NCBI GenBank assembly: GCA_021831565.1
Contig: JAKBMM010000001.1
Location: forward strand, 1 to 64,000
Reading direction: 5' to 3'
DNA: 64,000 nucleotides
DNA from: Planctomycetota bacterium
GTDB lineage: Bacteria > Planctomycetota > Phycisphaerae > WQYP01
The position numbers and the translations under genes are program-made. The number at the start of each line of letters is the position of its first letter. The first letter of the stretch is position 1. Shown here one piece after another: positions 1 through 64,000 of the stretch. The notes beneath the pieces were generated by a model, which saw only the letters and a list, made by a program, of their open reading frames with translations, made no database searches and had not been told where the DNA came from.

Positions 1-2
1 CC

Positions 3-101
3 ATCAAAGTGAGTGACGAAGAGCTCGCACGCCTGCGCTTGACCCCCCACCCCTTCCACGGAGACTGGAACTATACCTTATCGCCGGGCCGGCATAATTG
101 A
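3..101 (+). mobile_element. 3' end of an ISAzo13-like transposase gene (partial, cut by the window edge)
   Basis: The frame is open from the left edge and ends in TGA at 99-101. It encodes 32 residues, starting IKVSDEELARLRLTPHPFHG and continuing with DWNYTLSPGRHN. The VSDEE...L.L..H.FHG.WNYT tail is what I know from ISAzo13-family (Rhodopirellula-type) DDE transposases. Only the C-terminus is visible, so I cannot say whether the element is intact. The terminal inverted repeat, if present, should lie between this stop and the next gene, but I cannot identify it. The assignment rests on this short motif alone. Confidence 0.6.
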
Positions 102-185
102 ACAGGTTATTGTTGAGCGCGCCCTAACTCGCGTAATCCGCGGTTAAATAATTGTTCCGCCACGCGCTCGCCGGCGCGTCGCCTG

Positions 186-1193
186 TTGACCTGTTCACCT
201 GCTCCAACCTCTCGCGCAGCGCCCGGCTTCACCCTCGTGGAAATGCTGGTGGTCATTTCGATCATCGCCGTTCTGCTCTCGCTGTTATTGCCCGCTTTGG
301 GCAAGGCGCGCAACCTGGCCCTGCAGATCGTCTGCGCCTCGAATCTGCGGTCACTGGGGCAGGGCGTGTTCGTTTACATCGGCGAATACAAAAACTATCC
401 CATGCCGGCGGGGTGGCACAATCAGAATAGTGGGGGAGGATATATACACGAGAACCTCGAGCCGTTCGGCAATCTCGACTCCACCGGCCCCGGCATGGAC
501 ATGGCCAACCAGCCTTACTCCTTTGGTTATGGTCTGCTCTATACCAGCGGCATCATCAAGAATCCGGAGGTCTTCTTTTGCCCGCAGGCCGGCCTGTTCA
601 CCCTCGACGGAGATACTCTGCAAACGGGCGGCGGCAGTGGTCAGCTTTCACGAACCTTTCCCATGTCGTGGGTGGCGCCGCAGAAGCTATACGATCCTGC
701 CGAATGGGGCCAGCCGCTTTCTCCCTGGCAGAAAAGCCTGACAAAACCCTACGAATTTTTGCAGGCCATTTTCCTTGGCTACAACTACTGGTTCGGATTT
801 TCCCAGGGCACGTTTTCGAATCCAACGGGCAAACACGGGCTTACGAACACCAGCCCCATTAACGTAACCAACCCCTGGACGGGGGTTACGGCGTAAACCT
901 CCCTTCTGGATCCGGCGCATCCGTTCACTTCGGGCACCAACTGCCACAGCGCCGTGGAGTCGATTTTGGGCAGCGACGTGACGGTCAGCAATTCACAGCC
1001 CCCGCCGCTGTCCTGGCTGTTCCAGCCCAATAACATAGGCGAGCCGGGCCGCGTGCCCCTGTCGAATCATGTCGGCCAAAACGGCGTGCGGGGCGCGAAT
1101 ATTCTCTACAACGACGGCTCGGTACAGTGGAAAGGCCCAGCAGATTTGCATTGCAACTATTTCGATGGCGGTTCGCTGTTTTTCTGGGAATAA
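186..1193 (+). pseudogene. Type II-type pseudopilin (planctomycete DUF1559-like), interrupted by an in-frame stop
   Basis: The first part (186-896) encodes 236 residues. It has a prepilin leader ending in G followed by FTLVEMLVVISIIAVLLSLL, the type IV/type II pseudopilin cleavage and transmembrane segment. It stops at TAA 894-896. The same frame continues without another stop to 1193 and carries the rest of the family's C-terminus, including NHVGQNG...GANILYNDGSVQW, the processing-associated H...DG signature. The two parts together would make about 335 residues, the usual length of these proteins. The start is uncertain: TTG at 186 is the only start-like codon in the frame after the stop at 114-116. 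Secreted or envelope pilin-like role expected. A nonsense mutation, a sequence error or readthrough would all fit. Confidence 0.75.
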
Positions 1194-1196
1194 TCA

Positions 1197-1216
1197 ATCC
1201 CGATAGCTATCGGGAT
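1197..1216. repeat. Perfect 20-nt palindrome, best copy of a dispersed element
   Basis: ATCCCGATAGCTATCGGGAT is fully self-complementary and begins 3 nt after the stop codon of the pseudopilin frame. No T-tract follows, so it is not a classical intrinsic terminator. Related copies occur at 8097-8110, 18673-18690, 29500-29517, 53021-53038, 58771-58789 and 59036-59053, with half-sites at 51551 and 53108. Confidence 0.85.
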
Positions 1217-1250
1217 CGCAGCGGACCCTCTTCGCGCCAGCCGGAACCGT

Positions 1251-1784
1251 TTACGGACTGGAAGTCGCGTACGGCGGATCGCTGTGGCGACTTCGATTTG
1301 TTTTTCGTTTTTTACCCGTGAACGGTTCCACCGCCGCGGCGTCTCTCAACCCCGGCTCCATGCGCCGTCCGCTGATGCAAATCGGAATAATTTTGCGGGT
1401 GGGAATCTGTTCCAGCGGCGTGCGGCGGCCATGGCCGGGGCGCCAGGCATGGCGCAGACGGTTGTACTTCTCGTCGTTGGCCGCACGAACGCGAACTTTC
1501 TCCCCCAGGTCGTCCACCGCCGTGAGTCGGCCTTCCACCAACACGCTGGCATAGTCGTCAAGCTGATCCGTAAACCAGTCCACCTCAAAACACACACGGT
1601 CGTTGGTCCGCAGAATATCGCCCTTGCGACCGCTCAGCGGCACCCGCAGGTAGATGCAGCCGTCCAGCCGGCAGAAGGGCAGGGGAATTACATACGGCGT
1701 GGCGTCTTGGGCAGACATGGCCAGCCGGCCGATCAGGGCGTTGTCCAGGAGTTCTCCGATTTCTTTCTCAGTCATTGGAATCAT
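1251..1784 (-). CDS. Pyridoxamine 5'-phosphate oxidase-family FMN-binding split-barrel protein
   Basis: The 177-residue protein starts MIPMTEKEIGELLDNALIGR and continues with LAMSAQDATPYVIPLPF. This is the N-terminal signature of the NimA/PNPOx-like flavin split-barrel family, which binds FMN (sometimes heme) and reduces small substrates. Later parts of the barrel are also recognisable (GDILRTNDRVCFEVD, SVLVEGRL). I chose ATG 1784 over the upstream GTG at 1835 because GGAG lies about 8 nt before it. The gene is divergent from the AhbD/AhbC-like pair, with only 73 nt between the starts, which suggests shared control. The real substrate is unknown. It could be a flavin reductase serving the radical SAM enzymes or an unrelated detoxifying reductase. 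Confidence 0.75.
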   Translation of the reverse strand: MIPMTEKEIGELLDNALIGRLAMSAQDATPYVIPLPFCRLDGCIYLRVPLSGRKGDILRTNDRVCFEVDWFTDQLDDYASVLVEGRLTAVDDLGEKVRVRAANDEKYNRLRHAWRPGHGRRTPLEQIPTRKIIPICISGRRMEPGLRDAAAVEPFTGKKRKTNRSRHSDPPYATSSP

Positions 1785-1857
1785 GGAATTCTCCGCAAAA
1801 CGGAGTATGTTGAGTCGATTGTCCACTTTAACCACATTTTATGGTAAAATCAAAAAC

Positions 1858-3003
1858 ATGGTAAATAACGGAAACAACCATGCCCCGGCCCGGTCCGCCG
1901 GTGGACTGGATTATGACTCGTCCGACTTCGATCATTCGCCTCTCGTGGTGTTTTATGAAGTGACGCGGGCGTGCAATCTCCTCTGCCGGCACTGTCGGGC
2001 CGAGGCTCAGCCGCGCCGCCATCCGTTGGAATTGGATACCAGGACGGCTCTGGCCCTGCTGGCCGATCTGAAACGCTTTCCCAAACCGCCGTTGCTGGTG
2101 TTCACCGGCGGCGATCCGATCAAGCGCGCCGACGTTTTCGATCTGGTGCGTTACGGCGTGGAGAGCGGTCTGAAAGTGGCCATGACTCCCTCCGCCACGA
2201 AACTGGTTACACCTGCCGTAGTCCGCGGGCTTCAACAAGCCGGTTTGCATCGTCTGGCGGTAAGTCTTGATGGCGCCGACGCCGCCACCCATGACGGTTT
2301 CCGCCGCGTGCCGGGCAGCTATGAGCGCACGCTGGAAATCATGCGGGACGCCATCCAATTCAATCTGCCCTTGCAGATCAACACCACCATCGCCCGCCAT
2401 AATTTCGACCAGATCGACGCCATGGCCCGTCTGCTCGGCCACTATCCCATTATGCTCTGGTCGGTATTTTTCCTGGTTCCCACCGGACGAGCGCTGGCCG
2501 AGAGCCGTATTTCTCCGGAAGAATATGAGATTGCCTTTGAAAAACTTTACCAGCACACGGGGCGGCATGGGTTTGGGGTCAAAACCACTGAAGCGCCGCA
2601 TTACCGCCGGTTCATTCTGGAAAAGCAAAACCATGCCGCACCCGCCGAAAAAGACGGCGGATATGCTCTGCCCGGAATCGTGGGCACCAACGATGGTCGC
2701 GGCGTGATGTTCATCAGCCATATTGGCGAAATTTTTCCCAGCGGTTTTTTGCCGATTCTCTGTGGCCGCTTTCCCCACGATTCTCTCGTCGATGTGTATC
2801 AACACTCGCCCCTGTTCGGCGACCTGCGCAACCCCGGCAAACTCAAAGGTAAATGCGGGTTTTGCCGGTACCGCGGCATCTGCGGCGGCAGCCGGGCGCG
2901 GGCCTACGGCCTTACAGGTGATCCCCTGGCGGCCGAACCCGACTGTATTTATGGTTCTCCCCGAGTCGCGCCCCAACGGAGTCTGCCGCTATGCTTAGCG
3001 TGA
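1858..3003 (+). CDS. Radical SAM/SPASM protein of the AhbD/NirJ type, putative heme synthase
   Basis: The 381-residue protein has the radical SAM CxxxCxxC in TRACNLLCRHCRAEA (about residues 35-50). A glycine-rich FTGGDP follows, where GGEP is usual, and then the conserved SLDGADAATHDGFRRVPGS block. A C-terminal SPASM-type cysteine cluster follows (CGFCRYRGICGGSRARAYGL...PDC). The VFFLVPTGRA and FISHIGEIFPSGFLP segments match AhbD-like proteins, which decarboxylate Fe-coproporphyrin to heme b. The related TIGR04053-type subfamily is another possibility. ATG 1858 is chosen because the upstream extension of the frame reads through the divergent promoter region and shows no family similarity. The gene overlaps the next by 13 nt and is probably co-translated with it. 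The exact substrate is inferred. Confidence 0.7.
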   Translation: MVNNGNNHAPARSAGGLDYDSSDFDHSPLVVFYEVTRACNLLCRHCRAEAQPRRHPLELDTRTALALLADLKRFPKPPLLVFTGGDPIKRADVFDLVRYGVESGLKVAMTPSATKLVTPAVVRGLQQAGLHRLAVSLDGADAATHDGFRRVPGSYERTLEIMRDAIQFNLPLQINTTIARHNFDQIDAMARLLGHYPIMLWSVFFLVPTGRALAESRISPEEYEIAFEKLYQHTGRHGFGVKTTEAPHYRRFILEKQNHAAPAEKDGGYALPGIVGTNDGRGVMFISHIGEIFPSGFLPILCGRFPHDSLVDVYQHSPLFGDLRNPGKLKGKCGFCRYRGICGGSRARAYGLTGDPLAAEPDCIYGSPRVAPQRSLPLCLA

Positions 3004-4208
3004 GCAATCTTCTGTGCGATCACCAGGCGGGCAATGAAAGCCTGCGTTATGGCCACCGTACCCGGCGAAGCGAATCGCCCGGCCCGCCGCGTCCCGTGGT
3101 GGTCTGGGCCGTAACCAAGGCCTGCAATTTGCACTGCGTGCATTGTTACGCCTCCGCCGACGCGAACCCGGCCCCCGGCGAGTTGGCTTATGACGAGGGC
3201 CGGCGGCTGCTCGACGACCTTGCCGGCTTCGCCGTACCCGCGGTGCTTTTTAGCGGGGGCGAGCCGTTGGTCCGCCCCGCTACCCTCCGGTTCATCGCCC
3301 ATGCCCGGAGCCTGGGGCTGGCCTGCACGCTCTCCACCAACGGCCTGTTGATTGACGAGGCCATGGCCGACAGGCTCGCCGAGGTTGGATTGAAATATGT
3401 AGGAATCAGCATTGACGGCACGGCGGATCGCCATGACAAACTCCGCGGTCGGCAAGGCGCCTATGCCGGTGTGCTGGCGGCGATCGACCGCTGCCGGCGG
3501 CGCGGCATCAAGGTGGGCTTGCGCTTTACCGTGCACGGGCTGAATGTCGCCGACTTGGACGCCATTTTCGACCTCTGCATCGCCCGCCGGGTGCAGCGGC
3601 TCTGCGTGTATCACCTGGCCTACGCCGGCCGCGGGGGAAATATGCAAAAAGTGGATCTGACTGCCGCGCAGATTCGCGCCGTAGTGGATCGAATTTTCCA
3701 GAAAAGCATCCAGCTCCACGCCGCCGGGGAGCCGCTGGAGGTCCTTACCGTGGACAATCACGCCGATGCGGCGTATCTCCTGCTTCAACTTGAGAAATCC
3801 GATCCCGTCCGCTGCCGGCGGGTATGGGAGAAACTCGAGGGAACCGGCGGCAATCGCTCCGGATGCAACATTGCTTCCATCGATCCCGTAGGCAATGTGC
3901 ATTACGATCAGTTTAGCTGGCATTACAACTGCGGCAACGTGCGGGAAAAGTCCTTCAGTGCCATCTGGTCCGAAGCGAGCGATCCAAGACTGGCCCTGCT
4001 TCGCGATCGCCGGGCACATCTGCCCCGGCGCTGCCAGGACTGCCGTTTTGTTTCCGTTTGCAACGGCAATCTGCGAACACGCGCCGAGGCGGCTACCGGC
4101 GATTGGCTCGGATTCGATCCCGGCTGCTACCTGACCGATCAAGAAATCCGTCCCCCTGGCGACCAACAGGTCGCGGCGGTGGCCCTTCCGGTGGCCGCGG
4201 GCGCATAA
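2991..4208 (+). CDS. ahbC: AhbC-like radical SAM/SPASM protein (12,18-didecarboxysiroheme deacetylase type)
   Basis: The protein has 405 residues. It starts MLSVSNLLCDHQ...SLRYGHR, an N-terminus typical of AhbC. CxxxCxxC lies in VTKACNLHCVHCYASA, followed by LFSGGEPLVRP, YVGISIDGT and a C-terminal cysteine set (CQDCRFVSVCNGNLRTRAE...GFDPGC). AhbC removes the acetyl side chains of 12,18-didecarboxysiroheme to give Fe-coproporphyrin in the siroheme-dependent heme pathway, upstream of AhbD. Its start lies inside the end of the AhbD-like gene, so the two enzymes of consecutive steps are coupled. The decarboxylase partners AhbA/AhbB are not in this window. The alternative is a NirJ-type heme d1 enzyme, but no nir genes are near. 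Confidence 0.75.
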   Translation: MLSVSNLLCDHQAGNESLRYGHRTRRSESPGPPRPVVVWAVTKACNLHCVHCYASADANPAPGELAYDEGRRLLDDLAGFAVPAVLFSGGEPLVRPATLRFIAHARSLGLACTLSTNGLLIDEAMADRLAEVGLKYVGISIDGTADRHDKLRGRQGAYAGVLAAIDRCRRRGIKVGLRFTVHGLNVADLDAIFDLCIARRVQRLCVYHLAYAGRGGNMQKVDLTAAQIRAVVDRIFQKSIQLHAAGEPLEVLTVDNHADAAYLLLQLEKSDPVRCRRVWEKLEGTGGNRSGCNIASIDPVGNVHYDQFSWHYNCGNVREKSFSAIWSEASDPRLALLRDRRAHLPRRCQDCRFVSVCNGNLRTRAEAATGDWLGFDPGCYLTDQEIRPPGDQQVAAVALPVAAGA

Positions 4209-4262
4209 GACCCGTTCCCGCCCCAAGCCGGGTCACGGCGGCGGCCCGCGTAAGAACCTATG

Positions 4263-4284
4263 GACGCGGAACCCCGTCTTTTTT
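4263..4284 (+). terminator. Probable intrinsic terminator after the AhbC-like gene
   Basis: GACGCGGAACCCCGTC can fold into a stem with one internal mismatch and is followed directly by six T residues (4279-4284). It lies 55 nt after the stop of the upstream plus-strand gene, between convergent genes. Confidence 0.6.
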
Positions 4285-4360
4285 AGAAGAATCAAGCTGA
4301 CCGCCCATGAAAAGCCAGGTAAACTGTATTGCGCCCAAGCCGTCATGCCCCCGAAGTCTG

Positions 4361-4861
4361 TTATTCGGTGAACAGGTCGGGTTGATCCGGATCCACGTGA
4401 CGGGATTTTTCCATTACTTCGCGGGCCTCTTGCACCAGTTCGCCCAAGTCTTTGAATTGATGATATACCGAGGCGAATCGCACGTAGGCGATCGGATCGA
4501 TCTGCCGGAGGTATTTCATGACCTGCTCACCGATCAAGGCGCTGGACACTTCGTGCTGATCTTGGCGGGCGACCTGTTCTTCGACGGCGTCCACCAGGCG
4601 GGCGATGGTTTCAGCGGGTATCGGGCGTTTGTAGCAGGCGCGGTGAATACCTTCCAAGATGCGGTTTCGATCAAACGGAACGCGGGATCCGTCCTTTTTC
4701 ACCACGGTGAGCCGCACGACTTGCTCGATGCGTTCATAAGTGGTGTAGCGGCGCTGGCACTGGGAACAAACGCGGCGACGACGGATCGCGTCACCGCCCT
4801 CCACGGGCCGTGAATCAAGCACGCGATCCTGTTCTGCGGCATGACAATAGGGACAACGCAC
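4361..4861 (-). CDS. nrdR: Transcriptional repressor NrdR
   Basis: At 166 residues this is the normal NrdR length. The N-terminus MRCPYCHAAEQDRVLDSRP is the zinc ribbon, with CPYC and a second pair in VCSQCQRRYTTYER. An ATP-cone domain follows from about residue 48 (VVKKDGSRVPFDRNRILEGI). NrdR senses ATP/dATP through the cone and represses ribonucleotide reductase genes. No nrd gene is next to it here, so its targets must lie elsewhere. It is the last gene of a minus-strand run that includes a lipoprotein gene, and it converges on the AhbC-like gene. Confidence 0.95.
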   Translation of the reverse strand: MRCPYCHAAEQDRVLDSRPVEGGDAIRRRRVCSQCQRRYTTYERIEQVVRLTVVKKDGSRVPFDRNRILEGIHRACYKRPIPAETIARLVDAVEEQVARQDQHEVSSALIGEQVMKYLRQIDPIAYVRFASVYHQFKDLGELVQEAREVMEKSRHVDPDQPDLFTE

Positions 4862-4918
4862 GCCAATAAGTTATTCGCAAGGGGCCGGAAGGTCAATTTC
4901 GACCAGACTGCGCCCGGG

Positions 4919-5506
4919 TCAACGGCGTTGACGAAATCGGTAGGTCTGAAGGTAAAACTCGCGCTGCGCGCGAAGCGTCAGGGCAATAGTTTTTGAGCCG
5001 GAACGAACGGCGGTGATGTTGCCGACGATTCGCGACGGACCAAGGGCATCGCGGAAATAACCGGCGGCGCCGGTCAGCCGAAGATCGCCGGCCACAACGG
5101 AGGCATGCATGACGGGAGCGCGGGAACTGTTATGAATGCGAATAAAACCCGCGCCTTGGTACATGCCGGCGCCGGAGGGAGTGATGACCAAGTATCGAAA
5201 AGTGGCGTTGATCGCCGTGTGTAATATAGGTGTAACGCCGGGAATTGGCTTCCAGAGTACCCGGATTATGGCGATTTGAGTGATGGCAGCGTCTGTACCG
5301 GTTGGGGGCGTGGTTGCCTGCAGGTAGAAATGGTACATGCCGGCTCGATCCACGCGGTAATAGGCGAGTTGAAAGTGTGGTTCGAGCACCGCGCCGTGCG
5401 AGGCCGCAATCGGTTTGATGCGCAGCGGTCCAAATGATTGGCAGCCCGCGGTCAAAAGAACAAGCAGGCCGATAACCACGGCGCCGACAACTTTCACCCT
5501 CTTCAT
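4919..5506 (-). CDS. Predicted lipoprotein of unknown function
   Basis: The 195-residue protein begins MKRVKVVGAVVIGLLVLLTA followed by GCQS, a lipoprotein signal peptide with a lipobox (LTAGC) about 21 residues in. The mature part is rich in beta-forming residues, with no domain I recognise. ATG 5506 is preferred over the in-frame ATG at 5518 because GGGTGA lies just before it and a short basic n-region follows. It is likely anchored to a membrane facing the periplasm. It sits between nrdR and the DUF971 gene on the same strand, with gaps of 57 and 128 nt. Nothing in the context gives a function. Confidence 0.65.
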   Translation of the reverse strand: MKRVKVVGAVVIGLLVLLTAGCQSFGPLRIKPIAASHGAVLEPHFQLAYYRVDRAGMYHFYLQATTPPTGTDAAITQIAIIRVLWKPIPGVTPILHTAINATFRYLVITPSGAGMYQGAGFIRIHNSSRAPVMHASVVAGDLRLTGAAGYFRDALGPSRIVGNITAVRSGSKTIALTLRAQREFYLQTYRFRQRR

Positions 5507-5634
5507 GTATTCACCCATGAGTACTGCGCCCGTTGTGCGGGCGGCTTGAGTTTAGAACAGGCGGCATAATCGCACGGGGGGTTCATCATAAAAGAGAATC
5601 CCGCCCAATTCCACAATCCCAGAATTATTTATTT

Positions 5635-5982
5635 TTATTCAACGGCAGAATCAGTCCGGCCCGCCGGGGAATCCATATCCCGGAGATATTTGAAGCTGTA
5701 AATTCCGGCGGAATGTTGATCAGACCAGACAATGCGGATGGCATAATTACCCACCATCTCGGCCCCCAGCGCGGCGATGGGACCATCGTAGGCGGTGCGA
5801 ACCACCGGCAAGAGTTGGCGGCCAAGCAGATCGCGCTCACCCTGGCAGCCGGCGCACGGGCACATCCGCCGCAGCAAACGCAGAGGATAGATGGAACGGC
5901 GGCCATCCGACCAGTCGATTTCCAGGCATTGCGATTTTTTTAACGCAAGCCGAACCGGTTCGACGGGAGAGAAATTTTCCAT
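5635..5982 (-). CDS. DUF971 (gamma-butyrobetaine hydroxylase N-terminal-like) small protein
   Basis: The 115-residue protein has the DUF971 pattern. LEIDWSDGRRSIYPLRLLRRMCPCAGC is followed later by VGNYAIRIVWSDQHSAGIYSF. Members are small zinc-binding domains, often free-standing and sometimes fused to Fe-S cluster proteins (Mrp/ApbC) or hydroxylases. The C-x-C-x2-C in the middle could hold a metal. It lies 101 nt downstream of dnaK on the same strand and may be transcribed with it. The C-terminal tail after YLRDMDS is short and unremarkable. The cellular role is unknown. Confidence 0.8.
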   Translation of the reverse strand: MENFSPVEPVRLALKKSQCLEIDWSDGRRSIYPLRLLRRMCPCAGCQGERDLLGRQLLPVVRTAYDGPIAALGAEMVGNYAIRIVWSDQHSAGIYSFKYLRDMDSPAGRTDSAVE

Positions 5983-6016
5983 GCTGGAATGCCCGCCCTG
6001 CTTTTATGTCGACGAT

Positions 6017-6037
6017 CCGCGCGTTGTATCCGCGCGG
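6017..6037 (-). other. Hairpin between dnaK and the DUF971 gene
   Basis: CCGCGCG, a 7-nt loop and CGCGCGG form a perfect stem 47 nt after the dnaK stop. There is no T-tract on the minus strand, so it may be an RNA-stability or processing element rather than a terminator. Confidence 0.45.
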
Positions 6038-6083
6038 GAAATTCGGCGGAATACATCTGTCTTGAAATGATCCGCGCTGATTT

Positions 6084-8024
<1,941 letters not shown>

Positions 8025-8532
8025 ACGTCATTTCCTTTTTTCTGGTTGTACGGGCGCTCGAAGTTCCAATGCACCCCGAGGACGAACCAAGATGCCATCG
8101 GGATCCCGATTGTTATCCCGAATAGGTATCAGGACAGGTCGGGAGACTCGCGCTCATCATAATAGCCATGATGTTCCGCCGCAGCCTTTCACAATAATTA
8201 GGGTTTAGCAAGAGTCATGCCGCCCTTTTTTATAATCCATTTTTGTTATCATAACTCTAGAAATAAGATGGTGTTACAAAAATTATGGTTTGTGTGACGC
8301 CACGTCATCTTGGTGTTTGTTTAGGCAGAATAACACCATGTCCTGCCAGCTTGGCAGAAATAGATATCCGGTTCCGTAACCGTTCACGGCGGTGCGGAAA
8401 ACGGCCGCTGGTTTCCACCACACGACTGCGTGGCCGGGGCGGCACGGTGGTTTGCGGTCCCGGCACACCGGAAAAACCCGTGCCCGTCGGGACGTGCGCG
8501 GAAAACACCCGCGGCGTGAACGGTTACGGCTT
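8025..8532. other. 508-bp intergenic region upstream of dnaK with several inverted repeats
   Basis: No convincing gene lies here. Near dnaK there is a 14-nt palindrome ATCGGGATCCCGAT (8097-8110) and a diverged copy of the dispersed palindrome (8115-8134). Further up are GTTAT-C-ATAAC (8245-8255), TGACG-CCA-CGTCA (8295-8307) and a long-range pair ATGGTGTTA (8268-8276) with TAACACCAT (8331-8339). CTGCCA-GCT-TGGCAG (8343-8357) is a small hairpin downstream of the glycosyltransferase stop. The AT-rich part around 8227-8290 is the most likely place for the dnaK promoter, but I cannot fix a -35/-10 pair. Confidence 0.6.
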
Positions 8533-10458
8533 CTATTTCGTCGCCGAAGGTCGAAGGTGGCGGAAGGAGTTCACATTCGTAATCAGCGTGATGCGCACCG
8601 GCCGGCCCTTGGCCATCTTGATCCCATTGAACCAATCGCGGCGAAAAAGTATGACCCGATGCGCCCGCATGTATTTTAACACGCGACGATCCACCAGGAC
8701 ACAGTAAGGGGGCAGTCTTTTTTTCGATGGGGCGCCACGGATCAAAAATGGAACTTTAGCCAGAAGTTGTTGCGGGCTGGAAAAAAGCCGGATGTTCCCA
8801 CCGCTGTAGAACACCAGCGTCGGCTCGATATAGCCGGCTGCCGCCAGATGAAAACCACGACCGGCCAACTGACGCATTTCCCTTCCCGCCTGCCGGCTGA
8901 TTTGCAGCGACTTGATCGCGGGAAGGGAGAGGGTGTCAGCCAGCAGCAGCGCCAAGCCGAAGGTTAGCACCGTCACATAAGGCCATGCCGGCCGGTTCCA
9001 GGCAATTGCTCCGGCAAAACCCGTGGCGGCCAGTGCGGCCGCGGTGGGGGCGACCAGAAGAAATGTGCGCTCCTGGTGTGGCGCCAAGAAGAACCATGTT
9101 GCGATCATAAGGCCCGCGCTTAGAACGATCCACACTCCCATCCACACCCAGCGTGCCGCGGCGAACCATTTCGCGGCCAGCACATCGGTAAGCCGGTGCC
9201 AGCTTTGCACCAGAGTATCGGCGCAGAGGATCATCATCGGTATGAACAGCGGCAGCACGTACTGAACCATCTTGGTGACGATCAATTCAAAAATAATCCA
9301 TGCCGGTACGATCCACGCCAACAGAAACTGGTAGGGCGTTGGATCAATCATAATCGCTGTTTTGCCCCGCACGCGGCGTACGGTATGGAAAGCCGCCGGA
9401 ACCAGCAGGACGCTCCACGGCCAGAAGGTTCCCCACACTACGGCCAGATAAAAGCCCGGCGGTTCGCCATGGCTCTGCAGGCCGCTGGTGGTCCGCGCAA
9501 CCAAGTTCTGCCAGAGCATTTCCTCGATCAACTTGCCGTTGGTTTGAATCCAGGCGGCAATAAACCATGGCAGAATCAGACCGATCAGAATAATCAAGCC
9601 CAGCCGCGGTCGCAGCGAACGCCACCGTCGCCAGTCGCCACCGGCAATAGATTTCCAGACAGTGCCGGGCAAGGCGAATATCTTTTCGCCCCAACCCAAC
9701 TTCCGCCATTGGCGCCATTGGACGGGCCAGGAACCCGTGGCGATGGAGAGGGCAATCATCGTGCTGAAAACGAATATGGGTGTGACGCCCTTGGTCAATA
9801 TGCCGGCCGCGATGGCGAACCAGAAAACCAGAACGGTCCGGAGCGATATGGCGCCGGCTTGCGTCGGTTGCGCCTCATTGAGAATACCGCCGCCATCGAC
9901 GTCATAAAGCAATTGTGCCCGCGGCCGCAGGCGCGGCGCTCCCCGGCTCGCCGGGATTTGTGATTGATCCCACGCCGACCAGGCGCAGGCCATGGCCAGG
10001 GTGGTAAAGAAAATCATGGTGGAATCGGCGGTGGCCAGGCGTGTTTCAACAAAAAACAGCGCGCATACCGATAGCATCAAGGCGGAGAGAATACCGGTAG
10101 CGCGGCCAAAGCGTTTGCCGGCCATCCCATACACCAGCAGCAGCGTCAGGGAGCCAAAAACCACGCTGGGCAACCGTGCCGCCATTCCATTGACGCCCAG
10201 CACGGCATAGGCGGCGTCCATCAACCAGTAAATGATTGGTGGTTTGTCGGGGCGAAGTACTCCGTCGAAACGCGGTACGATGAAATTGTGGCTCAGAAGC
10301 ATTTCCCGGGCGGCTTGCGCGAACCGCGGCTCGTCGCGGTCAAACAAGGCTATACGCTGCAAACCAGGCAGATACAGTACTCCCGCCACCAGCAGAATCA
10401 GCAGCACATCTTCCCAGTTCCACCAGCGCCGCGTATTCCTGATCTTGAGTTGCTTCAC
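8533..10458 (-). CDS. ArnT/PMT-like membrane glycosyltransferase (GT39/GT83 type)
   Basis: The 641-residue protein has an N-terminal membrane segment followed by the family's acidic motif FDRDEPRFAQAAREML (about residues 39-54). The first luminal loop then reads VPRFDGVLRPDKPPIIYWL. About ten further hydrophobic segments follow, and a soluble C-terminal part of about 130 residues. These enzymes move sugars or aminoarabinose from polyprenyl-phosphate carriers to lipid or protein on the outer face of the inner membrane. The DE pair and the KPP motif favour the ArnT-like branch. The acceptor is unknown. There is no arn operon nearby. It is divergent from hpt and transcribed away from it. Confidence 0.85.
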   Translation of the reverse strand: MKQLKIRNTRRWWNWEDVLLILLVAGVLYLPGLQRIALFDRDEPRFAQAAREMLLSHNFIVPRFDGVLRPDKPPIIYWLMDAAYAVLGVNGMAARLPSVVFGSLTLLLVYGMAGKRFGRATGILSALMLSVCALFFVETRLATADSTMIFFTTLAMACAWSAWDQSQIPASRGAPRLRPRAQLLYDVDGGGILNEAQPTQAGAISLRTVLVFWFAIAAGILTKGVTPIFVFSTMIALSIATGSWPVQWRQWRKLGWGEKIFALPGTVWKSIAGGDWRRWRSLRPRLGLIILIGLILPWFIAAWIQTNGKLIEEMLWQNLVARTTSGLQSHGEPPGFYLAVVWGTFWPWSVLLVPAAFHTVRRVRGKTAIMIDPTPYQFLLAWIVPAWIIFELIVTKMVQYVLPLFIPMMILCADTLVQSWHRLTDVLAAKWFAAARWVWMGVWIVLSAGLMIATWFFLAPHQERTFLLVAPTAAALAATGFAGAIAWNRPAWPYVTVLTFGLALLLADTLSLPAIKSLQISRQAGREMRQLAGRGFHLAAAGYIEPTLVFYSGGNIRLFSSPQQLLAKVPFLIRGAPSKKRLPPYCVLVDRRVLKYMRAHRVILFRRDWFNGIKMAKGRPVRITLITNVNSFRHLRPSATK

Positions 10459-10656
10459 GTGCGGGATATCCCATGAAGTACATTCCGTTTACCGATACCA
10501 AACTATACGGCCCGCCGGGAATTCCGGCCAGAGCGACCGGAGCATGGCGTGAATCATGGCATGACGCGAATAAACAGGTGCAGGGTGCCCTAAGCTTTAT
10601 ACTCGGGTGGCCATGCTGGCGAATGTGGCGGGAGGTTATTATTGACCTACCGGTTC

Positions 10657-10682
10657 GGCTCGCCGAAGTCCGCCGGTGAGCC
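10657..10682 (+). other. Hairpin in the leader of hpt
   Basis: GGCTCGCCG and CGGTGAGCC pair over nine positions (one G-U pair) around an 8-nt loop, 45 nt before the hpt start. No T-tract follows. The rest of the 269-bp divergent region (10459-10727) holds nothing else that I can name. Confidence 0.35.
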
Positions 10683-10727
10683 TAAAGAGCACTCGCCGGG
10701 CCGCTGGCGCAACGCTATTCTTTGGTC

Positions 10728-11273
10728 ATGAACGGCGCGGACTTTGATCGCATATTATTGGATCGTTACACGATCGCGCGCCGCGTGCGCCGGCTGGCGA
10801 ACCAGATCGCCGCGGCGTACCAGGGCAAGGAACTGGTGATTGTACCGGTATTGACCGGATCCATTATATTTCTGGCGGACCTGGTACGCCGCCTGCCGTT
10901 GAAAATGCGTGTGGATGTGGTGGCGGTATCGAGTTATCCCGGCCGGAGTACAAAAAGCCGCCGGCCGCGGGTGTTGTTGCCCGGCGCCATGCCGTTGGTT
11001 GGCCGGCATGTACTGATTCTTGATGATATTCTCGAAAGCGGCCAAAGCATCGAAGCGGTCGGTCGATTGTTACGGCAGCGCGGCGCGGCATCCATTCGTA
11101 CTTGCGTGCTGCTGCGCAAAGCCTGCGCCAGGCGGGCGGGATGGGGTGCTGATTTCATCGGCTTCGATATTCCCGATGATTTTGTGGTCGGATATGGAAT
11201 GGACTTCAACCATTACTATCGGAATCTGCCAGATGTCGCGGTGCTCAAATCCCGTGCTCAAGGCCCGCGGTGA
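10728..11273 (+). CDS. hpt: Hypoxanthine phosphoribosyltransferase
   Basis: The 181-residue protein shows the purine phosphoribosyltransferase fold. VIVPVLTGSIIFLADLVRRL precedes the PRPP-binding loop HVLILDDILESGQSIEAV (family consensus VxxxDDixdtGxT). The end has VGYGMDFNHYYRNLPDV, the hallmark of bacterial Hpt (VGYGLDYxxxYRNLPyI). It salvages hypoxanthine and guanine with PRPP to IMP and GMP. The loop has ESGQS instead of the usual DTGLT, a conservative variant. ATG 10728 is chosen over TTG 10722. The gene stands alone in the plus direction before the promoter at 11349. Confidence 0.93.
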   Translation: MNGADFDRILLDRYTIARRVRRLANQIAAAYQGKELVIVPVLTGSIIFLADLVRRLPLKMRVDVVAVSSYPGRSTKSRRPRVLLPGAMPLVGRHVLILDDILESGQSIEAVGRLLRQRGAASIRTCVLLRKACARRAGWGADFIGFDIPDDFVVGYGMDFNHYYRNLPDVAVLKSRAQGPR

Positions 11274-11348
11274 AAACGGCCACCCTTCGCCGAAAAATAC
11301 GGAGATATTCACCCGGCAAAAAACTCCGCCACAACCTCCGCCACGATC

Positions 11349-11377
11349 TTGACAGATATTTTTCCACCGGTTAATGA
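11349..11377 (+). promoter_or_regulatory. Sigma-70-like promoter for the 11.5-13.7 kb operon
   Basis: TTGACA (11349-11354), a 17-nt spacer and TAATGA (11372-11377) form a near-consensus promoter. The start of the next gene is at 11526. The leader carries an inverted repeat GCGTTCCT-A-AGGAACGC (11479-11495) flanked by CCGGC/CCGGC, close to the ribosome binding site GGGAGA. Confidence 0.7.
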
Positions 11378-11525
11378 CGGATTCATGGAGTCGGCCCGCG
11401 TTTATTCGCAGGCAGGGTACTCCGCCCACAAGGGTTGCCGGCCCCTAAACTCACCAGGGCACTATAACTACACCGGCAGCGTTCCTAAGGAACGCCGGCA
11501 TTCGGATGTTGGGAGATCAATAACC

Positions 11526-12533
11526 ATGACGCCGATCGAACGCGTGAACGCCGTGTTGGCTCGCCAGCGACCGGACCGTCCTCCTTTTAGCTTCTGGCAT
11601 CATTTTGAGTCGAAGCAAGCGGCGGGTACGGCCGCTCTCCAGGCCCATCTGGATCTTCTTGAGAAGTTCGACCTGGACTTTCTCAAGGTGATGAACGACA
11701 ACCCGTATCCGCATCCGGGCCGTATAGAGTCGGTGGAAGATCTGGCTTCGCTGGCTGACTTGCGGGGCGATGAAGCGGGATTCGGCGAACAACTCTCGCT
11801 CCTTGAATCGCTCCGGACGAAAGTGGCGGGCCGGGTTTATCTGGCCACGACTCTCTTCAATGCCTGGGCAGTGCTGCGGCGGTTGATCTCGCCCCCGGCC
11901 ACCCATGGGCCGCCGAACTTAGGCGGCGCTCCGGATGGTCCCAGTGAGTGGATCAAAAAGGCATACGCCGGCCATCCGGAGCAGGTGATCCAAGCCTTGC
12001 GGACTATCGGCGCCAATCTGGCGCGTTTTGCTGCTCTCTGCGTGCGGGCCGGTGCGGACGGTATCTATTTGTCGGTTCGGGACGATTGGGTTGATACGCC
12101 GGACATCCTCCAGAAAGGCACAAGTCTATACGCCGATATTGTGCGCCCGACAGACCTGGCGATTTTGCAGGCGGTGCAAGGCGCCAGGCTCAATATCCTG
12201 CACGTTTGCGGCAGGTCCGTGAATTTTGGTGCCTTTAGCCAATATCCGATACCGGTGATTAATTGGGCGGACCGAGCCGCAGGACCGACTATTACCGCAG
12301 TCAAAGACTGGCTGCAACCAGCTATTTGCGCAGGGGTGGACAATCTTGCCACCTTACCAAATGGAAGCCCCCAGGACGTAGAGCGAGAAGTTGCAGATAC
12401 TCTCCGACAGGCTGGCGCCCGGCCCATGATGATTGCTCCAGGCTGCACTTTCGATCCGAATCGGGTGCCGTTGGCGAATCTGCAGGCTCTGGGACGGACA
12501 GTCCGGCGTGCCGTCTATCACGAACCGGTGTAA
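11526..12533 (+). CDS. Uroporphyrinogen decarboxylase-fold protein, probably a methyltransferase-type member (not HemE)
   Basis: The 335-residue protein starts MTPIERVNAVLARQRPDRPP, the usual opening of the URO-D superfamily. The HemE-specific RxPVWxMRQAGR block is missing. Instead it has ILHVCGRSV (about residues 222-230) and IAPGCTFDPN near the end. This is the HxC...C pattern that holds zinc in MtaA/CmuA-type methyl-corrinoid:thiol methyltransferases. The active-site stretch ADGIYLSVRDDWV is also in place. The start ATG 11526 has GGGAGA upstream. It is the first gene after the 11349 promoter and lies 2 nt before the PAP2 gene, so the two are co-transcribed. The methyl donor and acceptor are unknown. 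Confidence 0.75.
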   Translation: MTPIERVNAVLARQRPDRPPFSFWHHFESKQAAGTAALQAHLDLLEKFDLDFLKVMNDNPYPHPGRIESVEDLASLADLRGDEAGFGEQLSLLESLRTKVAGRVYLATTLFNAWAVLRRLISPPATHGPPNLGGAPDGPSEWIKKAYAGHPEQVIQALRTIGANLARFAALCVRAGADGIYLSVRDDWVDTPDILQKGTSLYADIVRPTDLAILQAVQGARLNILHVCGRSVNFGAFSQYPIPVINWADRAAGPTITAVKDWLQPAICAGVDNLATLPNGSPQDVEREVADTLRQAGARPMMIAPGCTFDPNRVPLANLQALGRTVRRAVYHEPV

Positions 12534-12535
12534 AT

Positions 12536-13249
12536 ATGAGCGAATCATCCGTAAAAACCCCCAAGACGATCTGGCATCAGCCGCCGCCGGTTCATTTTGA
12601 TTCTGCATGGCCACGGTGGACCAAATACCTGTTTTGCCTGATTTTGTTGGTGATTGCTTTCCCCTTTGACAAGACCGTCGGCCAATGGGCGCTGGGCAAC
12701 CCAATTGTATTCAAATCCGACATCAATCTCGAAATGATCATGCTGATGCAGTGGGGCCAGTGGACTTGCTCGATCCTGGTTATTGTTGCTGTGGCTTTAC
12801 TCGATAAACAGGGCAAGGCCCGGGCGATCGCTCTGGGGGTGGGATGCCTGACCGCCGTGGCGCTGTGTTACCTGCTCAAGGGACTTTGCGGCCGGGCGCG
12901 ACCGTGGCTGCTGCACGCGGGGGTCTACGGCTTCTTCGGACCGGCGTATGGTTTTCTGCACGGCGCAGCGTACCAATCGTTTCCCAGCGCCCATACCAGC
13001 GGCGCGTTCGCTCTGGCGGCCGGTCTGGCCTGGTTTTACCCCAATGGTCGGGCGCTGTTCTATGGATTGGCGCTGGATACAGCCTTTCAGCGCGTGATTC
13101 GGCACGCTCACTATCCTTCCGACGTGGTGGCCGGCGCTACTTTAGCGGTCACCGCGGTTCGCAGCGCGTTGTTGTGGAAATGGCCGGGGCGCCTGATCGC
13201 CGCGTTGCCACCGGCCTGGCAGGATTGGATATTTACCGCAAACCAATGA
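12536..13249 (+). CDS. PAP2-family membrane phosphatase
   Basis: The 237-residue protein has about five hydrophobic segments and the three phosphatase motifs: KGLCGRARP (KxxxxxxRP), SFPSAHTSGAF (PSxH) and QRVIRHAHYPSDVVAG (RxxxxxHxxSD). PAP2 enzymes remove phosphate from lipid phosphates such as undecaprenyl pyrophosphate or phosphatidate at the membrane. Two nucleotides separate it from the upstream URO-D-fold gene. Its stop overlaps an ATG (13246), and the true start of the following cbiX-like gene is 18 nt downstream, so the three genes form one operon. Confidence 0.92.
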   Translation: MSESSVKTPKTIWHQPPPVHFDSAWPRWTKYLFCLILLVIAFPFDKTVGQWALGNPIVFKSDINLEMIMLMQWGQWTCSILVIVAVALLDKQGKARAIALGVGCLTAVALCYLLKGLCGRARPWLLHAGVYGFFGPAYGFLHGAAYQSFPSAHTSGAFALAAGLAWFYPNGRALFYGLALDTAFQRVIRHAHYPSDVVAGATLAVTAVRSALLWKWPGRLIAALPPAWQDWIFTANQ

Positions 13250-13266
13250 GGCGCAGGAGCACCGCG

Positions 13267-13746
13267 ATGATAACGCCAAAGAACTCCCCGGAGCGGGTGG
13301 GGATTATTCTGGTCGATCATGGCAGCCGGCTCCCCGCCGCCAATGATATGCTCCATGATGTGGCCGCGATTTTCAAAAAAATATCCGGTTGCGCCATCGT
13401 GGAGCCGGCCCACATGGAACTTGCCCCACCCAGTATCATGCAAGCCTTCGACGCGTGCGTTCGCCAAAGCGTTACACGGGTGGTGGTGCATCCGTATTTC
13501 CTGGCGCCAGGCCGGCACAGCACCACGGATATTCCCCGCCTGGTGCGGGAAGCGGCGGCGGCTCATCCCGGCGTGGCATTTCATGTCACCCCGCCGCTGG
13601 GACGAGAGCGAAAAATCGTCGAGGTGATTCTCCAGCGTGTTCAGGAGTGCGCCGCGAATAACTACGACTGTACACATTGCACATGCAATTCCTGCGACCT
13701 GGTCGGCCGGGCGACCCCCGCGCCCATTCCGAAACACAACGCCTAA
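13267..13746 (+). CDS. CbiX/SirB-like sirohydrochlorin chelatase with a cysteine-rich tail
   Basis: The 159-residue single-domain protein has the CbiX pattern. IILVDHGSRLPAANDML carries the first metal-binding histidine, EPAHMELAPPSIMQAF the next block, and VVVHPYFLAPGRH follows. CbiX inserts cobalt, and SirB inserts iron, into sirohydrochlorin. The C-terminal part contains CAANNYDCTHCTCNSC, a dense cysteine cluster. Some CbiX proteins have an extra MxCxxC motif with a 4Fe-4S cluster, so a metal or cluster role is plausible here. The start is ATG 13267 with AGGAG 7-8 nt before it, rather than ATG 13246. The iron-chelatase version would feed the siroheme used by the AhbC/AhbD-like pair. Confidence 0.82.
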   Translation: MITPKNSPERVGIILVDHGSRLPAANDMLHDVAAIFKKISGCAIVEPAHMELAPPSIMQAFDACVRQSVTRVVVHPYFLAPGRHSTTDIPRLVREAAAAHPGVAFHVTPPLGRERKIVEVILQRVQECAANNYDCTHCTCNSCDLVGRATPAPIPKHNA

Positions 13747-13850
13747 AGTACATCTGCGGGAACTAAAAAAGATTATAATTTCCAAATGATTTTAGAAGAT
13801 AGAGAAGATAGCCAGGCTATTTTCTCAAACAGACCTTTTGGAGCATCTTC

Positions 13851-15056
13851 ATGCAGTTTGCCCAACGACTCGATGTGGTCGGAGAATCCGTCACCTTGGC
13901 CGTCACCGCCCATGCCGCGCAACTTCGCCGCCAGGGAATCGATGTGGTGAGTTTCGGCGCCGGCGAGCCGGACTTTGACACGCCCGCCCCCATCAAGCAA
14001 ATCGCCATCGACGCCCTGCTGGCCGGAAAAACCAAGTATGAGCCAACCGCCGGCACCCCCGAAGCCCGCCAGGCGATCGCCGATAAACTCGCCCAATTCA
14101 ACAAACTCGCCTATTCGCCGGAGCAGGTCATTGTTTCAGTGGGGGGGAAACATTCCCTTTACCTGGCCATGATGGCGGTACTTAATACCGGCGACGAAGT
14201 CATTCTTCCGGCGCCTTACTGGGTGAGTTATCCGGCCATGGTCAAGCTGGCTGGCGGCGTACCCGTGGTAGTTCGCGGGCGTCCGGAAAAGAATTTCAAA
14301 ATCACGCCGGATCAACTCGCCGCCGCAATCACCCCGCGCACCAGGATGTTCATCATCAATTCGCCGAGCAATCCCGGCGGTCACACCTACCATCCCCACG
14401 AACTTGCGGCGCTGGCCGAGGTAATCGCCTCCCATGCCGACATCTGGGTGTGCAGTGATGAAATTTACGAGCGACTAATTTTCGGGGAGCAGAAAACCTG
14501 CTCCTGGGCCGCCCTGGATTTTGCCCGCTGGAAAGATCGTACCATCACCTGCAACTGTCTGAGCAAGACTTACGCCATGACCGGCTGGCGCATCGGCTAT
14601 ACCGCCGGTCCCCGGCCGCTCATCGATGCGATGAACAAACTCCAAAGCCAGATGACCAGCAACATCACCAGTTTCTGCATGCCGGCCATCGTTGAGGCGC
14701 TGGGCAACTCCGCGCTGGAACTGGAGGTTGAAAAAATGCGATCGGCGTTTGAAAAACGCGGAGAGTATATGTGGCAACGTCTTAACGCCATCCCCGGCTT
14801 TTCCTGTGTGCGACCCACCGGCGCGTTTTACGCATTTGCCGGCATTGGCGGCGCACTGGGCCGACCACTGGGTAAGGCAAAAACTCCCGTCCGGGACGCC
14901 GCCGAGTTCTGCCGGAGGGTTCTGGATGAAGTTCATGTCGCCCTGGTGCCGGGGAATGACTTCGGCTTTTGCGACCATGTGCGGCTGAGTTTCGCCACCA
15001 GCATGGAAAATATCAATAAGGGCCTGGATCGTCTGGAAGGTTTTTTGAGACTTTAG
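13851..15056 (+). CDS. Class I pyridoxal-phosphate aminotransferase (aspartate aminotransferase, AspC/AspB type Ib)
   Basis: The 401-residue protein opens with FAQRLDVVGESVTLAVTAHA, SFGAGEPDFDTP and TKYEPTAGTPEARQAIADKL, the fold-type I subgroup Ib pattern. The PLP lysine lies in NCLSKTYAMTGWRIGY (about residue 241), with NSPSNPGG and SDEIYERLIF before it. The end has FCDHVRLSFATSMENI, with the substrate-binding arginine. It is expected to make aspartate from oxaloacetate using glutamate. Prephenate or other amino acids are possible alternatives. GGAG precedes the ATG. A G7 tract lies at 14141-14147. It is 104 nt from the cbiX-like gene and converges on the GGDEF-EAL gene. Confidence 0.93.
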   Translation: MQFAQRLDVVGESVTLAVTAHAAQLRRQGIDVVSFGAGEPDFDTPAPIKQIAIDALLAGKTKYEPTAGTPEARQAIADKLAQFNKLAYSPEQVIVSVGGKHSLYLAMMAVLNTGDEVILPAPYWVSYPAMVKLAGGVPVVVRGRPEKNFKITPDQLAAAITPRTRMFIINSPSNPGGHTYHPHELAALAEVIASHADIWVCSDEIYERLIFGEQKTCSWAALDFARWKDRTITCNCLSKTYAMTGWRIGYTAGPRPLIDAMNKLQSQMTSNITSFCMPAIVEALGNSALELEVEKMRSAFEKRGEYMWQRLNAIPGFSCVRPTGAFYAFAGIGGALGRPLGKAKTPVRDAAEFCRRVLDEVHVALVPGNDFGFCDHVRLSFATSMENINKGLDRLEGFLRL

Positions 15057-15137
15057 ACCGGAGCTTAGCCGTTAAAACTTGTTTCAAGTGCGGCGCCTCA
15101 TGCAATCGCGGCCGCAAGGGTGGCGGGGGGGCGATCT

Positions 15138-18100
15138 TTATCCCGTGACCTGCGGTGTGTTTTCCAGCGCTGGGACCGGCGATTCCGGCGAATCCATGCG
15201 GCGTCCTTCCGAAAGCATACAGGCGAACTCCTCCGCCGGAACCGGCTTGCTGAAGTAGAAACCTTGCATGGCCTGGCATCCGAGCAGTTTAAGCAAGGCA
15301 ACCTGTTCAGCTTTTTCCACGCCTTCGGCAATGGTGCGCAGGTGAAGGTTGTCAGCCAGGTCGACGATGGTATCCACCACGGCCAGGTCTTTCGGATCGT
15401 CAATCATGTCGCGCACGAACAGGTTGTCAATCTTAAGCGTATCGATGGGGAACCTGGTCAGATAACTCAGACTCGAATAACCCGTTCCAAAATCATCCAG
15501 TGAGATGCGAATGCCGGCATTCTTGATGTCCATCAGTCGCGCCGGCAGCGTCTGGGTCTGCGCCATCAGGGTGCTCTCGGTTATTTCCAGTTCCAGCAGG
15601 TTCGGAGCCAGACCGGTCTGGCTAAGAATCCGCCGGATCGTTTCCGGCAGCGCGGCGTCGCGGCACTGCATGGCCGAAAGATTCACCGCCACCGGCACCA
15701 CCGGCAGCCCCGCCTGCTGCCAGCGGCGGTTCTGCCCGCAGGCTTCGCGGAGAATCCAGTTGCCCAGAGGGACGATCAGTCCCTTTTCCTCCGCCAGGGG
15801 AATGAACATGTCCGGCGGCACGAGGCCGCGTTCGGGGTGTTGCCAGCGGACCAGCGCCTCCGCGCCGATGATCCGGCCGCTTTGCAAATCCACCTGCGGC
15901 TGATAATGCAAAACAAACGATTCCTTGCGTATGGCGTCGCGCAGATCGTTCTCCAGACGAATAAACTCCACCGCCGCGGCGTGCATTTCGGGAGTGTGAA
16001 ACGCCGCGTTGTTTCGGCCTTCTTCTTTCACCTTGTAGAGAGCCTCGTCGGCGGTGCGCATCAGCACGCCGCCATCGGTTCCATCACGCGGATAAATACT
16101 CATGCCGATGCTGCACGTGACGTGAAACGTGTGATCGGAGATGATGAAAGGCTCACTCATCGCCTGGATGATTTTTCGGGCCGGCGCCGCCACGTCGGAA
16201 GGCGAGTGGGGATCGATCACGAGTACGATGAATTCATCGCCGCCCAGGCGGGCCACCGTGTCTTCGGCGCGCAGCGAGGAGCGGATGCGCATCGCCGCGC
16301 TCTGGAGCAACTCGTCGCCAAAATCATGGCCCAGGGTGTCGTTGACGTTCTTGAAATTGTCCAGATCGATGAAAATCACTCCCACCATGGCATTATGGCG
16401 ATGCGCGTGGCGTATGGCCTGGTCGAGACGGTCGATCAACAGCGTGCGGTTGGGCAGACCGGTCAGAGAATCGTGATAAGCCAGGTAGCGGATGCGGTCC
16501 TCCGCCGCTTTTCTCTCACTGGCATCCCGAAAAACGCCCAGGATCAAGTGTTTGCCGCGTAATTCCACGCGCGATTCCACCGTGTCTACGGGGAAGCAGT
16601 GGCGATCTTTGCGAATCGCCATGATGCTCGAATCGACGCGCTCGCCGGTGCGGATGATGCGCTCGTACCGCGCCAGCGCTTCCCACCGGCTTTCCGGCGG
16701 AAAAAGAAGTTCCGCGTCCAGTCCCAGCAGTTCCTCCCGCGTGTAGCCGAATTGTTCGAGGGCGCGGCGATTGACCTCTATAATTTTTCCGCCGCTTTCC
16801 ATAAGCACGATCGCATCGCCGGCGCCCTCCATGACCAGGTGGTAACGTTGTTCGGAATCGCGCAGGGCGTGTTCGGCGGCCTTGCGCAGATTTTCACGAT
16901 GCAGTTCGTCGAGCGCGAACGAGACGCAGTTGGCGATATCCATAAGCAGACTCTTCAGCTGCGGATCAAAGGCGTTGCGGGTGTTGGAGTACGTGATGAT
17001 CAAACCCGCCACGGCGCCATTGCGGTGCAGGGGAAAAGACGCCGCCGCTTGCAGACCGAAGTGTTTCATCTCGCAGCGCAGCGATTTTTCCATCGGAACC
17101 GGGGGCATATTGTTAAGAACCGGCAGGCCGTTGTGTGCCGCCGGCGCCGCCTGTTCGTTGGTTGCGGCGGCGCAAAGATCATTAATGACGATGGGCTGGT
17201 CTGAAAGAGCCGCATTCCGCAGGGGCAGACAGGCCTGATGGGAGCAATTTTTTCCCCGCAGGCAGGTTGTTCTGATGAAATTGGCGGCCCTTCCTGCAAA
17301 CGCGCTGGGAGTCAGCGCGCCGGTGACGGGGTCCGTCAGTGAAATACAGACCAGCTCAAATCGCCCCGATTCGACGGTCAAACGGCACACTTCAGAGAGC
17401 AGTTCGTCCTGTTGGCAGCGATGGGCGATCAGGTTGTTGATGTGGCTCAAAGCCGCGTACATATCTTTAAGATGCCTCATGCGACGTTCGGCGCCGATCC
17501 GTTCAATAATGGCGCCCACCATGGATTGGTACATCGCGACGAATAAAAAAATGCTCACGCCGCCCACCAGCAGGGTCATGAACAAACTGAAATACAAATA
17601 CCAGCGCAGGGTTGCCACCCGCGCGGCGAAGATCGCCGCCAGGCGGCTCAGGCAGTCATTGGAAAGGGCAACGATGTTTTTTCCCATCGCGTTGGTCAGA
17701 TGGTTGAATTGGTTCGGATTCCACGAACGCGGTTGGAATGTCGCTTCGTCGTTGAACGTCGCGGATAGTTGCCGGGCCTGGATGCGCATGGCGTCCAGGC
17801 GCGGTCCGGTCTGTGAGGCAAGGCGTGGTTCAGTGGAAAAGGTCTCGCTAAGATCATGACGTATTGTGGCGATGTTGTTCCATTGGATAAGCGATACCTG
17901 GCGGCGAATGGTCGCATACCATGTGCCGGCCGGCAACGCAGGTGTCCGGGCGATATCGTCGCGTAAATGCGCCAGCCGGACCAGTAAAGTGGGAACCTGT
18001 ACACATACAACATCGATCTGGTAAATGCTGTTCAGGTGCCGGTCGGATTCCAACCCCGCATAATCCGAGGCGTGCTGGAGGAGATTCCAAAGATCAGTCA

Positions 18101-18545
18101 TGGTCTGGAGATAGCGGTGATGAATTGTTTGGGGCGACAGGGTGGATTCGCTCGCGAGAAGTTCCGTGCATTGTCGGCGGATGATGGGCCATAACGAGCT
18201 GACACGCAGAAGGGGGGCCAGCCGACGGTCAATCCGGGAAAACGCGGCAAGTCGGCGGCGAATTCGCACGGCGAGCGCGTTCGCCTGGCGGCGGGCGCCC
18301 GGTTTGCCCCTCTTCTCGTCCAGGACAAGTTGCTCATGGCGCCGCAGCATGTTCATTAACGGAATCAGTGGTTTTACATAAATGGTCCAGTGGTATTCAG
18401 ATTTTGCGACGTTGATACGCTGGCTTTGGTCGTAATAAAGCTGGTAGAGAGGAACTGCCACTGTCAGCAGGATTGCGCCGCCGACGAGGGCAAATTTTGT
18501 TGGATGAGTCAGCCTCCGCATGAAGGCGGCCAATGGATTTCGCAT
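15138..18545 (-). CDS. Membrane GAF-PAS-GGDEF-EAL cyclic-di-GMP enzyme
   Basis: The protein has 1135 residues. A first membrane segment lies at about residues 18-38, then a periplasmic sensor part of about 280 residues that I do not recognise, and a second membrane segment at about 318-345. A GAF domain (about 355-540), a PAS domain (about 555-680), a GGDEF domain and an EAL domain follow. GGDEF is canonical at about residue 766 (RLGGDEFIVLV), so diguanylate cyclase activity is possible. EALVRW at about residue 893 with the later ITEST and DDFGTG motifs supports an active phosphodiesterase. It makes and/or breaks cyclic di-GMP under two input domains. It is the first gene upstream of the convergent aminotransferase and may set motility or biofilm behaviour. 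Confidence 0.95.
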   Translation of the reverse strand: MRNPLAAFMRRLTHPTKFALVGGAILLTVAVPLYQLYYDQSQRINVAKSEYHWTIYVKPLIPLMNMLRRHEQLVLDEKRGKPGARRQANALAVRIRRRLAAFSRIDRRLAPLLRVSSLWPIIRRQCTELLASESTLSPQTIHHRYLQTMTDLWNLLQHASDYAGLESDRHLNSIYQIDVVCVQVPTLLVRLAHLRDDIARTPALPAGTWYATIRRQVSLIQWNNIATIRHDLSETFSTEPRLASQTGPRLDAMRIQARQLSATFNDEATFQPRSWNPNQFNHLTNAMGKNIVALSNDCLSRLAAIFAARVATLRWYLYFSLFMTLLVGGVSIFLFVAMYQSMVGAIIERIGAERRMRHLKDMYAALSHINNLIAHRCQQDELLSEVCRLTVESGRFELVCISLTDPVTGALTPSAFAGRAANFIRTTCLRGKNCSHQACLPLRNAALSDQPIVINDLCAAATNEQAAPAAHNGLPVLNNMPPVPMEKSLRCEMKHFGLQAAASFPLHRNGAVAGLIITYSNTRNAFDPQLKSLLMDIANCVSFALDELHRENLRKAAEHALRDSEQRYHLVMEGAGDAIVLMESGGKIIEVNRRALEQFGYTREELLGLDAELLFPPESRWEALARYERIIRTGERVDSSIMAIRKDRHCFPVDTVESRVELRGKHLILGVFRDASERKAAEDRIRYLAYHDSLTGLPNRTLLIDRLDQAIRHAHRHNAMVGVIFIDLDNFKNVNDTLGHDFGDELLQSAAMRIRSSLRAEDTVARLGGDEFIVLVIDPHSPSDVAAPARKIIQAMSEPFIISDHTFHVTCSIGMSIYPRDGTDGGVLMRTADEALYKVKEEGRNNAAFHTPEMHAAAVEFIRLENDLRDAIRKESFVLHYQPQVDLQSGRIIGAEALVRWQHPERGLVPPDMFIPLAEEKGLIVPLGNWILREACGQNRRWQQAGLPVVPVAVNLSAMQCRDAALPETIRRILSQTGLAPNLLELEITESTLMAQTQTLPARLMDIKNAGIRISLDDFGTGYSSLSYLTRFPIDTLKIDNLFVRDMIDDPKDLAVVDTIVDLADNLHLRTIAEGVEKAEQVALLKLLGCQAMQGFYFSKPVPAEEFACMLSEGRRMDSPESPVPALENTPQVTG

Positions 18546-18672
18546 CGGGATGTCAACCTCGAGTGTATTATCGGCATTTCGTTGGGATGGTCTTCAGAAT
18601 CTCGAAACTTGCCGGAAAGTTAGAGTTCCTCTCCGCGTTTGCGAATATATTCTCTTTATGTCCTTTTTCCGT

Positions 18673-18690
18673 TCCCGATAGCTTTTGGGA
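18673..18690. repeat. Imperfect copy of the dispersed palindrome, next to tRNA-Leu
   Basis: TCCCGATAGCTTTTGGGA lies 36 nt past the 3' end of the minus-strand tRNA gene. It may act in tRNA termination or simply be a family copy. Two mismatches separate it from the perfect form at 1198. Confidence 0.6.
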
Positions 18691-18725
18691 TCGAGATTTG
18701 ATCAACCGCCGGAATATCACGAGTA

Positions 18726-18808
18726 TGCGGGCGAGAGGAGTCGAACCTCCACGTCTTTTGGACACTAGAACCTGAATCTAGCGCGTCTGCCAATTCCGCC
18801 ACGCCCGC
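18726..18808 (-). tRNA. tRNA-Leu (anticodon CAG)
   Basis: On the minus strand the gene reads GCGGGCGTGGCGGAATTGGC at the 5' end and GGTTCGACTCC-TCTCGCCCGC-A at the 3' end, giving a perfect 7-bp acceptor stem and a T-arm. The anticodon arm is CTAGA-TTCAGGT-TCTAG, with CAG as the anticodon. The long variable arm and 83-nt length fit a leucine tRNA. CCA is not encoded: TAC follows the discriminator A. Confidence 0.95.
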
Positions 18809-18976
18809 GGAGAAAACATTATGATACAAATCTCCTCCTGGATATTCCAATAACGGGAGTATGGGGTTTTCCTTGCCAGCCGGATCATTTCATGTTATGA
18901 AATCCATATTGAGCGGCGCGGCGACGATCGGTGGGGACCGCAGCGGCGCGGCGCACAGAGCACAAGGAGCGGTATC

Positions 18977-19459
18977 GTGCAGAGAATTCAGGCGTCTGGT
19001 CCGTGTCGCGGCTACCGGAGGTTTACCTTGGCGTTCGCATTGATCGGTTTGATCGGCGCGCTGGGGCTTGGTGGTTGCACCGGCAACCAGAAAGGATCGC
19101 GAACCCCCACGCTGTATGAGCAACTTGGCGGTCAGGCGGGCGTAAAAAATCTGGTGCATACCCTGATTGTGAATGTCGGCAAAGATTCGCGCATTAACAG
19201 TAAGTTCGTCCATACGAATCTTTCGCATCTGCAAGTACAGCTTGTGAATCTGATCGGTCAGGATTCCGGGGGACCGCAGATATACACTGGTCCCGATATG
19301 TACGCGGTTCACAAGAGCATGCATATCACGCCGGCTCAATGGAATGCCTTCATGCAGGATTTCGGATTGGCTATGCGGCAGGAGCATTTATCTGACTTTG
19401 CGCAGGCTCGATTGCTGGGCATTCTGATGCCGATGAAAGTGGACATCGTCGGCCATTGA
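18977..19459 (+). CDS. Truncated hemoglobin (group 1 type) with a lipoprotein signal
   Basis: The 160-residue protein starts with GTG at 18977, preceded by AAGGAG. It has a basic n-region, a hydrophobic stretch (FALIGLIGALGLGGC) and a lipobox cysteine at about residue 34. The rest is a truncated globin: TLYEQLGGQAGVKNLVHTLI begins helix A/B, and YTGPDMYAVHKSMHITPAQW carries the presumed proximal (F8) histidine in AVHKS. The B10 tyrosine normally found in this family appears replaced by a hydrophobic residue by my hand alignment. Truncated globins bind O2 or NO. Lipid anchoring would place this one outside the cytoplasm. It stands alone between tRNA-Leu and a phosphatase gene. Confidence 0.85.
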   Translation: MQRIQASGPCRGYRRFTLAFALIGLIGALGLGGCTGNQKGSRTPTLYEQLGGQAGVKNLVHTLIVNVGKDSRINSKFVHTNLSHLQVQLVNLIGQDSGGPQIYTGPDMYAVHKSMHITPAQWNAFMQDFGLAMRQEHLSDFAQARLLGILMPMKVDIVGH

Positions 19460-19570
19460 ACCTGCCCCTGGGAAATGGCGGCGTGGTAATCCTTTCTGGA
19501 ATACCGGTGTAGAACCGACAAACATAAATGTTGCCGGTAAGACACCCCGCCGGCCTCTCCGGCCGCTCCC

Positions 19571-19588
19571 CTGCCTACCGGCAGGCAG
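19571..19588. other. Inverted repeat between convergent genes
   Basis: CTGCCT, 6 nt and AGGCAG form a stem in the 164-bp gap between the globin gene and the phosphatase gene (19460-19623). A related stem TGCCTG/CAGGCA is at 50136-50155. No T-tract follows this copy. It may slow or stop transcription from either side. Confidence 0.45.
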
Positions 19589-19623
19589 GCTGAGAAAATT
19601 GTCGCGCCGGGGCAACGGACGAA

Positions 19624-21459
19624 TCAATCGGTTACCTTGACGATGACCAGGGTCGTGTCATCGATCCGGCGGCTTAATCCCACAAAACGGCGGCTTTCCC
19701 ATATCATCTGGCGGCCTATCTGTTCCGCCGGCAGATGGACATGGCCCAGGAGGGCGGCGCGCATCCGCTGCTTGCCGAATTTCTCGCCCGCAAAATTCAT
19801 GGCGTCAGTCAGACCATCCGTATAAACGAACAGCACGTCGCCCTTTTCCAGTTGCACGACTTGCTTGCTGTACCGCTCCGACGCATCCACGCCGATCACC
19901 ATACCGCCTACGGTCAATTCGTGAATTTCCCCGCCGCGGATCAGCAACGGCGGTTCGTGGCCGGCGGTGCAATAAGTCACCAGGCGGCGCGCGTAATCGA
20001 GCGTACCGTACCAAAGTGTGACGAATTCGTTGCTTCGCGTGTCGGCGGTGATGGCGCGGTTCACGCGGTTCATGATTTCGTCGAGATCGTAGATGTCGCT
20101 GGCGTAGGCGCGAATGGCCGCGCGGACCGAGGCCATCAGCAGGGAAGCGGGCAGGCCTTTTCCTACCACATCGCCGACGGTGATACCGACGCCGCTCTCG
20201 CCGAATCGGATGAAATCATAGAAATCGCCGCCCAATTCGAAACAGGGAACGTAAAGGCCGGCGATGTCGAATCCAAAAGCGCGCGGCGCCTCGGCGGGAA
20301 TCATGCGGCGCTGCACTTCGGCGGCGATCTGAACCTGTCGTTGCAATCGCTCTTTTTCCAGCGCTTCCTGCTGGAGACGGGCGTTTTCAATGGCGATGGC
20401 GGCTTGGCTGGCGATGGACTGCAGGAGTTGGACCTCAAAATCGGAAAATTCTTTCTTTTCCGCTGTGTACACGCGCAGTACGCCTATCGGTTGGCCCTTG
20501 TACATTAAAGCGGCGCAGAGCACCGAAACGATGCCCTCGCGGCGCGTGTCTTCGGGATAGGCGATGCGTTTGTCGGTGGCCATCTCGGCCACATAGACCA
20601 CCTTGCCGGTGAGCGCCTCGCGGTCCACGCCGCTTTTGCTAAGAACAATTGGTCCCTTCTGCACATAGGCGTCGGAAAGATTAAACACACTTTTGATGAT
20701 CAGTTCCTGACGATGTTCGTCGAGCAGGCGCAGGGAACAGGCTTTCACGCCCAACGCGCGGGCCACCGCCGAAGTGATGCGGTCGAGTGTCTGCTGGAGT
20801 CCGCGGGCGTCGGTGAGCATGGTGGATATATTGAATAACGTTGTTAATTCAGCGATTCGGCGGCGAAGCTGCATTTCCTGCTCGCACAGGCGGGCGATGG
20901 CGTTGGCCAGCAGGTAAAGGAACTGCACACCGGCGGTTTTCCGGTGCAGCGTCTCCTGGTTGATGGCTTCGGCGAGAGTTCGCACCTGGGCGGCCGGCAG
21001 ATTAAGTTTCTCCGCCAGTTCCCGGACCAGAGCGGCGCGCATCGGCGCACTCTTGGCCGGTTCAATCACGATACTTCCCAACCGAACATTGCTCACAATA
21101 ATTGGCGCGGTAAAAGGCTCTTCCAGCCCGGAGTCGCCCTTCCAGTCTCGTGCCGCGGCGATGGCGGCCGAGCGGGTCTCAAACCTCTTGCTGACGGTGG
21201 TTTGCGTCAGGGGCCGACCGTCCGGATCCAGAATGGTCGCCTTGACGTTGGCGACCGATGCGAGCGCATCCTGGATATCCTGGAGGGTTGCCGAATCAAT
21301 GTAATCGGTGAGCCGGGTGGTGGTGGGCATGGCGCCATCCGTAAGCGCCGATGGAGTCGGTGCAGCGGCGCCGCCGTCGGATGCGCGCGGTTCGGCCGCG
21401 GGGCCGGACGGTTCGGGATTTGCCTCGGTCAAAGAGTCTCGCGTGGATGGCGTAGTCAA
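19624..21459 (-). CDS. PocR-GAF-SpoIIE/PP2C protein phosphatase
   Basis: The protein has 611 residues. The N-terminal 45 residues are Pro/Ala/Ser-rich. Then comes a PocR-like sensory domain (about 50-180, with TILDPDGRPL and APIIVSNVRLGSIVIEP), a GAF domain (about 215-370) and a short coiled coil (ALEKERLQRQVQIAAEVQRRM). A SpoIIE-type PP2C phosphatase domain ends the protein (about 390-611). Metal-binding acidic residues lie in FELGGDFYDF (about residue 406), GDVVGKGLPASLLM, FVYTDGLTDAMN and RIDDTTLVIV. Such RsbU-like proteins dephosphorylate anti-sigma antagonists. No anti-sigma pair is adjacent, so its target is unknown. Confidence 0.95.
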   Translation of the reverse strand: MTTPSTRDSLTEANPEPSGPAAEPRASDGGAAAPTPSALTDGAMPTTTRLTDYIDSATLQDIQDALASVANVKATILDPDGRPLTQTTVSKRFETRSAAIAAARDWKGDSGLEEPFTAPIIVSNVRLGSIVIEPAKSAPMRAALVRELAEKLNLPAAQVRTLAEAINQETLHRKTAGVQFLYLLANAIARLCEQEMQLRRRIAELTTLFNISTMLTDARGLQQTLDRITSAVARALGVKACSLRLLDEHRQELIIKSVFNLSDAYVQKGPIVLSKSGVDREALTGKVVYVAEMATDKRIAYPEDTRREGIVSVLCAALMYKGQPIGVLRVYTAEKKEFSDFEVQLLQSIASQAAIAIENARLQQEALEKERLQRQVQIAAEVQRRMIPAEAPRAFGFDIAGLYVPCFELGGDFYDFIRFGESGVGITVGDVVGKGLPASLLMASVRAAIRAYASDIYDLDEIMNRVNRAITADTRSNEFVTLWYGTLDYARRLVTYCTAGHEPPLLIRGGEIHELTVGGMVIGVDASERYSKQVVQLEKGDVLFVYTDGLTDAMNFAGEKFGKQRMRAALLGHVHLPAEQIGRQMIWESRRFVGLSRRIDDTTLVIVKVTD

Positions 21460-21564
21460 AATCGTCTCTGCTTTCGTGTATCTACGGCTCGTCTGGCGTG
21501 CCGGTCAGGAATTTCCCCCAGCCCAAAGTATATCAGGCTCTATCATTTGAAAAGATCGAGGCCG

Positions 21565-21590
21565 AACCATCCCGCGATACCGGGATGGTT
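21565..21590 (+). terminator. Perfect 10-bp hairpin with T-tract at the end of the secreted protein gene
   Basis: AACCATCCCG-CGATAC-CGGGATGGTT is followed on the plus strand by further T residues (21591-21594), so it can terminate plus-strand RNA. On the minus strand the hairpin directly follows the TAA stop of the 21593 gene, but there is no T-tract downstream, so its role there is less certain. The CCCG.GATA.CGGG core resembles the dispersed palindrome. Confidence 0.55.
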
Positions 21591-21592
21591 TT

Positions 21593-23428
21593 TTACTTCT
21601 CCAAACCATGACCGGTATGCCGGGAATCCGATGGGACGAGCCAGGCTTTGGCCAACACCGCCGGCCATATACCACCGGTTTTCCACCCGGCCCATTCCCG
21701 CAGAACCCGTTTGAGTTGGGTCTGCTGACCGAGTTGATAATCCAGGTATGACAGAAGGAAGGCGGCGGCGTTGTTCTTGTGGCGCACCATCGCCGCGAGT
21801 TGTCTATGCGCGTTAAGTATGCTCACTTTCGGTAACAATGCGTTCAGATTGTAGCGCACCGCAGTGAGTTCGGGATGGCGACGAAAAACAAATTTAAGAT
21901 TGTACAAGGCGCTGGAATACAATTCCGCCGCGATCTCGGCGTTCGCCTGGCCAATAACGGGCAATTGATTGACCGGCTGCAACAACGTTGCGCCCTGGTA
22001 AGCTTCTATTGCCTCAATAAAGTGACCCTGTTTCAGATATACCTGCGCTTTTTGCATGGTGCGATTGAATTCATCGGGGGCGGGCGCGGCCAGCGAATTT
22101 AGCGGTTCCACGCGCCGACCGGCGCGCAAGGCTTTGGTTAAAGACCGGGGAATATTCAGCGACGCGGTTGGCGAAGTGCGGCCTCTACGGCCCCGGGTGC
22201 TTAGCGAATGAACTGAGGTGGACTGGCCGCCGGCGCTCCGCCGGGCCGTAATAGGCGCGATGGGCAAACCGGTAAAAGGATCGATTTTGAGAATCCGGGC
22301 TGATTGCGAATTCTCCGGCGCCAAGGTAGTCAACGTCATGGCGGGTTTGCCCGCAAGTCCTGGACCATGAACGGAAATCTTCTTTCCACTGGCCAATTCG
22401 GACAGTAATTCCTGATACAGATCGCCTGAAACCGCGTTCTTGCCGGGGAGCGCACCCCCCGTCAATCCTCGTATAGGTCGGCCGATGCCGCCTTGGTTCG
22501 TACCGGCTTCCACGCGGCTATTGACCGGATTAACGCGGACCATGCCCTGGACGGTAAGGTCGGATGGACGAACGGTTTTTCCGATCCGTTTGCCGCCCGC
22601 CGGGCTTACCTTCTCGGGTGCAATCCGCTGGCTGAACGCGCCGGTCGGTACGACATTGTATAGTGGATGCTCAATGGGGATCTGACGCAGGCCGAACAGG
22701 GGACTGACTTGTCCAATTGTTCCCACCGGCGGCGCCACACCTGGATTATTCAGGTACGGCGCCCCGGCGTTTGTAGGGAGGAAAGGATTGCTCACGTTCC
22801 GGCCGGCCCAACTATTCGGCAATGTTGAATAACCTAGCCCGCCCAGGGCATTTTGTCCGAGCGATCCGTTGGAATTCCAGTTGAACTGACCATTGACCGA
22901 TTCATTGATGCTTACATTCGACGCCCCGGCACTCAGGGCGGAAATCCGAGATAGCTCCATAGCGGCCGGAGAACTGGGTCGGGAGAAAGAAAACTGGCTG
23001 ATTTCCGGAATGCGGGCATAGCTGGTTCCCCCGCCGGGAAGCGGAACCGGAACAACCCTGTAATTGATCTGGGGCTGGTACGGAACGGCCATGCCGCCGG
23101 AATTCATCACGCCATAGATGTTCGGATTCAAAGGCACATAACCTGGTATGGGGTTGTTGCTGCCGCCGGAGCCGACTTGGTTATTAGCGTCCAGAGCCTG
23201 ACCGGTCTGCACCTGTACCTGGGCCCGCGCATAGGGAACGGCCGCCAAAATCAGGACGGCGATAGCCGCCAGCCGGTATCCCCAGCGGTACTTCGTGGCC
23301 CAGGACGGCCCTTTCGCCAACCTCGGTAAGTACATGGCCGCAAGCTGGTATTGCCGGCGACGATTCGTAAGATTCTGACAGGTCGGTCCCTCCCGCCGCT
23401 GTTTCTGTGTTGTGTGGACCTTTTTCAT
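21593..23428 (-). CDS. Secreted protein with low-complexity middle and TPR-like C-terminus, function unknown
   Basis: The protein has 611 residues. ATG 23428 (AAGGTG upstream) is chosen over the frame's GTG at 23452. A long basic leader is followed by a signal-like segment LAAIAVLILAAVPYARA at about residues 53-69, with cleavage after ARA likely. The first 300 residues of the mature part are rich in Asn, Gly, Pro and Ser. The C-terminal 180 residues show helix-turn-helix pairs like TPR units (MQKAQVYLKQGHFIEAIEAYQGA). No enzyme motif is seen. It is probably exported to the periplasm or cell surface. The neighbours (VOC, ilvC) do not suggest a job. Confidence 0.6.
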   Translation of the reverse strand: MKKVHTTQKQRREGPTCQNLTNRRRQYQLAAMYLPRLAKGPSWATKYRWGYRLAAIAVLILAAVPYARAQVQVQTGQALDANNQVGSGGSNNPIPGYVPLNPNIYGVMNSGGMAVPYQPQINYRVVPVPLPGGGTSYARIPEISQFSFSRPSSPAAMELSRISALSAGASNVSINESVNGQFNWNSNGSLGQNALGGLGYSTLPNSWAGRNVSNPFLPTNAGAPYLNNPGVAPPVGTIGQVSPLFGLRQIPIEHPLYNVVPTGAFSQRIAPEKVSPAGGKRIGKTVRPSDLTVQGMVRVNPVNSRVEAGTNQGGIGRPIRGLTGGALPGKNAVSGDLYQELLSELASGKKISVHGPGLAGKPAMTLTTLAPENSQSARILKIDPFTGLPIAPITARRSAGGQSTSVHSLSTRGRRGRTSPTASLNIPRSLTKALRAGRRVEPLNSLAAPAPDEFNRTMQKAQVYLKQGHFIEAIEAYQGATLLQPVNQLPVIGQANAEIAAELYSSALYNLKFVFRRHPELTAVRYNLNALLPKVSILNAHRQLAAMVRHKNNAAAFLLSYLDYQLGQQTQLKRVLREWAGWKTGGIWPAVLAKAWLVPSDSRHTGHGLEK

Positions 23429-23475
23429 AAGGCACCTTCTGAAAATCCACAAGAAGCCAGCGCTTCTTACTTTTC

Positions 23476-23481
23476 ATTATA
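23476..23481 (-). promoter_or_regulatory. Possible -10 element of the secreted protein gene
   Basis: On the minus strand TATAAT occurs 47 nt upstream of the ATG at 23428. I do not find a convincing -35 at 16-18 nt, so only the -10 is reported. Confidence 0.35.
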
Positions 23482-23597
23482 GCCTTTGCGATGTCGCGGA
23501 TCATACCCGCTATGATTTTCAAATATGCCCCGCGCCGCGGGGCTGTCAAGTAAGGATGCGTGAAGCCGGACCGCTGCAACGGCTCGCGTTTAGCTCA

Positions 23598-23643
23598 CAG
23601 AGCCTGTTTGGGAAGATATCGGGGCCGCGACGATTGGGGCCCC
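23598..23643. repeat. Structured repeat, copy 1 (related to 30488-30530)
   Basis: The first 31 nt match the copy at 30488 in 26 positions (shared core GGGAAG-TATCG-GGCCGC). A stem GGGGCC (23621-23626) / GGCCCC (23638-23643) follows. In the other copy the same stem is GTGGCC/GGCTAC, so the second position changes from G-C to T-A. The 308-bp gap 23429-23736 that holds it also has GCCCCGC-GCC-GCGGGGC (23527-23543), and no gene. Confidence 0.5.
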
Positions 23644-23736
23644 GCCGGTATGGGCTGTCTTGGCGCTGGGGCGGTTCATTGCGTCGAAAAGCCGTCCGCG
23701 GAATGCCGAAAAAAAAGTCACCGGGAAGGCGGGTTC

Positions 23737-24162
23737 TTACCCGGTGCGTTTTCTCTCCACGATCTGCATTAAATTTCCTTCACAATCCAAGAATGAAATC
23801 AGCCGGCCACCGCCCACGGCCTGTACCACCGCCCCGACGAAACCCACTCCCTGGCCGGTGAGATGGGCGTATGCTTGATCAAAATCCGCCACCAGCCAGG
23901 CCACGTGGCTAAGACCCGCGTCGTGACTTTCGCGCGGGCGGCGCACGTGTTCGTTGCGCGGCATGATTTCCAGCATCATCCCCGCAAGCGTTGAATCATG
24001 ATCCGGCGGACCAATCAGATACGTGCGCTGGTCCGATGGTGGTTGCGGCCCGGTTTGCGCCATCACCACCAGTCCCAACATGCGGCGATACCACTGGACC
24101 ATCAAGTCGGTATTGTCCGCGGCGATCGCGACATGATCCAAACCACGGGTAAAATTTGTCAT
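23737..24162 (-). CDS. VOC-superfamily (glyoxalase-fold) protein
   Basis: The 141-residue protein has the VOC pattern. [20 protein letters not shown] (residues 8-27) is a metal-binding His strand with the following helix. A second His lies in [19 protein letters not shown] and a Glu in [13 protein letters not shown] near the end. These are the expected ligands of a metal-dependent VOC enzyme (lyase, dioxygenase or epimerase). The start ATG at 24162 overlaps the stop of ilvC (ATGA), so it is translated right after ketol-acid reductoisomerase. That coupling hints at a link to branched-chain metabolism, which is inference. I cannot name a substrate. Confidence 0.85.
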
Positions 24163-25187
24163 GAAAAATCGATTTCCTTTGCATGAATCCATTTCATCAT
24201 CTTGCGCAGATTGCGGCCCGTCGTTTCCACGGGATGGTCTCGATCGGCCTGACAAAGGGCCTGGAATTTCGGTTTACCGGCGCGGTGTTCCGCCATCCAT
24301 TCCCGGGCGAATTGTCCGGAGGTGATTTCATCGAGAATCTTCTGCATTTCCCGGCGCGTCTGATCGGTGATAATCCGCGGCCCCCGGGTCAGATCGCCGT
24401 ATTCGGCGGTGTTGCTGATGCTGTAACGCATGTAGTTCAGGCCGCCCTGGTAAATCAGGTCCACGATCAACTTCACTTCATGCACGCATTCAAAATAGGC
24501 CATTTCCGGCGGATAGCCGTTTTTCACCAGCGTTTCAAACCCGGCCTTGATTAATGCCGACAGGCCGCCGCATAGCACCACTTGTTCGCCGAACAGGTCG
24601 GTTTCGCATTCATCCTTGAACGTGGTGTGAATGATGCCCGCCCGCGCTCCGCCGATGCCGTTGCCCCAGGCCAGAGCCGTGCGCAGAGCGTGGCCGGAGG
24701 CGTCCTGCTGCACCGCCACCAGGCAGGGCACGCCGCCGCCCTTGACGAATTCGCTCCGCACCAGATGACCAGGACCCTTGGGAGCAATCATCACCACATC
24801 TACATCTTTACTAGGTATAATCTGCTTGAAGTGAATGTTGAAACCGTGCGTGGCGCCGAGGGTTTTCCCGCCCTTGAGAAACGGGCCGATCTCTTTCCGG
24901 TAGATTTCGGATTGCAGCTCGTCCGGCAATGCCATGATGATCAGATCTCCCGCCCGGACCGCATCCGCGATGGGCAGGGGATCAAAGCCGTGTTCCATTG
25001 CCAACCGGCCATTAACCGAATCGCGGCGATTGGCCACCACGACACGCACGCCGCTTTCCCGCAGATTCTGGGCATGGGCGTGTCCCTGCGAGCCGTAACC
25101 GAGAACCGCCACCGTTTTGCCGGCCAGGCCGGAAAGGGGTGCTTCGTTTTCGTAATAAATTTTGAGCGATATTTCGCCAGCCGCCAT
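24159..25187 (-). CDS. ilvC: Ketol-acid reductoisomerase (class I)
   Basis: The 342-residue protein has [17 protein letters not shown] (Rossmann nucleotide site), [27 protein letters not shown] and [14 protein letters not shown] in class I order. The C-terminal helical knot has [19 protein letters not shown]. It converts acetolactate (or acetohydroxybutyrate) to the dihydroxy acid in valine, leucine and isoleucine synthesis, using NAD(P)H and Mg2+. The cofactor loop reads [17 protein letters not shown]. The usual SxS of NADPH enzymes is SVN, so cofactor preference may differ. AAAGGT precedes the ATG. The gene overlaps the VOC gene by 4 nt. Neither ilvB/N nor ilvD is here. Confidence 0.97.
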
Positions 25188-25266
25188 AACACAAGACCTT
25201 TCATCAACAAGTAAGGCCGTCTGTATTGCCGAAACGATAAGATAACCAGACCACCGGGCGCGGTCA

Positions 25267-25291
25267 AACCGGAGGCAAAAACCGGAGGCAA
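25267..25291. repeat. Tandem 12-nt duplication upstream of ilvC
   Basis: AACCGGAGGCAA occurs twice, separated by one A, in the 180-bp gap between ilvC and tyrA. It may be a small binding site or a chance duplication. Confidence 0.6.
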
Positions 25292-25367
25292 CAAGCCTTC
25301 GTTTCCGGGCGTGTCAGTGATTGGCGGGCCGCCGGAGAGTCGCGGCGCACCGTCTTGGCGGCAACAT

Positions 25368-26270
25368 TTAACCTGGGTTTCGGTTGTTGGCGAGCGTATC
25401 GCGGGTGGTCTTGGCCTGTTGGAGCAAGTCGGCGACGACATCGTGGTCGTCCCGGCGAATCGCCGTCTGCAAAGTACGCAGGCGGCGGATAAAAACGGTC
25501 AACTGGTTTATTACCGCCGGTTTGTTGGTAAGGAATATATCGGTCCAGATAACCGGATCGGCGGAGGCGATTCGCGTGGTATCCAGAAAACCGCCGGCAA
25601 TGGCGGAAAGGGCCTGGGGTGTTTCACTGGCGGCCAGGACCAGGGCGGCCGCGACGGCATGAGGCAAATGGCTCACGGCCGCCACCCATTGATCGTGCCG
25701 GCGGGCATCCAGACGGTGTGTTTTCATGCCGATGGCTCTCCAGAGCGCCTCCACGCGGTTGGTCGCGGACTCCACGCGTTGCCCGGTTCGCGGCCCACGC
25801 GCATGAATCGGCGGAGGGCAAACCAGGCAAACGGCGTTCTCAAACAAATCGGGACGGGCGAATTGCGGCCCGCGTTTTTCCGAACCGGCCATGGGATGCG
25901 ATCCAATGAAATCCACGTGGATGGGAAGCCTCTTGGTTGCCCAATGCATCACTTGCGTTTTGGTGGAGCCGACATCCGTCACCAGCGCTCCGGACGGCAA
26001 CGCTTCGGCGATACGCTCAAAAATGGCGGGGAACTGCCCGATATGAACCGCCAGAACCACCAACGAGGCTTCGCGCACCGCCGGCGCCGGATCGGTCTGC
26101 GCGATGTCAATGGCTTGACGCTGCAACGCGATGGGCAGAGAATCGGACCCGGCCCGGCCGACACCGATGATCCGGCCGGCCAGTGAGCGCTGCTTGAGAG
26201 CCAGCCCCAGCGACGCGCCCAGCAAGCCCACGCCGATGATAGTCACACAATCAAAGCGGCAATCCTGCAT
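25368..26270 (-). CDS. tyrA: Prephenate dehydrogenase (TyrA)
   Basis: The 300-residue protein has an N-terminal Rossmann site VTIIGVGLLGASLGLALKQR, then VTDVGSTKTQVMHW and FIGSHPMAGSEKRGP, both characteristic of prephenate/arogenate dehydrogenases. The C-terminal helical domain holds HDQWVAAVSHLPHAVAAAL with the conserved histidine. The enzyme oxidatively decarboxylates prephenate to 4-hydroxyphenylpyruvate for tyrosine synthesis. There is no ACT or chorismate mutase domain. It is followed 180 nt downstream by ilvC on the same strand, and the APC permease gene ends 58 nt upstream. Confidence 0.93.
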   Translation of the reverse strand: MQDCRFDCVTIIGVGLLGASLGLALKQRSLAGRIIGVGRAGSDSLPIALQRQAIDIAQTDPAPAVREASLVVLAVHIGQFPAIFERIAEALPSGALVTDVGSTKTQVMHWATKRLPIHVDFIGSHPMAGSEKRGPQFARPDLFENAVCLVCPPPIHARGPRTGQRVESATNRVEALWRAIGMKTHRLDARRHDQWVAAVSHLPHAVAAALVLAASETPQALSAIAGGFLDTTRIASADPVIWTDIFLTNKPAVINQLTVFIRRLRTLQTAIRRDDHDVVADLLQQAKTTRDTLANNRNPG

Positions 26271-26328
26271 GGCGGCGAAGTGTAAACGATCAACGACTTA
26301 AACTCCATGCCTGGAATGATCCGACCAA

Positions 26329-28449
26329 TCAGGCATAAATCAGCAACGGAATGTCCTGCGGCAATTGATCGGCTACGCTCGTGAGGGTATCGCCCTGCAG
26401 AACCCGCAACAGTGCGCCGCGCCGCGATACGCCCATCAGCAAAGCGTTCACGCCGTAAGTCGCGGCGAAATCCAGAACGCTCCAGGCCACGTCGGGGGAA
26501 ACGGCGTAAATCGGCACCATCGGCGTGGCAAGCTTATCGCAGTGCTTCTGGGCCAGGCGAAACGTGTGGATCGCCTCGGCATCTTCTTCGAGCGTAGGGC
26601 CTTTGTCCTCGGTCAGAAAGGTCAGTTTCAATTGCCGTACAAAAAGTACGAACAGGATCGCCTCCGCCTGATGCGCGTATTGGGCGGCGAATTCCAGAAG
26701 TCGCGGCGAACCGCGCGTGGCCACCAACACCCTGGGCATGGACATGTCCAACTTGGCGGCGGGGGTGCCGAAGGCGAGTTCGGCAACCGGCGCTCCTTCC
26801 GCCGCGATCACCGGCGCCGCGCGCAGTTCCACCAGCAGCACGCGGCAGAAGTACAGGGCCATCAGCGCCAGGCATAAAGCCAGTGCGCCGCCGGCGAAAA
26901 GCCAGCCGGTATAGAGCGGATGGGATGGCACAAACGCCATCCCCAGCCGAAACATGGCCGCGGTCAGCAGCAATCCAGCCGCACCGCTGCCAGCGAGCGT
27001 CCAGGCGCGAACCGACGGGGCGAGACGGGGAAACTGCTTGGTGTAGAAGCGAGCCAAAAGACCGCACGCTAAAACCGACAGGGCAAAAATCAGTGCTTCG
27101 CGCTTTTCCAGGGCCAGGGTGATTTCTATGGCTGCCAGAATCAACGCGATCACGGCCAGGGCCGTGCGTTTCCAGACGGCCACCGGCAGTCTTCGATTCA
27201 CAACCACGCTGGAAATGTTGATGGTAATGGCCCCGACCACACCGATGGCGTATAGATCACCCAGCGTCGCGAGGCTTTGGAAAATGCTCAGGATCAGAGC
27301 CGGCACCACCACTGCGGGAATCAGCGCCAGCCACGGCACGCCGAAAGTGTTGAGCCGCGTCAGTATCCGCGGCAGTTCATTGTCTCTGGACATCGTGTAC
27401 TGAATGCTCATCATGGCGCCGACGGCGGTATTCACCGCGGAGATCAACAGAAGGCCGAACACAATGCCGCAAAGCCAGCCGAAAGCCTTGCCGACGTAAT
27501 CGCTGGCCATCACGCGCATCACCGCGTTTTGAATTTCGCTTTCGCGATCGCTATGACGGTCTAGTCGGCGGACCCGCTGGACCAGTTGCGGATGCGCTTT
27601 CCAGTCGGGGTGGTCCTGCTTGAACCGGTGGGTTTTTGCCTGCAGCACCTTAGCCGGTGTGTGAAATCGCTCTGTCGGACGGGCCGGGTTGGGGCTTAAG
27701 GCGTTCATGCCCACCGCCAGTAGCAAATTCAGAACCACCACCTCAACCAGCACGGGGTAAATGGTTTTCTTGGCCGTTTTGGCCACCGGTCGAACCATCA
27801 CGCCCGTCATGTTCGCCACTGCTTCCACGCCGGAAAGCGCCAACACCACGTTGACAAAGCTGAACCATTTGGCCCCGATATTGCCCGAGAGTTTGCTTGG
27901 CGACACGATGCGATGCCATCCGACCAAGAGGTGTGGAATGCTGAACACGGCGATTACCAGCGTCAGCAGCATGGTGGCCATGGCCACCACCAGCGCCGCC
28001 ATCCCCACCTTGCGCAACCCGAAGTAATTCATTACTCCGATCAGAAGGATCGCCGCAATCGCGCAAATTGGAATGATTTCTCCGTGGTTCGGCACGCCCA
28101 GATAGTGCATGCCGTCGTAGGCGGACATGGCCGCGGTAACAATGTAGTCGGCGCACAGCAGCAACGCCCCGACCACCGCCAACTGCCGGCTGAGTTGCCG
28201 GGCCGAAGAATATACGCCTCCGCCATCGGGAAAGCAGGGGCAGATCACCGTATACGCCCAGCCGACCATCGCCACCAGTACGCCCACCGCCAGCACGTAC
28301 CAGAAACTTTCGTAGAGCGAGTAATAAAAGGCCAGCCCCAACACATAAAAACGACTGGTGCCCCAATCGCCGTACAGAATCGCCGCCGCGTGATACCACT
28401 TGAGTTCCCGTGGCCGGTTCCGGCTTTGTTGAACTGGGTTATCGAGCAT
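26329..28449 (-). CDS. APC-superfamily amino-acid permease with UspA-like C-terminus
   Basis: The 706-residue protein has about 12 hydrophobic segments over residues 20-550. These include GDWGTSRFYVLGLAFYYS, FPDGGGVYSSARQLS and LVEVVVLNLLLAVGMNAL. A hydrophilic insert of about 55 residues follows the seventh (PNPARPTERFHTPAKVLQAK...ESEIQN). The last 130 residues (from MPRVLVATRGSPRLLEFA) form a universal-stress-protein-like domain, seen in a branch of APC transporters. The transported compound is unknown; an amino acid is likely. The UspA part probably binds a nucleotide and controls transport. It lies upstream of tyrA on the same strand. Confidence 0.9.
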   Translation of the reverse strand: MLDNPVQQSRNRPRELKWYHAAAILYGDWGTSRFYVLGLAFYYSLYESFWYVLAVGVLVAMVGWAYTVICPCFPDGGGVYSSARQLSRQLAVVGALLLCADYIVTAAMSAYDGMHYLGVPNHGEIIPICAIAAILLIGVMNYFGLRKVGMAALVVAMATMLLTLVIAVFSIPHLLVGWHRIVSPSKLSGNIGAKWFSFVNVVLALSGVEAVANMTGVMVRPVAKTAKKTIYPVLVEVVVLNLLLAVGMNALSPNPARPTERFHTPAKVLQAKTHRFKQDHPDWKAHPQLVQRVRRLDRHSDRESEIQNAVMRVMASDYVGKAFGWLCGIVFGLLLISAVNTAVGAMMSIQYTMSRDNELPRILTRLNTFGVPWLALIPAVVVPALILSIFQSLATLGDLYAIGVVGAITINISSVVVNRRLPVAVWKRTALAVIALILAAIEITLALEKREALIFALSVLACGLLARFYTKQFPRLAPSVRAWTLAGSGAAGLLLTAAMFRLGMAFVPSHPLYTGWLFAGGALALCLALMALYFCRVLLVELRAAPVIAAEGAPVAELAFGTPAAKLDMSMPRVLVATRGSPRLLEFAAQYAHQAEAILFVLFVRQLKLTFLTEDKGPTLEEDAEAIHTFRLAQKHCDKLATPMVPIYAVSPDVAWSVLDFAATYGVNALLMGVSRRGALLRVLQGDTLTSVADQLPQDIPLLIYA

Positions 28450-28661
28450 GAATCAGTCCCGTACCGCGGCAGACATGCGAGGATCAATGACCGTTATTCC
28501 GCCCCAATCAATATCTTTTTATCTTTTTGGAGCCTGTTGCCCCACGTTTTACCCAAATTCCACGATGGTGGGCCGGAGCAAGGTATTCTCACGTCTAAAG
28601 ACGGCCTTGGCAATAGCGCCAATCGACTGTGTCGTCAATGCAAACACAGCGTATGGCGTCC

Positions 28662-28689
28662 TTGACACCCTTGACGCCATGCGTATGTT
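28662..28689 (+). promoter_or_regulatory. Candidate promoter of the MNT/HEPN pair
   Basis: TTGACA (28662-28667), a 16-nt spacer and TATGTT (28684-28689) precede the ATG at 28727. This placement makes the upstream in-frame ATGs at 28679 and 28685 unlikely as starts. The remaining 28450-28661 region, divergent to the permease, shows no gene. Confidence 0.6.
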
Positions 28690-28726
28690 CAAAGCATATA
28701 AATTTCGAGTCGAACGCGGGCCGCGA

Positions 28727-29047
28727 ATGGGCATCAGCGAACAAGTGCTTGAGGATATTGTCCGGCGGGTGTTGTCGGTGGCCAAGCCCGACAAGATCAT
28801 CCTGTTTGGTTCCGCCGCGGCCGGCCGGATGACGCGCGATAGCGATATCGATCTGCTGATTGTCGAGCCCGACATCAGCCGACAGCGAAGCGAATACGTC
28901 CGCATCCGCAAGGCGCTGTGGGGTATTGACTATCCTTTCGATATCCTGTTCATTTCCAGAGAGTGGTTCGACCAGAGCAAGGATGTCGCCGGCGGGATCG
29001 CGCACCCGGCGAGCAAATATGGAAAAGTAATTTATGAAGCCGCCTGA
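28727..29047 (+). CDS. MNT-type nucleotidyltransferase domain protein (antitoxin candidate)
   Basis: The 106-residue protein has the minimal nucleotidyltransferase pattern KIILFGSAAAGRMTRDSDID followed by LLIVEP, with the GS and DxD residues in place. The tail WGIDYPFDILFISREWFDQ is also typical. In MntA-HepT-type pairs such a protein adenylylates and silences the HEPN toxin. ATG 28727 is chosen because of the promoter just upstream and because the family starts here. The HEPN gene begins inside its last codons (14-nt overlap), so translation is coupled. It could also be a non-toxin nucleotidyltransferase partner. Confidence 0.85.
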   Translation: MGISEQVLEDIVRRVLSVAKPDKIILFGSAAAGRMTRDSDIDLLIVEPDISRQRSEYVRIRKALWGIDYPFDILFISREWFDQSKDVAGGIAHPASKYGKVIYEAA

Positions 29048-29444
29048 CGAGAATCCCCGTCTGAAACTCGTTACCGAGTGGCTATTCAAGGCCGGTCAGG
29101 ATATTCGGTCGGCCGAGACGTTGCTGTCGCAAGATCCGCCGTTGCTTTTCCCATCCTGTTTCCACTCGCAGCAAGCGGCGGAGAAGTACCTTAAGGCCTT
29201 ATTGACGCTCTGGGGTGTGGAAGTTCCCAAGACCCACGACCTCGGCAAACTGCTCCAACTGATCGAATCCCACAACGCCCGGCTGGCGGGCGGCTTGGTG
29301 GACGCGGTAATCCTCAATGCCTACGCAGTCGACGCCCGCTATCCCGGTGAACATCCGGAAGCCAGCGAAGAAGAAGCCCGCCAAGCTCTTGGCCTTGCTT
29401 ATCAGATTCGAGCGGCGATTATGCCATTGTTACCCTCACGGTAA
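29034..29444 (+). CDS. HEPN-domain protein (toxin candidate of an MNT/HEPN module)
   Basis: The 136-residue helical protein has WLFKAGQDIRSAETLLS, CFHSQQAAEKYLKALLTLWG and the C-terminal RYPGEHPEASEEEARQALGL segment, the classic HEPN layout. RYPGEH gives the R-x4-H pattern of HEPN ribonucleases. It is not followed by the Tyr (HxY) that is AMP-modified in Shewanella HepT, so the control mechanism may differ. A run of 11 G residues (29473-29483) lies 28 nt beyond the stop. It is paired with the overlapping MNT gene. A growth-control or stress role is inferred from the pair type. Confidence 0.88.
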   Translation: MKPPDENPRLKLVTEWLFKAGQDIRSAETLLSQDPPLLFPSCFHSQQAAEKYLKALLTLWGVEVPKTHDLGKLLQLIESHNARLAGGLVDAVILNAYAVDARYPGEHPEASEEEARQALGLAYQIRAAIMPLLPSR

Positions 29445-29499
29445 CCGTTACGGGGTGGAAATCGCGCCTTTCGGGGGGGGGGGAGATGGATGATTTCCA

Positions 29500-29517
29500 T
29501 CCCGATAGCCATCGGGA
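29500..29517. repeat. Dispersed palindrome copy after the HEPN gene
   Basis: TCCCGATAGCCATCGGGA has one mismatch from the perfect form. It lies between the convergent HEPN and lipA genes, 10 nt before the end of lipA. Confidence 0.8.
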
Positions 29518-29527
29518 CCTGGCCGGC

Positions 29528-30475
29528 TTATGGCGAGCCGGGAGAGGCCGCATTCAGAGCGGCTTGTTCGTCGGCGTGGTAACTCGATCGCACCAGCGGC
29601 CCGGATTCCACCACGGAGAATCCCATATCCAATCCAATCCGTTTCCATTGGGCAAACTGTTCCGGCGTAACCCAGCGGTCGATCGGCAGGTGACCGCGCG
29701 TAGGTTGCAGGTATTGTCCGAGCGTAAGGATGTTCACCTGCGCCGCGCGAATGTCCCGCAGGCATTGCAGAAGCTCATCATCACGCTCGCCGATACCCAG
29801 CATCAAACCGGTTTTCGTGACAAATCCCCGTTGCTTGGCGCGCTCAAGAAGTTCCAGCGTTCGCCGGTACTTGGCCTGCGGCCGCACGCGGGAATACTGG
29901 CTGGGAACCGTTTCCACGTTGTGGCCGAGGATGTCCGGCCGGGCATCCAGCACGCTTTGCAAATCATCCCAGTGGCCGCAAAAATCGGGGATCAACACTT
30001 CGATAGTGGTGGCGGGCGAGGCGGCGCGAATTTCGCGAATGGTCCGGGCCCATATTGCCGCGCCCCCGTCGGCAAGCTCATCCCGATTCACCGACGTGAT
30101 CACGATATGCTTAAGCCGCATGATCGCCGCCGTCTGGGCCACCCGCCGCGGTTCATTCCAATCCAGCAGTGGTGGGCGGCCGGTCTTGATGTGGCAGAAT
30201 CCGCAGTTACGCGTGCATACGTCGCCCAGGATCATGATGGTGGCCGTCCCTCGCCCCCAACATTCCCCCATGTTCGGGCATTTAGCCGATTCACATACCG
30301 TATGCAGTTGATGCTCATCAATCAGCGCCCGCAGGCGGTTGTAAGCCGGCCCGGCCGGGAGCTTGACCTTCAGCCAAGGCGGCTTTCGTCCCGAGAACGT
30401 GTAATCGGGCTTCTGATCGTCCATCACCGGCAGGGAAACGTATTTCGAAGGAGGACCAATCATTCGGATTCTCAT
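29528..30475 (-). CDS. lipA: Lipoyl synthase
   Basis: The 315-residue protein has both Fe-S cysteine sets: [12 protein letters not shown] (auxiliary cluster) and [11 protein letters not shown] (radical SAM CxxxCxxC). A C-terminal RSSYHADEQ carries the serine that ligates the auxiliary cluster. [21 protein letters not shown] and [12 protein letters not shown] are conserved LipA segments. It inserts two sulfurs into octanoyl groups on lipoyl domains. The octanoyltransferase lipB is not adjacent. It is transcribed after the glucan synthase gene, 203 nt downstream, and the structured repeat at 30488 sits directly before its start. Confidence 0.97.
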
Positions 30476-30487
30476 TGTTCCGAAACT

Positions 30488-30556
30488 CAGAGTCTGCTGG
30501 GGAAGGTATCGTGGCCGCAGTCGAGGCTACCTTTTACAACAGGCTCACAGGCTTTT
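30488..30556. repeat. Structured repeat, copy 2, with an outer inverted repeat
   Basis: The first 31 nt match the copy at 23598 in 26 positions. The inner stem is GTGGCC (30511-30516) / GGCTAC (30525-30530). An outer imperfect pair GAGTCTGCTGGGGAAGGTA / TACCTTTTACAACAGGCTC encloses it, so the whole 60 nt can fold into one long hairpin. It lies in the 203-bp gap (30476-30678) between the glucan synthase and lipA. The rest of that gap shows nothing else. Confidence 0.5.
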
Positions 30557-30678
30557 ACCGATACTGAAGAAGTATAGCATATCGTAGGGCAGTGTCCGAG
30601 CGTGGCCCCGTCCGGTATGTCCTGGCAATGGCGCCGCCTATAGAGCCTGGCTGCGTATGGGGTGGTGATCGCGGCTTG

Positions 30679-33600
30679 CTATTTAACGAGCATGTCGATG
30701 TCCACGCGGTGCTCGCGGCGGTCATTGACCAGTGGAATCACGGAATCTTCCCGGACAACGCCATCGACCTTTACTTGCCCGACGCGTTTTCCTCCACCAG
30801 TGAAAAAGATGTGGTAGAAGGTGTCGAAATAGCGGTAATGGACCCGAAAGGGGCCCCAGGATTGAGGCACGGCCGGCTGAAACCAGAGTCGCGCGGCGTT
30901 CCGCCGCATTCCAATAAAAGTTTCCACGAGCAGGCGATACATCCACCCTGCGGAACCGGTGTACCAGGTCCAACCGCCACGGCCGGCATGCGGCGGCACG
31001 GCATATACATCGGCGGCGACTACGTACGGTTCCACACGATATACGCCAATATCGGCGGCGTTGGCGCCGTGCCGAAGGGGATTGATTAAACAGAAAAGCT
31101 CCCATGCTTTTTCCACCTCGCCCGCTTGGGCGAACGCCATGACCACCCATACTGCCGCGTGCGTGTATTGGCCGCCATTTTCCCGCACCCCCGGCACATA
31201 ACCGGCGATGTAGCCGGGATCGTTCGGTGGATGATCAAAGGGCGGATCGAGAAGCTGAATCAGGCGGTCTTGGTAATGCACCAGGCGCCGTTCCACCGAC
31301 GCCAGCGCCGTTTTTTGACGATCGGGATCTCCGGTTTGGCTGAGCACGGACCAGCTTTGCGGCAGGCTGTCGATTTGGCACTGTTCGCTTTGCGCCGAAC
31401 CCAGGGGCGCGCCATCATCAAAAAAGGCTCGTTTGTACCATTGCCCATCCCATCCATGGATTTCCACGGCCTGTTCCAGTTCGGCGGCGACACGTCGGCA
31501 AAGCTCAACGGTTGGAGCATCCTGGCGAAGCTCGGCCAATGGCCCGAATCGTTGGAGCACAAAACGCAGAAAGAAAGCCAGCCATACGCTTTGGCCCTTG
31601 CCCTGGCTGCCCAGACGATTCATGCCATCGTTCCAATCGCCGCTGCCGATCAACGGCAGACCCAGGGCGCCGAAGCTCAGCCCATATTTCAAGGCGCGCA
31701 CGCAATGCTCATAAAGCGAGGCGCTCTGGGCGCTGCGTTGGGGAAGATCGTAGTAAGATTCTTCCTGCGGATTCAGGGGACGTCCCTGGAGAAACGGCAG
31801 GGATTCCTCCAGCACGCCCGTGTCGTTGGTAAGTTGGACATAATGGGAAACTGCCAGCGGCAGCCAAAGGAAATCATCGCGGCAACGGCTGCGAACGCCG
31901 CGTCCCTGGGGGGGATGCCACCAATGTTGCACATCGCCTTCAACAAATTGCCGACTTGCCGCCCGCAGCAAGTGGTTTCGCAGGATGGACGGATCGATCA
32001 GGGCGATGGCCATGGCGTCCTGCAATTGATCGCGGAAACCGTAGGCGCCGCCCGACTGGTAAAATCCGCTGCGCGCCCAGATGCGGGAAGATAACGTCTG
32101 ATAGGGTAACCAGCCGTTGGCCAGAGCATTGGCCGCGGCATCGGGCGTTTCGAGATAAATCGTTCCCAACAGGCGATTCCAGAAATTCCATACCTCTTCC
32201 AAAGCCCGGCGCGCCGCACCCGGCGTGCGATAGCGTTCGATCAACGCCCGGGCCTGATTGCGACCAGCCGTGGCGCCGAGAATAAAAACCACCTCCTGTT
32301 GAGCGCCGGGGGAGAGTTCCCAGGAGCATTGCATGGCGGCACAGGGATCCCGCACGGGTCCCAACTCGCCGGAGAGTCGCAGCCGGCCCATCGCCGCCGG
32401 CGAATCCAGTGAACCGTTACGGCCGAGAAATTCGGTACGATCGCCAGTGACCGAGCGGCGGCTTTCGCTGATCTCGGCGAATGCCACCATGGAGTCGAAC
32501 TCGGCGTTCCAGGTGTTGCGTGCCAGAATGGCGCCGGTTTTTTCGTCCATTTCGGTCACGACGTGCATCACGTTTTGCCCGCGACGCTCCCCCAGCACCC
32601 ATTCCCAGTATCCCGTCACCGAGATGCGGCGCGGGTGATCGGACTGGTTGGTAAGCTTGAGAACACAGAATTTCACCGGCGCATCAATGGCGACGTATAC
32701 CCATAACTCCGATCGTATCTGCTGTTCGGTGCGTTCAAACACGCTGTAACCGAAGCCGTGGCGAACCAGGCAGGGCATTTTCCCGGCGGCCGGCAAGGGC
32801 GTCGGCGACCAGAAATAGCCGGTTTGGTCATCGCGAATATAAATGGCCTCGCCGGAAGCGTCGCTCACGGCGTCGTTGCACCACGGCGTGAGGCGATATT
32901 CGTGGGCATTGACGGCCCACGTATACATCCCACCGCTTTCGCTGACCACGGTGCCAAAATGCTCATTGGCGATGACGTTGCACCAGGGCGCCGGGGCCAG
33001 GCGTTCGGCGGTTACGCTCATCACGTATTCACGAGCGTCTCCCGTCAGCCCACCAAGGGAATTAAAGAACCGCAAATCCGCCCGTGCTGTTTGTACACGC
33101 GGCGGTTTTTCGTCGCGGGGCTGGGCTACCGGTATCAGGTGGGGAACTATATTTTCAGCGGCGTGATCGGCGGTGGCCAGTTGCCCGGCCAGCGAACCGG
33201 CTTCATCGGAAAGCACGATGGCGGCGGCGGAGAGCAGCAACGCCCGATCTTCCTCGGAAAGCTGATCCGGACGGCGAAGGAATATTCCGCCCGGTCGATC
33301 CAGCAGTTTCGCCTCCGGGCTGGCGGCAATCAGCGCCGCCAACTGATCTTGCAGCGACTGCCGATAAGTCGAGGTATCCTCCGGCCAGAGCACCAGGTCT
33401 ACAGGGACACCCTTGAGTCGCCAGTAGGCGTGGGCTTGAATGATCTGTCGGACCAGGGACACAGACGCCGCATCGGAGAGTCGCAGGAGCATGATCGGCA
33501 GATCACCGGAAATGCCGAATCCCCACAGGCCGGACTGGCCTCGCCGGTTTTGCAGGATCATCCGGGCCGGCCCGCGATGTCGCGCTCCGGGATAGAATAG

Positions 33601-36600
33601 CGGTCCGGCCAGCCGGCCGAAGAGTTGGGCTTCGGCATCGCTGACATTGAGTTGGCGCAGAAGCACTTGCTGGTGCGACCAGGCCAGATCCAGCATCCGA
33701 TCGGTAAATCGTCGATCGTGATACTGTTCGATAAGCCCCAGCGCCTCCTGCCGTGATGGAGCCATTCCCAGAAGCACGTCGACCACCACGGTCTGCTCCG
33801 GTTCGATCACGAAATCGCGGCGTATCGCCACGATCGGATCCAGCACTGCTCCGAGCGAGTTGGAAAGAGGCCCATGGCGATCCATGGCGAGTGGCCGTCC
33901 TGGACTACGACCGCGCCCAAGGAAGATTCCCCGGTCGGTTTCCCAGGAGCACGCCGCTTGCGAAGAGCCGTGCACCGCTACAAGGTGCAGCAGCCAGGGG
34001 GGCGATTCTTCTTTCGACCGCCCGCGCCGCCAAACCAGGAGAGCCGGGTAATCCGCTACGGATTCGGTTTGGACAAAAAGATTGCTGAACGCTGGATGGG
34101 TCGCATCGGCGGCGGGGGGGGCCAGCACCACTTCGGCATAAGAAGTAATCTCGAGGCGACGACTGGAGCGGGAACGGTTCGTGAGCAGGACGCGGCGCAG
34201 TTCGATATCTTTTTCCGGCGATACGACCACCTGGGTGAGCGTATCGATCACGCCATCCCGGCGGCGAAATTCGGCCTTGCCCTCGGAAAACGTCGCCGCA
34301 TACGTATGGCCGCGGCGCCGCACCGGCTGGTGCGTGTTGGACCAGTAACGCCCCGCCTCCACATCACGGATATAGCAGAATAATCCCCAGCAATCCCGCG
34401 TGAAATCTGACCGCCAACGCGTGAGAGCCAAGCCGTCGCAGACGGAGCGCGATCCGCCCGCCGCCGTGAGCAGCAGATGGTATCGGCCGTTGGAAAGCAG
34501 GTGCGCCGCCGGTGCGACGGTTTGCGGCGTTTCAAATGTGCGCCAGCCGAGCTGTTCTTGCGCTATCGGCCGGAGGGCTTGCATGACTTCCATCGCGTGC
34601 GGAAACACCGGCCGCAGAAGAGGCGCCTTTTCCTGCAAAAGCAGTTCGCCGGAACGCAACAGCGGATCGGAATTAAAACGCCGCTGCATCGGTTGATCCA
34701 GAAGGCAAGCCGCCAATGTCAGCAGAATCATCCCCTGGTGATGCGACATGAACGATCGAATGGTAGCCGACCGGCCGATCTCGGATACGCGCTGCGGTGT
34801 GTAATCGACGGCTTCGTAGAAACCATACTCTCCCAACCGGCCGTCCCGCACCAACCGCCGGAGATTCGCACAAGCGTCCGCCGGTTTGATCAGCAAGGCC
34901 ATGACGGCGGCGTAAGGGGCGATGACCACGTCGTCCGCAAGCCTCCGCTTGAATCCCAGACCGGGCACGCCGAATGATTGGTATTGGTAGTTCAACTGCG
35001 CGTCCGTGGCGTTATAACCGGATTCTGATACGCCCCAGGGAATACCGCGTTGGCGGCCATATTCAATATTTCTTTCGACCGCGGCCCGGCAGGAGCGTTC
35101 CAGCAGCGTGTCGGGGAAGGAGGGCATCACCAGCAGCGGCATCAGGTATTCAAACAACGAGCCGCCCCAGGAAAGCAGTGCGAGCCGCCCGGCCGTACCG
35201 GTTAATTGCCGTCCGAGTGCAAACCAATGGTCTTGAGGCACTTGCCCGAGAACAATCGCCACGTAACTGCCGAACCTGGCCTCCGAGGCCAGAAGGTCGT
35301 AGAACCCCGTGTCCCGGCGATTCTCGGTGACGTTGAATCCTATGGCGAATAATTTACGGTTGCGATCATATAGAAAAGTAAAATCCATGTCCGCAAATTC
35401 CCGGCAGGTCCGGGCCAGATCTTCACAGGTTCGCAGGCGCCTCTGCATTCGTTCGCCGGTCTGTTCCAGCGCGGAACGCAGCTCCACCAGCCATGTTCGA
35501 GTGGAATCGTCCAGCCCATCACCATCGCCGGTTCCGCCACGGGCGCCCGGAAATCGGTCCAGAACGTCGATCGCCCGCCGCACGGTTTCCACTCCCTTTT
35601 CCAGAGAGGGGTTGGCGTTGAGCGCGGCAAGGTGGGCGATCAGTTCGAGCCACAGCCGGGCCACCTCCGGCGTTGCGCCCGGCGGGACATCCGGTGGCGG
35701 CCAGCGGGCAATCCAGGGGGCCAGAATAGTTATTTCTTCAAGAAAATCTTCATGCTGATGAGCAAGAGATTCCAACCACAAGCGTAGCGATCCGGAGAAC
35801 GCCGCGGCGTGCGCCGCAAAAAATTTCCGCAGATGATCATCGGCCTGCCGCAGGCGCACGGCGCAATCGCCAAGCGTGTCGAAACGATGGGCATAAATTT
35901 CCCCCAGCGTCCGGGCCATATCTTCGATTGCTTCCCGCAGTCGGCGATCCAGTTCCTGGCCGACGGGGCGGGACATTTCATCCGCCAGCACCAGCAGCGT
36001 ATCCAAGAACCCTTCATTCAGACACGGGTTAAGCAGCGGCTGATGCGGCATCTCGCGCAGAGCGCTTCGGAGCACCAGCAAATGCCCCGCCAGGTTTCCA
36101 CTGTCGACCATGGACACGTACAGAGGATTAATCGCCCGCAGCGAATGAGTGTCGTACCAATTGAAAAAATGACCGCGGTGGCGCGGCAATTTTCCCATCA
36201 CCTCAAGAGTGGCCGACGTTCGCTGGAGCAACCGGCCCGTGGAAATCCATCCAAAATCAAGGGACGAGAGATTTGCCAGCAAAGCCAAGCCGATATTTGT
36301 GGGCGAGGTGCGGTGCGCCGTCGCCGCTCGCGGATATTCCTGGTAGTTATCCGGCGGCAGAAAATTTTCGGAGGCCGTCATAAACTGCTCGAAAAATTCT
36401 CCTGTTCGGCGGGCGATCATGCGAAGAAAATGGCGTTGCGTGGGGTCGACGACCATGGCCGCTTCCGGCAGGGGTCGGCTGACGAACCAGGCCACGAGCG
36501 GAGAAAAAAACCATGCCGCCGCCAGCAATTCACCCGGTATCCGCATGGCTGGCTTGCCCAGCATGGTCGCAACACCGGTCAGCGCGCCAAGTACCGGCGC

Positions 36601-39495
36601 CACCCACATGGCGCCGAGAAAGCTCCTGAGAGTCGTGGACGCGGTGCGCTGCACCGCACTGCTGGTATGCCATTCCAGCAACCGTCGGTGGGTTATGCAC
36701 ATGCGTCCCAGCGCCCGTCCGATGGCGTCCACGCCGACGAAAGCCTCATAGGGAAGAAAGATCAGCGACAATGCCCCCTGGGCGATGTGCCGCCCCAGAT
36801 CCACCAATCCCCAACGTAGATGCGGGCCTAGCGGGGCCTCCGTATTTTTGCGCGTCAAGGCAACCAGAGATGCCAGCACCGGCGTGGCGGTGAGGACACC
36901 GGCAACGGCGAGCAGCCACACACCGCCGTGCGGCAGATAGATAAGGGCCAGCAGCAACAGCAGCAGCAGGGATGGCGGCGTCAGGCTGCGGCGCAGGTTG
37001 TCAAATATCTTCCAGCGCGAAAGGGCGGAGAGTGGATTGCCCACCCAGCGCCACGCGAAATCCGGCGCACGGGGCAAAAGCCAGGGAAATATCTGCCAGT
37101 CACCGCGAATCCAGCGGTGCCGCCGGGTCATCTCCACTCCGTAATGCCACGGGAAATCCTCCAAAAAAAGAATGTCGCTGACGAGGCCTGAACGCACGTG
37201 GCATCCCTCGAGTAAATCATGGCTCAAAATATGATTGTCTGGAAACCGGTGGTGTAGAACCCGGTAAAACGTGTCGACGTGCAGAATACCTTTGCCAAAA
37301 AAAGATCCTTCTCCGAAAAGGTCCTGGTACACATCCGAAACGGCCCGGGTGTAAGGATCCAGACCGGCGTCGCTCGCGAAGAGTCGCGCCAGCCACGACC
37401 GCCGCGCCGCTGGCAGGCCCACGCCCACCCGCGGCTGGAGAATGCCATAACCCCGTGTTACCAGGCCCGTACGGGGATCCAATTCCGGGTGATTAAGGGG
37501 GTGCGCCATCGCGCCGATCAGTTCGGCGGCGCTGCCGCGTGGCAGTTCCGTATCGGTGTCCAGCGTGATAACGTATTGCACGCCCGCCAGCGGTGCGGGG
37601 TCGCCGGTCACGGCCAGGAACTTATCGCCCGCCTCGCTTCGCAGATATTCGATCAGATCGGCCATTTTTCCGCGCTTGCGCTCATACCCCATCCAGAGCT
37701 TTTCGTTGGGATTCCACCGCCGCGGCCGATGGAACAGGTAAAAGGGGCCGCCTTCGTCGCGCCCGTAGCGGCGATTGAGCGTTTCGACACCCTCCATAGC
37801 CTGCCGCAGCAACGATTCGTCATCCGGCATGACCTGCGCGGCGGCATCGGTAAAATCAGTCAGCAGGCCATAAAGAATATTGGAATCCCGATTGGCGAGA
37901 TATTTAATCTCCAGCGACATCAGCAGCGCGCCAACTCCGGCCGGGTTTTCGAGTATCGTGGGAATCAGCACGAGAGTGCGGCATTCATCCGGCACGCCGT
38001 TGGAAAAATCCATCCGCGGCAGCGATGCCGGCCGGATTGCCAGCGTGCAAAGGTAGTTCACCAGCGCCATCGCCAGGCTCGAGGCACAAAGCAACGCCGC
38101 CAAAGCCGTACTCCACCACAACCAGGCGGGTTGTGGGGGCGGAACGGTTCCTAGCAGCAGGGCGCTCACGGCTGACAAACTCAAAAGAAAAATACTTCCC
38201 AGATAAAACGGCAAAGCGAAATGGCGGATAGCCCGTTGCGCGTCAAGCCGCACCCTAGGCCGCACGCCAACCGCCTCCTCCAGTTCCCTTAGGCCCTGGT
38301 CCACGAGGTAAAATCCGACGTGTGACCGGCAATCTTCCGAGCCATGCCGGCGGGCAGCTTGCGCCGCCAATTCCACCGCTTGCGCCGCCACTTCCAATTC
38401 CTGACGCCCGGACAAGCGGGCCAGTGATTCGATCACATGTCGATAGTGATCGCGGCTGCGGAAATCCATGCGGCTGTAAGCGCGGGCGGGATCCGCGGCG
38501 AGTTTTTTATCCGGCAGACTATGCGTTTCGACGAATTGGCCCCAATCCAGTGAATCGATGAAACGGAGGCTGCCGATGCAGTTGCCGATGGAAACGTGAT
38601 CCGCCGCCTGTTTCTGGCTCTCTTTCTGCAGCATACGATCGAGATTCTCGGAGGAGCGGACAAGCATCTGTTGGAGCCAATCGAGTACCAGGGCCAGTGA
38701 GGCGCTCTGGCCCTGCAGCCGCCGCACCAGTTCTGTGACAAACGCCGGGGAGAATATCGGTTTCGCCCGCACGATCTCGGCCAGCGTGACGATGACTTCG
38801 TTTGGACTTTTTTCTGCCGCAACCAGCAGGCGATCAGCCCAATCATTCGCTAGATTCCGATCGCGCCGCCCCGTCGCAATGCGCGCCGCCACCCGCCTGA
38901 GATTTTCCACCAGCGCCGCGCGCAGCATGATCGGCACCGCCCAAAGTTCGCCCAGCGCCAGCACCGTCTGGCGCTGGTAGGCAGCCAAAAATCGTCCGAG
39001 CGCCTCGGCGTCGACGCGGCCGTCCAGATGGCTGATCAGAGCCAACGCGATTCCATACACCCGCGGATAACCGCGCCAGGCGCCAGCCGCCAGACGCGGC
39101 AACTGGGCGCTGTATCCCCGGGGCAGATGTCGCCGGATCAGGCGGATTTGCTCTTCGATCAGATAAAAATTGTCCAGCAGCCATTCCGCGGCGGGCGCGA
39201 CGGTCTGTTCGGCGGCGATAGTCTTATTAATAATATTATATGTATAGTTTAGTACTATTTCATTCTTCGTCAGGCGCGGCCGCAGCCGGTCCGGGGCATG
39301 TCCCAGAATGGGCTTGTGTTCATCGGCCAGCTCCTGCGCCAGACGTTCCAGTTGATCGACGCTGAGAAGTTCGGCACGAAGCGGTTCTTCGCCGGGCGCA
39401 AAATCCGAGCCACGCCTCCGCACCCGACCCCATCGTGTAACGACAGGCAACACCGGCATATTCGACTCCATCGCGCCCCGGGCGGCCATCGGCAA
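30679..39495 (-). CDS. ndvB: Cyclic beta-1,2-glucan synthase (NdvB/Cgs type, GT84 + GH94)
   Basis: At 2938 residues this matches the usual NdvB/Cgs length (about 2800). The N-terminal 400 residues are helical and cytosolic. Membrane segments start at about residue 418. The glycosyltransferase core carries VITLDTDTELPRGSAAEL (about 641), SHDLLEGCHVRSG (about 756) and RRHRWIRGDWQIFPWLL (about 788), followed by a second membrane cluster (about 840-1030). The C-terminal half has repeated beta-sandwich and (alpha/alpha)6 parts of the GH94 phosphorylase type, with the presumed catalytic Asp in SGDWNDGMNRLG (about 2618). It would make beta-1,2-glucan from UDP-glucose and cyclise it for export. A G8 tract sits at 34114-34121. 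The two leading ATGs (MPMAARGAMESNM) leave the exact start uncertain. Confidence 0.92.
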   Translation of the reverse strand: MPMAARGAMESNMPVLPVVTRWGRVRRRGSDFAPGEEPLRAELLSVDQLERLAQELADEHKPILGHAPDRLRPRLTKNEIVLNYTYNIINKTIAAEQTVAPAAEWLLDNFYLIEEQIRLIRRHLPRGYSAQLPRLAAGAWRGYPRVYGIALALISHLDGRVDAEALGRFLAAYQRQTVLALGELWAVPIMLRAALVENLRRVAARIATGRRDRNLANDWADRLLVAAEKSPNEVIVTLAEIVRAKPIFSPAFVTELVRRLQGQSASLALVLDWLQQMLVRSSENLDRMLQKESQKQAADHVSIGNCIGSLRFIDSLDWGQFVETHSLPDKKLAADPARAYSRMDFRSRDHYRHVIESLARLSGRQELEVAAQAVELAAQAARRHGSEDCRSHVGFYLVDQGLRELEEAVGVRPRVRLDAQRAIRHFALPFYLGSIFLLSLSAVSALLLGTVPPPQPAWLWWSTALAALLCASSLAMALVNYLCTLAIRPASLPRMDFSNGVPDECRTLVLIPTILENPAGVGALLMSLEIKYLANRDSNILYGLLTDFTDAAAQVMPDDESLLRQAMEGVETLNRRYGRDEGGPFYLFHRPRRWNPNEKLWMGYERKRGKMADLIEYLRSEAGDKFLAVTGDPAPLAGVQYVITLDTDTELPRGSAAELIGAMAHPLNHPELDPRTGLVTRGYGILQPRVGVGLPAARRSWLARLFASDAGLDPYTRAVSDVYQDLFGEGSFFGKGILHVDTFYRVLHHRFPDNHILSHDLLEGCHVRSGLVSDILFLEDFPWHYGVEMTRRHRWIRGDWQIFPWLLPRAPDFAWRWVGNPLSALSRWKIFDNLRRSLTPPSLLLLLLLALIYLPHGGVWLLAVAGVLTATPVLASLVALTRKNTEAPLGPHLRWGLVDLGRHIAQGALSLIFLPYEAFVGVDAIGRALGRMCITHRRLLEWHTSSAVQRTASTTLRSFLGAMWVAPVLGALTGVATMLGKPAMRIPGELLAAAWFFSPLVAWFVSRPLPEAAMVVDPTQRHFLRMIARRTGEFFEQFMTASENFLPPDNYQEYPRAATAHRTSPTNIGLALLANLSSLDFGWISTGRLLQRTSATLEVMGKLPRHRGHFFNWYDTHSLRAINPLYVSMVDSGNLAGHLLVLRSALREMPHQPLLNPCLNEGFLDTLLVLADEMSRPVGQELDRRLREAIEDMARTLGEIYAHRFDTLGDCAVRLRQADDHLRKFFAAHAAAFSGSLRLWLESLAHQHEDFLEEITILAPWIARWPPPDVPPGATPEVARLWLELIAHLAALNANPSLEKGVETVRRAIDVLDRFPGARGGTGDGDGLDDSTRTWLVELRSALEQTGERMQRRLRTCEDLARTCREFADMDFTFLYDRNRKLFAIGFNVTENRRDTGFYDLLASEARFGSYVAIVLGQVPQDHWFALGRQLTGTAGRLALLSWGGSLFEYLMPLLVMPSFPDTLLERSCRAAVERNIEYGRQRGIPWGVSESGYNATDAQLNYQYQSFGVPGLGFKRRLADDVVIAPYAAVMALLIKPADACANLRRLVRDGRLGEYGFYEAVDYTPQRVSEIGRSATIRSFMSHHQGMILLTLAACLLDQPMQRRFNSDPLLRSGELLLQEKAPLLRPVFPHAMEVMQALRPIAQEQLGWRTFETPQTVAPAAHLLSNGRYHLLLTAAGGSRSVCDGLALTRWRSDFTRDCWGLFCYIRDVEAGRYWSNTHQPVRRRGHTYAATFSEGKAEFRRRDGVIDTLTQVVVSPEKDIELRRVLLTNRSRSSRRLEITSYAEVVLAPPAADATHPAFSNLFVQTESVADYPALLVWRRGRSKEESPPWLLHLVAVHGSSQAACSWETDRGIFLGRGRSPGRPLAMDRHGPLSNSLGAVLDPIVAIRRDFVIEPEQTVVVDVLLGMAPSRQEALGLIEQYHDRRFTDRMLDLAWSHQQVLLRQLNVSDAEAQLFGRLAGPLFYPGARHRGPARMILQNRRGQSGLWGFGISGDLPIMLLRLSDAASVSLVRQIIQAHAYWRLKGVPVDLVLWPEDTSTYRQSLQDQLAALIAASPEAKLLDRPGGIFLRRPDQLSEEDRALLLSAAAIVLSDEAGSLAGQLATADHAAENIVPHLIPVAQPRDEKPPRVQTARADLRFFNSLGGLTGDAREYVMSVTAERLAPAPWCNVIANEHFGTVVSESGGMYTWAVNAHEYRLTPWCNDAVSDASGEAIYIRDDQTGYFWSPTPLPAAGKMPCLVRHGFGYSVFERTEQQIRSELWVYVAIDAPVKFCVLKLTNQSDHPRRISVTGYWEWVLGERRGQNVMHVVTEMDEKTGAILARNTWNAEFDSMVAFAEISESRRSVTGDRTEFLGRNGSLDSPAAMGRLRLSGELGPVRDPCAAMQCSWELSPGAQQEVVFILGATAGRNQARALIERYRTPGAARRALEEVWNFWNRLLGTIYLETPDAAANALANGWLPYQTLSSRIWARSGFYQSGGAYGFRDQLQDAMAIALIDPSILRNHLLRAASRQFVEGDVQHWWHPPQGRGVRSRCRDDFLWLPLAVSHYVQLTNDTGVLEESLPFLQGRPLNPQEESYYDLPQRSAQSASLYEHCVRALKYGLSFGALGLPLIGSGDWNDGMNRLGSQGKGQSVWLAFFLRFVLQRFGPLAELRQDAPTVELCRRVAAELEQAVEIHGWDGQWYKRAFFDDGAPLGSAQSEQCQIDSLPQSWSVLSQTGDPDRQKTALASVERRLVHYQDRLIQLLDPPFDHPPNDPGYIAGYVPGVRENGGQYTHAAVWVVMAFAQAGEVEKAWELFCLINPLRHGANAADIGVYRVEPYVVAADVYAVPPHAGRGGWTWYTGSAGWMYRLLVETFIGMRRNAARLWFQPAVPQSWGPFRVHYRYFDTFYHIFFTGGGKRVGQVKVDGVVREDSVIPLVNDRREHRVDIDMLVK

Positions 39496-39631
39496 GAGGA
39501 CCGCGGCGGCGCCAAGGTCCGGGGAACCCGCCCCGACTCAGCAACTTCTCTCATCCGGGATAGAATAATAAAAGTCAACCATCCGACTTGAAAAATTTTT
39601 CGGCCGGCCAGCTTTCGGTTACCATGATCTT

Positions 39632-40585
39632 GTGAGCACGAAACCGTCCCTTCCGCAATTTGATGTCCACCGGATCATGCGGAATCGGCCGCTGGAAAGC
39701 CTGATTTTGCGGCATCATCAGGTGGGACGGATGATCAAACTGGCGGGGTTGGCCGGCTGCACCGCGCTGATCTGGCCGCGCTTTGTGGCTCCCTACCGCT
39801 GGCGCCTGACTCGTTATGAGATGCCGCTGCGGAATCTGGGACCTGAATTCGACGGCTACCGCCTCTTACACCTGACGGACCTTCACACCGGTCAAACCAA
39901 CCAAACATATCTCCGGCGTGTTCTTGCGCATACGCCGGCCTGGCGACCGGATCTGATCGTCATCACCGGCGATCTGATCGAATATCGCCCCACGTCTCTG
40001 GCCAAACTTGAAGTACTGCTGCGGTTGCTCCACGCACCCGACGGTGTGGCGGCGACTTTCGGCAATCATGATTATCACGAGTATTCATGGCGGCACGTCG
40101 GCGCGCGGTCGGCGCACCGTTCCATCCACAAGCAATTGCGCCGCCTGCTGGCGAGGCATCATGTGGAATGTCTGTGCAACCGATCTCTTGCCATCCGCCG
40201 CGGTTCCTCTTGCCTGCGGATCGTCGGACTGGACGAACTCTGGGCGGGGCGTTGCGATCCGAAAACCGCCTTTGACCAAGTGGAAGCGGGCGAGCCTTGC
40301 ATCTGTCTCCAGCATAATCCGGACGGATTGCCGCTTCTGCGGGATTATTCGTGGCAATGGATGCTCTGCGGCCATACACACGGCGGCCAGGTGGACCTGC
40401 CGTTTGTCGGGCCGCTGTTCGTGCCCGTGGAAAACCGGCGATGGCTCCGCGGAATCTTTGAGTTCCCCGATTCCCATGGAAATGTTCGGCGCATGTTTGT
40501 CAGCCGCGGATTGGGCGCCGGCACGCCGGTGCGCCTTCGGGTTCCGCCGGAGGCGACACTCTTTACCCTGCGCCGCGCGGAATAA
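39632..40585 (+). CDS. Membrane-associated metallophosphoesterase (YkoQ/YaeI-like)
   Basis: The 317-residue protein has the five calcineurin-type motifs in order: LTDLHTG (about residue 82), VITGDLIE (about 110), FGNHDYHE (about 142), the HNPDG region and CGHTHGGQVDLP (about 246). One weak hydrophobic stretch near residues 36-50 may bind the membrane. YaeI/YkoQ-type enzymes cleave phosphate esters, including UDP-linked lipids. The substrate here is unknown. It starts at GTG 39632 and is divergent from the glucan synthase gene, 136 nt away. It ends 12 nt before the convergent TPR gene stop. Confidence 0.92.
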   Translation: MSTKPSLPQFDVHRIMRNRPLESLILRHHQVGRMIKLAGLAGCTALIWPRFVAPYRWRLTRYEMPLRNLGPEFDGYRLLHLTDLHTGQTNQTYLRRVLAHTPAWRPDLIVITGDLIEYRPTSLAKLEVLLRLLHAPDGVAATFGNHDYHEYSWRHVGARSAHRSIHKQLRRLLARHHVECLCNRSLAIRRGSSCLRIVGLDELWAGRCDPKTAFDQVEAGEPCICLQHNPDGLPLLRDYSWQWMLCGHTHGGQVDLPFVGPLFVPVENRRWLRGIFEFPDSHGNVRRMFVSRGLGAGTPVRLRVPPEATLFTLRRAE

Positions 40586-40597
40586 AAAACTGTAGCG

Positions 40598-42031
40598 CTA
40601 ATGCGACGGCGCCGGTTTATATTGACCCGCCGCGCCGGGGCGCAAGGTTCCTCCGCTGCCGGTATTGGAAAAAATCGCTAACGGCAACGGTGGGGGAACG
40701 TTTTTCAAATCGCCCGGTAGCATCATCCGCTGAATGTCGGTTCGCATCGCGGTTGGCTCTTTCCTGGTAATCTCGGCGGCGGCGAGGCGTATGTTTTGAA
40801 TGCTCGCCTGAATCTGTACGCGCTGCGTTCGCAGCTTTACCTGCTGCGACTGGGCCTGCGTCAGAGCGGCGGTGTCGGAATTCAGCATGGCTTCATTGGG
40901 CAGAAAGATCATCACGCCCTGCATGAAGAGCGCCTCCTGATTAAATTCCGAATAGTTGATGGTGTTAATCAAGGCGGCGATCCGCCGCTTGATCTGCCGG
41001 AGCTGGGTATTCACGCTTTGCAGTTCGATCTGCGCCGCTTTGTATTGCGCGGCGAGATTTTCTTTGCGGTGCTGGTATGCCCGGTTCTTGCGGTTGAGAT
41101 AGGCCCGCTCGCGGGCATTCACCCATGTATTACCGAAACGGTACAACCCTTTTTTTGCCATCCGGATACGCATTTGCCTGTCCGCCAGCGCAAAGGTCCG
41201 TTGGAGTCGACGGTAAAGAATGGCGCGGTGTGACCCCTGGTAGGCGCGCAGGGCGGCTGAAATATTGTCCAGAAGCAGGCGATTACCGGCCTCCAGATTA
41301 ATCGCCTTCTGGTATTGCCGCAGGGCGGCCGGTTGTTCGTGCTGGTCGAACCGCACGATCGCCAGATCATTCAGGGCTATTGTATTTCGCGGATGGGCGG
41401 CCAGTACGGTGCGGAATAATCGGGTTGCTCCGGGCATATTTCCCAACCTACGCTCGGCGACGCCGCCGATGATCAGCGCATCCGTATACGCCGGATCGAT
41501 CGCCAGGGCTTGTCGGGATTTCCCGACGGCCTGTATGATCTTTCCATTCCGCAACAACTGGCGAGCCGTTTGGGTGATCCAGCGGCATTTCGCCAGCAGT
41601 TCCGAGCGTGTTTTTAATGATACCCATCGCCCGGAAAATCGGACAAAACCATCCGTCTGATATTTCTGAAATTGGGCCAGTGTTTTCTCAGCTTGTGAAC
41701 GAAAAGGAGAATGAGGGTAGGTTTTCAGGTAAGTGGTTATAAGATCAATAATCCGCCCCACATTTTTTTTCCGGTTGATTTGCACTATGAGAAATTGCCA
41801 TGCCTGCCGTGCCTTCTCGGCTGGGTTCCGGGTGGTTTGAAGCTCCACGCTCGCTACATCCCCCAGCCCCACCACCATGACGCCGCCGGATGTCGGCTTA
41901 ATCACGTAATGGCCGTTTTGCCGGTACAATCGCCCATCCACAACCCGGCCATTTTTTAGAGTGATGATGTCCGCCCGTGCGATGGCGGTTACGACCAGCA
42001 GCGCCATCACAAACAGAAGCGTCCATTTCAT
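40598..42031 (-). CDS. Secreted TPR-repeat protein, function unknown
   Basis: The protein has 477 residues. ATG 42031 is chosen because it starts a clean signal peptide (MKWTLLFVMALLVVTAIARA, cleavage after ARA). The mature N-terminus DIITLKNGRVVDGRLYRQNG is a short beta domain common at the start of planctomycete secreted TPR proteins. TPR units follow at about residues 145-265 (VGKSRQALAIDPAYTDALII, ALRQYQKAINLEAGN), then a long basic coiled-coil-like part. It probably acts outside the cytoplasm, as a scaffold. It lies 106 nt downstream of queF on the same strand, but a functional link is unlikely. Confidence 0.7.
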   Translation of the reverse strand: MKWTLLFVMALLVVTAIARADIITLKNGRVVDGRLYRQNGHYVIKPTSGGVMVVGLGDVASVELQTTRNPAEKARQAWQFLIVQINRKKNVGRIIDLITTYLKTYPHSPFRSQAEKTLAQFQKYQTDGFVRFSGRWVSLKTRSELLAKCRWITQTARQLLRNGKIIQAVGKSRQALAIDPAYTDALIIGGVAERRLGNMPGATRLFRTVLAAHPRNTIALNDLAIVRFDQHEQPAALRQYQKAINLEAGNRLLLDNISAALRAYQGSHRAILYRRLQRTFALADRQMRIRMAKKGLYRFGNTWVNARERAYLNRKNRAYQHRKENLAAQYKAAQIELQSVNTQLRQIKRRIAALINTINYSEFNQEALFMQGVMIFLPNEAMLNSDTAALTQAQSQQVKLRTQRVQIQASIQNIRLAAAEITRKEPTAMRTDIQRMMLPGDLKNVPPPLPLAIFSNTGSGGTLRPGAAGQYKPAPSH

Positions 42032-42136
42032 CGCGTGTGCTCCATCGTCTTGCAGAACGGGCCGACGAACTCTTCCCTCCCATTTTAGCCCACCGCGGTC
42101 CCAACAAGAAATAGCGAGAAATCGCACATCCCGTGG

Positions 42137-42526
42137 TTAAACCGGCTCGGCGCATCCGTCCTTTTCACCCGCCTTGTAATGGCAGCGGACCACGGATCGC
42201 AACCCGCCGCGGGGGGTCCATTCGCTGATCACCGTCATCCGCCGGGGCCGGAGTATCCGCACCAAGTCATCCAAAATCTTATTCGTCACGGCTTCATAGA
42301 AAATGCCGCGATTGCGGAAACTTTGCAGATACAACTTGTAACTCTTCAGTTCGATACATGTCTCGGCCGGAACATACAGAAGACGAATGATTCCGAAATC
42401 GGGCTGGCCGGTTTTGGGACATAATGAAGTAAATTCCGGAGCAATGTGCTCAATTTCATATTCCCTCTGTGGCGTGGGATTGGGAAATGTTTCGATTTCA
42501 GGCGGTTTCACCCGCTTGGTTTTCAT
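42137..42526 (-). CDS. queF: NADPH-dependent 7-cyano-7-deazaguanine reductase QueF (type I)
   Basis: The 129-residue protein is the short, single-domain QueF. The nucleophilic cysteine lies in EFTSLCPKTGQPDFG (about residue 35). The NADPH/substrate motif ELKSYKLYLQSFRNRGIFYE follows. It reduces preQ0 to preQ1 for queuosine in tRNA. AGGAG lies 8 nt before the ATG at 42526, and the upstream in-frame extension overlaps queE with no family similarity. It is the third gene of queC-queE-queF. Confidence 0.95.
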   Translation of the reverse strand: MKTKRVKPPEIETFPNPTPQREYEIEHIAPEFTSLCPKTGQPDFGIIRLLYVPAETCIELKSYKLYLQSFRNRGIFYEAVTNKILDDLVRILRPRRMTVISEWTPRGGLRSVVRCHYKAGEKDGCAEPV

Positions 42527-42551
42527 CGCTGGCTCCTTGTCTCGAGACCAT

Positions 42552-43247
42552 TCACGTGGCCGGCGTGTTGCCATAAAGAAGAATGTGCAAACGCGGTCCC
42601 AATCGGAACCCGCGGTTCTTGCAGATTTCCGCGATCCACGCGTTGTGCGCATGGATTCGCTCGGCATCCGTTCCTTCCGGCATCAGGACGACATCTTCCG
42701 GTCGCACCGCACCGATGGCCTGGATAATTTTCTCAACTTCATCCATATCCTCCGGTCGGGTCAGCACAAATTTCCATTGGATATTGGCGATTGTTTTTGA
42801 GCGGGCGAATTGTCTAAGCACGTCCGTCTGGATGCGTTGCCGCTCATGGCGGATCGCGAACCGACCCTCCTGGCGATTCCAAGGGGTGGAATTGGCCAGT
42901 TTAGGGCTTACACTCGCCAGATGCACCGGTAAGTCCCGCCAGATCGTTCCGGCCGTTTCCAGCGTCACCAGCCGGTCGGACCGGTTCAATTGTTCGATCA
43001 ATTCCGGCAAATCCTCCTGCAGCATCGGTTCTCCGCCGGTTATCACCACGTGCGCGGTGGAAAACGCCGCGATCTGGGGCAATATCCGATTTACATCAAT
43101 CGCGCGGCCGTTTGGCGACCAGGAGGCTTCCGGTGTATCGCACCAGGCGCAGCGCAGATTGCACCCACTGGTGCGGATGAAAACCGACGGAACCCCGGCG
43201 TATTTACCCTCGCCCTGGATACTGTAAAAAATCTCGGCGATTTTCAT
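42552..43247 (-). CDS. queE: 7-carboxy-7-deazaguanine synthase QueE
   Basis: The 231-residue protein starts MKIAEIFYSIQGEGKYAGVP. The radical SAM motif is TSGCNLRCAWCDT, and GGEP lies in VVITGGEPMLQEDLP. It converts 6-carboxytetrahydropterin to 7-carboxy-7-deazaguanine. It sits 14 nt after queC and 25 nt before queF. The upstream ORF extension would overlap queC and has no similarity to the family. Confidence 0.95.
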   Translation of the reverse strand: MKIAEIFYSIQGEGKYAGVPSVFIRTSGCNLRCAWCDTPEASWSPNGRAIDVNRILPQIAAFSTAHVVITGGEPMLQEDLPELIEQLNRSDRLVTLETAGTIWRDLPVHLASVSPKLANSTPWNRQEGRFAIRHERQRIQTDVLRQFARSKTIANIQWKFVLTRPEDMDEVEKIIQAIGAVRPEDVVLMPEGTDAERIHAHNAWIAEICKNRGFRLGPRLHILLYGNTPAT

Positions 43248-43261
43248 TCGTTCCCGCTTTT

Positions 43262-43960
43262 CTACTCTCGATCCCGTGCATACGCCAACGGATCCGGTAC
43301 TCCGCAGGCCCGAAAAGCCTCCAACCGGAGACGGCAGGCATCGCAGCGCCCGCAACTGATCCGCCGCGGCGTCGGATCGTAACAGGAAAACGTCATGCCA
43401 TAATCCACGCCCAGCGACAACCCCAGTTTGATAATATCGCTTTTGCGTCTGGCGAGAAGCGGGGCATGAATTTTCATTTTGCCTTTGCCCTCCACACCGG
43501 CTCTGGTTGCCAGATTGGCCATCCGCTCGAAGGCGGCGATGTACTTCGGCCGGCAATCGGGGTAACCGGAATAGTCGATGGCATTTACTCCAATGAAAAT
43601 ATCGAAGCTGCCGAGTGTTTCCGCCCACGCCAGGGCGTAAGACAGGAAGACCGTGTTGCGCGCCGGTACATAAGTAATCGGGATACCGCGCGCCATCTCC
43701 CGGGCGGATCGGTCTCTGGGAACTTCGATCTGGTCGGTCAGGGCCGAACCGCCGAATATTCGCAGGTTGATATCCAACACGACATGCGATTGCACACCCG
43801 CCCGGACGGCCAGTGCGCGGGCGGCGACCAGCTCGAACTTATGTCGCTGGCCGTAATCAAAACTTAGCGCATAAACGCCATACCCCTCTGATCCGGCCAC
43901 GGCCAGAACGGTGGCCGAATCCAACCCGCCGCTTAGAAGAACCACCGCTTTTTTCGCCAT
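43262..43960 (-). CDS. queC: 7-cyano-7-deazaguanine synthase QueC
   Basis: The 232-residue protein has the PP-loop [20 protein letters not shown] near the start, [18 protein letters not shown], and a zinc-binding cysteine set at the end ([21 protein letters not shown]). It converts CDG to preQ0 using ATP and ammonia. ATG 43960 is taken, since the upstream ATG at 43987 adds residues not seen in the family. It is the first gene of queC-queE-queF. queD is absent from the window. Confidence 0.95.
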
Positions 43961-43985
43961 AAGCCTTCCACATTGAAAATATATC

Positions 43986-44037
43986 AAAAAAGGCCGCGTG
44001 GAGCATAGCTCGGATACATGACAATCGCATTGCGGCC
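43986..44037 (-). promoter_or_regulatory. Terminator-like hairpin in the leader of queC (possible attenuator)
   Basis: On the minus strand GGCCGC (44037-44032) can pair with GCGGCC (43997-43992), which is followed by six T residues (43991-43986). A smaller hairpin GAGC-TAT-GCTC (44011-44001) sits inside. The T-tract ends about 25 nt before the queC ATG. The plus-strand ubiD promoter overlaps the upstream arm. I see no preQ1-I consensus in it. Confidence 0.35.
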
Positions 44038-44058
44038 CCGCGTATACTCGCCTAATAT
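44030..44058 (+). promoter_or_regulatory. Candidate promoter of the ubiD-like gene
   Basis: TTGCGG (44030-44035), a 17-nt spacer and TAATAT (44053-44058) lie 46 nt before the ATG at 44105, and GGAGA sits before that ATG. Confidence 0.55.
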
Positions 44059-44104
44059 CCTCGTCGAGCAGTCCCGGCGCGCCGGGATTACCGGAGAAAC
44101 CGCG

Positions 44105-45628
44105 ATGGCTTATGAAAACCTGCAGCTTTTTCTGGCCGCTTTGGAAAAAAACGGAGAGATGCGTCGTATTAAGGCGCCGGTGGATCCGGTGCTGGAAGTG
44201 GCGGAAATAACTGATCGCATAAGCAAATCGCCCACACGCTCCGGAAAATACCCGGCCGCCGGTGCGGCGCCGTTTGGTCCACCCAATCCCCGTTTCGGCA
44301 CAGGCGCCTATAACCAGGCTCTTCTTTTTGAGAACGTCAAGGGCAGTGATATTCCGCTGGCCATCAATACCTTCGGTTCCTACGAACGACTGCAGATGGC
44401 GCTGGGGTGTGAAAGCCTGGATCAGCTTGCCGAGCGCATCGCCGAAATGACCCGCCCTGAAATGCCGACGCGATTGCTGGACAAACTGCGCAAGGGATGG
44501 GACCTGCTTAAACTGGCGGGTTACACGCCCAAAGTTCGCCCAGGCGCCGCGCTATGCCAGGAAGTGGTTCATACCGATGACGCGGACCTGACCCGGTTGC
44601 CCATTATCCAGTGTTGGCCAAAAGATGGTGGAAAATATATCACCTTCGGCCAGGTGGTTACGGCGCACCCGCAAACGGGCGCCCGCAATCTGGGCATGTA
44701 CCGTGTGCAGATATTTGACAAAAAACTTGCCGCCATGCACTGGCATATGCACCACGACGGGGCGCGGCATTTTCGCGCCTGGGCCAAGCTCTCCCAGCCC
44801 TGTCCGCTGGCCATTGCACTCGGTGGGGAAAGCGTGCTGCCTTATGCCGCCACGGCGCCTTTGCCGGCGGGAATGGATGAGCACGTGTTCGCCGGATTTC
44901 TACTGGGGCGCGGGTTGGAACTGACGGCTTGCAAAACCATTCCGCTGGAAGTTCCGGTCAACACGGAAATCGTCATTGAAGGGTTCGTGGACCCGGTCCA
45001 GACCATCCTGGAAGGACCGTTCGGCGATCACACCGGTTTTTATTCCCTGGCCGACCAATATCCTGTGTTTCGCGTAACGGCGATTACGCATCGAAAAAAT
45101 CCGGTGTATCCGACGACCATTGTGGGCAAACCGCCCCAGGAAGATTTTTATCTGGGCAAGGCCACCGAGCGAATTTTCCTACCGCTGCTCCGGATGATCG
45201 TGCCGGATATTATCGACTACGATCTACCGATGTTCGGCGTATTCCACAATTGCGCGGTGGTGAAAATCCATAAGGAATATCCCTATCATGCCCGCAAGGT
45301 GATCTACGCGATCTGGGGAGCGGGGCAAATGGCGTGGACCAAAATGGTGATCGTGGTGGACGCGCACGTGGACGTGCACAATCTGGACGACGTGCTGTTT
45401 CACGTGGCGGCGAACGTGGACCCGCAGCGCGACACTTTCATCGTCCAGGGGCCGCTGGACATTCTCGATCATGCCGCGCCGGCGATGGGAGCGGGCGGTA
45501 AAATGGGTATCGACGCCACGCGGAAATGGCCGGGCGAGGGTGTGGTGCGGGACTGGCCGGAAGAACTTGTCATGGACGAGGCGACGCTTGCGACGGTAAC
45601 CAGGCGCTGGAAGGAATATGGGTTCTGA
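44105..45628 (+). CDS. UbiD-family prenylated-FMN-dependent decarboxylase
   Basis: The 507-residue protein shows the UbiD pattern: [64 protein letters not shown] and [11 protein letters not shown]. UbiD enzymes decarboxylate aromatic or alpha,beta-unsaturated acids using prFMN made by UbiX, which is not in the window. Since mqnC is present (59 kb), this may be the decarboxylase of the futalosine menaquinone route (MqnL-type). A 4-hydroxy-3-polyprenylbenzoate role is the alternative. ATG 44105 has GGAGA upstream. The stop overlaps gltX by 11 nt. Confidence 0.9.
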
Positions 45629-47249
45629 CAATGTAAAAACAAGATTTGCGCCTTCGCCGACGGGTTTTCTTCATGTCGGCGGCGCCCGGACGGCATTATT
45701 TAATTGGCTTTTTGCGCGACGGCATGGTGGAAAATTCGTCCTGCGTATTGAAGACACCGACCAGGTTCGTTCCACGGCCCAATCAGCGGCGGGAATTCTC
45801 CAGGACATGCTCTGGCTTGGCCTGAACTGGGATGAAGGACCGGTGGTGGGGGGGGGTAAGAACCAATATTTCCAGAGCATGCGCCTGGAAATTTATCAAC
45901 CCTATCTGGAACAACTGATCCGCGAGGATCGGGCGTACGAAGCGTTTGAAACGCCGCAACAACTTGCCGCGATGCGCGCCGAATCGGAAAAACGAAAAAC
46001 GCCGTTCCGCTATCGTCGCAATATGCCGGGACGGGCTAAAAAGGGAGAGGGACCGGTGGTAATCCGCCTCGAGATGCCCTGGGAGGAAATTCGTTTCCAG
46101 GACAACATTCTGGGCGAAATTCGCGTTGCCGGCGTTGAACACGATGATATCGTTATTCGCAAGTCGGATGGTTTTCCAACCTACCATTTTGCCGTGGTGA
46201 TTGATGACCACGACATGGGCATTACCCATGTGCTCCGGGCGCAGGAGCATCTGATGAATACGCCGAAGCATCTGGCTTTGTATGCCGCGCTGAACTGGCG
46301 ACCGCCGTTGTATGCCCATCTGCCGCTGGTATTCAACATGGACAACTCCAAAATGTCCAAGCGCGACAAAACCAAAGCGGTCCGCGCGGCGTTGCAGCTC
46401 TACGCCCGCCAACGGCAGGATCCTGCTTTCGCGCAACTCGCGGGCCGCTGCGGTCTGCCGGCGGGTGGCATAGCCGATTTCGTCGCCCGCAAAACGGAAG
46501 ATTCGACGCTGGCGGGCAAACTGGCCGAAGCGCTGGACGTGGAACTGCCGGAAATTGACGTGCAGGATTTTCGCCACAGCGGCTATCTAAGCGACGCGCT
46601 GGTAAACTTTATCGCCCTGATCGGCTGGTCGCCGGGGCAGAACCGGGAGTTCCTTACCCGCCGGGAAATGATTGATCTGTTTTCGCTGGAAAACATAGGG
46701 AAAACCAGCGGTCGTTTTGACCGTAAAAAGCTGCATTGGATGAACGGTGAATATATTCGCCGCAGCAGCCTGCAAGAACTTGCCGCGGCAGTGGAGAGTT
46801 TCAACCAAGTCACCGATTATCCGATCAAGCAGGCGGATGGGCCGACGCTTCGCGTGTTGTTGGCCATGTACCAGGAACGTATGGCCACGCTGGCCGAGAT
46901 GGCGCGAAATTCCACTTTTTTCTTTTGTACGCCCCGGTACGATCAGGCGGCGGTAAAAAAATACGTTCAAACCGGCGATGGCCGGACCATTTTGGAGCGG
47001 ATTCTTGAGTTGCTTCAGCCGATTACGCCGTGGAACAAGGAATTGCTCTCGCCTGTACTGGAACGGATTCTGGCCATGGGTGAAAAACGCGGGGCGGCGG
47101 CACAGGTGTTACGGGTGGCTGTGAGTGGGGGGGCGGTATCGCCGCCGCTGTTGGAAACGCTCGCACTGCTCGGACGCGACACAACCCTCTCTCGCATCCA
47201 GCAGGCGCTGGAAATGTTTGCTCCCGTGGAAAAAACGACTGATTCGTGA
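45618..47249 (+). CDS. gltX: Glutamyl-tRNA synthetase
   Basis: The 543-residue protein has the class I signature near the N-terminus (APSPTGFLHVGGARTALFNW, the HIGH-like HVGG) and KMSKRDK at about residue 242. A discriminating anticodon-binding C-terminal domain of the bacterial type follows. It charges tRNA-Glu and may be the non-discriminating type. It overlaps the end of the ubiD-like gene, so the two are in one operon. The gene contains a G9 run (45848-45856) and a G7 run (47127-47133), unusual in a coding region. Confidence 0.95.
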   Translation: MGSDNVKTRFAPSPTGFLHVGGARTALFNWLFARRHGGKFVLRIEDTDQVRSTAQSAAGILQDMLWLGLNWDEGPVVGGGKNQYFQSMRLEIYQPYLEQLIREDRAYEAFETPQQLAAMRAESEKRKTPFRYRRNMPGRAKKGEGPVVIRLEMPWEEIRFQDNILGEIRVAGVEHDDIVIRKSDGFPTYHFAVVIDDHDMGITHVLRAQEHLMNTPKHLALYAALNWRPPLYAHLPLVFNMDNSKMSKRDKTKAVRAALQLYARQRQDPAFAQLAGRCGLPAGGIADFVARKTEDSTLAGKLAEALDVELPEIDVQDFRHSGYLSDALVNFIALIGWSPGQNREFLTRREMIDLFSLENIGKTSGRFDRKKLHWMNGEYIRRSSLQELAAAVESFNQVTDYPIKQADGPTLRVLLAMYQERMATLAEMARNSTFFFCTPRYDQAAVKKYVQTGDGRTILERILELLQPITPWNKELLSPVLERILAMGEKRGAAAQVLRVAVSGGAVSPPLLETLALLGRDTTLSRIQQALEMFAPVEKTTDS

Positions 47250-47282
47250 CTTTTGTGTTGCGGCAAAATGGAGTGATCAGGC

Positions 47283-48980
47283 ATGCCCGGAAAATATGTC
47301 ATCGGTCTGGATTTTGGAACCAATTCGGTTCGGGCCTTGCTGGTGGACGTGCGCAACGGTTCGGAAAAAGCCACAAGCGTATGGAATTACGAACATGGCA
47401 GGCAGGGCGTTATTCTGGATCCGAAAAATCCGAATCTAGCGCGGCAACATCCGCTCGACTACATCACCGGCGCCCGGCGAACTATTCAAGCCATTCTGCG
47501 GCAGGCGGCGAAGATTAAAGGTTTCACCGCCGAGAACGTCATCGGCATCGGAGTGGACGCGACCGGTTCCACACCCATGCCGGTCGATGCGGAAGGTCAA
47601 CCGCTCGCGTTCACCGAACCGTTTGCCAAAGAACCCGCCGCCATGGCCTGGTTATGGAAAGACCATACCAGCCACGCGGAAGCGGAAGAAATCACGACGA
47701 CCGGCTTGAAATTACGCCCGCATTACCTGGCCAAATGCGGTCGGCGTTATTCCTCCGAATGGTTCTGGGCGAAAATATTGCACTGCGCCCGGGCGGCTCC
47801 CGAAGTATTCGCCGCCGCCCACACATGGGTGGAAATCGCCGATTGGATTCCGGCGCATCTGGCCGGCAATATCCATCCCGGCCGGCTTCGCCGCGGCATC
47901 TGCGCCGCCGGCCATAAAGCGTTATTTCATCCGGCGTGGGGTTATCCCGATGTCGAATTTCTACGAAGCCTGGACGAGCGATTGGCTCGCATACGGGAAA
48001 ATATGCCGGAAAAAACTTTTAATATGTCCGCCACCGCGGGCAATCTTACCGAAATCTGGGCCGATAAGCTTGGTCTGAAACCGGGCATTCCCATAGCCAT
48101 CGGGGCGATTGATGCGCATCTGGGCGCAGTGGGCGCCGGAATAACCGCCGGTACGTTGATTAAAATCATCGGCACGTCCACGTGCGATATCATGATTGCG
48201 CCGCTGGAGAGCGAACTTCCGGATATTCCCGGCCTGTGCGGTATTGTTCCGGAATCCGTTCTTCCCGGACATTTTGGCATGGAAGCCGGACAATCCGCCG
48301 TGGGAGATATTTTCAACTGGTTCGTCCATACCATTGAGCCCGGAGGAACCAGACGCGGGTCCCATGAGGCGCTTACATTGGAGGCGAAAAAGATAAAACC
48401 CGGCCGGAGCGGATTGCTAACGCTTGACTGGCATAATGGCAACCGTACGATTCTTGTGGATCAGAAACTCACCGGCTTGACGCTGGGGTTGACGCTTCAT
48501 TCCACTCCCGCGGAAATCTATCGCAGCCTGATTGAAGCTACAGCGTTTGGAGCGCGGACGATCATGGAACGCTTCGAGGAATATGGCGTTAAGGTGGAGC
48601 GTGTCGTCACCTGTGGCGGCATTACCGCCAAAAATCCTCTGGTTATGCAGATTTACGCCGACATCCTGGGCCGGCCGATCGCCATTTCAGAAAGTTCCCA
48701 AACCTGCGCATTGGGGGCCGCCATTGCCGCCTCTGTGGCGGCGGGCCAAAGTAGAGGCGGGTACGGCGACTTTGGCCAGGCGATTCAAGCAATGAGCGGC
48801 ATCGAAAAAAAGATTTTCCAACCGATTTCCGCCCACGCGGCGGTATACAATCGGCTGTATAAACTGTATCAGAGCCTGCACGATGCGTTTGGGGTTAAAG
48901 GTCGGCAAGCTGATGTTTCCCATGTAATGAAAGATCTTTTGGACATTCGCAACGAAGCCCGCCTCGGGTCCGCGGCATGA
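47283..48980 (+). CDS. araB: Ribulokinase (FGGY family)
   Basis: The 565-residue protein begins KYVIGLDFGTNSVRALLVDV, the FGGY kinase nucleotide site. GIGVDATGSTPMPVDAEGQP matches ribulokinase rather than xylulokinase. FGMEAGQSAVGDIFNWFV and RVVTCGGITAKNPLVMQIYA follow in order. Length fits AraB (about 560). It phosphorylates L-ribulose with ATP. araA and araD are not adjacent, so its place in a pathway is open. It lies 33 nt downstream of gltX and may share its transcript. Confidence 0.93.
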   Translation: MPGKYVIGLDFGTNSVRALLVDVRNGSEKATSVWNYEHGRQGVILDPKNPNLARQHPLDYITGARRTIQAILRQAAKIKGFTAENVIGIGVDATGSTPMPVDAEGQPLAFTEPFAKEPAAMAWLWKDHTSHAEAEEITTTGLKLRPHYLAKCGRRYSSEWFWAKILHCARAAPEVFAAAHTWVEIADWIPAHLAGNIHPGRLRRGICAAGHKALFHPAWGYPDVEFLRSLDERLARIRENMPEKTFNMSATAGNLTEIWADKLGLKPGIPIAIGAIDAHLGAVGAGITAGTLIKIIGTSTCDIMIAPLESELPDIPGLCGIVPESVLPGHFGMEAGQSAVGDIFNWFVHTIEPGGTRRGSHEALTLEAKKIKPGRSGLLTLDWHNGNRTILVDQKLTGLTLGLTLHSTPAEIYRSLIEATAFGARTIMERFEEYGVKVERVVTCGGITAKNPLVMQIYADILGRPIAISESSQTCALGAAIAASVAAGQSRGGYGDFGQAIQAMSGIEKKIFQPISAHAAVYNRLYKLYQSLHDAFGVKGRQADVSHVMKDLLDIRNEARLGSAA

Positions 48981-49045
48981 CATAACAAGAAATATGTCCC
49001 GAATTACTTAATTGAAATAATAGGACATAATATGAGAACAGAAAA

Positions 49046-50050
49046 ATGAAACAGCGGTATCTAATCACGGGCGGGGCCGGATTCATCGGCAGTCACCTGG
49101 CCCAGAAGATCATTGATGGCGGACATGGCGTTTATGTGCTCGATGATGAGTCCACGGGATCGCGCGCGAATGTCACGGCTCTTATGGATTCGCCGGACTT
49201 TCACTTCATTCATGGGTCAATCATGGACGATGACACGCTGGCCCGGCTTGTCGGAACATGTCATTTTGTGGTGCATCTGGCGGCTGCTGTCGGCGTCAAA
49301 TATATCCTGGATCATCCTCTGGCGAGCATTATGACCAACGTCGCCGGTACAGAGCGCGTTTTGCATTACTGCGCCCGGTACGAGAAACCATTGTTCCTGG
49401 CCAGCAGCAGCGAGGTTTACGGTCTGCAAACCAAGGCGCCGTTGAAAGAAGATGACTTTTGCATCCTCGGCGCAACCTCGGTGAGCCGCTGGTCTTATGC
49501 CTGTTCCAAAGCCCTCGATGAGTTCATGGCTTTGGCTTACCATCATAAGAAATCATTCCCAGTGGTAATTGCCCGCTTGTTCAATACGGTTGGGCCGCGG
49601 CAATCACCGGCTTATGGGATGGTGCTGCCGCGACTGGTGGATCAGGCCCTCCGGGGAGAACCAATGACAGTTTATGGCGATGGCCGCCAGACCCGCACAT
49701 TTACTCATGTTTGTGACGTGGTGGAGGCGATCTTTCGATTAATTGGCTCGTCGGCCGCTTGGGGTGAAGTTTATAATATCGGAGGGACAGAAGAAATAGC
49801 TATTGGCGAGTTGGCGCGGCGTATCGGTCAGGCGGCGCAAAGCCGGTCGGAAATTCAATTTATCGCTTATGAGAAGGTGTACAACCACAATTTTCAGGAT
49901 ATGCCGCGGCGCGTTCCGGATATCAGCAAGTTGATGCGGGCGACAAATTTTTCTCCTAAAATAGGGTTGGAGCAAATAATCGCGGATGTAATCTCCGATC
50001 GAAAGGCACAACGAGCCGGGCAAAGCGGAACAACAACCAGCGGCGAATGA
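49046..50050 (+). CDS. NAD-dependent NDP-sugar epimerase/dehydratase (extended SDR)
   Basis: The 334-residue protein starts with the Rossmann motif YLITGGAGFIGSHLAQKIID. It has the catalytic WSYACSKALDEF (YxxxK) and a serine in LASSSEVYG. RLFNTVGPRQSPAYGMVLPRL and YGDGRQTRTFTHVCDVVEAI are typical of UDP-glucose/UDP-glucuronate enzymes. It may epimerise or decarboxylate a nucleotide sugar for envelope glycans. The substrate cannot be fixed from sequence. It is 65 nt after araB, with a 7-bp hairpin TATGTCC/GGACATA between them (48993-49029). Confidence 0.9.
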   Translation: MKQRYLITGGAGFIGSHLAQKIIDGGHGVYVLDDESTGSRANVTALMDSPDFHFIHGSIMDDDTLARLVGTCHFVVHLAAAVGVKYILDHPLASIMTNVAGTERVLHYCARYEKPLFLASSSEVYGLQTKAPLKEDDFCILGATSVSRWSYACSKALDEFMALAYHHKKSFPVVIARLFNTVGPRQSPAYGMVLPRLVDQALRGEPMTVYGDGRQTRTFTHVCDVVEAIFRLIGSSAAWGEVYNIGGTEEIAIGELARRIGQAAQSRSEIQFIAYEKVYNHNFQDMPRRVPDISKLMRATNFSPKIGLEQIIADVISDRKAQRAGQSGTTTSGE

Positions 50051-50135
50051 GATACGAAACCGGATAAAAATGGTGGAAATTACAGCATCAATAACGTCCT
50101 ATAATGAACATTATGTTAAATTGCGCTACCCGACC

Positions 50136-50162
50136 TGCCTGTGCGACGGCAGGCATGTTTTT
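50136..50162 (+). terminator. Probable intrinsic terminator after the epimerase gene
   Basis: TGCCTG (50136-50141) pairs with CAGGCA (50150-50155) and is followed by TG and a T5 stretch (50158-50162). It lies between convergent genes, 85 nt past the stop. ATAATG-AA-CATTAT (50101-50114) is a second, smaller palindrome in the same gap. Confidence 0.6.
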
Positions 50163-50188
50163 GGTTTTTGTGGGAAATTTTGCTCCAG

Positions 50189-51265
50189 TCATTCGCTCTG
50201 GTTGGAAGCCTTGAAATTCTGGATCAGCCACAGAACCAGCCATAGGGTCAAAAACACTGCAATCATTAAAGATCCGATCATCGCAAAGTGATTTTCCATT
50301 TCCGCGACGGCGCCGGAAAGCCACTCTCCTGCGTGTTGTCGCGCCAACCCCACGATTTCCAGCGTCCCGATGACCAAGGCTACCACCACAGTCACAGAAG
50401 TCATGACCACATTGTAATAGAGGTTGCGCGTGGACTTGACCACGGCCCAACCATAGGCACGGGCCATCATGATGCCGTCGGCGGCGTCCACCAAGATCAT
50501 ACCGGCGGAAAAAATCGCCGGAAACAGCAGGATGGTCCAGAGAGAAAGATTTTGCACCACCGTGGCGGCGGAAATACTCAACACACCCACTTCAGTGGCG
50601 GTGTCAAAACCCAGACCGAAAAGCAATCCGACGGGATACATTTTCCAACTGCGATCAGTGATGCGCAGCAACGGCATCAATAGCCAGGTTAATGGTCCCC
50701 GCGGCGCCGCGGCAAGCGGCAAGGTCCCATCCGGTTCGTGGCGCGATTGTCGCAGCATCGTCAGCGATTCCCGCAGCATCAACACATTAATCAATCCCAT
50801 AGCCAGCAGAAACAACGCCGAAAGCGACGGGCCGGCCATGTCTCCGAGCCATTGCAGCATGGGAAAATCACGGTGGATCCGGCCCGCCGTAAGGGCGATC
50901 AACACGGCCAGCAGAAGCACAATCGTGGAATGTCCCAGCGCAAAAAAAAATCCTGTCGCCACCGGCCGACGGTTGGCGTTGACCAGGCGACGAGTGACGT
51001 TGTCGATGGCGGCGATGTGGTCGGCGTCAAGGGCATGGCGAAGCCCCAGCGCATAAGCCAGCGCGGCGGTTCCCAGAAGTACCGGACTCTTCCGGAAGAT
51101 GATCACCGCGATGAACCAGAGAATCAGGTTTCCCATCGTCAGCGCGCAGAGAATAACCGGCACGCGAAGCAAAATCAGACCGCCGGTTACTGAATGAGTT
51201 GATCTATTCGCCCTGTTGCGTTTGGCAATCCACTTGTATCCAGGCTTATGGAGGGAGAAATTCAT
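50189..51265 (-). CDS. Nickel/cobalt permease, NiCoT family (HoxN/NixA)
   Basis: The 358-residue protein has about eight hydrophobic segments. It carries the NiCoT signature RHALDADHIAAIDN (HAxDADHI) and the second signature LLFGLGFDTATEVGVL. FFFALGHSTIVLLLA is also conserved. It imports Ni2+ or Co2+ across the inner membrane. GGAG precedes ATG 51265, which is chosen over the longer start at 51331. Metal choice cannot be told from the sequence. A cobalamin-synthesis link is possible because of the CbiX-like gene, but no cobalamin riboswitch is visible upstream. Confidence 0.92.
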   Translation of the reverse strand: MNFSLHKPGYKWIAKRNRANRSTHSVTGGLILLRVPVILCALTMGNLILWFIAVIIFRKSPVLLGTAALAYALGLRHALDADHIAAIDNVTRRLVNANRRPVATGFFFALGHSTIVLLLAVLIALTAGRIHRDFPMLQWLGDMAGPSLSALFLLAMGLINVLMLRESLTMLRQSRHEPDGTLPLAAAPRGPLTWLLMPLLRITDRSWKMYPVGLLFGLGFDTATEVGVLSISAATVVQNLSLWTILLFPAIFSAGMILVDAADGIMMARAYGWAVVKSTRNLYYNVVMTSVTVVVALVIGTLEIVGLARQHAGEWLSGAVAEMENHFAMIGSLMIAVFLTLWLVLWLIQNFKASNQSE

Positions 51266-51571
51266 TTTGTTCTCCGGGCGACTCGCCATCCCCAAAGCCG
51301 TTCGTCGAGCGGCTAATAGCGCCCCTTCCATTTATAGTAACGAATCCACCCCTGTTTTCACATGTAGGGCCGATGCCCCCATCGGCCAATCATAAAGATA
51401 TGGAGCCGTGAATGCCCCCCCCCGCCGCCGGAGCGGCGCAGGGCTGGACCGATGCCCGCGGATAGAAATGCAAAACAATGCGCCGGTCGTTAGGATGTTG
51501 CCGCCGTAATGGCGACAGGCGTGACAATATTTTCGGGAGCAGCCGGAGAATCCCGATAGCTAAGAGTATTT
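51266..51571. other. 306-bp divergent gap between the Ni/Co permease and hpnE
   Basis: The gap holds no convincing gene. It contains a perfect 8-bp hairpin GGCCGATG-CCCC-CATCGGCC (51368-51387), a C9 run (51415-51423) and a half-site of the dispersed palindrome (TCCCGATAGCTA, 51551-51562) just before the hpnE start. No B12 box or nickel riboswitch consensus is seen. Confidence 0.6.
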
Positions 51572-53017
51572 ATGAGTTCAACCGCGTTCCCATCGACCTG
51601 CTCTGCCACGGCGTCAAACGCCGCCGCGCCCCGCGTTATTGTGGTCGGCGGCGGTCTGGCGGGAATCGCCGCCGCCGCCGCCTTGGCATCCGCGGGCATC
51701 CGCGTGAGCCTGCTGGAGGCCCGGAGCCAACTCGGCGGGCGCGCCGGTTCCTTTGAAGACGCTCCGCCACATCAACTGCTGGACAACTGCCAGCACGTAT
51801 TATTGGGATGCTGCACCAATCTGATCGATCTTTACCGCCGCCTGGGCACGGCGGACAAAATCCAATACCGCAATCGCATTCATTACCTGGATGAAAATGG
51901 CCGCCGTTACGACCTCTGGAGCGTACCCAGTTTGCCGGCGCCGTTGCATCTGGCGCCGGCCCTGGCGGTATTTGGCGCTTTACGCCTTTCCGAACGATTC
52001 GCCGTGTGCCGCGCCATCTGGGCCATGCTGCGCCTGGGACGAGCCGGTCGCGAAAGCCTGGCCAATGTTCCCTTCGGCCTGTGGCTGAGAGAACAGCGTC
52101 AACCGGAGAGGGTCATCAGGCGTTTTTATGATCCCATTCTGATCAGCGCACTGAATGAACAAACCGAATCCGCCAGCGGCAAGTACGCCATTCAGGTCTT
52201 TCAAGACGCCATGCTTTCCCACCGCCGGGGTTACATGATCGGCCTGCCCGTCTGTCCGCTGGAAAAGCTTTACGCTTTGTGGCCTTGTGAAGACGTCCGG
52301 CTTCATACGCGCGTAAGCGAATTGAGCTTCGATGGCAACCGCGTCACCGGTGTGATATTGCGCAACGGACAACGGCTTTCGGCCGACGCCGTTGTTCTGG
52401 CGGCAAATTATCACGCTGTTTTGCGCTGGATTCCTGAACATCTGCGGCGGGTTGATTCGCGTTTTGCGCATCTGGATCAACTGCAAAATGTGCCGATTCT
52501 CGGCGCTCACCTCTGGTTCGATCGGCCGGTGATGCGTCTGCCCTTCGCCGCCCTTTTCGATCCACCGCTGCAATGGCTTTTCCGCAAGGACGAGCGGGGC
52601 GCGGTCCTGCACGGCGTGATCAGCGCGGCGCGTCCCTGGGTCGATACGCCCGCGGAAAAACTTATGCTTTTATTTAGAGATCAGATTCAGCGCCTTTTTT
52701 CCGTTCCGGAGGCGCAAGTGATCCGGTACAGAATCATTATTGAAAAACGGGCGACTTTTTCCCCGCGGCCGGGCGTCGATGCGCATCGTCCGCCACAGGC
52801 CCCGCCGCCGGCGGGTGTTGAAAATTTATTTCTCGCCGGCGATTACACTCAGACCGATTGGCCTGCCACCATGGAAGGGGCCGTGCGAAGTGGCTACCTG
52901 GCCGCCGAGAAGATGCTCCAAGCATTTGGCACGACCGGCGGCGTACGTCGTTTTCTGGTGGATGATTTGCCCCCGGAATTTCCCATGCGATTTCTGGCGG
53001 CAAACAACCGAGTATAA
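51572..53017 (+). CDS. hpnE: Hydroxysqualene dehydroxylase HpnE
   Basis: The 481-residue flavoprotein amine oxidase has VIVVGGGLAGIAAAAALASA and the FAD motif SLLEARSQLGGRAGSF. DNCQHVLLGCCTNLIDLYRR and FYDPILISALNEQTESAS are characteristic of HpnE. Near the end FLAGDYTQTDWPATMEGAVRSG closes the FAD site. It reduces hydroxysqualene to squalene on the HpnCDE route to hopanoids. hpnC, hpnD and squalene-hopene cyclase are not in this window, so the pathway must be completed elsewhere. The first 20 residues are a Ser/Ala/Thr leader of unclear use. Confidence 0.9.
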   Translation: MSSTAFPSTCSATASNAAAPRVIVVGGGLAGIAAAAALASAGIRVSLLEARSQLGGRAGSFEDAPPHQLLDNCQHVLLGCCTNLIDLYRRLGTADKIQYRNRIHYLDENGRRYDLWSVPSLPAPLHLAPALAVFGALRLSERFAVCRAIWAMLRLGRAGRESLANVPFGLWLREQRQPERVIRRFYDPILISALNEQTESASGKYAIQVFQDAMLSHRRGYMIGLPVCPLEKLYALWPCEDVRLHTRVSELSFDGNRVTGVILRNGQRLSADAVVLAANYHAVLRWIPEHLRRVDSRFAHLDQLQNVPILGAHLWFDRPVMRLPFAALFDPPLQWLFRKDERGAVLHGVISAARPWVDTPAEKLMLLFRDQIQRLFSVPEAQVIRYRIIIEKRATFSPRPGVDAHRPPQAPPPAGVENLFLAGDYTQTDWPATMEGAVRSGYLAAEKMLQAFGTTGGVRRFLVDDLPPEFPMRFLAANNRV

Positions 53018-53020
53018 GAA

Positions 53021-53038
53021 TCCCGATGGCTATCGGGA
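53021..53038. repeat. Dispersed palindrome copy after hpnE
   Basis: TCCCGATGGCTATCGGGA begins 3 nt after the hpnE stop, the same position relative to a stop as the copy at 1197. A half-site TAGCTATCGGGATC lies at 53110-53123 in the same convergent gap (53018-53176). Confidence 0.8.
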
Positions 53039-53176
53039 CTTGGAAAGCCGCCCCCACGGGAGGGCCGGGCAGCCGCGTGGATCGCCATCCCGCGGCCGTC
53101 ATACTTTTAATAGCTATCGGGATCAATGCAATGGCCGATGAGGTCATCGGACCCACATGATTGTCCAAAGTCGAGC

Positions 53177-54238
53177 TTATGTGCCGGCGGCGCCCCGACG
53201 GGGAGCCCCGCCGTTTCCAGGGGGCGCCGCTTTCCCCGGCCGAACGCTCCCCTCATCCGTGTCGCCGGGGAACTGCATCTTGCGGCCGCTGGGCATCGTG
53301 GGCTTGGGCAGATCAAACGCCTCAATACTCTCCAGGGGAACCGCTGACTGTTTTCCATCATCGTAGAGCACCAGTACAATCTGGGTAAGAACCTGCCCAT
53401 CGGTCACCCAACCCTCCCCCTGATTGGTGCGTACGCGGGAATGCCGGCGGGGCAGTTTTTTTCGCAGTTCCTCATACGTCTGATCTTCGTAACGCAGGCA
53501 GCACATCAGCCGCCCGCAGCGGCCGCTGATCTTCGCCGGATCGAGCGTGGCTTTCTGAATTTTGGCCGCACGCATGGGAATAGGCGTGAGCACTTTCAAA
53601 AACTGCCGGCAACAGCAGGGCTGGCCGCATTTTTCGTAATCAGCCGTCAGGCGAGCCTCTTCCCGCTCGCCCACATGCCGCAACTCGATGCGGGTATGGA
53701 ACAGGCCGGCCATATCGCGCACCAACGTGCGGAAATCCACGCGGTGCTCGCTGGTGAAATAGAAAATCACCCGCTCGCCGCCCAGGAGATATTCCACCTC
53801 CACGATCTTCATCGACAACCCGTGACGCACAGCGCCCTCTTGAATCAACCGTAGATGCTGGTGCTTCTGTTCATCCAACTGCTGTTGCCTCGCCTGGTCT
53901 TGCGCAGTGGTCACCCGTAGCACCCGTCCGTTTTCGCTGAAGGGAAAATAGGTTCCACCCGAATTGGCGATATAGGCCAGCAGTTTTTCCCGGGTAATCG
54001 ACTTTCCACAGCCGCCATTGCCGCACGCCGTGGTGAGCATCTCGGCTATTTCCGTTCCCCGCGGCGTGCGAACCACCAGCCGCGTGCCGCAGCCCACCTT
54101 CGTTTTCAGATCGCTGGGAAATTCCCCGATCAACCGCTGGTAGCCGTAGCGCACCACAATAGTTTTTGGCGGCGGCGCCTCCGGCGGGCGTGGTTCGGGC
54201 GGCATGGCGTCAAGCGACACAATCATATCAACATGCAT
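53177..54238 (-). CDS. PSP1-domain protein, RicT/YaaT type
   Basis: The protein has about 353 residues. The PSP1 region includes GCGTRLVVRTPRGTEIAEML, VEVEYLLGGERVIFYFTSEH and RVDFRTLVRDMA. The three cysteine groups (CGNGGCGKS, CGQPCCCRQFL, CGRLMCCLRYED) match the RicT/YaaT Fe-S ligands. In Bacillus, RicT with RicA and RicF affects RNase Y and sporulation. The partners are not in the window. The C-terminal tail is Gly/Pro/Arg-rich and disordered. ATG 54238 is taken, with 54226 as an alternative; 17 nt separate it from the AsmA-like stop, so co-translation is likely. Confidence 0.9.
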   Translation of the reverse strand: MHVDMIVSLDAMPPEPRPPEAPPPKTIVVRYGYQRLIGEFPSDLKTKVGCGTRLVVRTPRGTEIAEMLTTACGNGGCGKSITREKLLAYIANSGGTYFPFSENGRVLRVTTAQDQARQQQLDEQKHQHLRLIQEGAVRHGLSMKIVEVEYLLGGERVIFYFTSEHRVDFRTLVRDMAGLFHTRIELRHVGEREEARLTADYEKCGQPCCCRQFLKVLTPIPMRAAKIQKATLDPAKISGRCGRLMCCLRYEDQTYEELRKKLPRRHSRVRTNQGEGWVTDGQVLTQIVLVLYDDGKQSAVPLESIEAFDLPKPTMPSGRKMQFPGDTDEGSVRPGKAAPPGNGGAPRRGAAGT

Positions 54239-54255
54239 AAAAGCCAAATAGGCTC

Positions 54256-57200
54256 TTAATGTCCAAAGATTTTGTTCAGTAAATTCGGCAACCCCCGGCC
54301 GATGTTTCGGAGCGGCCGGCTGCTCAGATGCAGTTTCGGCGCTGTGGTCGTGCCGCCAATCGCCAGGGGTACCGGCAGCGTCAAACCCGCACCGGTTACG
54401 CTCACGTCCATGCGCAGACGCCGGTCCAAAGCCACCCAGCCTGAAAAATTCATGCCAAAGGAAGTCAGGACAAGCTGCATATTTCGGTAATGGATTTTCC
54501 CCCGCGTCAGATCAAATTTTGTGGGGCGAATGCCGCTGTCCACAAGCCGCAGACGTTGTCCGGTTAGAACCCCCAGGGGCGCCACCGACCGGCCGATCAG
54601 GGCAAATAGCGGCGAATTGGAACTCAGGTGCGTGATGCTTACGGTTCCGGTAAGCGTACCGGTTTGATTGAGGGTTTTGTACTGGAATGGAATTTGCGCC
54701 TTGTCGACGCGCACATTCAGAAGACCCTTCACCTGAATCACACTGTTCGTATTGTTCCCCCCGCCCCAGGTCAGCGGCAGAAAATTCAGCAGCGTGTTTC
54801 CCATTCGGCCATTGAGGTTGATGTTGACGGCCAATGGCACCGGGTGGTGAATCACAAATGTTGGTACAGGACGATTCAAGTCGATGTGGCCGGCCAGATT
54901 CACCCGGCCCGCGTTGGCGGGTATACTGTCCGGACCCAGTTTCAGGATGCCGCCCCGCTGACTTAATTTTACCAGGCCCGGGCCGAGACTAAGTCCGTCC
55001 GTGGCGATGTGATCGAAAGCGAAGGTCGTCGGCGCTATTGCCAGCGAGCGAAAACGGCGTAGCCCTTTGCCATTCGTAAGCCGGCCGGTTATCCGGATTG
55101 CCATCCTGTGGCGCCCGGACATCACCAGGTCTTTCGGCAGCATCGGCCGCAACAGGATGTTCAGACGGGCCAGATCATAGCGCACGATCGCCCGGATGTT
55201 TTCGGGAACACGCGGCGAGAAGGAAATAACGCTTCCTTTGGCCAGCACAAGCTGGTCTGCCTTCTTTCCGGCGCCGATTGTTGCCGGGTTTTCCGATATC
55301 GCGCAGGTGCGGCGACATTCGAACGTTTTACCCGCGAGATTCAGGCGGCCCTGAATATCAGCGGCCAGATTGGTCGGCGGCAGTGGCGCGGGATTGCTCG
55401 GGAAAGAAAGCCGGTAGCTCTTGACCCCGGCTTGTAATGCCAGCGCAATTCCTTTTTTCGAGCTTCGCGCCCATCCGGTAAACTGCACGTCCCCCTGGAG
55501 CGTGCGGTTGGGCTTGATCACGCCGAGAAGAACCAGCAGCGGACGGATTCGGCCCAGATTGCCGTTGATCTTCATCGCCGGCGCCGAGACCGTACTCTTG
55601 CCGGCGGGACCGTAAGTGAGCAACACCGGTTGCGGCAACGCCACATCCACCGCGGCATCCCGGCAGACCAGCGCGAACCGCTTGATCCGCGCCTGAAAGG
55701 TTCCCCGGGTACGCACATCGCCGGCGGCGTCAATGGTTAATTGTGGTTCTCGGAATAAAGCCCCCTCGCGGGTGGGAATCGTGCTCCCGACGCTAAGGTT
55801 GTCAAAAACCAGATGACACTTCGAGAGTGTCGCATGCCCGGGAACGTAGGCGGCCCAGAGGCTCGAACCGGCCAGTTCACCCGCCAGGCGATAACGTCCC
55901 ATGATCGGTATAAAAGACACTGCCAGACGACGCAGAGAGGAAAGGTTGCCGTGTTGAATCGCCAGGCGTAGTTTCGGAACTTCCCACACCCCGGCGGTGT
56001 TTCGCCGAATGCGCACGTCGCCGGCGGATATATCCAACTCCGCAGCCTGCAGAGAAAAATGACTGGTCAAAGACTCCAATCGCCGGTTAGGCGCTGCCAG
56101 GGCGCCGGCGGCGTTGAGAAGAAGCAAAGGCTCCTTGACGGGCGGTTGGCCGGGTTGCAGCACCAGGCTGGCGTTATGCAGCGAAAGCGTCCCCTGATAA
56201 GCGATGGCAGGCGACATGACGTGGCGAACGGAAAGAGTCACCGCCACCTGTCCCCCCAAGGAACGGCCATGCAAATCCACAAACGGAGCGAATTGTTCAA
56301 GCACCGGGGCCGCGGCGGCGGTAAGCCGCAGGCGATAGCTCCGAAGGTGGGCGGAGCCGGCTTTAAGTTGTAACGAAAGTTGCGGCGCTACAATAGGGTT
56401 AGCCTTGGGACCGGCGGCCTGGAACAACGCCGCGTTCTCAAATCGCCAGGTGGTTCCGCGGCGTTTCAGGGCCGCGCGCAGCAAAAACGGATTGATTTGA
56501 AACTTCCGCTGCCTATCGTGACCCCGCAACGCCCCCAGATTCATGCGAATGGTGCCAACCGACGTCTTTCCGGCGTTTTGGAGTTTCGCGTGCAGCAGCG
56601 CGATGCCGGATTGAAGATGCAGTCCACTGTGGACCAGCCCCAGCGTATGCGGCAAATTGGCCGCCAGCAGCGGCAAGTTGCAGCGCAATTGAAACACCAG
56701 GGAGCTGTGCCCCCTCCGCGCCTGGTCATGGAGCATCGCCAGGAGCGTGGAAACGCGCGCCGCGCCTTGCAAAGAAAAATCCGCCGGCAGACTCTCAATT
56801 GCCAGATTACGAATACGCAAATTGTGCCCATGCCAGAGCACGTCGATGGGAATCGTCACCTGACCGAATTGCGGATGATCCGAGTGCAGCATCTCTCCGC
56901 CCAGAGCCATCTGATCAATCAATAGTTTGCCCACAATTGAACCAGCTCCGGGAGTGGGCATATGGATGGCGATCGCACCGTGCAACACGCCCGTGGGAAT
57001 CACAGGAGCATGAAATCGCGCCAGCAGGGATTGCATATAGTTCAGGTGGAACTTCTCCAGAGCCAGATGAACGGAACCGGTGAGCCGATTGAATGCTCTT
57101 AGACGGTATTGATGGAAGACGTTCAAATTGCCGGCCAGGTGAAAGGAGATAGGGGGTTTTCGCCCGCGCTTAACCTGTAGATTCACGGCCAGCGCCAGCG

Positions 57201-58713
57201 GTTTGCCCGCAGTGTCAAAAGCAACCTTGCCGTCGGCGCTGACGATGCGCGGCGATCGTTGCCCCGGCATGTTCCAGCTTAGTGGAAGTATATTGAATTG
57301 CAGTTGTCCCGCCACCGCCGGCAGGATACCTTTCGGACCGGCGGCGGAATTCATCGCGCCCAGCGCCGGTTTAACTATAGGGTCACTACCAGCGGGCGCC
57401 CCCAGAACAAGCGTCGAGTTCAAGGTGGATTGACCGCCGTGAAACGTCGCACGGGCGGGTGTTTTGAAAACATGGGCAAAGTCGCGCAGAAAGGCGGCCA
57501 GTTTTACGGCGGCGTGACAACGCAGTTGCGCTGTTTGGCCGGGAGGGACAGTTCCGTGCGGGCGCACCGCCCACAATCCCGTGAGCAGTTGCGCCGCCCC
57601 GCTTCCCTGTAATGAAAGGTTCCCCAGCGCACAGCGCACCGCGGCGTTCCGGATTCTGAATTGTCCCAATCCCCATGAGCAATCGGTCGAGGAGGTTAGA
57701 TTGCCCAGATGAGGCTCATCGCCGGCGAGCCACGGACCGCCTAGGGTTAATTGGCGGATGGATATCACCGCCCCAACTTTTCCCGCGTGCAGACTTTTCA
57801 TCATGGCGATGGCCAGGCGCATGTTCAGCGTGCCGGCCACTTTCAATCCCAGACCGGTGGAAGCAAGCGCGGGCTGAATCGCCCTGAGATCTAAATGGTT
57901 GACGTGTACATTAATCTGGCCGGAAATCCGACTCGGCGATAACAACCGGTGATTGTAAAAAAGCTTGAGTATGGCGTCAGCGGTAATTTTTGCCGGAGGC
58001 TTGTTTTGTACTCCGGCCAGCGTCTGAAATTGCACGTGCACCGGCTGGCCTTGCGTATCCAGCGACAAAATGAGTTGGCAATGACTTGCTTGCATCGCCG
58101 GCGCGGACGGGCTGGTCCAGGAGAGTCGCCGGATGTGGCAGTTCAGTCGCACGGAAAACCGCGGCCATTTCGATAGTTTTGACGCCGCTCGGGAAGGGGC
58201 GGCCGGTTTTACCGGCTTAGCCGCCACCGGCTTGGCGTGCGCCGGCGTGCGACCAGCCAGCGCCTGCATCAAGTTGAGCCTTGCCGTCCTTTGCGTTGCC
58301 AGGCGCGCCAAACGAACGCCAATGTCAATTTTGCCGAGCCGTTGATGATCTCTCAGCAGGCGCAGCAGACTTAGTTGCGTCCTCACATTCACGCCGGAGA
58401 GAACTACGTCGCCGGCGGGATCGCGGAGGGTTAAATCGCTGATGGCGGCGGGACTGAACCAGCCCAGCGACAGCCGGCCAATGGTCACGGTTCCCTTGAT
58501 ACGCGCATCGATCTGGGATTCGACAAACCGAACTCCCGGCCCGGTGCACAGCAGGCTGGGCAGGGCCAGCACCAGTGCGGCAAGCAGAACGATAAAAATC
58601 GCCAGAGCCCACACCTTCCTGCCGGTGGGTACGGTCCATCGCCGGCGGGTTGGTCGTTTATCCGGGGAGTCCGGAAATGAGGCGTTTTCGCCAGCCGGCG
58701 GATTTTCTGGCAT
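54256..58713 (-). CDS. Very large AsmA-like outer-envelope protein (lipid-transport type)
   Basis: The 1485-residue protein has an N-terminal cytosolic tail of about 30 residues, a membrane segment (VWALAIFIVLLAALVLALPSLL) and a long periplasmic part of beta-strand repeats. Near the end LNVRVDKAQIPFQYKTLNQT and MNFSGWVALDRRLRMDVSVT fit the AsmA/DUF3971 C-terminal core. Such bridge proteins are thought to carry phospholipids from inner to outer membrane. ATG 58713 is chosen; the frame's earlier start at 58815 would include the repeat region. It precedes the RicT-like gene by 17 nt. Confidence 0.8.
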   Translation of the reverse strand: MPENPPAGENASFPDSPDKRPTRRRWTVPTGRKVWALAIFIVLLAALVLALPSLLCTGPGVRFVESQIDARIKGTVTIGRLSLGWFSPAAISDLTLRDPAGDVVLSGVNVRTQLSLLRLLRDHQRLGKIDIGVRLARLATQRTARLNLMQALAGRTPAHAKPVAAKPVKPAAPSRAASKLSKWPRFSVRLNCHIRRLSWTSPSAPAMQASHCQLILSLDTQGQPVHVQFQTLAGVQNKPPAKITADAILKLFYNHRLLSPSRISGQINVHVNHLDLRAIQPALASTGLGLKVAGTLNMRLAIAMMKSLHAGKVGAVISIRQLTLGGPWLAGDEPHLGNLTSSTDCSWGLGQFRIRNAAVRCALGNLSLQGSGAAQLLTGLWAVRPHGTVPPGQTAQLRCHAAVKLAAFLRDFAHVFKTPARATFHGGQSTLNSTLVLGAPAGSDPIVKPALGAMNSAAGPKGILPAVAGQLQFNILPLSWNMPGQRSPRIVSADGKVAFDTAGKPLALAVNLQVKRGRKPPISFHLAGNLNVFHQYRLRAFNRLTGSVHLALEKFHLNYMQSLLARFHAPVIPTGVLHGAIAIHMPTPGAGSIVGKLLIDQMALGGEMLHSDHPQFGQVTIPIDVLWHGHNLRIRNLAIESLPADFSLQGAARVSTLLAMLHDQARRGHSSLVFQLRCNLPLLAANLPHTLGLVHSGLHLQSGIALLHAKLQNAGKTSVGTIRMNLGALRGHDRQRKFQINPFLLRAALKRRGTTWRFENAALFQAAGPKANPIVAPQLSLQLKAGSAHLRSYRLRLTAAAAPVLEQFAPFVDLHGRSLGGQVAVTLSVRHVMSPAIAYQGTLSLHNASLVLQPGQPPVKEPLLLLNAAGALAAPNRRLESLTSHFSLQAAELDISAGDVRIRRNTAGVWEVPKLRLAIQHGNLSSLRRLAVSFIPIMGRYRLAGELAGSSLWAAYVPGHATLSKCHLVFDNLSVGSTIPTREGALFREPQLTIDAAGDVRTRGTFQARIKRFALVCRDAAVDVALPQPVLLTYGPAGKSTVSAPAMKINGNLGRIRPLLVLLGVIKPNRTLQGDVQFTGWARSSKKGIALALQAGVKSYRLSFPSNPAPLPPTNLAADIQGRLNLAGKTFECRRTCAISENPATIGAGKKADQLVLAKGSVISFSPRVPENIRAIVRYDLARLNILLRPMLPKDLVMSGRHRMAIRITGRLTNGKGLRRFRSLAIAPTTFAFDHIATDGLSLGPGLVKLSQRGGILKLGPDSIPANAGRVNLAGHIDLNRPVPTFVIHHPVPLAVNINLNGRMGNTLLNFLPLTWGGGNNTNSVIQVKGLLNVRVDKAQIPFQYKTLNQTGTLTGTVSITHLSSNSPLFALIGRSVAPLGVLTGQRLRLVDSGIRPTKFDLTRGKIHYRNMQLVLTSFGMNFSGWVALDRRLRMDVSVTGAGLTLPVPLAIGGTTTAPKLHLSSRPLRNIGRGLPNLLNKIFGH

Positions 58714-58903
58714 GAGGAATGACTCCACACAAAGTAGGGTCTGGCTATTTTTTGGGAATCGGCCGGTGAATTCCGATAGCTGCTCGGAATCGTCACTCCG
58801 TCTTGGCGGCGGCATTTATGTCGTCGGTTCCACCCCGGTAGTCGACAGCGCCCCGCACGGCGCCGGCGGCCATTCCTGGAAAAATTGCCACACCCTATAG
58901 AGT

Positions 58904-58909
58904 ATTATA
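58904..58909 (-). promoter_or_regulatory. Perfect -10 hexamer pointing to the AsmA-like gene
   Basis: On the minus strand TATAAT lies 191 nt before the AsmA-like start. A good -35 is not found at normal spacing. It lies 16 nt from the plus-strand promoter at 58925-58954, so the two promoters may compete. Confidence 0.4.
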
Positions 58910-58924
58910 GCCCGCTCCAGCGAC

Positions 58925-58954
58925 TTGCACGAGGGCGGTGTACCCCCCTATAAT
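58925..58954 (+). promoter_or_regulatory. Promoter of mqnC
   Basis: TTGCAC (58925-58930), an 18-nt spacer and a perfect TATAAT (58949-58954). The leader to ATG 59144 is about 180 nt and contains repeat copy B. Confidence 0.7.
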
Positions 58955-59143
58955 CTTCCGTTGGTTTTACGATTGTTCCAAACCGCTTGGCAAACGGAAA
59001 AAGCCTGGCAATTTTTTGGGGAATCGACCGGTAAATCCCGATAGCCACCGGGTCGGCACGCCATCTTCGTGGCGACAATTATGTCGCGGGTCCACACCGG
59101 CGCCCTCCCGAAAATATTGCCACGTCTGTGTGGAAAAGGTTGT

Positions 59144-60478
59144 ATGGTCATCGCGAGTTATTCCCCCCTTGCCGCCAGGCCCGGCGCGCGGCCAAACCGG
59201 TATAAACCCGGCTTCGATCTCAACGCCGTCATAGAAGGTCAAGCGCGGCTTTCCAACGAGCAGTTTCTCGAGTTGTACCACCAGGCCGAGTTAACCGATC
59301 TGGGACGCTGGGCCTTTGCGGTAAGTCAGCGTCTTCATCCGGAAGATTACCGTACCTATGTGATCGACCGGAACATTAACTATACCAATATTTGCACCGC
59401 CCGCTGCACCTTTTGCGCCTTCAAGCGCAATGACCCGCAAGCCTCCGATGCTTACACCCTCTCGCCGGAACAAATTCACGAAAAAATTTCCCAATTGGTT
59501 CAGATCGGCGGCACGCAGATTCTGATGCAGGGAGGCATGAACCCGGCCCTGCCCATCGAATATTATGAGGGACTTCTGCGCGGCATTCGCGAGAAATTTC
59601 CCACCGTTCACATTCACGCCTTCAGTCCCCCGGAGTTTGTGGAATTTGCGCGTTTCTTCCATCTGCCGGTGGCCGAAGTGCTCCGGCGGTTTAAAGACAG
59701 CGGTCTGGCCACGGTACCCGGCGGTGGAGGAGAAATCTTTTCCGACCGCGTACGCAAGCGGATCGGGCCGGGCAAATGCAGCGGTCAAGAGTGGTTGGAT
59801 GTGATGAGCCAGGCCCATAAACTGGGGCTTTACACCAGTGCGACCATGCTCATCGGTCATATCGAAACCATTGAGGACCGGCTGGATCATTTAAGCCGCC
59901 TGCGCCAGCGCCAGGATTGGGCTTTGGCCAACGCCCCGGCCCATTACACGGCGTTTATTCACTGGACCTACCAACCGGATCACACTCCGCTGGATCGCAA
60001 AAGGAAATGGAATCCGGATTCGGGCAAGCCTTACGAATTCGACAATGGTCGAACGGTGCGACTGGCCGACGCCGATGAATATCTGCGAATGCTGGCCCTT
60101 GCCCGGCTGTACCTGGACAATATTTGCAACATGCAGAGCAGTTGGGTCACCATGGGCCCCAAGATCGGCCAGTTGGCGCTGTTTTTCGGCGCCAACGACA
60201 TGGGCAGCGTGATGATGGAGGAAAATGTCGTCAGCAGCGCGGGAACCACCTACAAGCTTTCGCAAGACATGATTTGCCGGCTGATCCGCGACAGCGGCTG
60301 GACACCGGCTCAACGCAACCAGTATTACGAGGTACTCCAGCGCCACGATGGACCGGATTCGCCCGATCGAAGACCTGTCCCGACCGGCGAGTTCCCCCGG
60401 CGCCAACACCGGATCACGCCGGAGGCGGCGGCGGCGTATAAAAACATTGAATTGAAAATATCTATCAAAAAGAAATAA
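59144..60478 (+). CDS. mqnC: Cyclic dehypoxanthine futalosine synthase MqnC
   Basis: The 444-residue radical SAM protein has YVIDRNINYTNICTARCTFC ending in AFKR (CxxxCxxC, about residues 84-91). LMQGGMNPALPIEYYEGLL and VPGGGGEIFSDRVRKRIGPG follow, matching MqnC rather than MqnE. It cyclises dehypoxanthine futalosine in the futalosine menaquinone pathway. ATG 59144 (AAGG upstream) is preferred over a longer start at 59069. mqnA, mqnB, mqnD and mqnE are not in the window. It is convergent with the histidine kinase gene, with 39 nt between the stops. Confidence 0.93.
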   Translation: MVIASYSPLAARPGARPNRYKPGFDLNAVIEGQARLSNEQFLELYHQAELTDLGRWAFAVSQRLHPEDYRTYVIDRNINYTNICTARCTFCAFKRNDPQASDAYTLSPEQIHEKISQLVQIGGTQILMQGGMNPALPIEYYEGLLRGIREKFPTVHIHAFSPPEFVEFARFFHLPVAEVLRRFKDSGLATVPGGGGEIFSDRVRKRIGPGKCSGQEWLDVMSQAHKLGLYTSATMLIGHIETIEDRLDHLSRLRQRQDWALANAPAHYTAFIHWTYQPDHTPLDRKRKWNPDSGKPYEFDNGRTVRLADADEYLRMLALARLYLDNICNMQSSWVTMGPKIGQLALFFGANDMGSVMMEENVVSSAGTTYKLSQDMICRLIRDSGWTPAQRNQYYEVLQRHDGPDSPDRRPVPTGEFPRRQHRITPEAAAAYKNIELKISIKKK

Positions 60479-60517
60479 TCAACCAGCCGGCCAAACCCTT
60501 TACCCGGCGTCGTTGTT

Positions 60518-62011
60518 TTAGCTATGGGGTTTGCTTCGCACGGGGTTTTCTCCAGCGCTGGTAGATGACTCGGGAGGCGCCGGCCAGATGCAGCGCATGG
60601 TTGTGCCGGCGCCGGGCCGGCTGGCAAGCTCCACCACCCCACCCAAGGCGCCTACCGCATGTTTAACTATCGCCAGCCCCAGGCCGGTACCGCGGTCTGC
60701 GCCTCCGCGGCTGCGATTGACCGTATAAAAACGCTCGAAAACTCTGTTGGCGTCCTCCGCTGGTATGCCACAGCCGCTATCTTCCACCTCCAGCACATAC
60801 ACTTCCGCCTCGGCGGCGCACGCGGAGGGGTCCGCCCCCCCCACCGAGGTGTTGCTGTTCTCCGCCTGGCCGCTGATAGCGATTTCCCGCCTGGTCGCCG
60901 CCGTTCGATGGCGACGAAACCAGCGAATCTCCACGAAACCCGTCGAGGTGAATTTAAGGCTGTTGTCGACCAGGTTTTTGAGAATAAGCATCACCAGCCG
61001 CTCGTCGGCGACGATCACGTCCGCCCCCGGTCCAACATGAAAACGCAGATCAAGATGCTTTTCGAGAGCCGTCGCGGAAAATAGCGAACGCACAACTTCC
61101 CGGACCTCCGCAAGATGAATCGGCTCGAGTCGCACCACCGCGCGCGGGTCCTCCGTTCGTGAAAGGTCCAACAGGTCCTGCACCAGAAGCTGCAATCGCA
61201 GCACGTGCCCGCCGATGATATTTAGACAGCGCAACAGGGTTTGCCGGTCTTCCACACCGGCTTCGGTGATGGTTTCCACAGCGGCGCGAATACTCGCCAG
61301 CGGCGTGCGCAGTTCATGACTGGCGTTGGCGGCAAAATCGGCCTTGATCTGCAAGTTTTGAATCAACTCGGTTTGATCTTCCAGCAACAGCAGCGTGCCG
61401 TGGATTTCGTTGCCGCCGCGCACCGGCGCCACGGTCATTTGCACCGTTCGCGGGCGAGCCATTCCATTAAGGCGGATCTGCCGCCGCGCCGGGGGATCAC
61501 CCCGCCGCGCCGCCGCGATTAGCGCGGCGACTTGCGGCTGGGAAACAAGCCAGTGGAAACTCTCCTCCTCTGTTGCGCCGGCGGATGCAAAAAGGTCCAT
61601 GGCGCGATGGTTGGCCAGCACGGCGCGGTCGGCCTCATCTACAATAATCACGGGATGTTCCAGCTTGTTCAAAATCGCCTGAAAGCAGCATGATTCAAAT
61701 ACAAGCCGCCGCTTTTGATCCTCCCCCAGCATGTTCAGCGAATCGACCAGGCGGGCCAGATGCCCGAGTCGTCCGCCAACCACCAGGCGCATCTTGGGCC
61801 GGGGCCAACCGCGTTCAATCGCTTCCAGCGAGGCGAGAATCCGTGTGAGTATCCAGCGACGGCGTACCGCGGCGACGACCACCGCCACCACCAGAAACGC
61901 CCATGCGGCGCCGAGCACGGCAAGCCAGGCGGTGCCGTGGCCAACCACCAGCGGAGACAAACCGGCAGTGAAAAACATTGCATCCGAAACGATTTTCACA
62001 AATTCCATCAT
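60518..62011 (-). CDS. phoR: PhoR-like sensor histidine kinase
   Basis: The protein has 497 residues. A hydrophobic N-terminal region (LAVLGAAWAFLVVAVVVAAV) anchors it to the membrane. A PAS-like region follows (VIIVDEADRAVLANHRAMDLF). The phospho-accepting His lies in NASHELRTPLASIRAAVET (about residue 233), then NLVDNSLKFT (N box), DSGCGIPAED (G1) and GTGLGLAIVKHAV (G2). There is almost no periplasmic domain, as in PhoR. It probably phosphorylates the PhoB-like regulator upstream, 101 nt away on the same strand. The phosphate role is inferred from resemblance, since no pst or phoU is here. Confidence 0.88.
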   Translation of the reverse strand: MMEFVKIVSDAMFFTAGLSPLVVGHGTAWLAVLGAAWAFLVVAVVVAAVRRRWILTRILASLEAIERGWPRPKMRLVVGGRLGHLARLVDSLNMLGEDQKRRLVFESCCFQAILNKLEHPVIIVDEADRAVLANHRAMDLFASAGATEEESFHWLVSQPQVAALIAAARRGDPPARRQIRLNGMARPRTVQMTVAPVRGGNEIHGTLLLLEDQTELIQNLQIKADFAANASHELRTPLASIRAAVETITEAGVEDRQTLLRCLNIIGGHVLRLQLLVQDLLDLSRTEDPRAVVRLEPIHLAEVREVVRSLFSATALEKHLDLRFHVGPGADVIVADERLVMLILKNLVDNSLKFTSTGFVEIRWFRRHRTAATRREIAISGQAENSNTSVGGADPSACAAEAEVYVLEVEDSGCGIPAEDANRVFERFYTVNRSRGGADRGTGLGLAIVKHAVGALGGVVELASRPGAGTTMRCIWPAPPESSTSAGENPVRSKPHS

Positions 62012-62112
62012 CCCCGGAAGTCCGGCAAAGTCCAGTGCCGGTGGCTGTTACGATAGAGATGATTTAGCACCGTCCAAAGCGGGAACGGCTCGCTTGCGAA
62101 CATGGAACCGGA

Positions 62113-62841
62113 TCAGCGGGAGGTTCTCCCGGGACGCGGACTTTCTTCTTCCTGCGACTCCACCAGTCGATAGCCCACGCCGCGCACGGTGCGAAGCATC
62201 CATTGAAAGTCGCCGAGCTTTTTTCGCACCGCCGTGACATGTACGTCGATGGCGCGATCCGTCACGTACACATCGGTCCCCATGACACGATCGGTAAGCT
62301 GATCACGGGAAAGAACCCGGCCGCGGGCGGCCGCCAGCGCGGTCAGCAGCTTAAACTCCGTCGCGGTGAGACTCACGGGCTTGCCTTCCAGCGTGATTTC
62401 ATGCCGCGATTGATCGATCAGCATCGGACCGCTGCGCAGCGCCTGCTGGCCCGGTTCAATGGCCGCCTTTCTTCGCAGGACGGCCCCGACGCGCGCCATA
62501 AGCACTTTCATGGAAAAAGGTTTGGTTACGTAATCGTCCGCACCCAGCGAAAGACCCACGACAATGTCGGTTTCTTCGCCGCGGGCGGTAAGCATGAGAA
62601 TGGGAACCGCGGCGGTCGTCGGGTCGCCCTTGAGGCAGGTGGCCACTTCCTGACCGGAAAGATTCGGCATCATCAGGTCCAGGATGACCAGATCGGGAAT
62701 CTGTTTACGGGCGATCTCCAAACCCGTTTTGCCGTCATACGCGGTAAGAACCTCGTACCCATGGCGCTGGAGATTCATGCTGATCAGTTCGACCAGATCG
62801 CGTTCGTCGTCGACAACCAGAATACGTTTTCTACGAGTCAT
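62113..62841 (-). CDS. phoB: PhoB-like OmpR-family response regulator
   Basis: The 242-residue protein has a receiver domain with RILVVDDERDLVELI, the phospho-Asp in DLVILDLMMPNLSG (about residue 55) and the switch lysine in ADDYVTKPFSMKVLMARVGA. The winged-helix DNA-binding domain has SLTATEFKLLTALAAARGRV and DVHVTAVRKKLG...VRGVGYRL. ATG 62841 is taken, since the upstream extension is not conserved. It pairs with the PhoR-like kinase downstream on the same strand. It would respond to phosphate if truly PhoB. Confidence 0.9.
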   Translation of the reverse strand: MTRRKRILVVDDERDLVELISMNLQRHGYEVLTAYDGKTGLEIARKQIPDLVILDLMMPNLSGQEVATCLKGDPTTAAVPILMLTARGEETDIVVGLSLGADDYVTKPFSMKVLMARVGAVLRRKAAIEPGQQALRSGPMLIDQSRHEITLEGKPVSLTATEFKLLTALAAARGRVLSRDQLTDRVMGTDVYVTDRAIDVHVTAVRKKLGDFQWMLRTVRGVGYRLVESQEEESPRPGRTSR

Positions 62842-63145
62842 AACCCATCCGCCGACTTTCCCGTTCACGATACGGCGTTCAGCTCGTACGCACAATGTCT
62901 TACCGAATGCGCGGCGTCAAGCGGGTGTTCGCCAAGTTAATCAAATCTTAGCGACCTCGCCACATTTCGCTAACATGATTTTCATGCCTTGATTATTTGA
63001 CGGCATGTGTGCGGATGCGGGTAACGGACGGCAGCGCTGGGGATCTGATCCGCACCTGGCTGGAGGCCATCGTGGTGGACCGCACACCGGCTACCCACCC
63101 CAAGGCGGGCTGGATGCAAGAAAAAACAAAAAGTTATATAGATTA
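62842..63145. other. 304-bp gap upstream of the response regulator, downstream of glnB
   Basis: It contains an inverted repeat TTAGCG (62948-62953) / CGCTAA (62968-62973), about 110 nt before the regulator start, and an AT-rich stretch (63120-63152) at the end of the P-II gene. A PHO-box repeat is not clear. A short plus-strand open frame here (from 62997) has no recognisable features. Confidence 0.5.
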
Positions 63146-63499
63146 TTATATCGCTTCGCCGCCCTGCGTCCCGTCGCTTACGCGAATCACATTTTCCAGG
63201 GGCAGCATAAAAATTTTTCCATCGCCGATCTGACCTTTTCCGCCGGGTCCGCTGCGCGCGCTTTGGACTATGGCATCGATGGTGGGTTTGACGAAGGCTT
63301 CATTCACCGCGATATCCAGGCGAACCTTGCGGATAAGGTTCACCTGCAACTCTTTGCCGCGAAAATATTCCGTATGCCCCTTCTGGCGGCCATAACCCTG
63401 TACATCGGACACGGTCAGGCGAAACACTTCCACGTTGCTCAGAGCCTGTTTAACGGCTTCCAGACGATGGGGTTGAATGATGGCAATAATCAATTTCAT
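63146..63499 (-). CDS. glnB: P-II nitrogen regulatory protein with altered T-loop
   Basis: The 117-residue protein has the P-II fold: MKLIIAIIQPHRLEAVKQAL, DVQGYGRQKGHTEYFRGKEL (T-loop) and IGDGKIFMLPLENVIRVSDG near the end. In the usual T-loop (TELYRGAEY) Tyr51 is uridylylated; here the same place has Leu (TEYFRGKEL). The B-loop before GDGKIF also looks longer (ARSGPGGKGQ for ARTGKI). It should bind ATP/ADP and 2-oxoglutarate and control the ammonium channel. It follows the amt gene by 95 nt on the same strand. I use glnB as a family name; glnK is equally possible. Confidence 0.9.
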   Translation of the reverse strand: MKLIIAIIQPHRLEAVKQALSNVEVFRLTVSDVQGYGRQKGHTEYFRGKELQVNLIRKVRLDIAVNEAFVKPTIDAIVQSARSGPGGKGQIGDGKIFMLPLENVIRVSDGTQGGEAI

Positions 63500-63594
63500 G
63501 CAATTCTCCAACTGTACGGACTATTTTGATAATCCCGACCCGCGGACCACCCGCGGGCTGGGCATTCTTCCCGATTCATAACGCTTCCGCCGGC

Positions 63595-64000
63595 TCAAAT
63601 CGCGTTGCTCGGCAGCACCGCCGATGGCGCCGGGATATCGCCGACTTGCCAGCCGTTTTCACCGTGGAGACCAAAGTCCAGGCCTTCGATTTCCACCTGT
63701 TCCGGCACGCGTATGCCGATGGTCTTATCGAGAACGAACACGATAACGGCGGTTCCAACGGCGGCGAGCACCACGGCGTCGCCGGCCACGCAGAACTGGT
63801 ACCAAAGCTGAATCCAGTGGCCGTCGATGACGCCCGCGGTTGTATTGATGGCCGTAGAGGCGAACACGCCCGTGAGCATGGCCCCCAGGAACCCGCCTAT
63901 GCCGTGCACGCCGAAGGCGTCCAAAGCGTCGTCATAGCCGAAAATCGTCTTAAGCTGGGCGCCACCGTAGCAAACCACGCCGGCGAGGAAGCCGATAATC
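63595..64000 (-). CDS. amt: Ammonium transporter, 3' part (start beyond the right edge)
   Basis: The visible 134 residues start IIGFLAGVVCYGGAQLKTIF and continue GYDDALDAFGVHGIGGFLGA, the late pore region of Amt/MEP transporters. HGIGG includes the second pore histidine. Two more hydrophobic segments follow, then a cytoplasmic tail ending PSAVLPSNAI. The gene continues past position 64000. It is upstream of the P-II gene, the usual amt-glnK arrangement, so ammonium uptake is expected to be gated by that P-II protein. The tail is the part that normally contacts P-II. Confidence 0.95.
   Translation of the reverse strand, partial: IIGFLAGVVCYGGAQLKTIFGYDDALDAFGVHGIGGFLGAMLTGVFASTAINTTAGVIDGHWIQLWYQFCVAGDAVVLAAVGTAVIVFVLDKTIGIRVPEQVEIEGLDFGLHGENGWQVGDIPAPSAVLPSNAI

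Follow-up and report, generated by a model that had tools for sequence, protein, structure and literature searches.

A planctomycete gene pair that may complete heme synthesis from siroheme

Introduction

Does a planctomycete that carries two overlapping radical-SAM genes build its heme out of siroheme, and which enzyme would then take the last step? The question arises from a stretch of 64,000 nt (hereafter the window) of a Planctomycetota bacterium, namely positions 1-64,000 of the forward strand of contig JAKBMM010000001.1 (assembly GCA_021831565.1). A preliminary description had seen in it two consecutive enzymes of the siroheme-dependent route, an AhbC/AhbD-like pair. To judge by its genes, this organism seems to convert siroheme into heme rather than follow the textbook route, and we consider it probable that the final two steps are encoded at this locus, such that an AhbA-AhbB protein precedes P2, P2 yields coproheme, and coproheme becomes heme via HemQ or P1.

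Results

The gene pair and its conservation

P1 (1858-3003, + strand; start ATG 1858, stop 3003) is followed by P2 (2991-4208, + strand), and the 13 nt by which the two genes had been said to overlap are indeed common to both open reading frames (2991-3003). The gene of PNPOx fold reported 73 nt away in the opposite direction is likewise in place: it begins at ATG 1784 and runs leftward to 1251 (1251-1784, - strand; PF12900, 62.3 bits), leaving a divergent intergenic region of 73 nt (1785-1857, read from the sequence) before P1. The gene order is the reverse of the one described, the upstream gene being AhbD-like and the downstream gene AhbC-like. Both proteins match the radical-SAM domain PF04055 (63.3 bits in P1, 100.6 bits in P2), P2 additionally matches SPASM (24.2 bits), and the translations read TGGDP in P1 and SGGEP in P2.

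Twenty-four loci (L001-L024, with the window's own, L014, counted in) hold a one-piece match to TIGR04053, the family of P1, over its cut-off. An AhbC-type gene is paired with it in 23 of them, 19 pairs overlapping by 7 or 13 nt and four being spaced 19-70 nt apart, and the arrangement is thus more than chance. Three further genomes, of 61 searched, pass the cut-off with joined pieces only and stand outside the 24: in G009 the pair is present, in G041 roughly 2 kb separate TIGR04053 from an AhbC-type gene, and in G048 there is no such gene.

The upstream protein, P1

In the NCBIfam profile search P1 scored 427.4 bits against TIGR04053, over the curated cut-off of 395, and 302.4 bits against its second-best model, the AhbD equivalog TIGR04545, under the curated cut-off of 500. 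In a tree of 43 rows (20 TIGR04053, 15 AhbC/NirJ and six AhbD-like, plus NirJ2, with no AhbD row over cut-off), TIGR04053 forms one clade (100/99) on the same side as the AhbD-like and NirJ2 rows, while P2 falls on the opposite side with the 15 AhbC/NirJ rows, AhbC over cut-off among them (100/100). The AhbD-like rows do not cluster together, that of G046 joining TIGR04053 at 92/85, and NirJ2 and NirJ are long branches, at which the tree program warns of possibly false joins. The AhbD-like identity first given to P1 therefore holds as to its side of the tree but has to be narrowed, since P1 belongs to a separate TIGR04053 clade and not to canonical AhbD.

In our searches most members of the family came from Planctomycetota, others from Thermus, Deinococcus and haloarchaea and from loci that carry the labels Armatimonadota, Lentisphaerae or Nitrospinae; a profile search of subtilis gave no match. 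NCBIfam gives TIGR04053 no function, and a literature search by family name found no activity in print for any of its proteins.

AhbD is defined, in PMC3942049 and PMC10452713, by the motifs CX3CX2C and CX2CX5CX20C, the latter source also giving a broad form with a C-terminal CX2CX5CX20-38C. P1 has both motifs (C39/C43/C46 and C333/C336/C342/C363). At its four AuxI-cysteine positions stand E245, T277, S295 and S345, in place of the eight-cysteine set of a full SPASM protein; with Glu, Ser and Ser (E245, S295, S345) at three of the four, only AuxII can form. A Glu and a pair of Ser residues in these places make up the pattern published for AuxII-only AhbDs of non-methanogenic archaea (Halorubrum, Aeropyrum), with which P1 was compared by that published pattern; according to the 2023 study (PMC10452713), none of them had by then been assayed. 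P1 differs from these in being bacterial and of a family linked to AhbC or HemY. Among 84 TIGR04053 rows the Glu is present in 84 (a column partly selected, because KTTEA belonged to one of two search patterns), the second Ser in 84 and the first Ser in 56 (Ala in 26, Thr in two); L131, one of 80 named loci, was left out of this comparison as its match is not one open frame. The GGDP that had been remarked upon in the AhbD-like protein is real but no oddity, being a family signature found in 84 of 84 rows.

P1 thus resembles the AhbD heme synthases of Methanosarcina barkeri and Desulfovibrio in both cysteine motifs, in its side of the tree and in lying beside an AhbC gene, and differs from them in its score (302 of 500 bits), in GGD for GGE, in its replaced AuxI cysteines and in its separate clade. 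One published result suggests, by analogy, that reading P1 as an AuxII-only AhbD may be mistaken: when AuxI of M. barkeri AhbD is perturbed the reaction halts at the monovinyl product, and the loss of AuxII is harmless (PMC10452713), the opposite of what would be expected of an AuxII-only enzyme.

The downstream protein, P2

The best models for P2 are NirJ1 (TIGR04054, labelled putative heme d1; 443.8 bits) and the AhbC equivalog (TIGR04546; 416.0 bits), each falling short of its cut-off, 650. P2 is like these proteins in its full-length match, its clade and its SPASM cysteines, and unlike them in forming its own subclade with P2-type proteins from Armatimonadota-labelled loci at 70-72% identity, which leaves room for a transfer of the pair from one phylum to another. 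We propose that P2 is an AhbC-type protein and a candidate 12,18-didecarboxysiroheme deacetylase.

Heme-pathway genes in the genome

The genome of the window (G000) is 95% complete. It has no PF00762 ferrochelatase match and no true HemE (a single TIGR01464 match, at 22.9 bits where the cut-off is 302.95; weak PF01208 matches of at most 61.5 bits), and hence not the HemE and ferrochelatase of a protoporphyrin or coproporphyrin pathway. It does have an AhbA/AhbB-type protein, a divergent 383-aa AhbA-AhbB fusion (PF17805, 58.2 bits) matching NirD-like 4ch7 (E=1e-9) and AhbB 4czd. The preliminary view of a siroheme route is borne out, with no sign, in HemE and ferrochelatase, of the textbook one: of the genes it had proposed to look for, ahbA and ahbB are present as this fusion, hemH gave no match and hemQ is present, and the combination named as fatal to it, a complete classical pathway with the pair in a peptide-modifying SPASM clade, is not what the genome and the tree contain. 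HemQ/ChdC is a plain 278-aa protein scoring 122.4 bits against NCBIfam HemQ_actino (under the curated cut-off of 235); it conserves the Tyr equivalent to Y135 of Corynebacterium diphtheriae ChdC and the His that we take to be proximal. With HemQ in the genome, two enzymes may share the final step.

Close to hemA there is a Met8/CysG-N gene. The CbiX-domain ORF (12844-13746, + strand; PF01903, 99.6 bits, domain at residues 159-263), which scores 82.2 bits against the CfbA nickelochelatase model (under the cut-off of 120), is still a candidate sirohydrochlorin chelatase, as had been suggested, but an optional one; it was rejected as the sole chelatase because the CysG-N gene exists. A HemN-like sequence match (21.6% identity) lies on contig C58.

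Co-occurrence in related genomes

We searched 61 genomes, four of them 53-76% complete (G004, G016, G021, G027) and all related to one another, so that Fisher values on the counts are not independent tests, and set classes by hand from the higher-scoring of the TIGR04053 and TIGR04545 models and the score level, 18 radical-SAM proteins being checked against NCBIfam. The 46 AhbC genomes have TIGR04053 only (25), an AhbD-like protein only (18), both (one) or neither (two), counts that include a TIGR04053 fragment at a contig end (G016) and a cut AhbC gene (G023). None of the 46 has a ferrochelatase over cut-off, an 18.9-bit match in G059 being counted as absent. A HemQ-family gene is present in 25 of 28 TIGR04053 genomes (G048 being counted on a 237-aa PF06778 protein with a weak PDB match, E 2e-4), and the link holds in three of three genomes outside the window's GTDB family.

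Discussion

Proposed pathway

Beside the observed gene presence, family placement, residue pattern and co-occurrence stand the reactions that we infer, which would run as follows. Siroheme would be completed by the CysG-N/Met8-type enzyme and/or CbiX; the AhbA-AhbB fusion, encoded elsewhere in the genome, would take off two of its carboxyl groups, and P2 would then cut away both acetate chains still left, yielding iron-coproporphyrin III (coproheme). In the presence of oxygen, HemQ/ChdC would use peroxide to turn this into heme b; in its absence the conversion would fall to P1, here proposed to be a coproheme decarboxylase that needs no oxygen (a heme b synthase), an AuxII-only radical-SAM enzyme of the AhbD group interchangeable with HemQ. 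On this view a planctomycete could begin its heme route at siroheme and yet be able to finish it with HemQ.

The Haloferax volcanii pair of PitA (ChdC) and AhbD resembles this proposal, with a siroheme route to coproheme and a HemQ-type or AhbD-type last step; the differences are that HemQ here is a plain protein, unlike PitA, and that the division of labour by oxygen is here one that we infer. Deletion of the H. volcanii ahbD gene HVO_2144 strongly slows anaerobic growth, and heme supplementation restores growth, completely during DMSO respiration and in part during denitrification (PMC5746218). In Haloferax larsenii a TIGR04053 gene lies in a denitrification cluster of the nirK-norB-halocyanin type with a layout like that of HVO_2144, whose membership in the family is assigned by synteny with H. 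larsenii.

More broadly, it seems to us an evenly balanced proposition that TIGR04053 is a pathway-independent, oxygen-free coproheme decarboxylase with one auxiliary cluster that, in several bacterial phyla, complements HemQ under anaerobic conditions, acting on siroheme-derived coproheme where it stands beside AhbC and coproporphyrin-route coproheme where it stands beside HemY. This would give the family a testable candidate function, and its members would provide bacterial material for the question, posed in PMC10452713, of how AhbDs without AuxI perform both decarboxylations.

Other explanations

It is unlikely, though worth weighing, that P2 and HemQ make all the heme and that P1 has another task, for instance repairing or modifying a peptide or some other tetrapyrrole. 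A HemQ with its catalytic residues makes P1 dispensable for aerobic heme, TIGR04053 occurs mostly where HemQ already exists, and G008 has both enzyme sets, of which the second could make another product. The structure model of P1, a SPASM-type radical-SAM fold (mean pLDDT 86.6), is nearest, among the 50 chains listed, to the peptide maturases SkfB and SuiB and then PqqE; those 50 include no AhbD chain, however, so the fold is uninformative on the substrate, and no precursor peptide was noticed, in passing rather than by systematic search. Against another task stand also the published AuxII-only residue pattern, the AhbD side of the tree, and a gene that overlaps that of AhbC in 19 of 23 pairs or elsewhere adjoins HemY (nine of 80 named loci).

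A role for the pair in supplying a cd1 nitrite reductase with heme d1 is improbable, although NirJ1 is the best model of P2 and a Thermus TIGR04053 gene by nirS (nirSJM) bears the name NirJ, for heme d, in PMC5748679 and PMC7694296; in T. thermophilus JL-18 a TIGR04053 gene (482.8 bits) follows that of the nitrite reductase. We rejected heme d1 synthesis for the window's genome, which, at 95% completeness, has no match to PF02239 (cytochrome cd1/NirF); six of the 61 genomes have matches, which reach at most 31 bits as a single piece and at most 40 bits when pieces are joined. Moreover, 48 of the 80 named loci have HemY or AhbC close to TIGR04053, which the tree separates from NirJ, and the control Thermus composti matches TIGR04053 (at a level not given relative to the cut-off) but neither PF02239 nor PF17805. 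The NirJ label in Thermus is thereby called into question, and if TIGR04053 is a coproheme decarboxylase that protein would be renamed.

A peptide-modifying SPASM system, to which the fold of P1 and a haloarchaeal relative of P2 (TIGR04347) adjoining a candidate RiPP might point, is very improbable and was rejected for want of support past the shared fold: heme-type models come first among the best 25 of 45 (P1) and of 72 (P2) NCBIfam models, the best peptide maturase among the models listed being mycofactocin (110 bits for P1, 123 for P2), P2 lies with AhbC/NirJ, and the genome has AhbAB and HemQ. Hardly credible, too, is a relic or redundant transfer in a cell that takes up its heme, for which the Armatimonadota-labelled relatives and the lack of any heme protein recognised by motif in 599,535 bases sampled (21% of the genome; three doubtful CXXCH frames, the motifs that we took as diagnostic being CXXCH, GHPEVY-like, GRQPW and others) might speak, since the frames are intact, the pair is conserved through the GTDB family, and AhbAB, HemQ, hemA and the met8-type gene are retained.

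The split-barrel gene

The split-barrel protein, a putative accessory, has as its nearest solved relatives by sequence 2hq9, 3u0i, 2hti and 1rfe. Within the flanks examined its gene is the divergent neighbour of TIGR04053 in 19 of the 24 loci and was not found in those of L007, L009, L012, L015 and L024, the L007 genome having one about 1.6 kb away. In the 80 named loci TIGR04053 is near AhbC in 39 and near the split-barrel gene in only 24, on which ground we rejected the latter as a required partner; any role for it would be conjectural. A different split-barrel gene, of the Flavin_Reduct type, adjoins the AhbAB fusion in L037 (7974-8498), occurs in L057 (37% identity), and stands beside AhbAB in four of nine further loci with a fused AhbAB (L079-L082 among L077-L085).

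Layout of the locus and identity of the radical-SAM proteins

The locus consists of a split-barrel gene (Pfam match PF12900) on the minus strand at 1251-1784, with its ATG start at 1784, and two radical-SAM genes recognized by domain matches on the plus strand, P1 (1858-3003) and P2 (2991-4208). Re-reading the sequence upheld three figures of the preliminary description: the 13-nt overlap of P1 and P2, the 73-nt gap separating P1 from the split-barrel gene, and the GGDP motif of P1. Elsewhere in the window's own genome (G000), a Flavin_Reduct gene (locus L037, 7974-8498) adjoins AhbAB; both halves of the proposed pathway have a split-barrel flavoprotein-type neighbour.

P1 passes the NCBIfam cut-off of TIGR04053 (427.4 bits; cut-off 395) and not that of AhbD (302 of 500 bits). 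In a tree of 43 rows, the 20 TIGR04053 rows form a single clade (support 100/99), which shares one side (100/100) with the NirJ2 and AhbD-like rows; the AhbD-like rows are not monophyletic, and none exceeds the AhbD cut-off. The top models for P2 are NirJ1 (443.8 bits), AhbC (416.0), TIGR04347 (404.8) and NirJ (363.4), each under its cut-off, and P2 falls within 15 AhbC/NirJ rows (100/100), where members of its own GTDB family, P2 included, make up a six-row subclade (100/99). Within the larger clade, two rows from the same class, those of G028 (708 bits) and G042 (694 bits), exceed the AhbC cut-off. Given its scores and its position among the AhbC/NirJ rows, P2 is best regarded as AhbC-type by clade only, and not as a scored member of the AhbC equivalog.

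Residue signature and proposed chemistry

We compared 84 TIGR04053 rows (P1, four proteins encoded on plasmids, and 79 of the 80 best named loci) with six planctomycete rows of AhbD-like type, using M. barkeri AhbD numbering that we assigned from published motif text. GGD is present in all 84 TIGR04053 rows, and GGE in all six AhbD-like rows. At the positions equated with C223, C256, C274 and C324, the AhbD-like rows have Cys, whereas the TIGR04053 rows have, respectively, Glu (84/84, a column partly selected because this Glu is part of one of the two peptide patterns that retrieved the named loci), Thr/Val/Ile/Ala/Leu, Ser/Ala/Thr (56/26/2), and Ser (84/84); the GGD and CGGS columns lie outside both patterns. 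The AuxII motif CX2CX5CX20C is kept in P1 (C333, C336, C342, C363). A TIGR04053-like protein of genome G057 (L045, contig C19, 9501-10625; 288 bits) has the AuxII motif without CX3CX2C, and is possibly a non-radical paralogue.

Fix et al. 2023 (PMC10452713) divide AhbD into two groups. Enzymes of methanogens and sulfate reducers have the full SPASM set, whereas in those of non-methanogenic archaea a conserved Glu and two Ser replace three cysteines and only AuxII remains; by their account, no AuxII-only AhbD had been studied biochemically as of 2023. P1 shares with this second group both the Glu/Ser replacements at cysteine positions and the AuxII motif. AuxII-only enzymes must differ from M. 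barkeri AhbD, because there AuxII can be removed without loss and AuxI cannot. We propose that P1 would catalyse its predicted reaction, the decarboxylation of coproheme, without AuxI. By a mechanism carried over from AhbD (PMC11306076), the RS cluster would be reduced and SAM cleaved, hydrogen would be abstracted from the beta carbon of a coproheme propionate, and CO2 would be lost to give a vinyl group, in two rounds, with the leftover electrons leaving P1 via AuxII to some acceptor.

Heme-pathway genes in the genome

In G000 (2.81 Mb, 95% complete), a profile search returned no ferrochelatase match; PF02239 (cd1) likewise had none, and no true HemE was found (PF01208 at most 61.5 bits; one HemE model match, 22.9 bits). 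Contig C60 carries an AhbA-AhbB-type fusion of 383 aa, both halves of which match NirD-like 4ch7, and which also matches AhbB 4czd. A HemQ/ChdC gene on contig C67 (278 aa; PF06778, 182 bits) aligns best with Corynebacterium diphtheriae ChdC. It retains the EH histidine and the Tyr that is altered in 7q4g (Y135A), but its NCBIfam HemQ score falls short of the cut-off (122 of 235 bits). On contig C21, hemA and a CysG-N/Met8-type gene, both over cut-off, occur with a CcsB/HemX-like gene under cut-off (91 of 188 bits).

Distribution within the class

Gene sets of 61 genomes of the class were sorted by hand from profile matches, and relatedness among the genomes inflates the counts. AhbC-like genes occur in 46 genomes, and in no case does ferrochelatase exceed its cut-off there; the match in G059 reaches only 18.9 bits. 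Five of the 61 have ferrochelatase over cut-off (G034, G038, G048, G050, G055), and these are also the five with HemE, which exceeds its own cut-off in all but G055 (295 of 303 bits). Among the 46, TIGR04053 alone is found in 25, AhbD-like alone in 18, both in one (G008), and neither in two (G049 and G051, 83% and 73% complete). The strong-scoring kind of AhbAB (20 genomes) is accompanied by AhbD-like in 19; the weak-scoring fused kind (27 genomes) occurs with TIGR04053 in 25 and with HemQ in 25. A HemQ-family gene is present in 25 of the 28 TIGR04053 genomes (absent from G001, G016, G027) and in four genomes lacking TIGR04053 (G004, G021, G035, G050); beyond the family to which the window belongs, three genomes supply the TIGR04053-HemQ link.

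A last-step candidate occurs without AhbC in three genomes. In G016 it is a fragment at a contig end; G048 and G038 both have HemE and ferrochelatase, G048 together with TIGR04053 and HemY, and G038 together with an AhbD-like and a HemY-like gene. G008 (loci L040, L041, L098, L099) has two complete sets, classical AhbAB with AhbC and AhbD-like, and fused AhbAB with P2-type and TIGR04053, and could show if the latter set duplicates the former or yields a different product. Seven genomes, 93-100% complete (G029, G030, G032, G039, G043, G047, G056), match none of AhbC, AhbAB, ferrochelatase and HemE by the models used, and may be heme auxotrophs or follow a different route.

Neighbourhoods of TIGR04053 elsewhere

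The named loci are the best 80 of more, with flanks of up to 6 kb; several come from genomes of the class survey, and since many contigs are short, absence of a neighbour is weak evidence. An AhbC-type gene lies near TIGR04053 in 39 of these 80 (34 of P2 type, five of another type); L165, considered as a sixth of the other type, was dropped at only 26% match. HemY is nearby in nine, all over the TIGR00562 cut-off; one of the nine is on the TBK1r chromosome (L174), whose TIGR04053 row forms a 100/100 clade with those of the HemY-linked L139 and L147. In four Armatimonadota-labelled loci (L134, L138, L152, L154), TIGR04053 is followed by a P2-type gene 70-72% identical to P2, closer than the compared non-P2-type AhbC genes of the window's class (41-48%), so that the pair has probably been transferred between phyla.

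In Haloferax larsenii and Halobaculum, TIGR04053 occurs with genes for halocyanin, a cbb3-type oxidase subunit I and a multicopper oxidase, the last two read as norB- and nirK-type, a cluster laid out as described for H. volcanii ahbD HVO_2144 (PMC5746218). That study reports that a strain without ahbD grew much more slowly under anaerobic conditions, that one without pitA (ChdC) grew more slowly under aerobic conditions, and that added heme rescued both mutants; when denitrifying, the ahbD mutant recovered only partly, and only with DMSO. From H. volcanii we infer that P1 may be used under low oxygen and HemQ in oxygen. The TIGR04053 gene of Thermus thermophilus JL-18 follows the nitrite reductase gene, and this position identifies it as the NirJ of PMC5748679 and PMC7694296; that of Deinococcus ficus adjoins CbiX/SirB and cobA genes. 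A TIGR04053 gene fills more than a third of NZ_CP029056.1 (2,894 bases), labelled a Campylobacter jejuni plasmid and possibly a contaminating contig. Paenibacillus polymyxa plasmid pSb31l (L197, 5001-8208) carries a NirJ1-NirJ2-AsnC cluster, AhbC-AhbD-AhbAB-like.

Relation to published work

Siroheme-dependent heme synthesis has been published, as has the finding that some coproporphyrin routes end with AhbD (PMC7242693) and that the majority of the Planctomycetota genomes examined have ChdC (PMC10991733, citing Dailey 2015). In the literature searched, PMC10991733 was also the one paper to mention ahbC, ahbD and planctomycetes together. The literature searched yielded no paper naming TIGR04053 and nothing joining Phycisphaerae, heme biosynthesis and siroheme; on these grounds we regard the system predicted here, in which a bacterial AuxII-only AhbD serves a siroheme route alongside HemQ, as a new form of something already known.

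Other genes in the window

A 2,938-aa open reading frame (30679-39495), in which GH94 domains are combined with a glucoamylase-like one, recalls cyclic glucan synthases. MqnC (59069-60478; 455.7 bits, over cut-off) points to menaquinone synthesis by the futalosine route.
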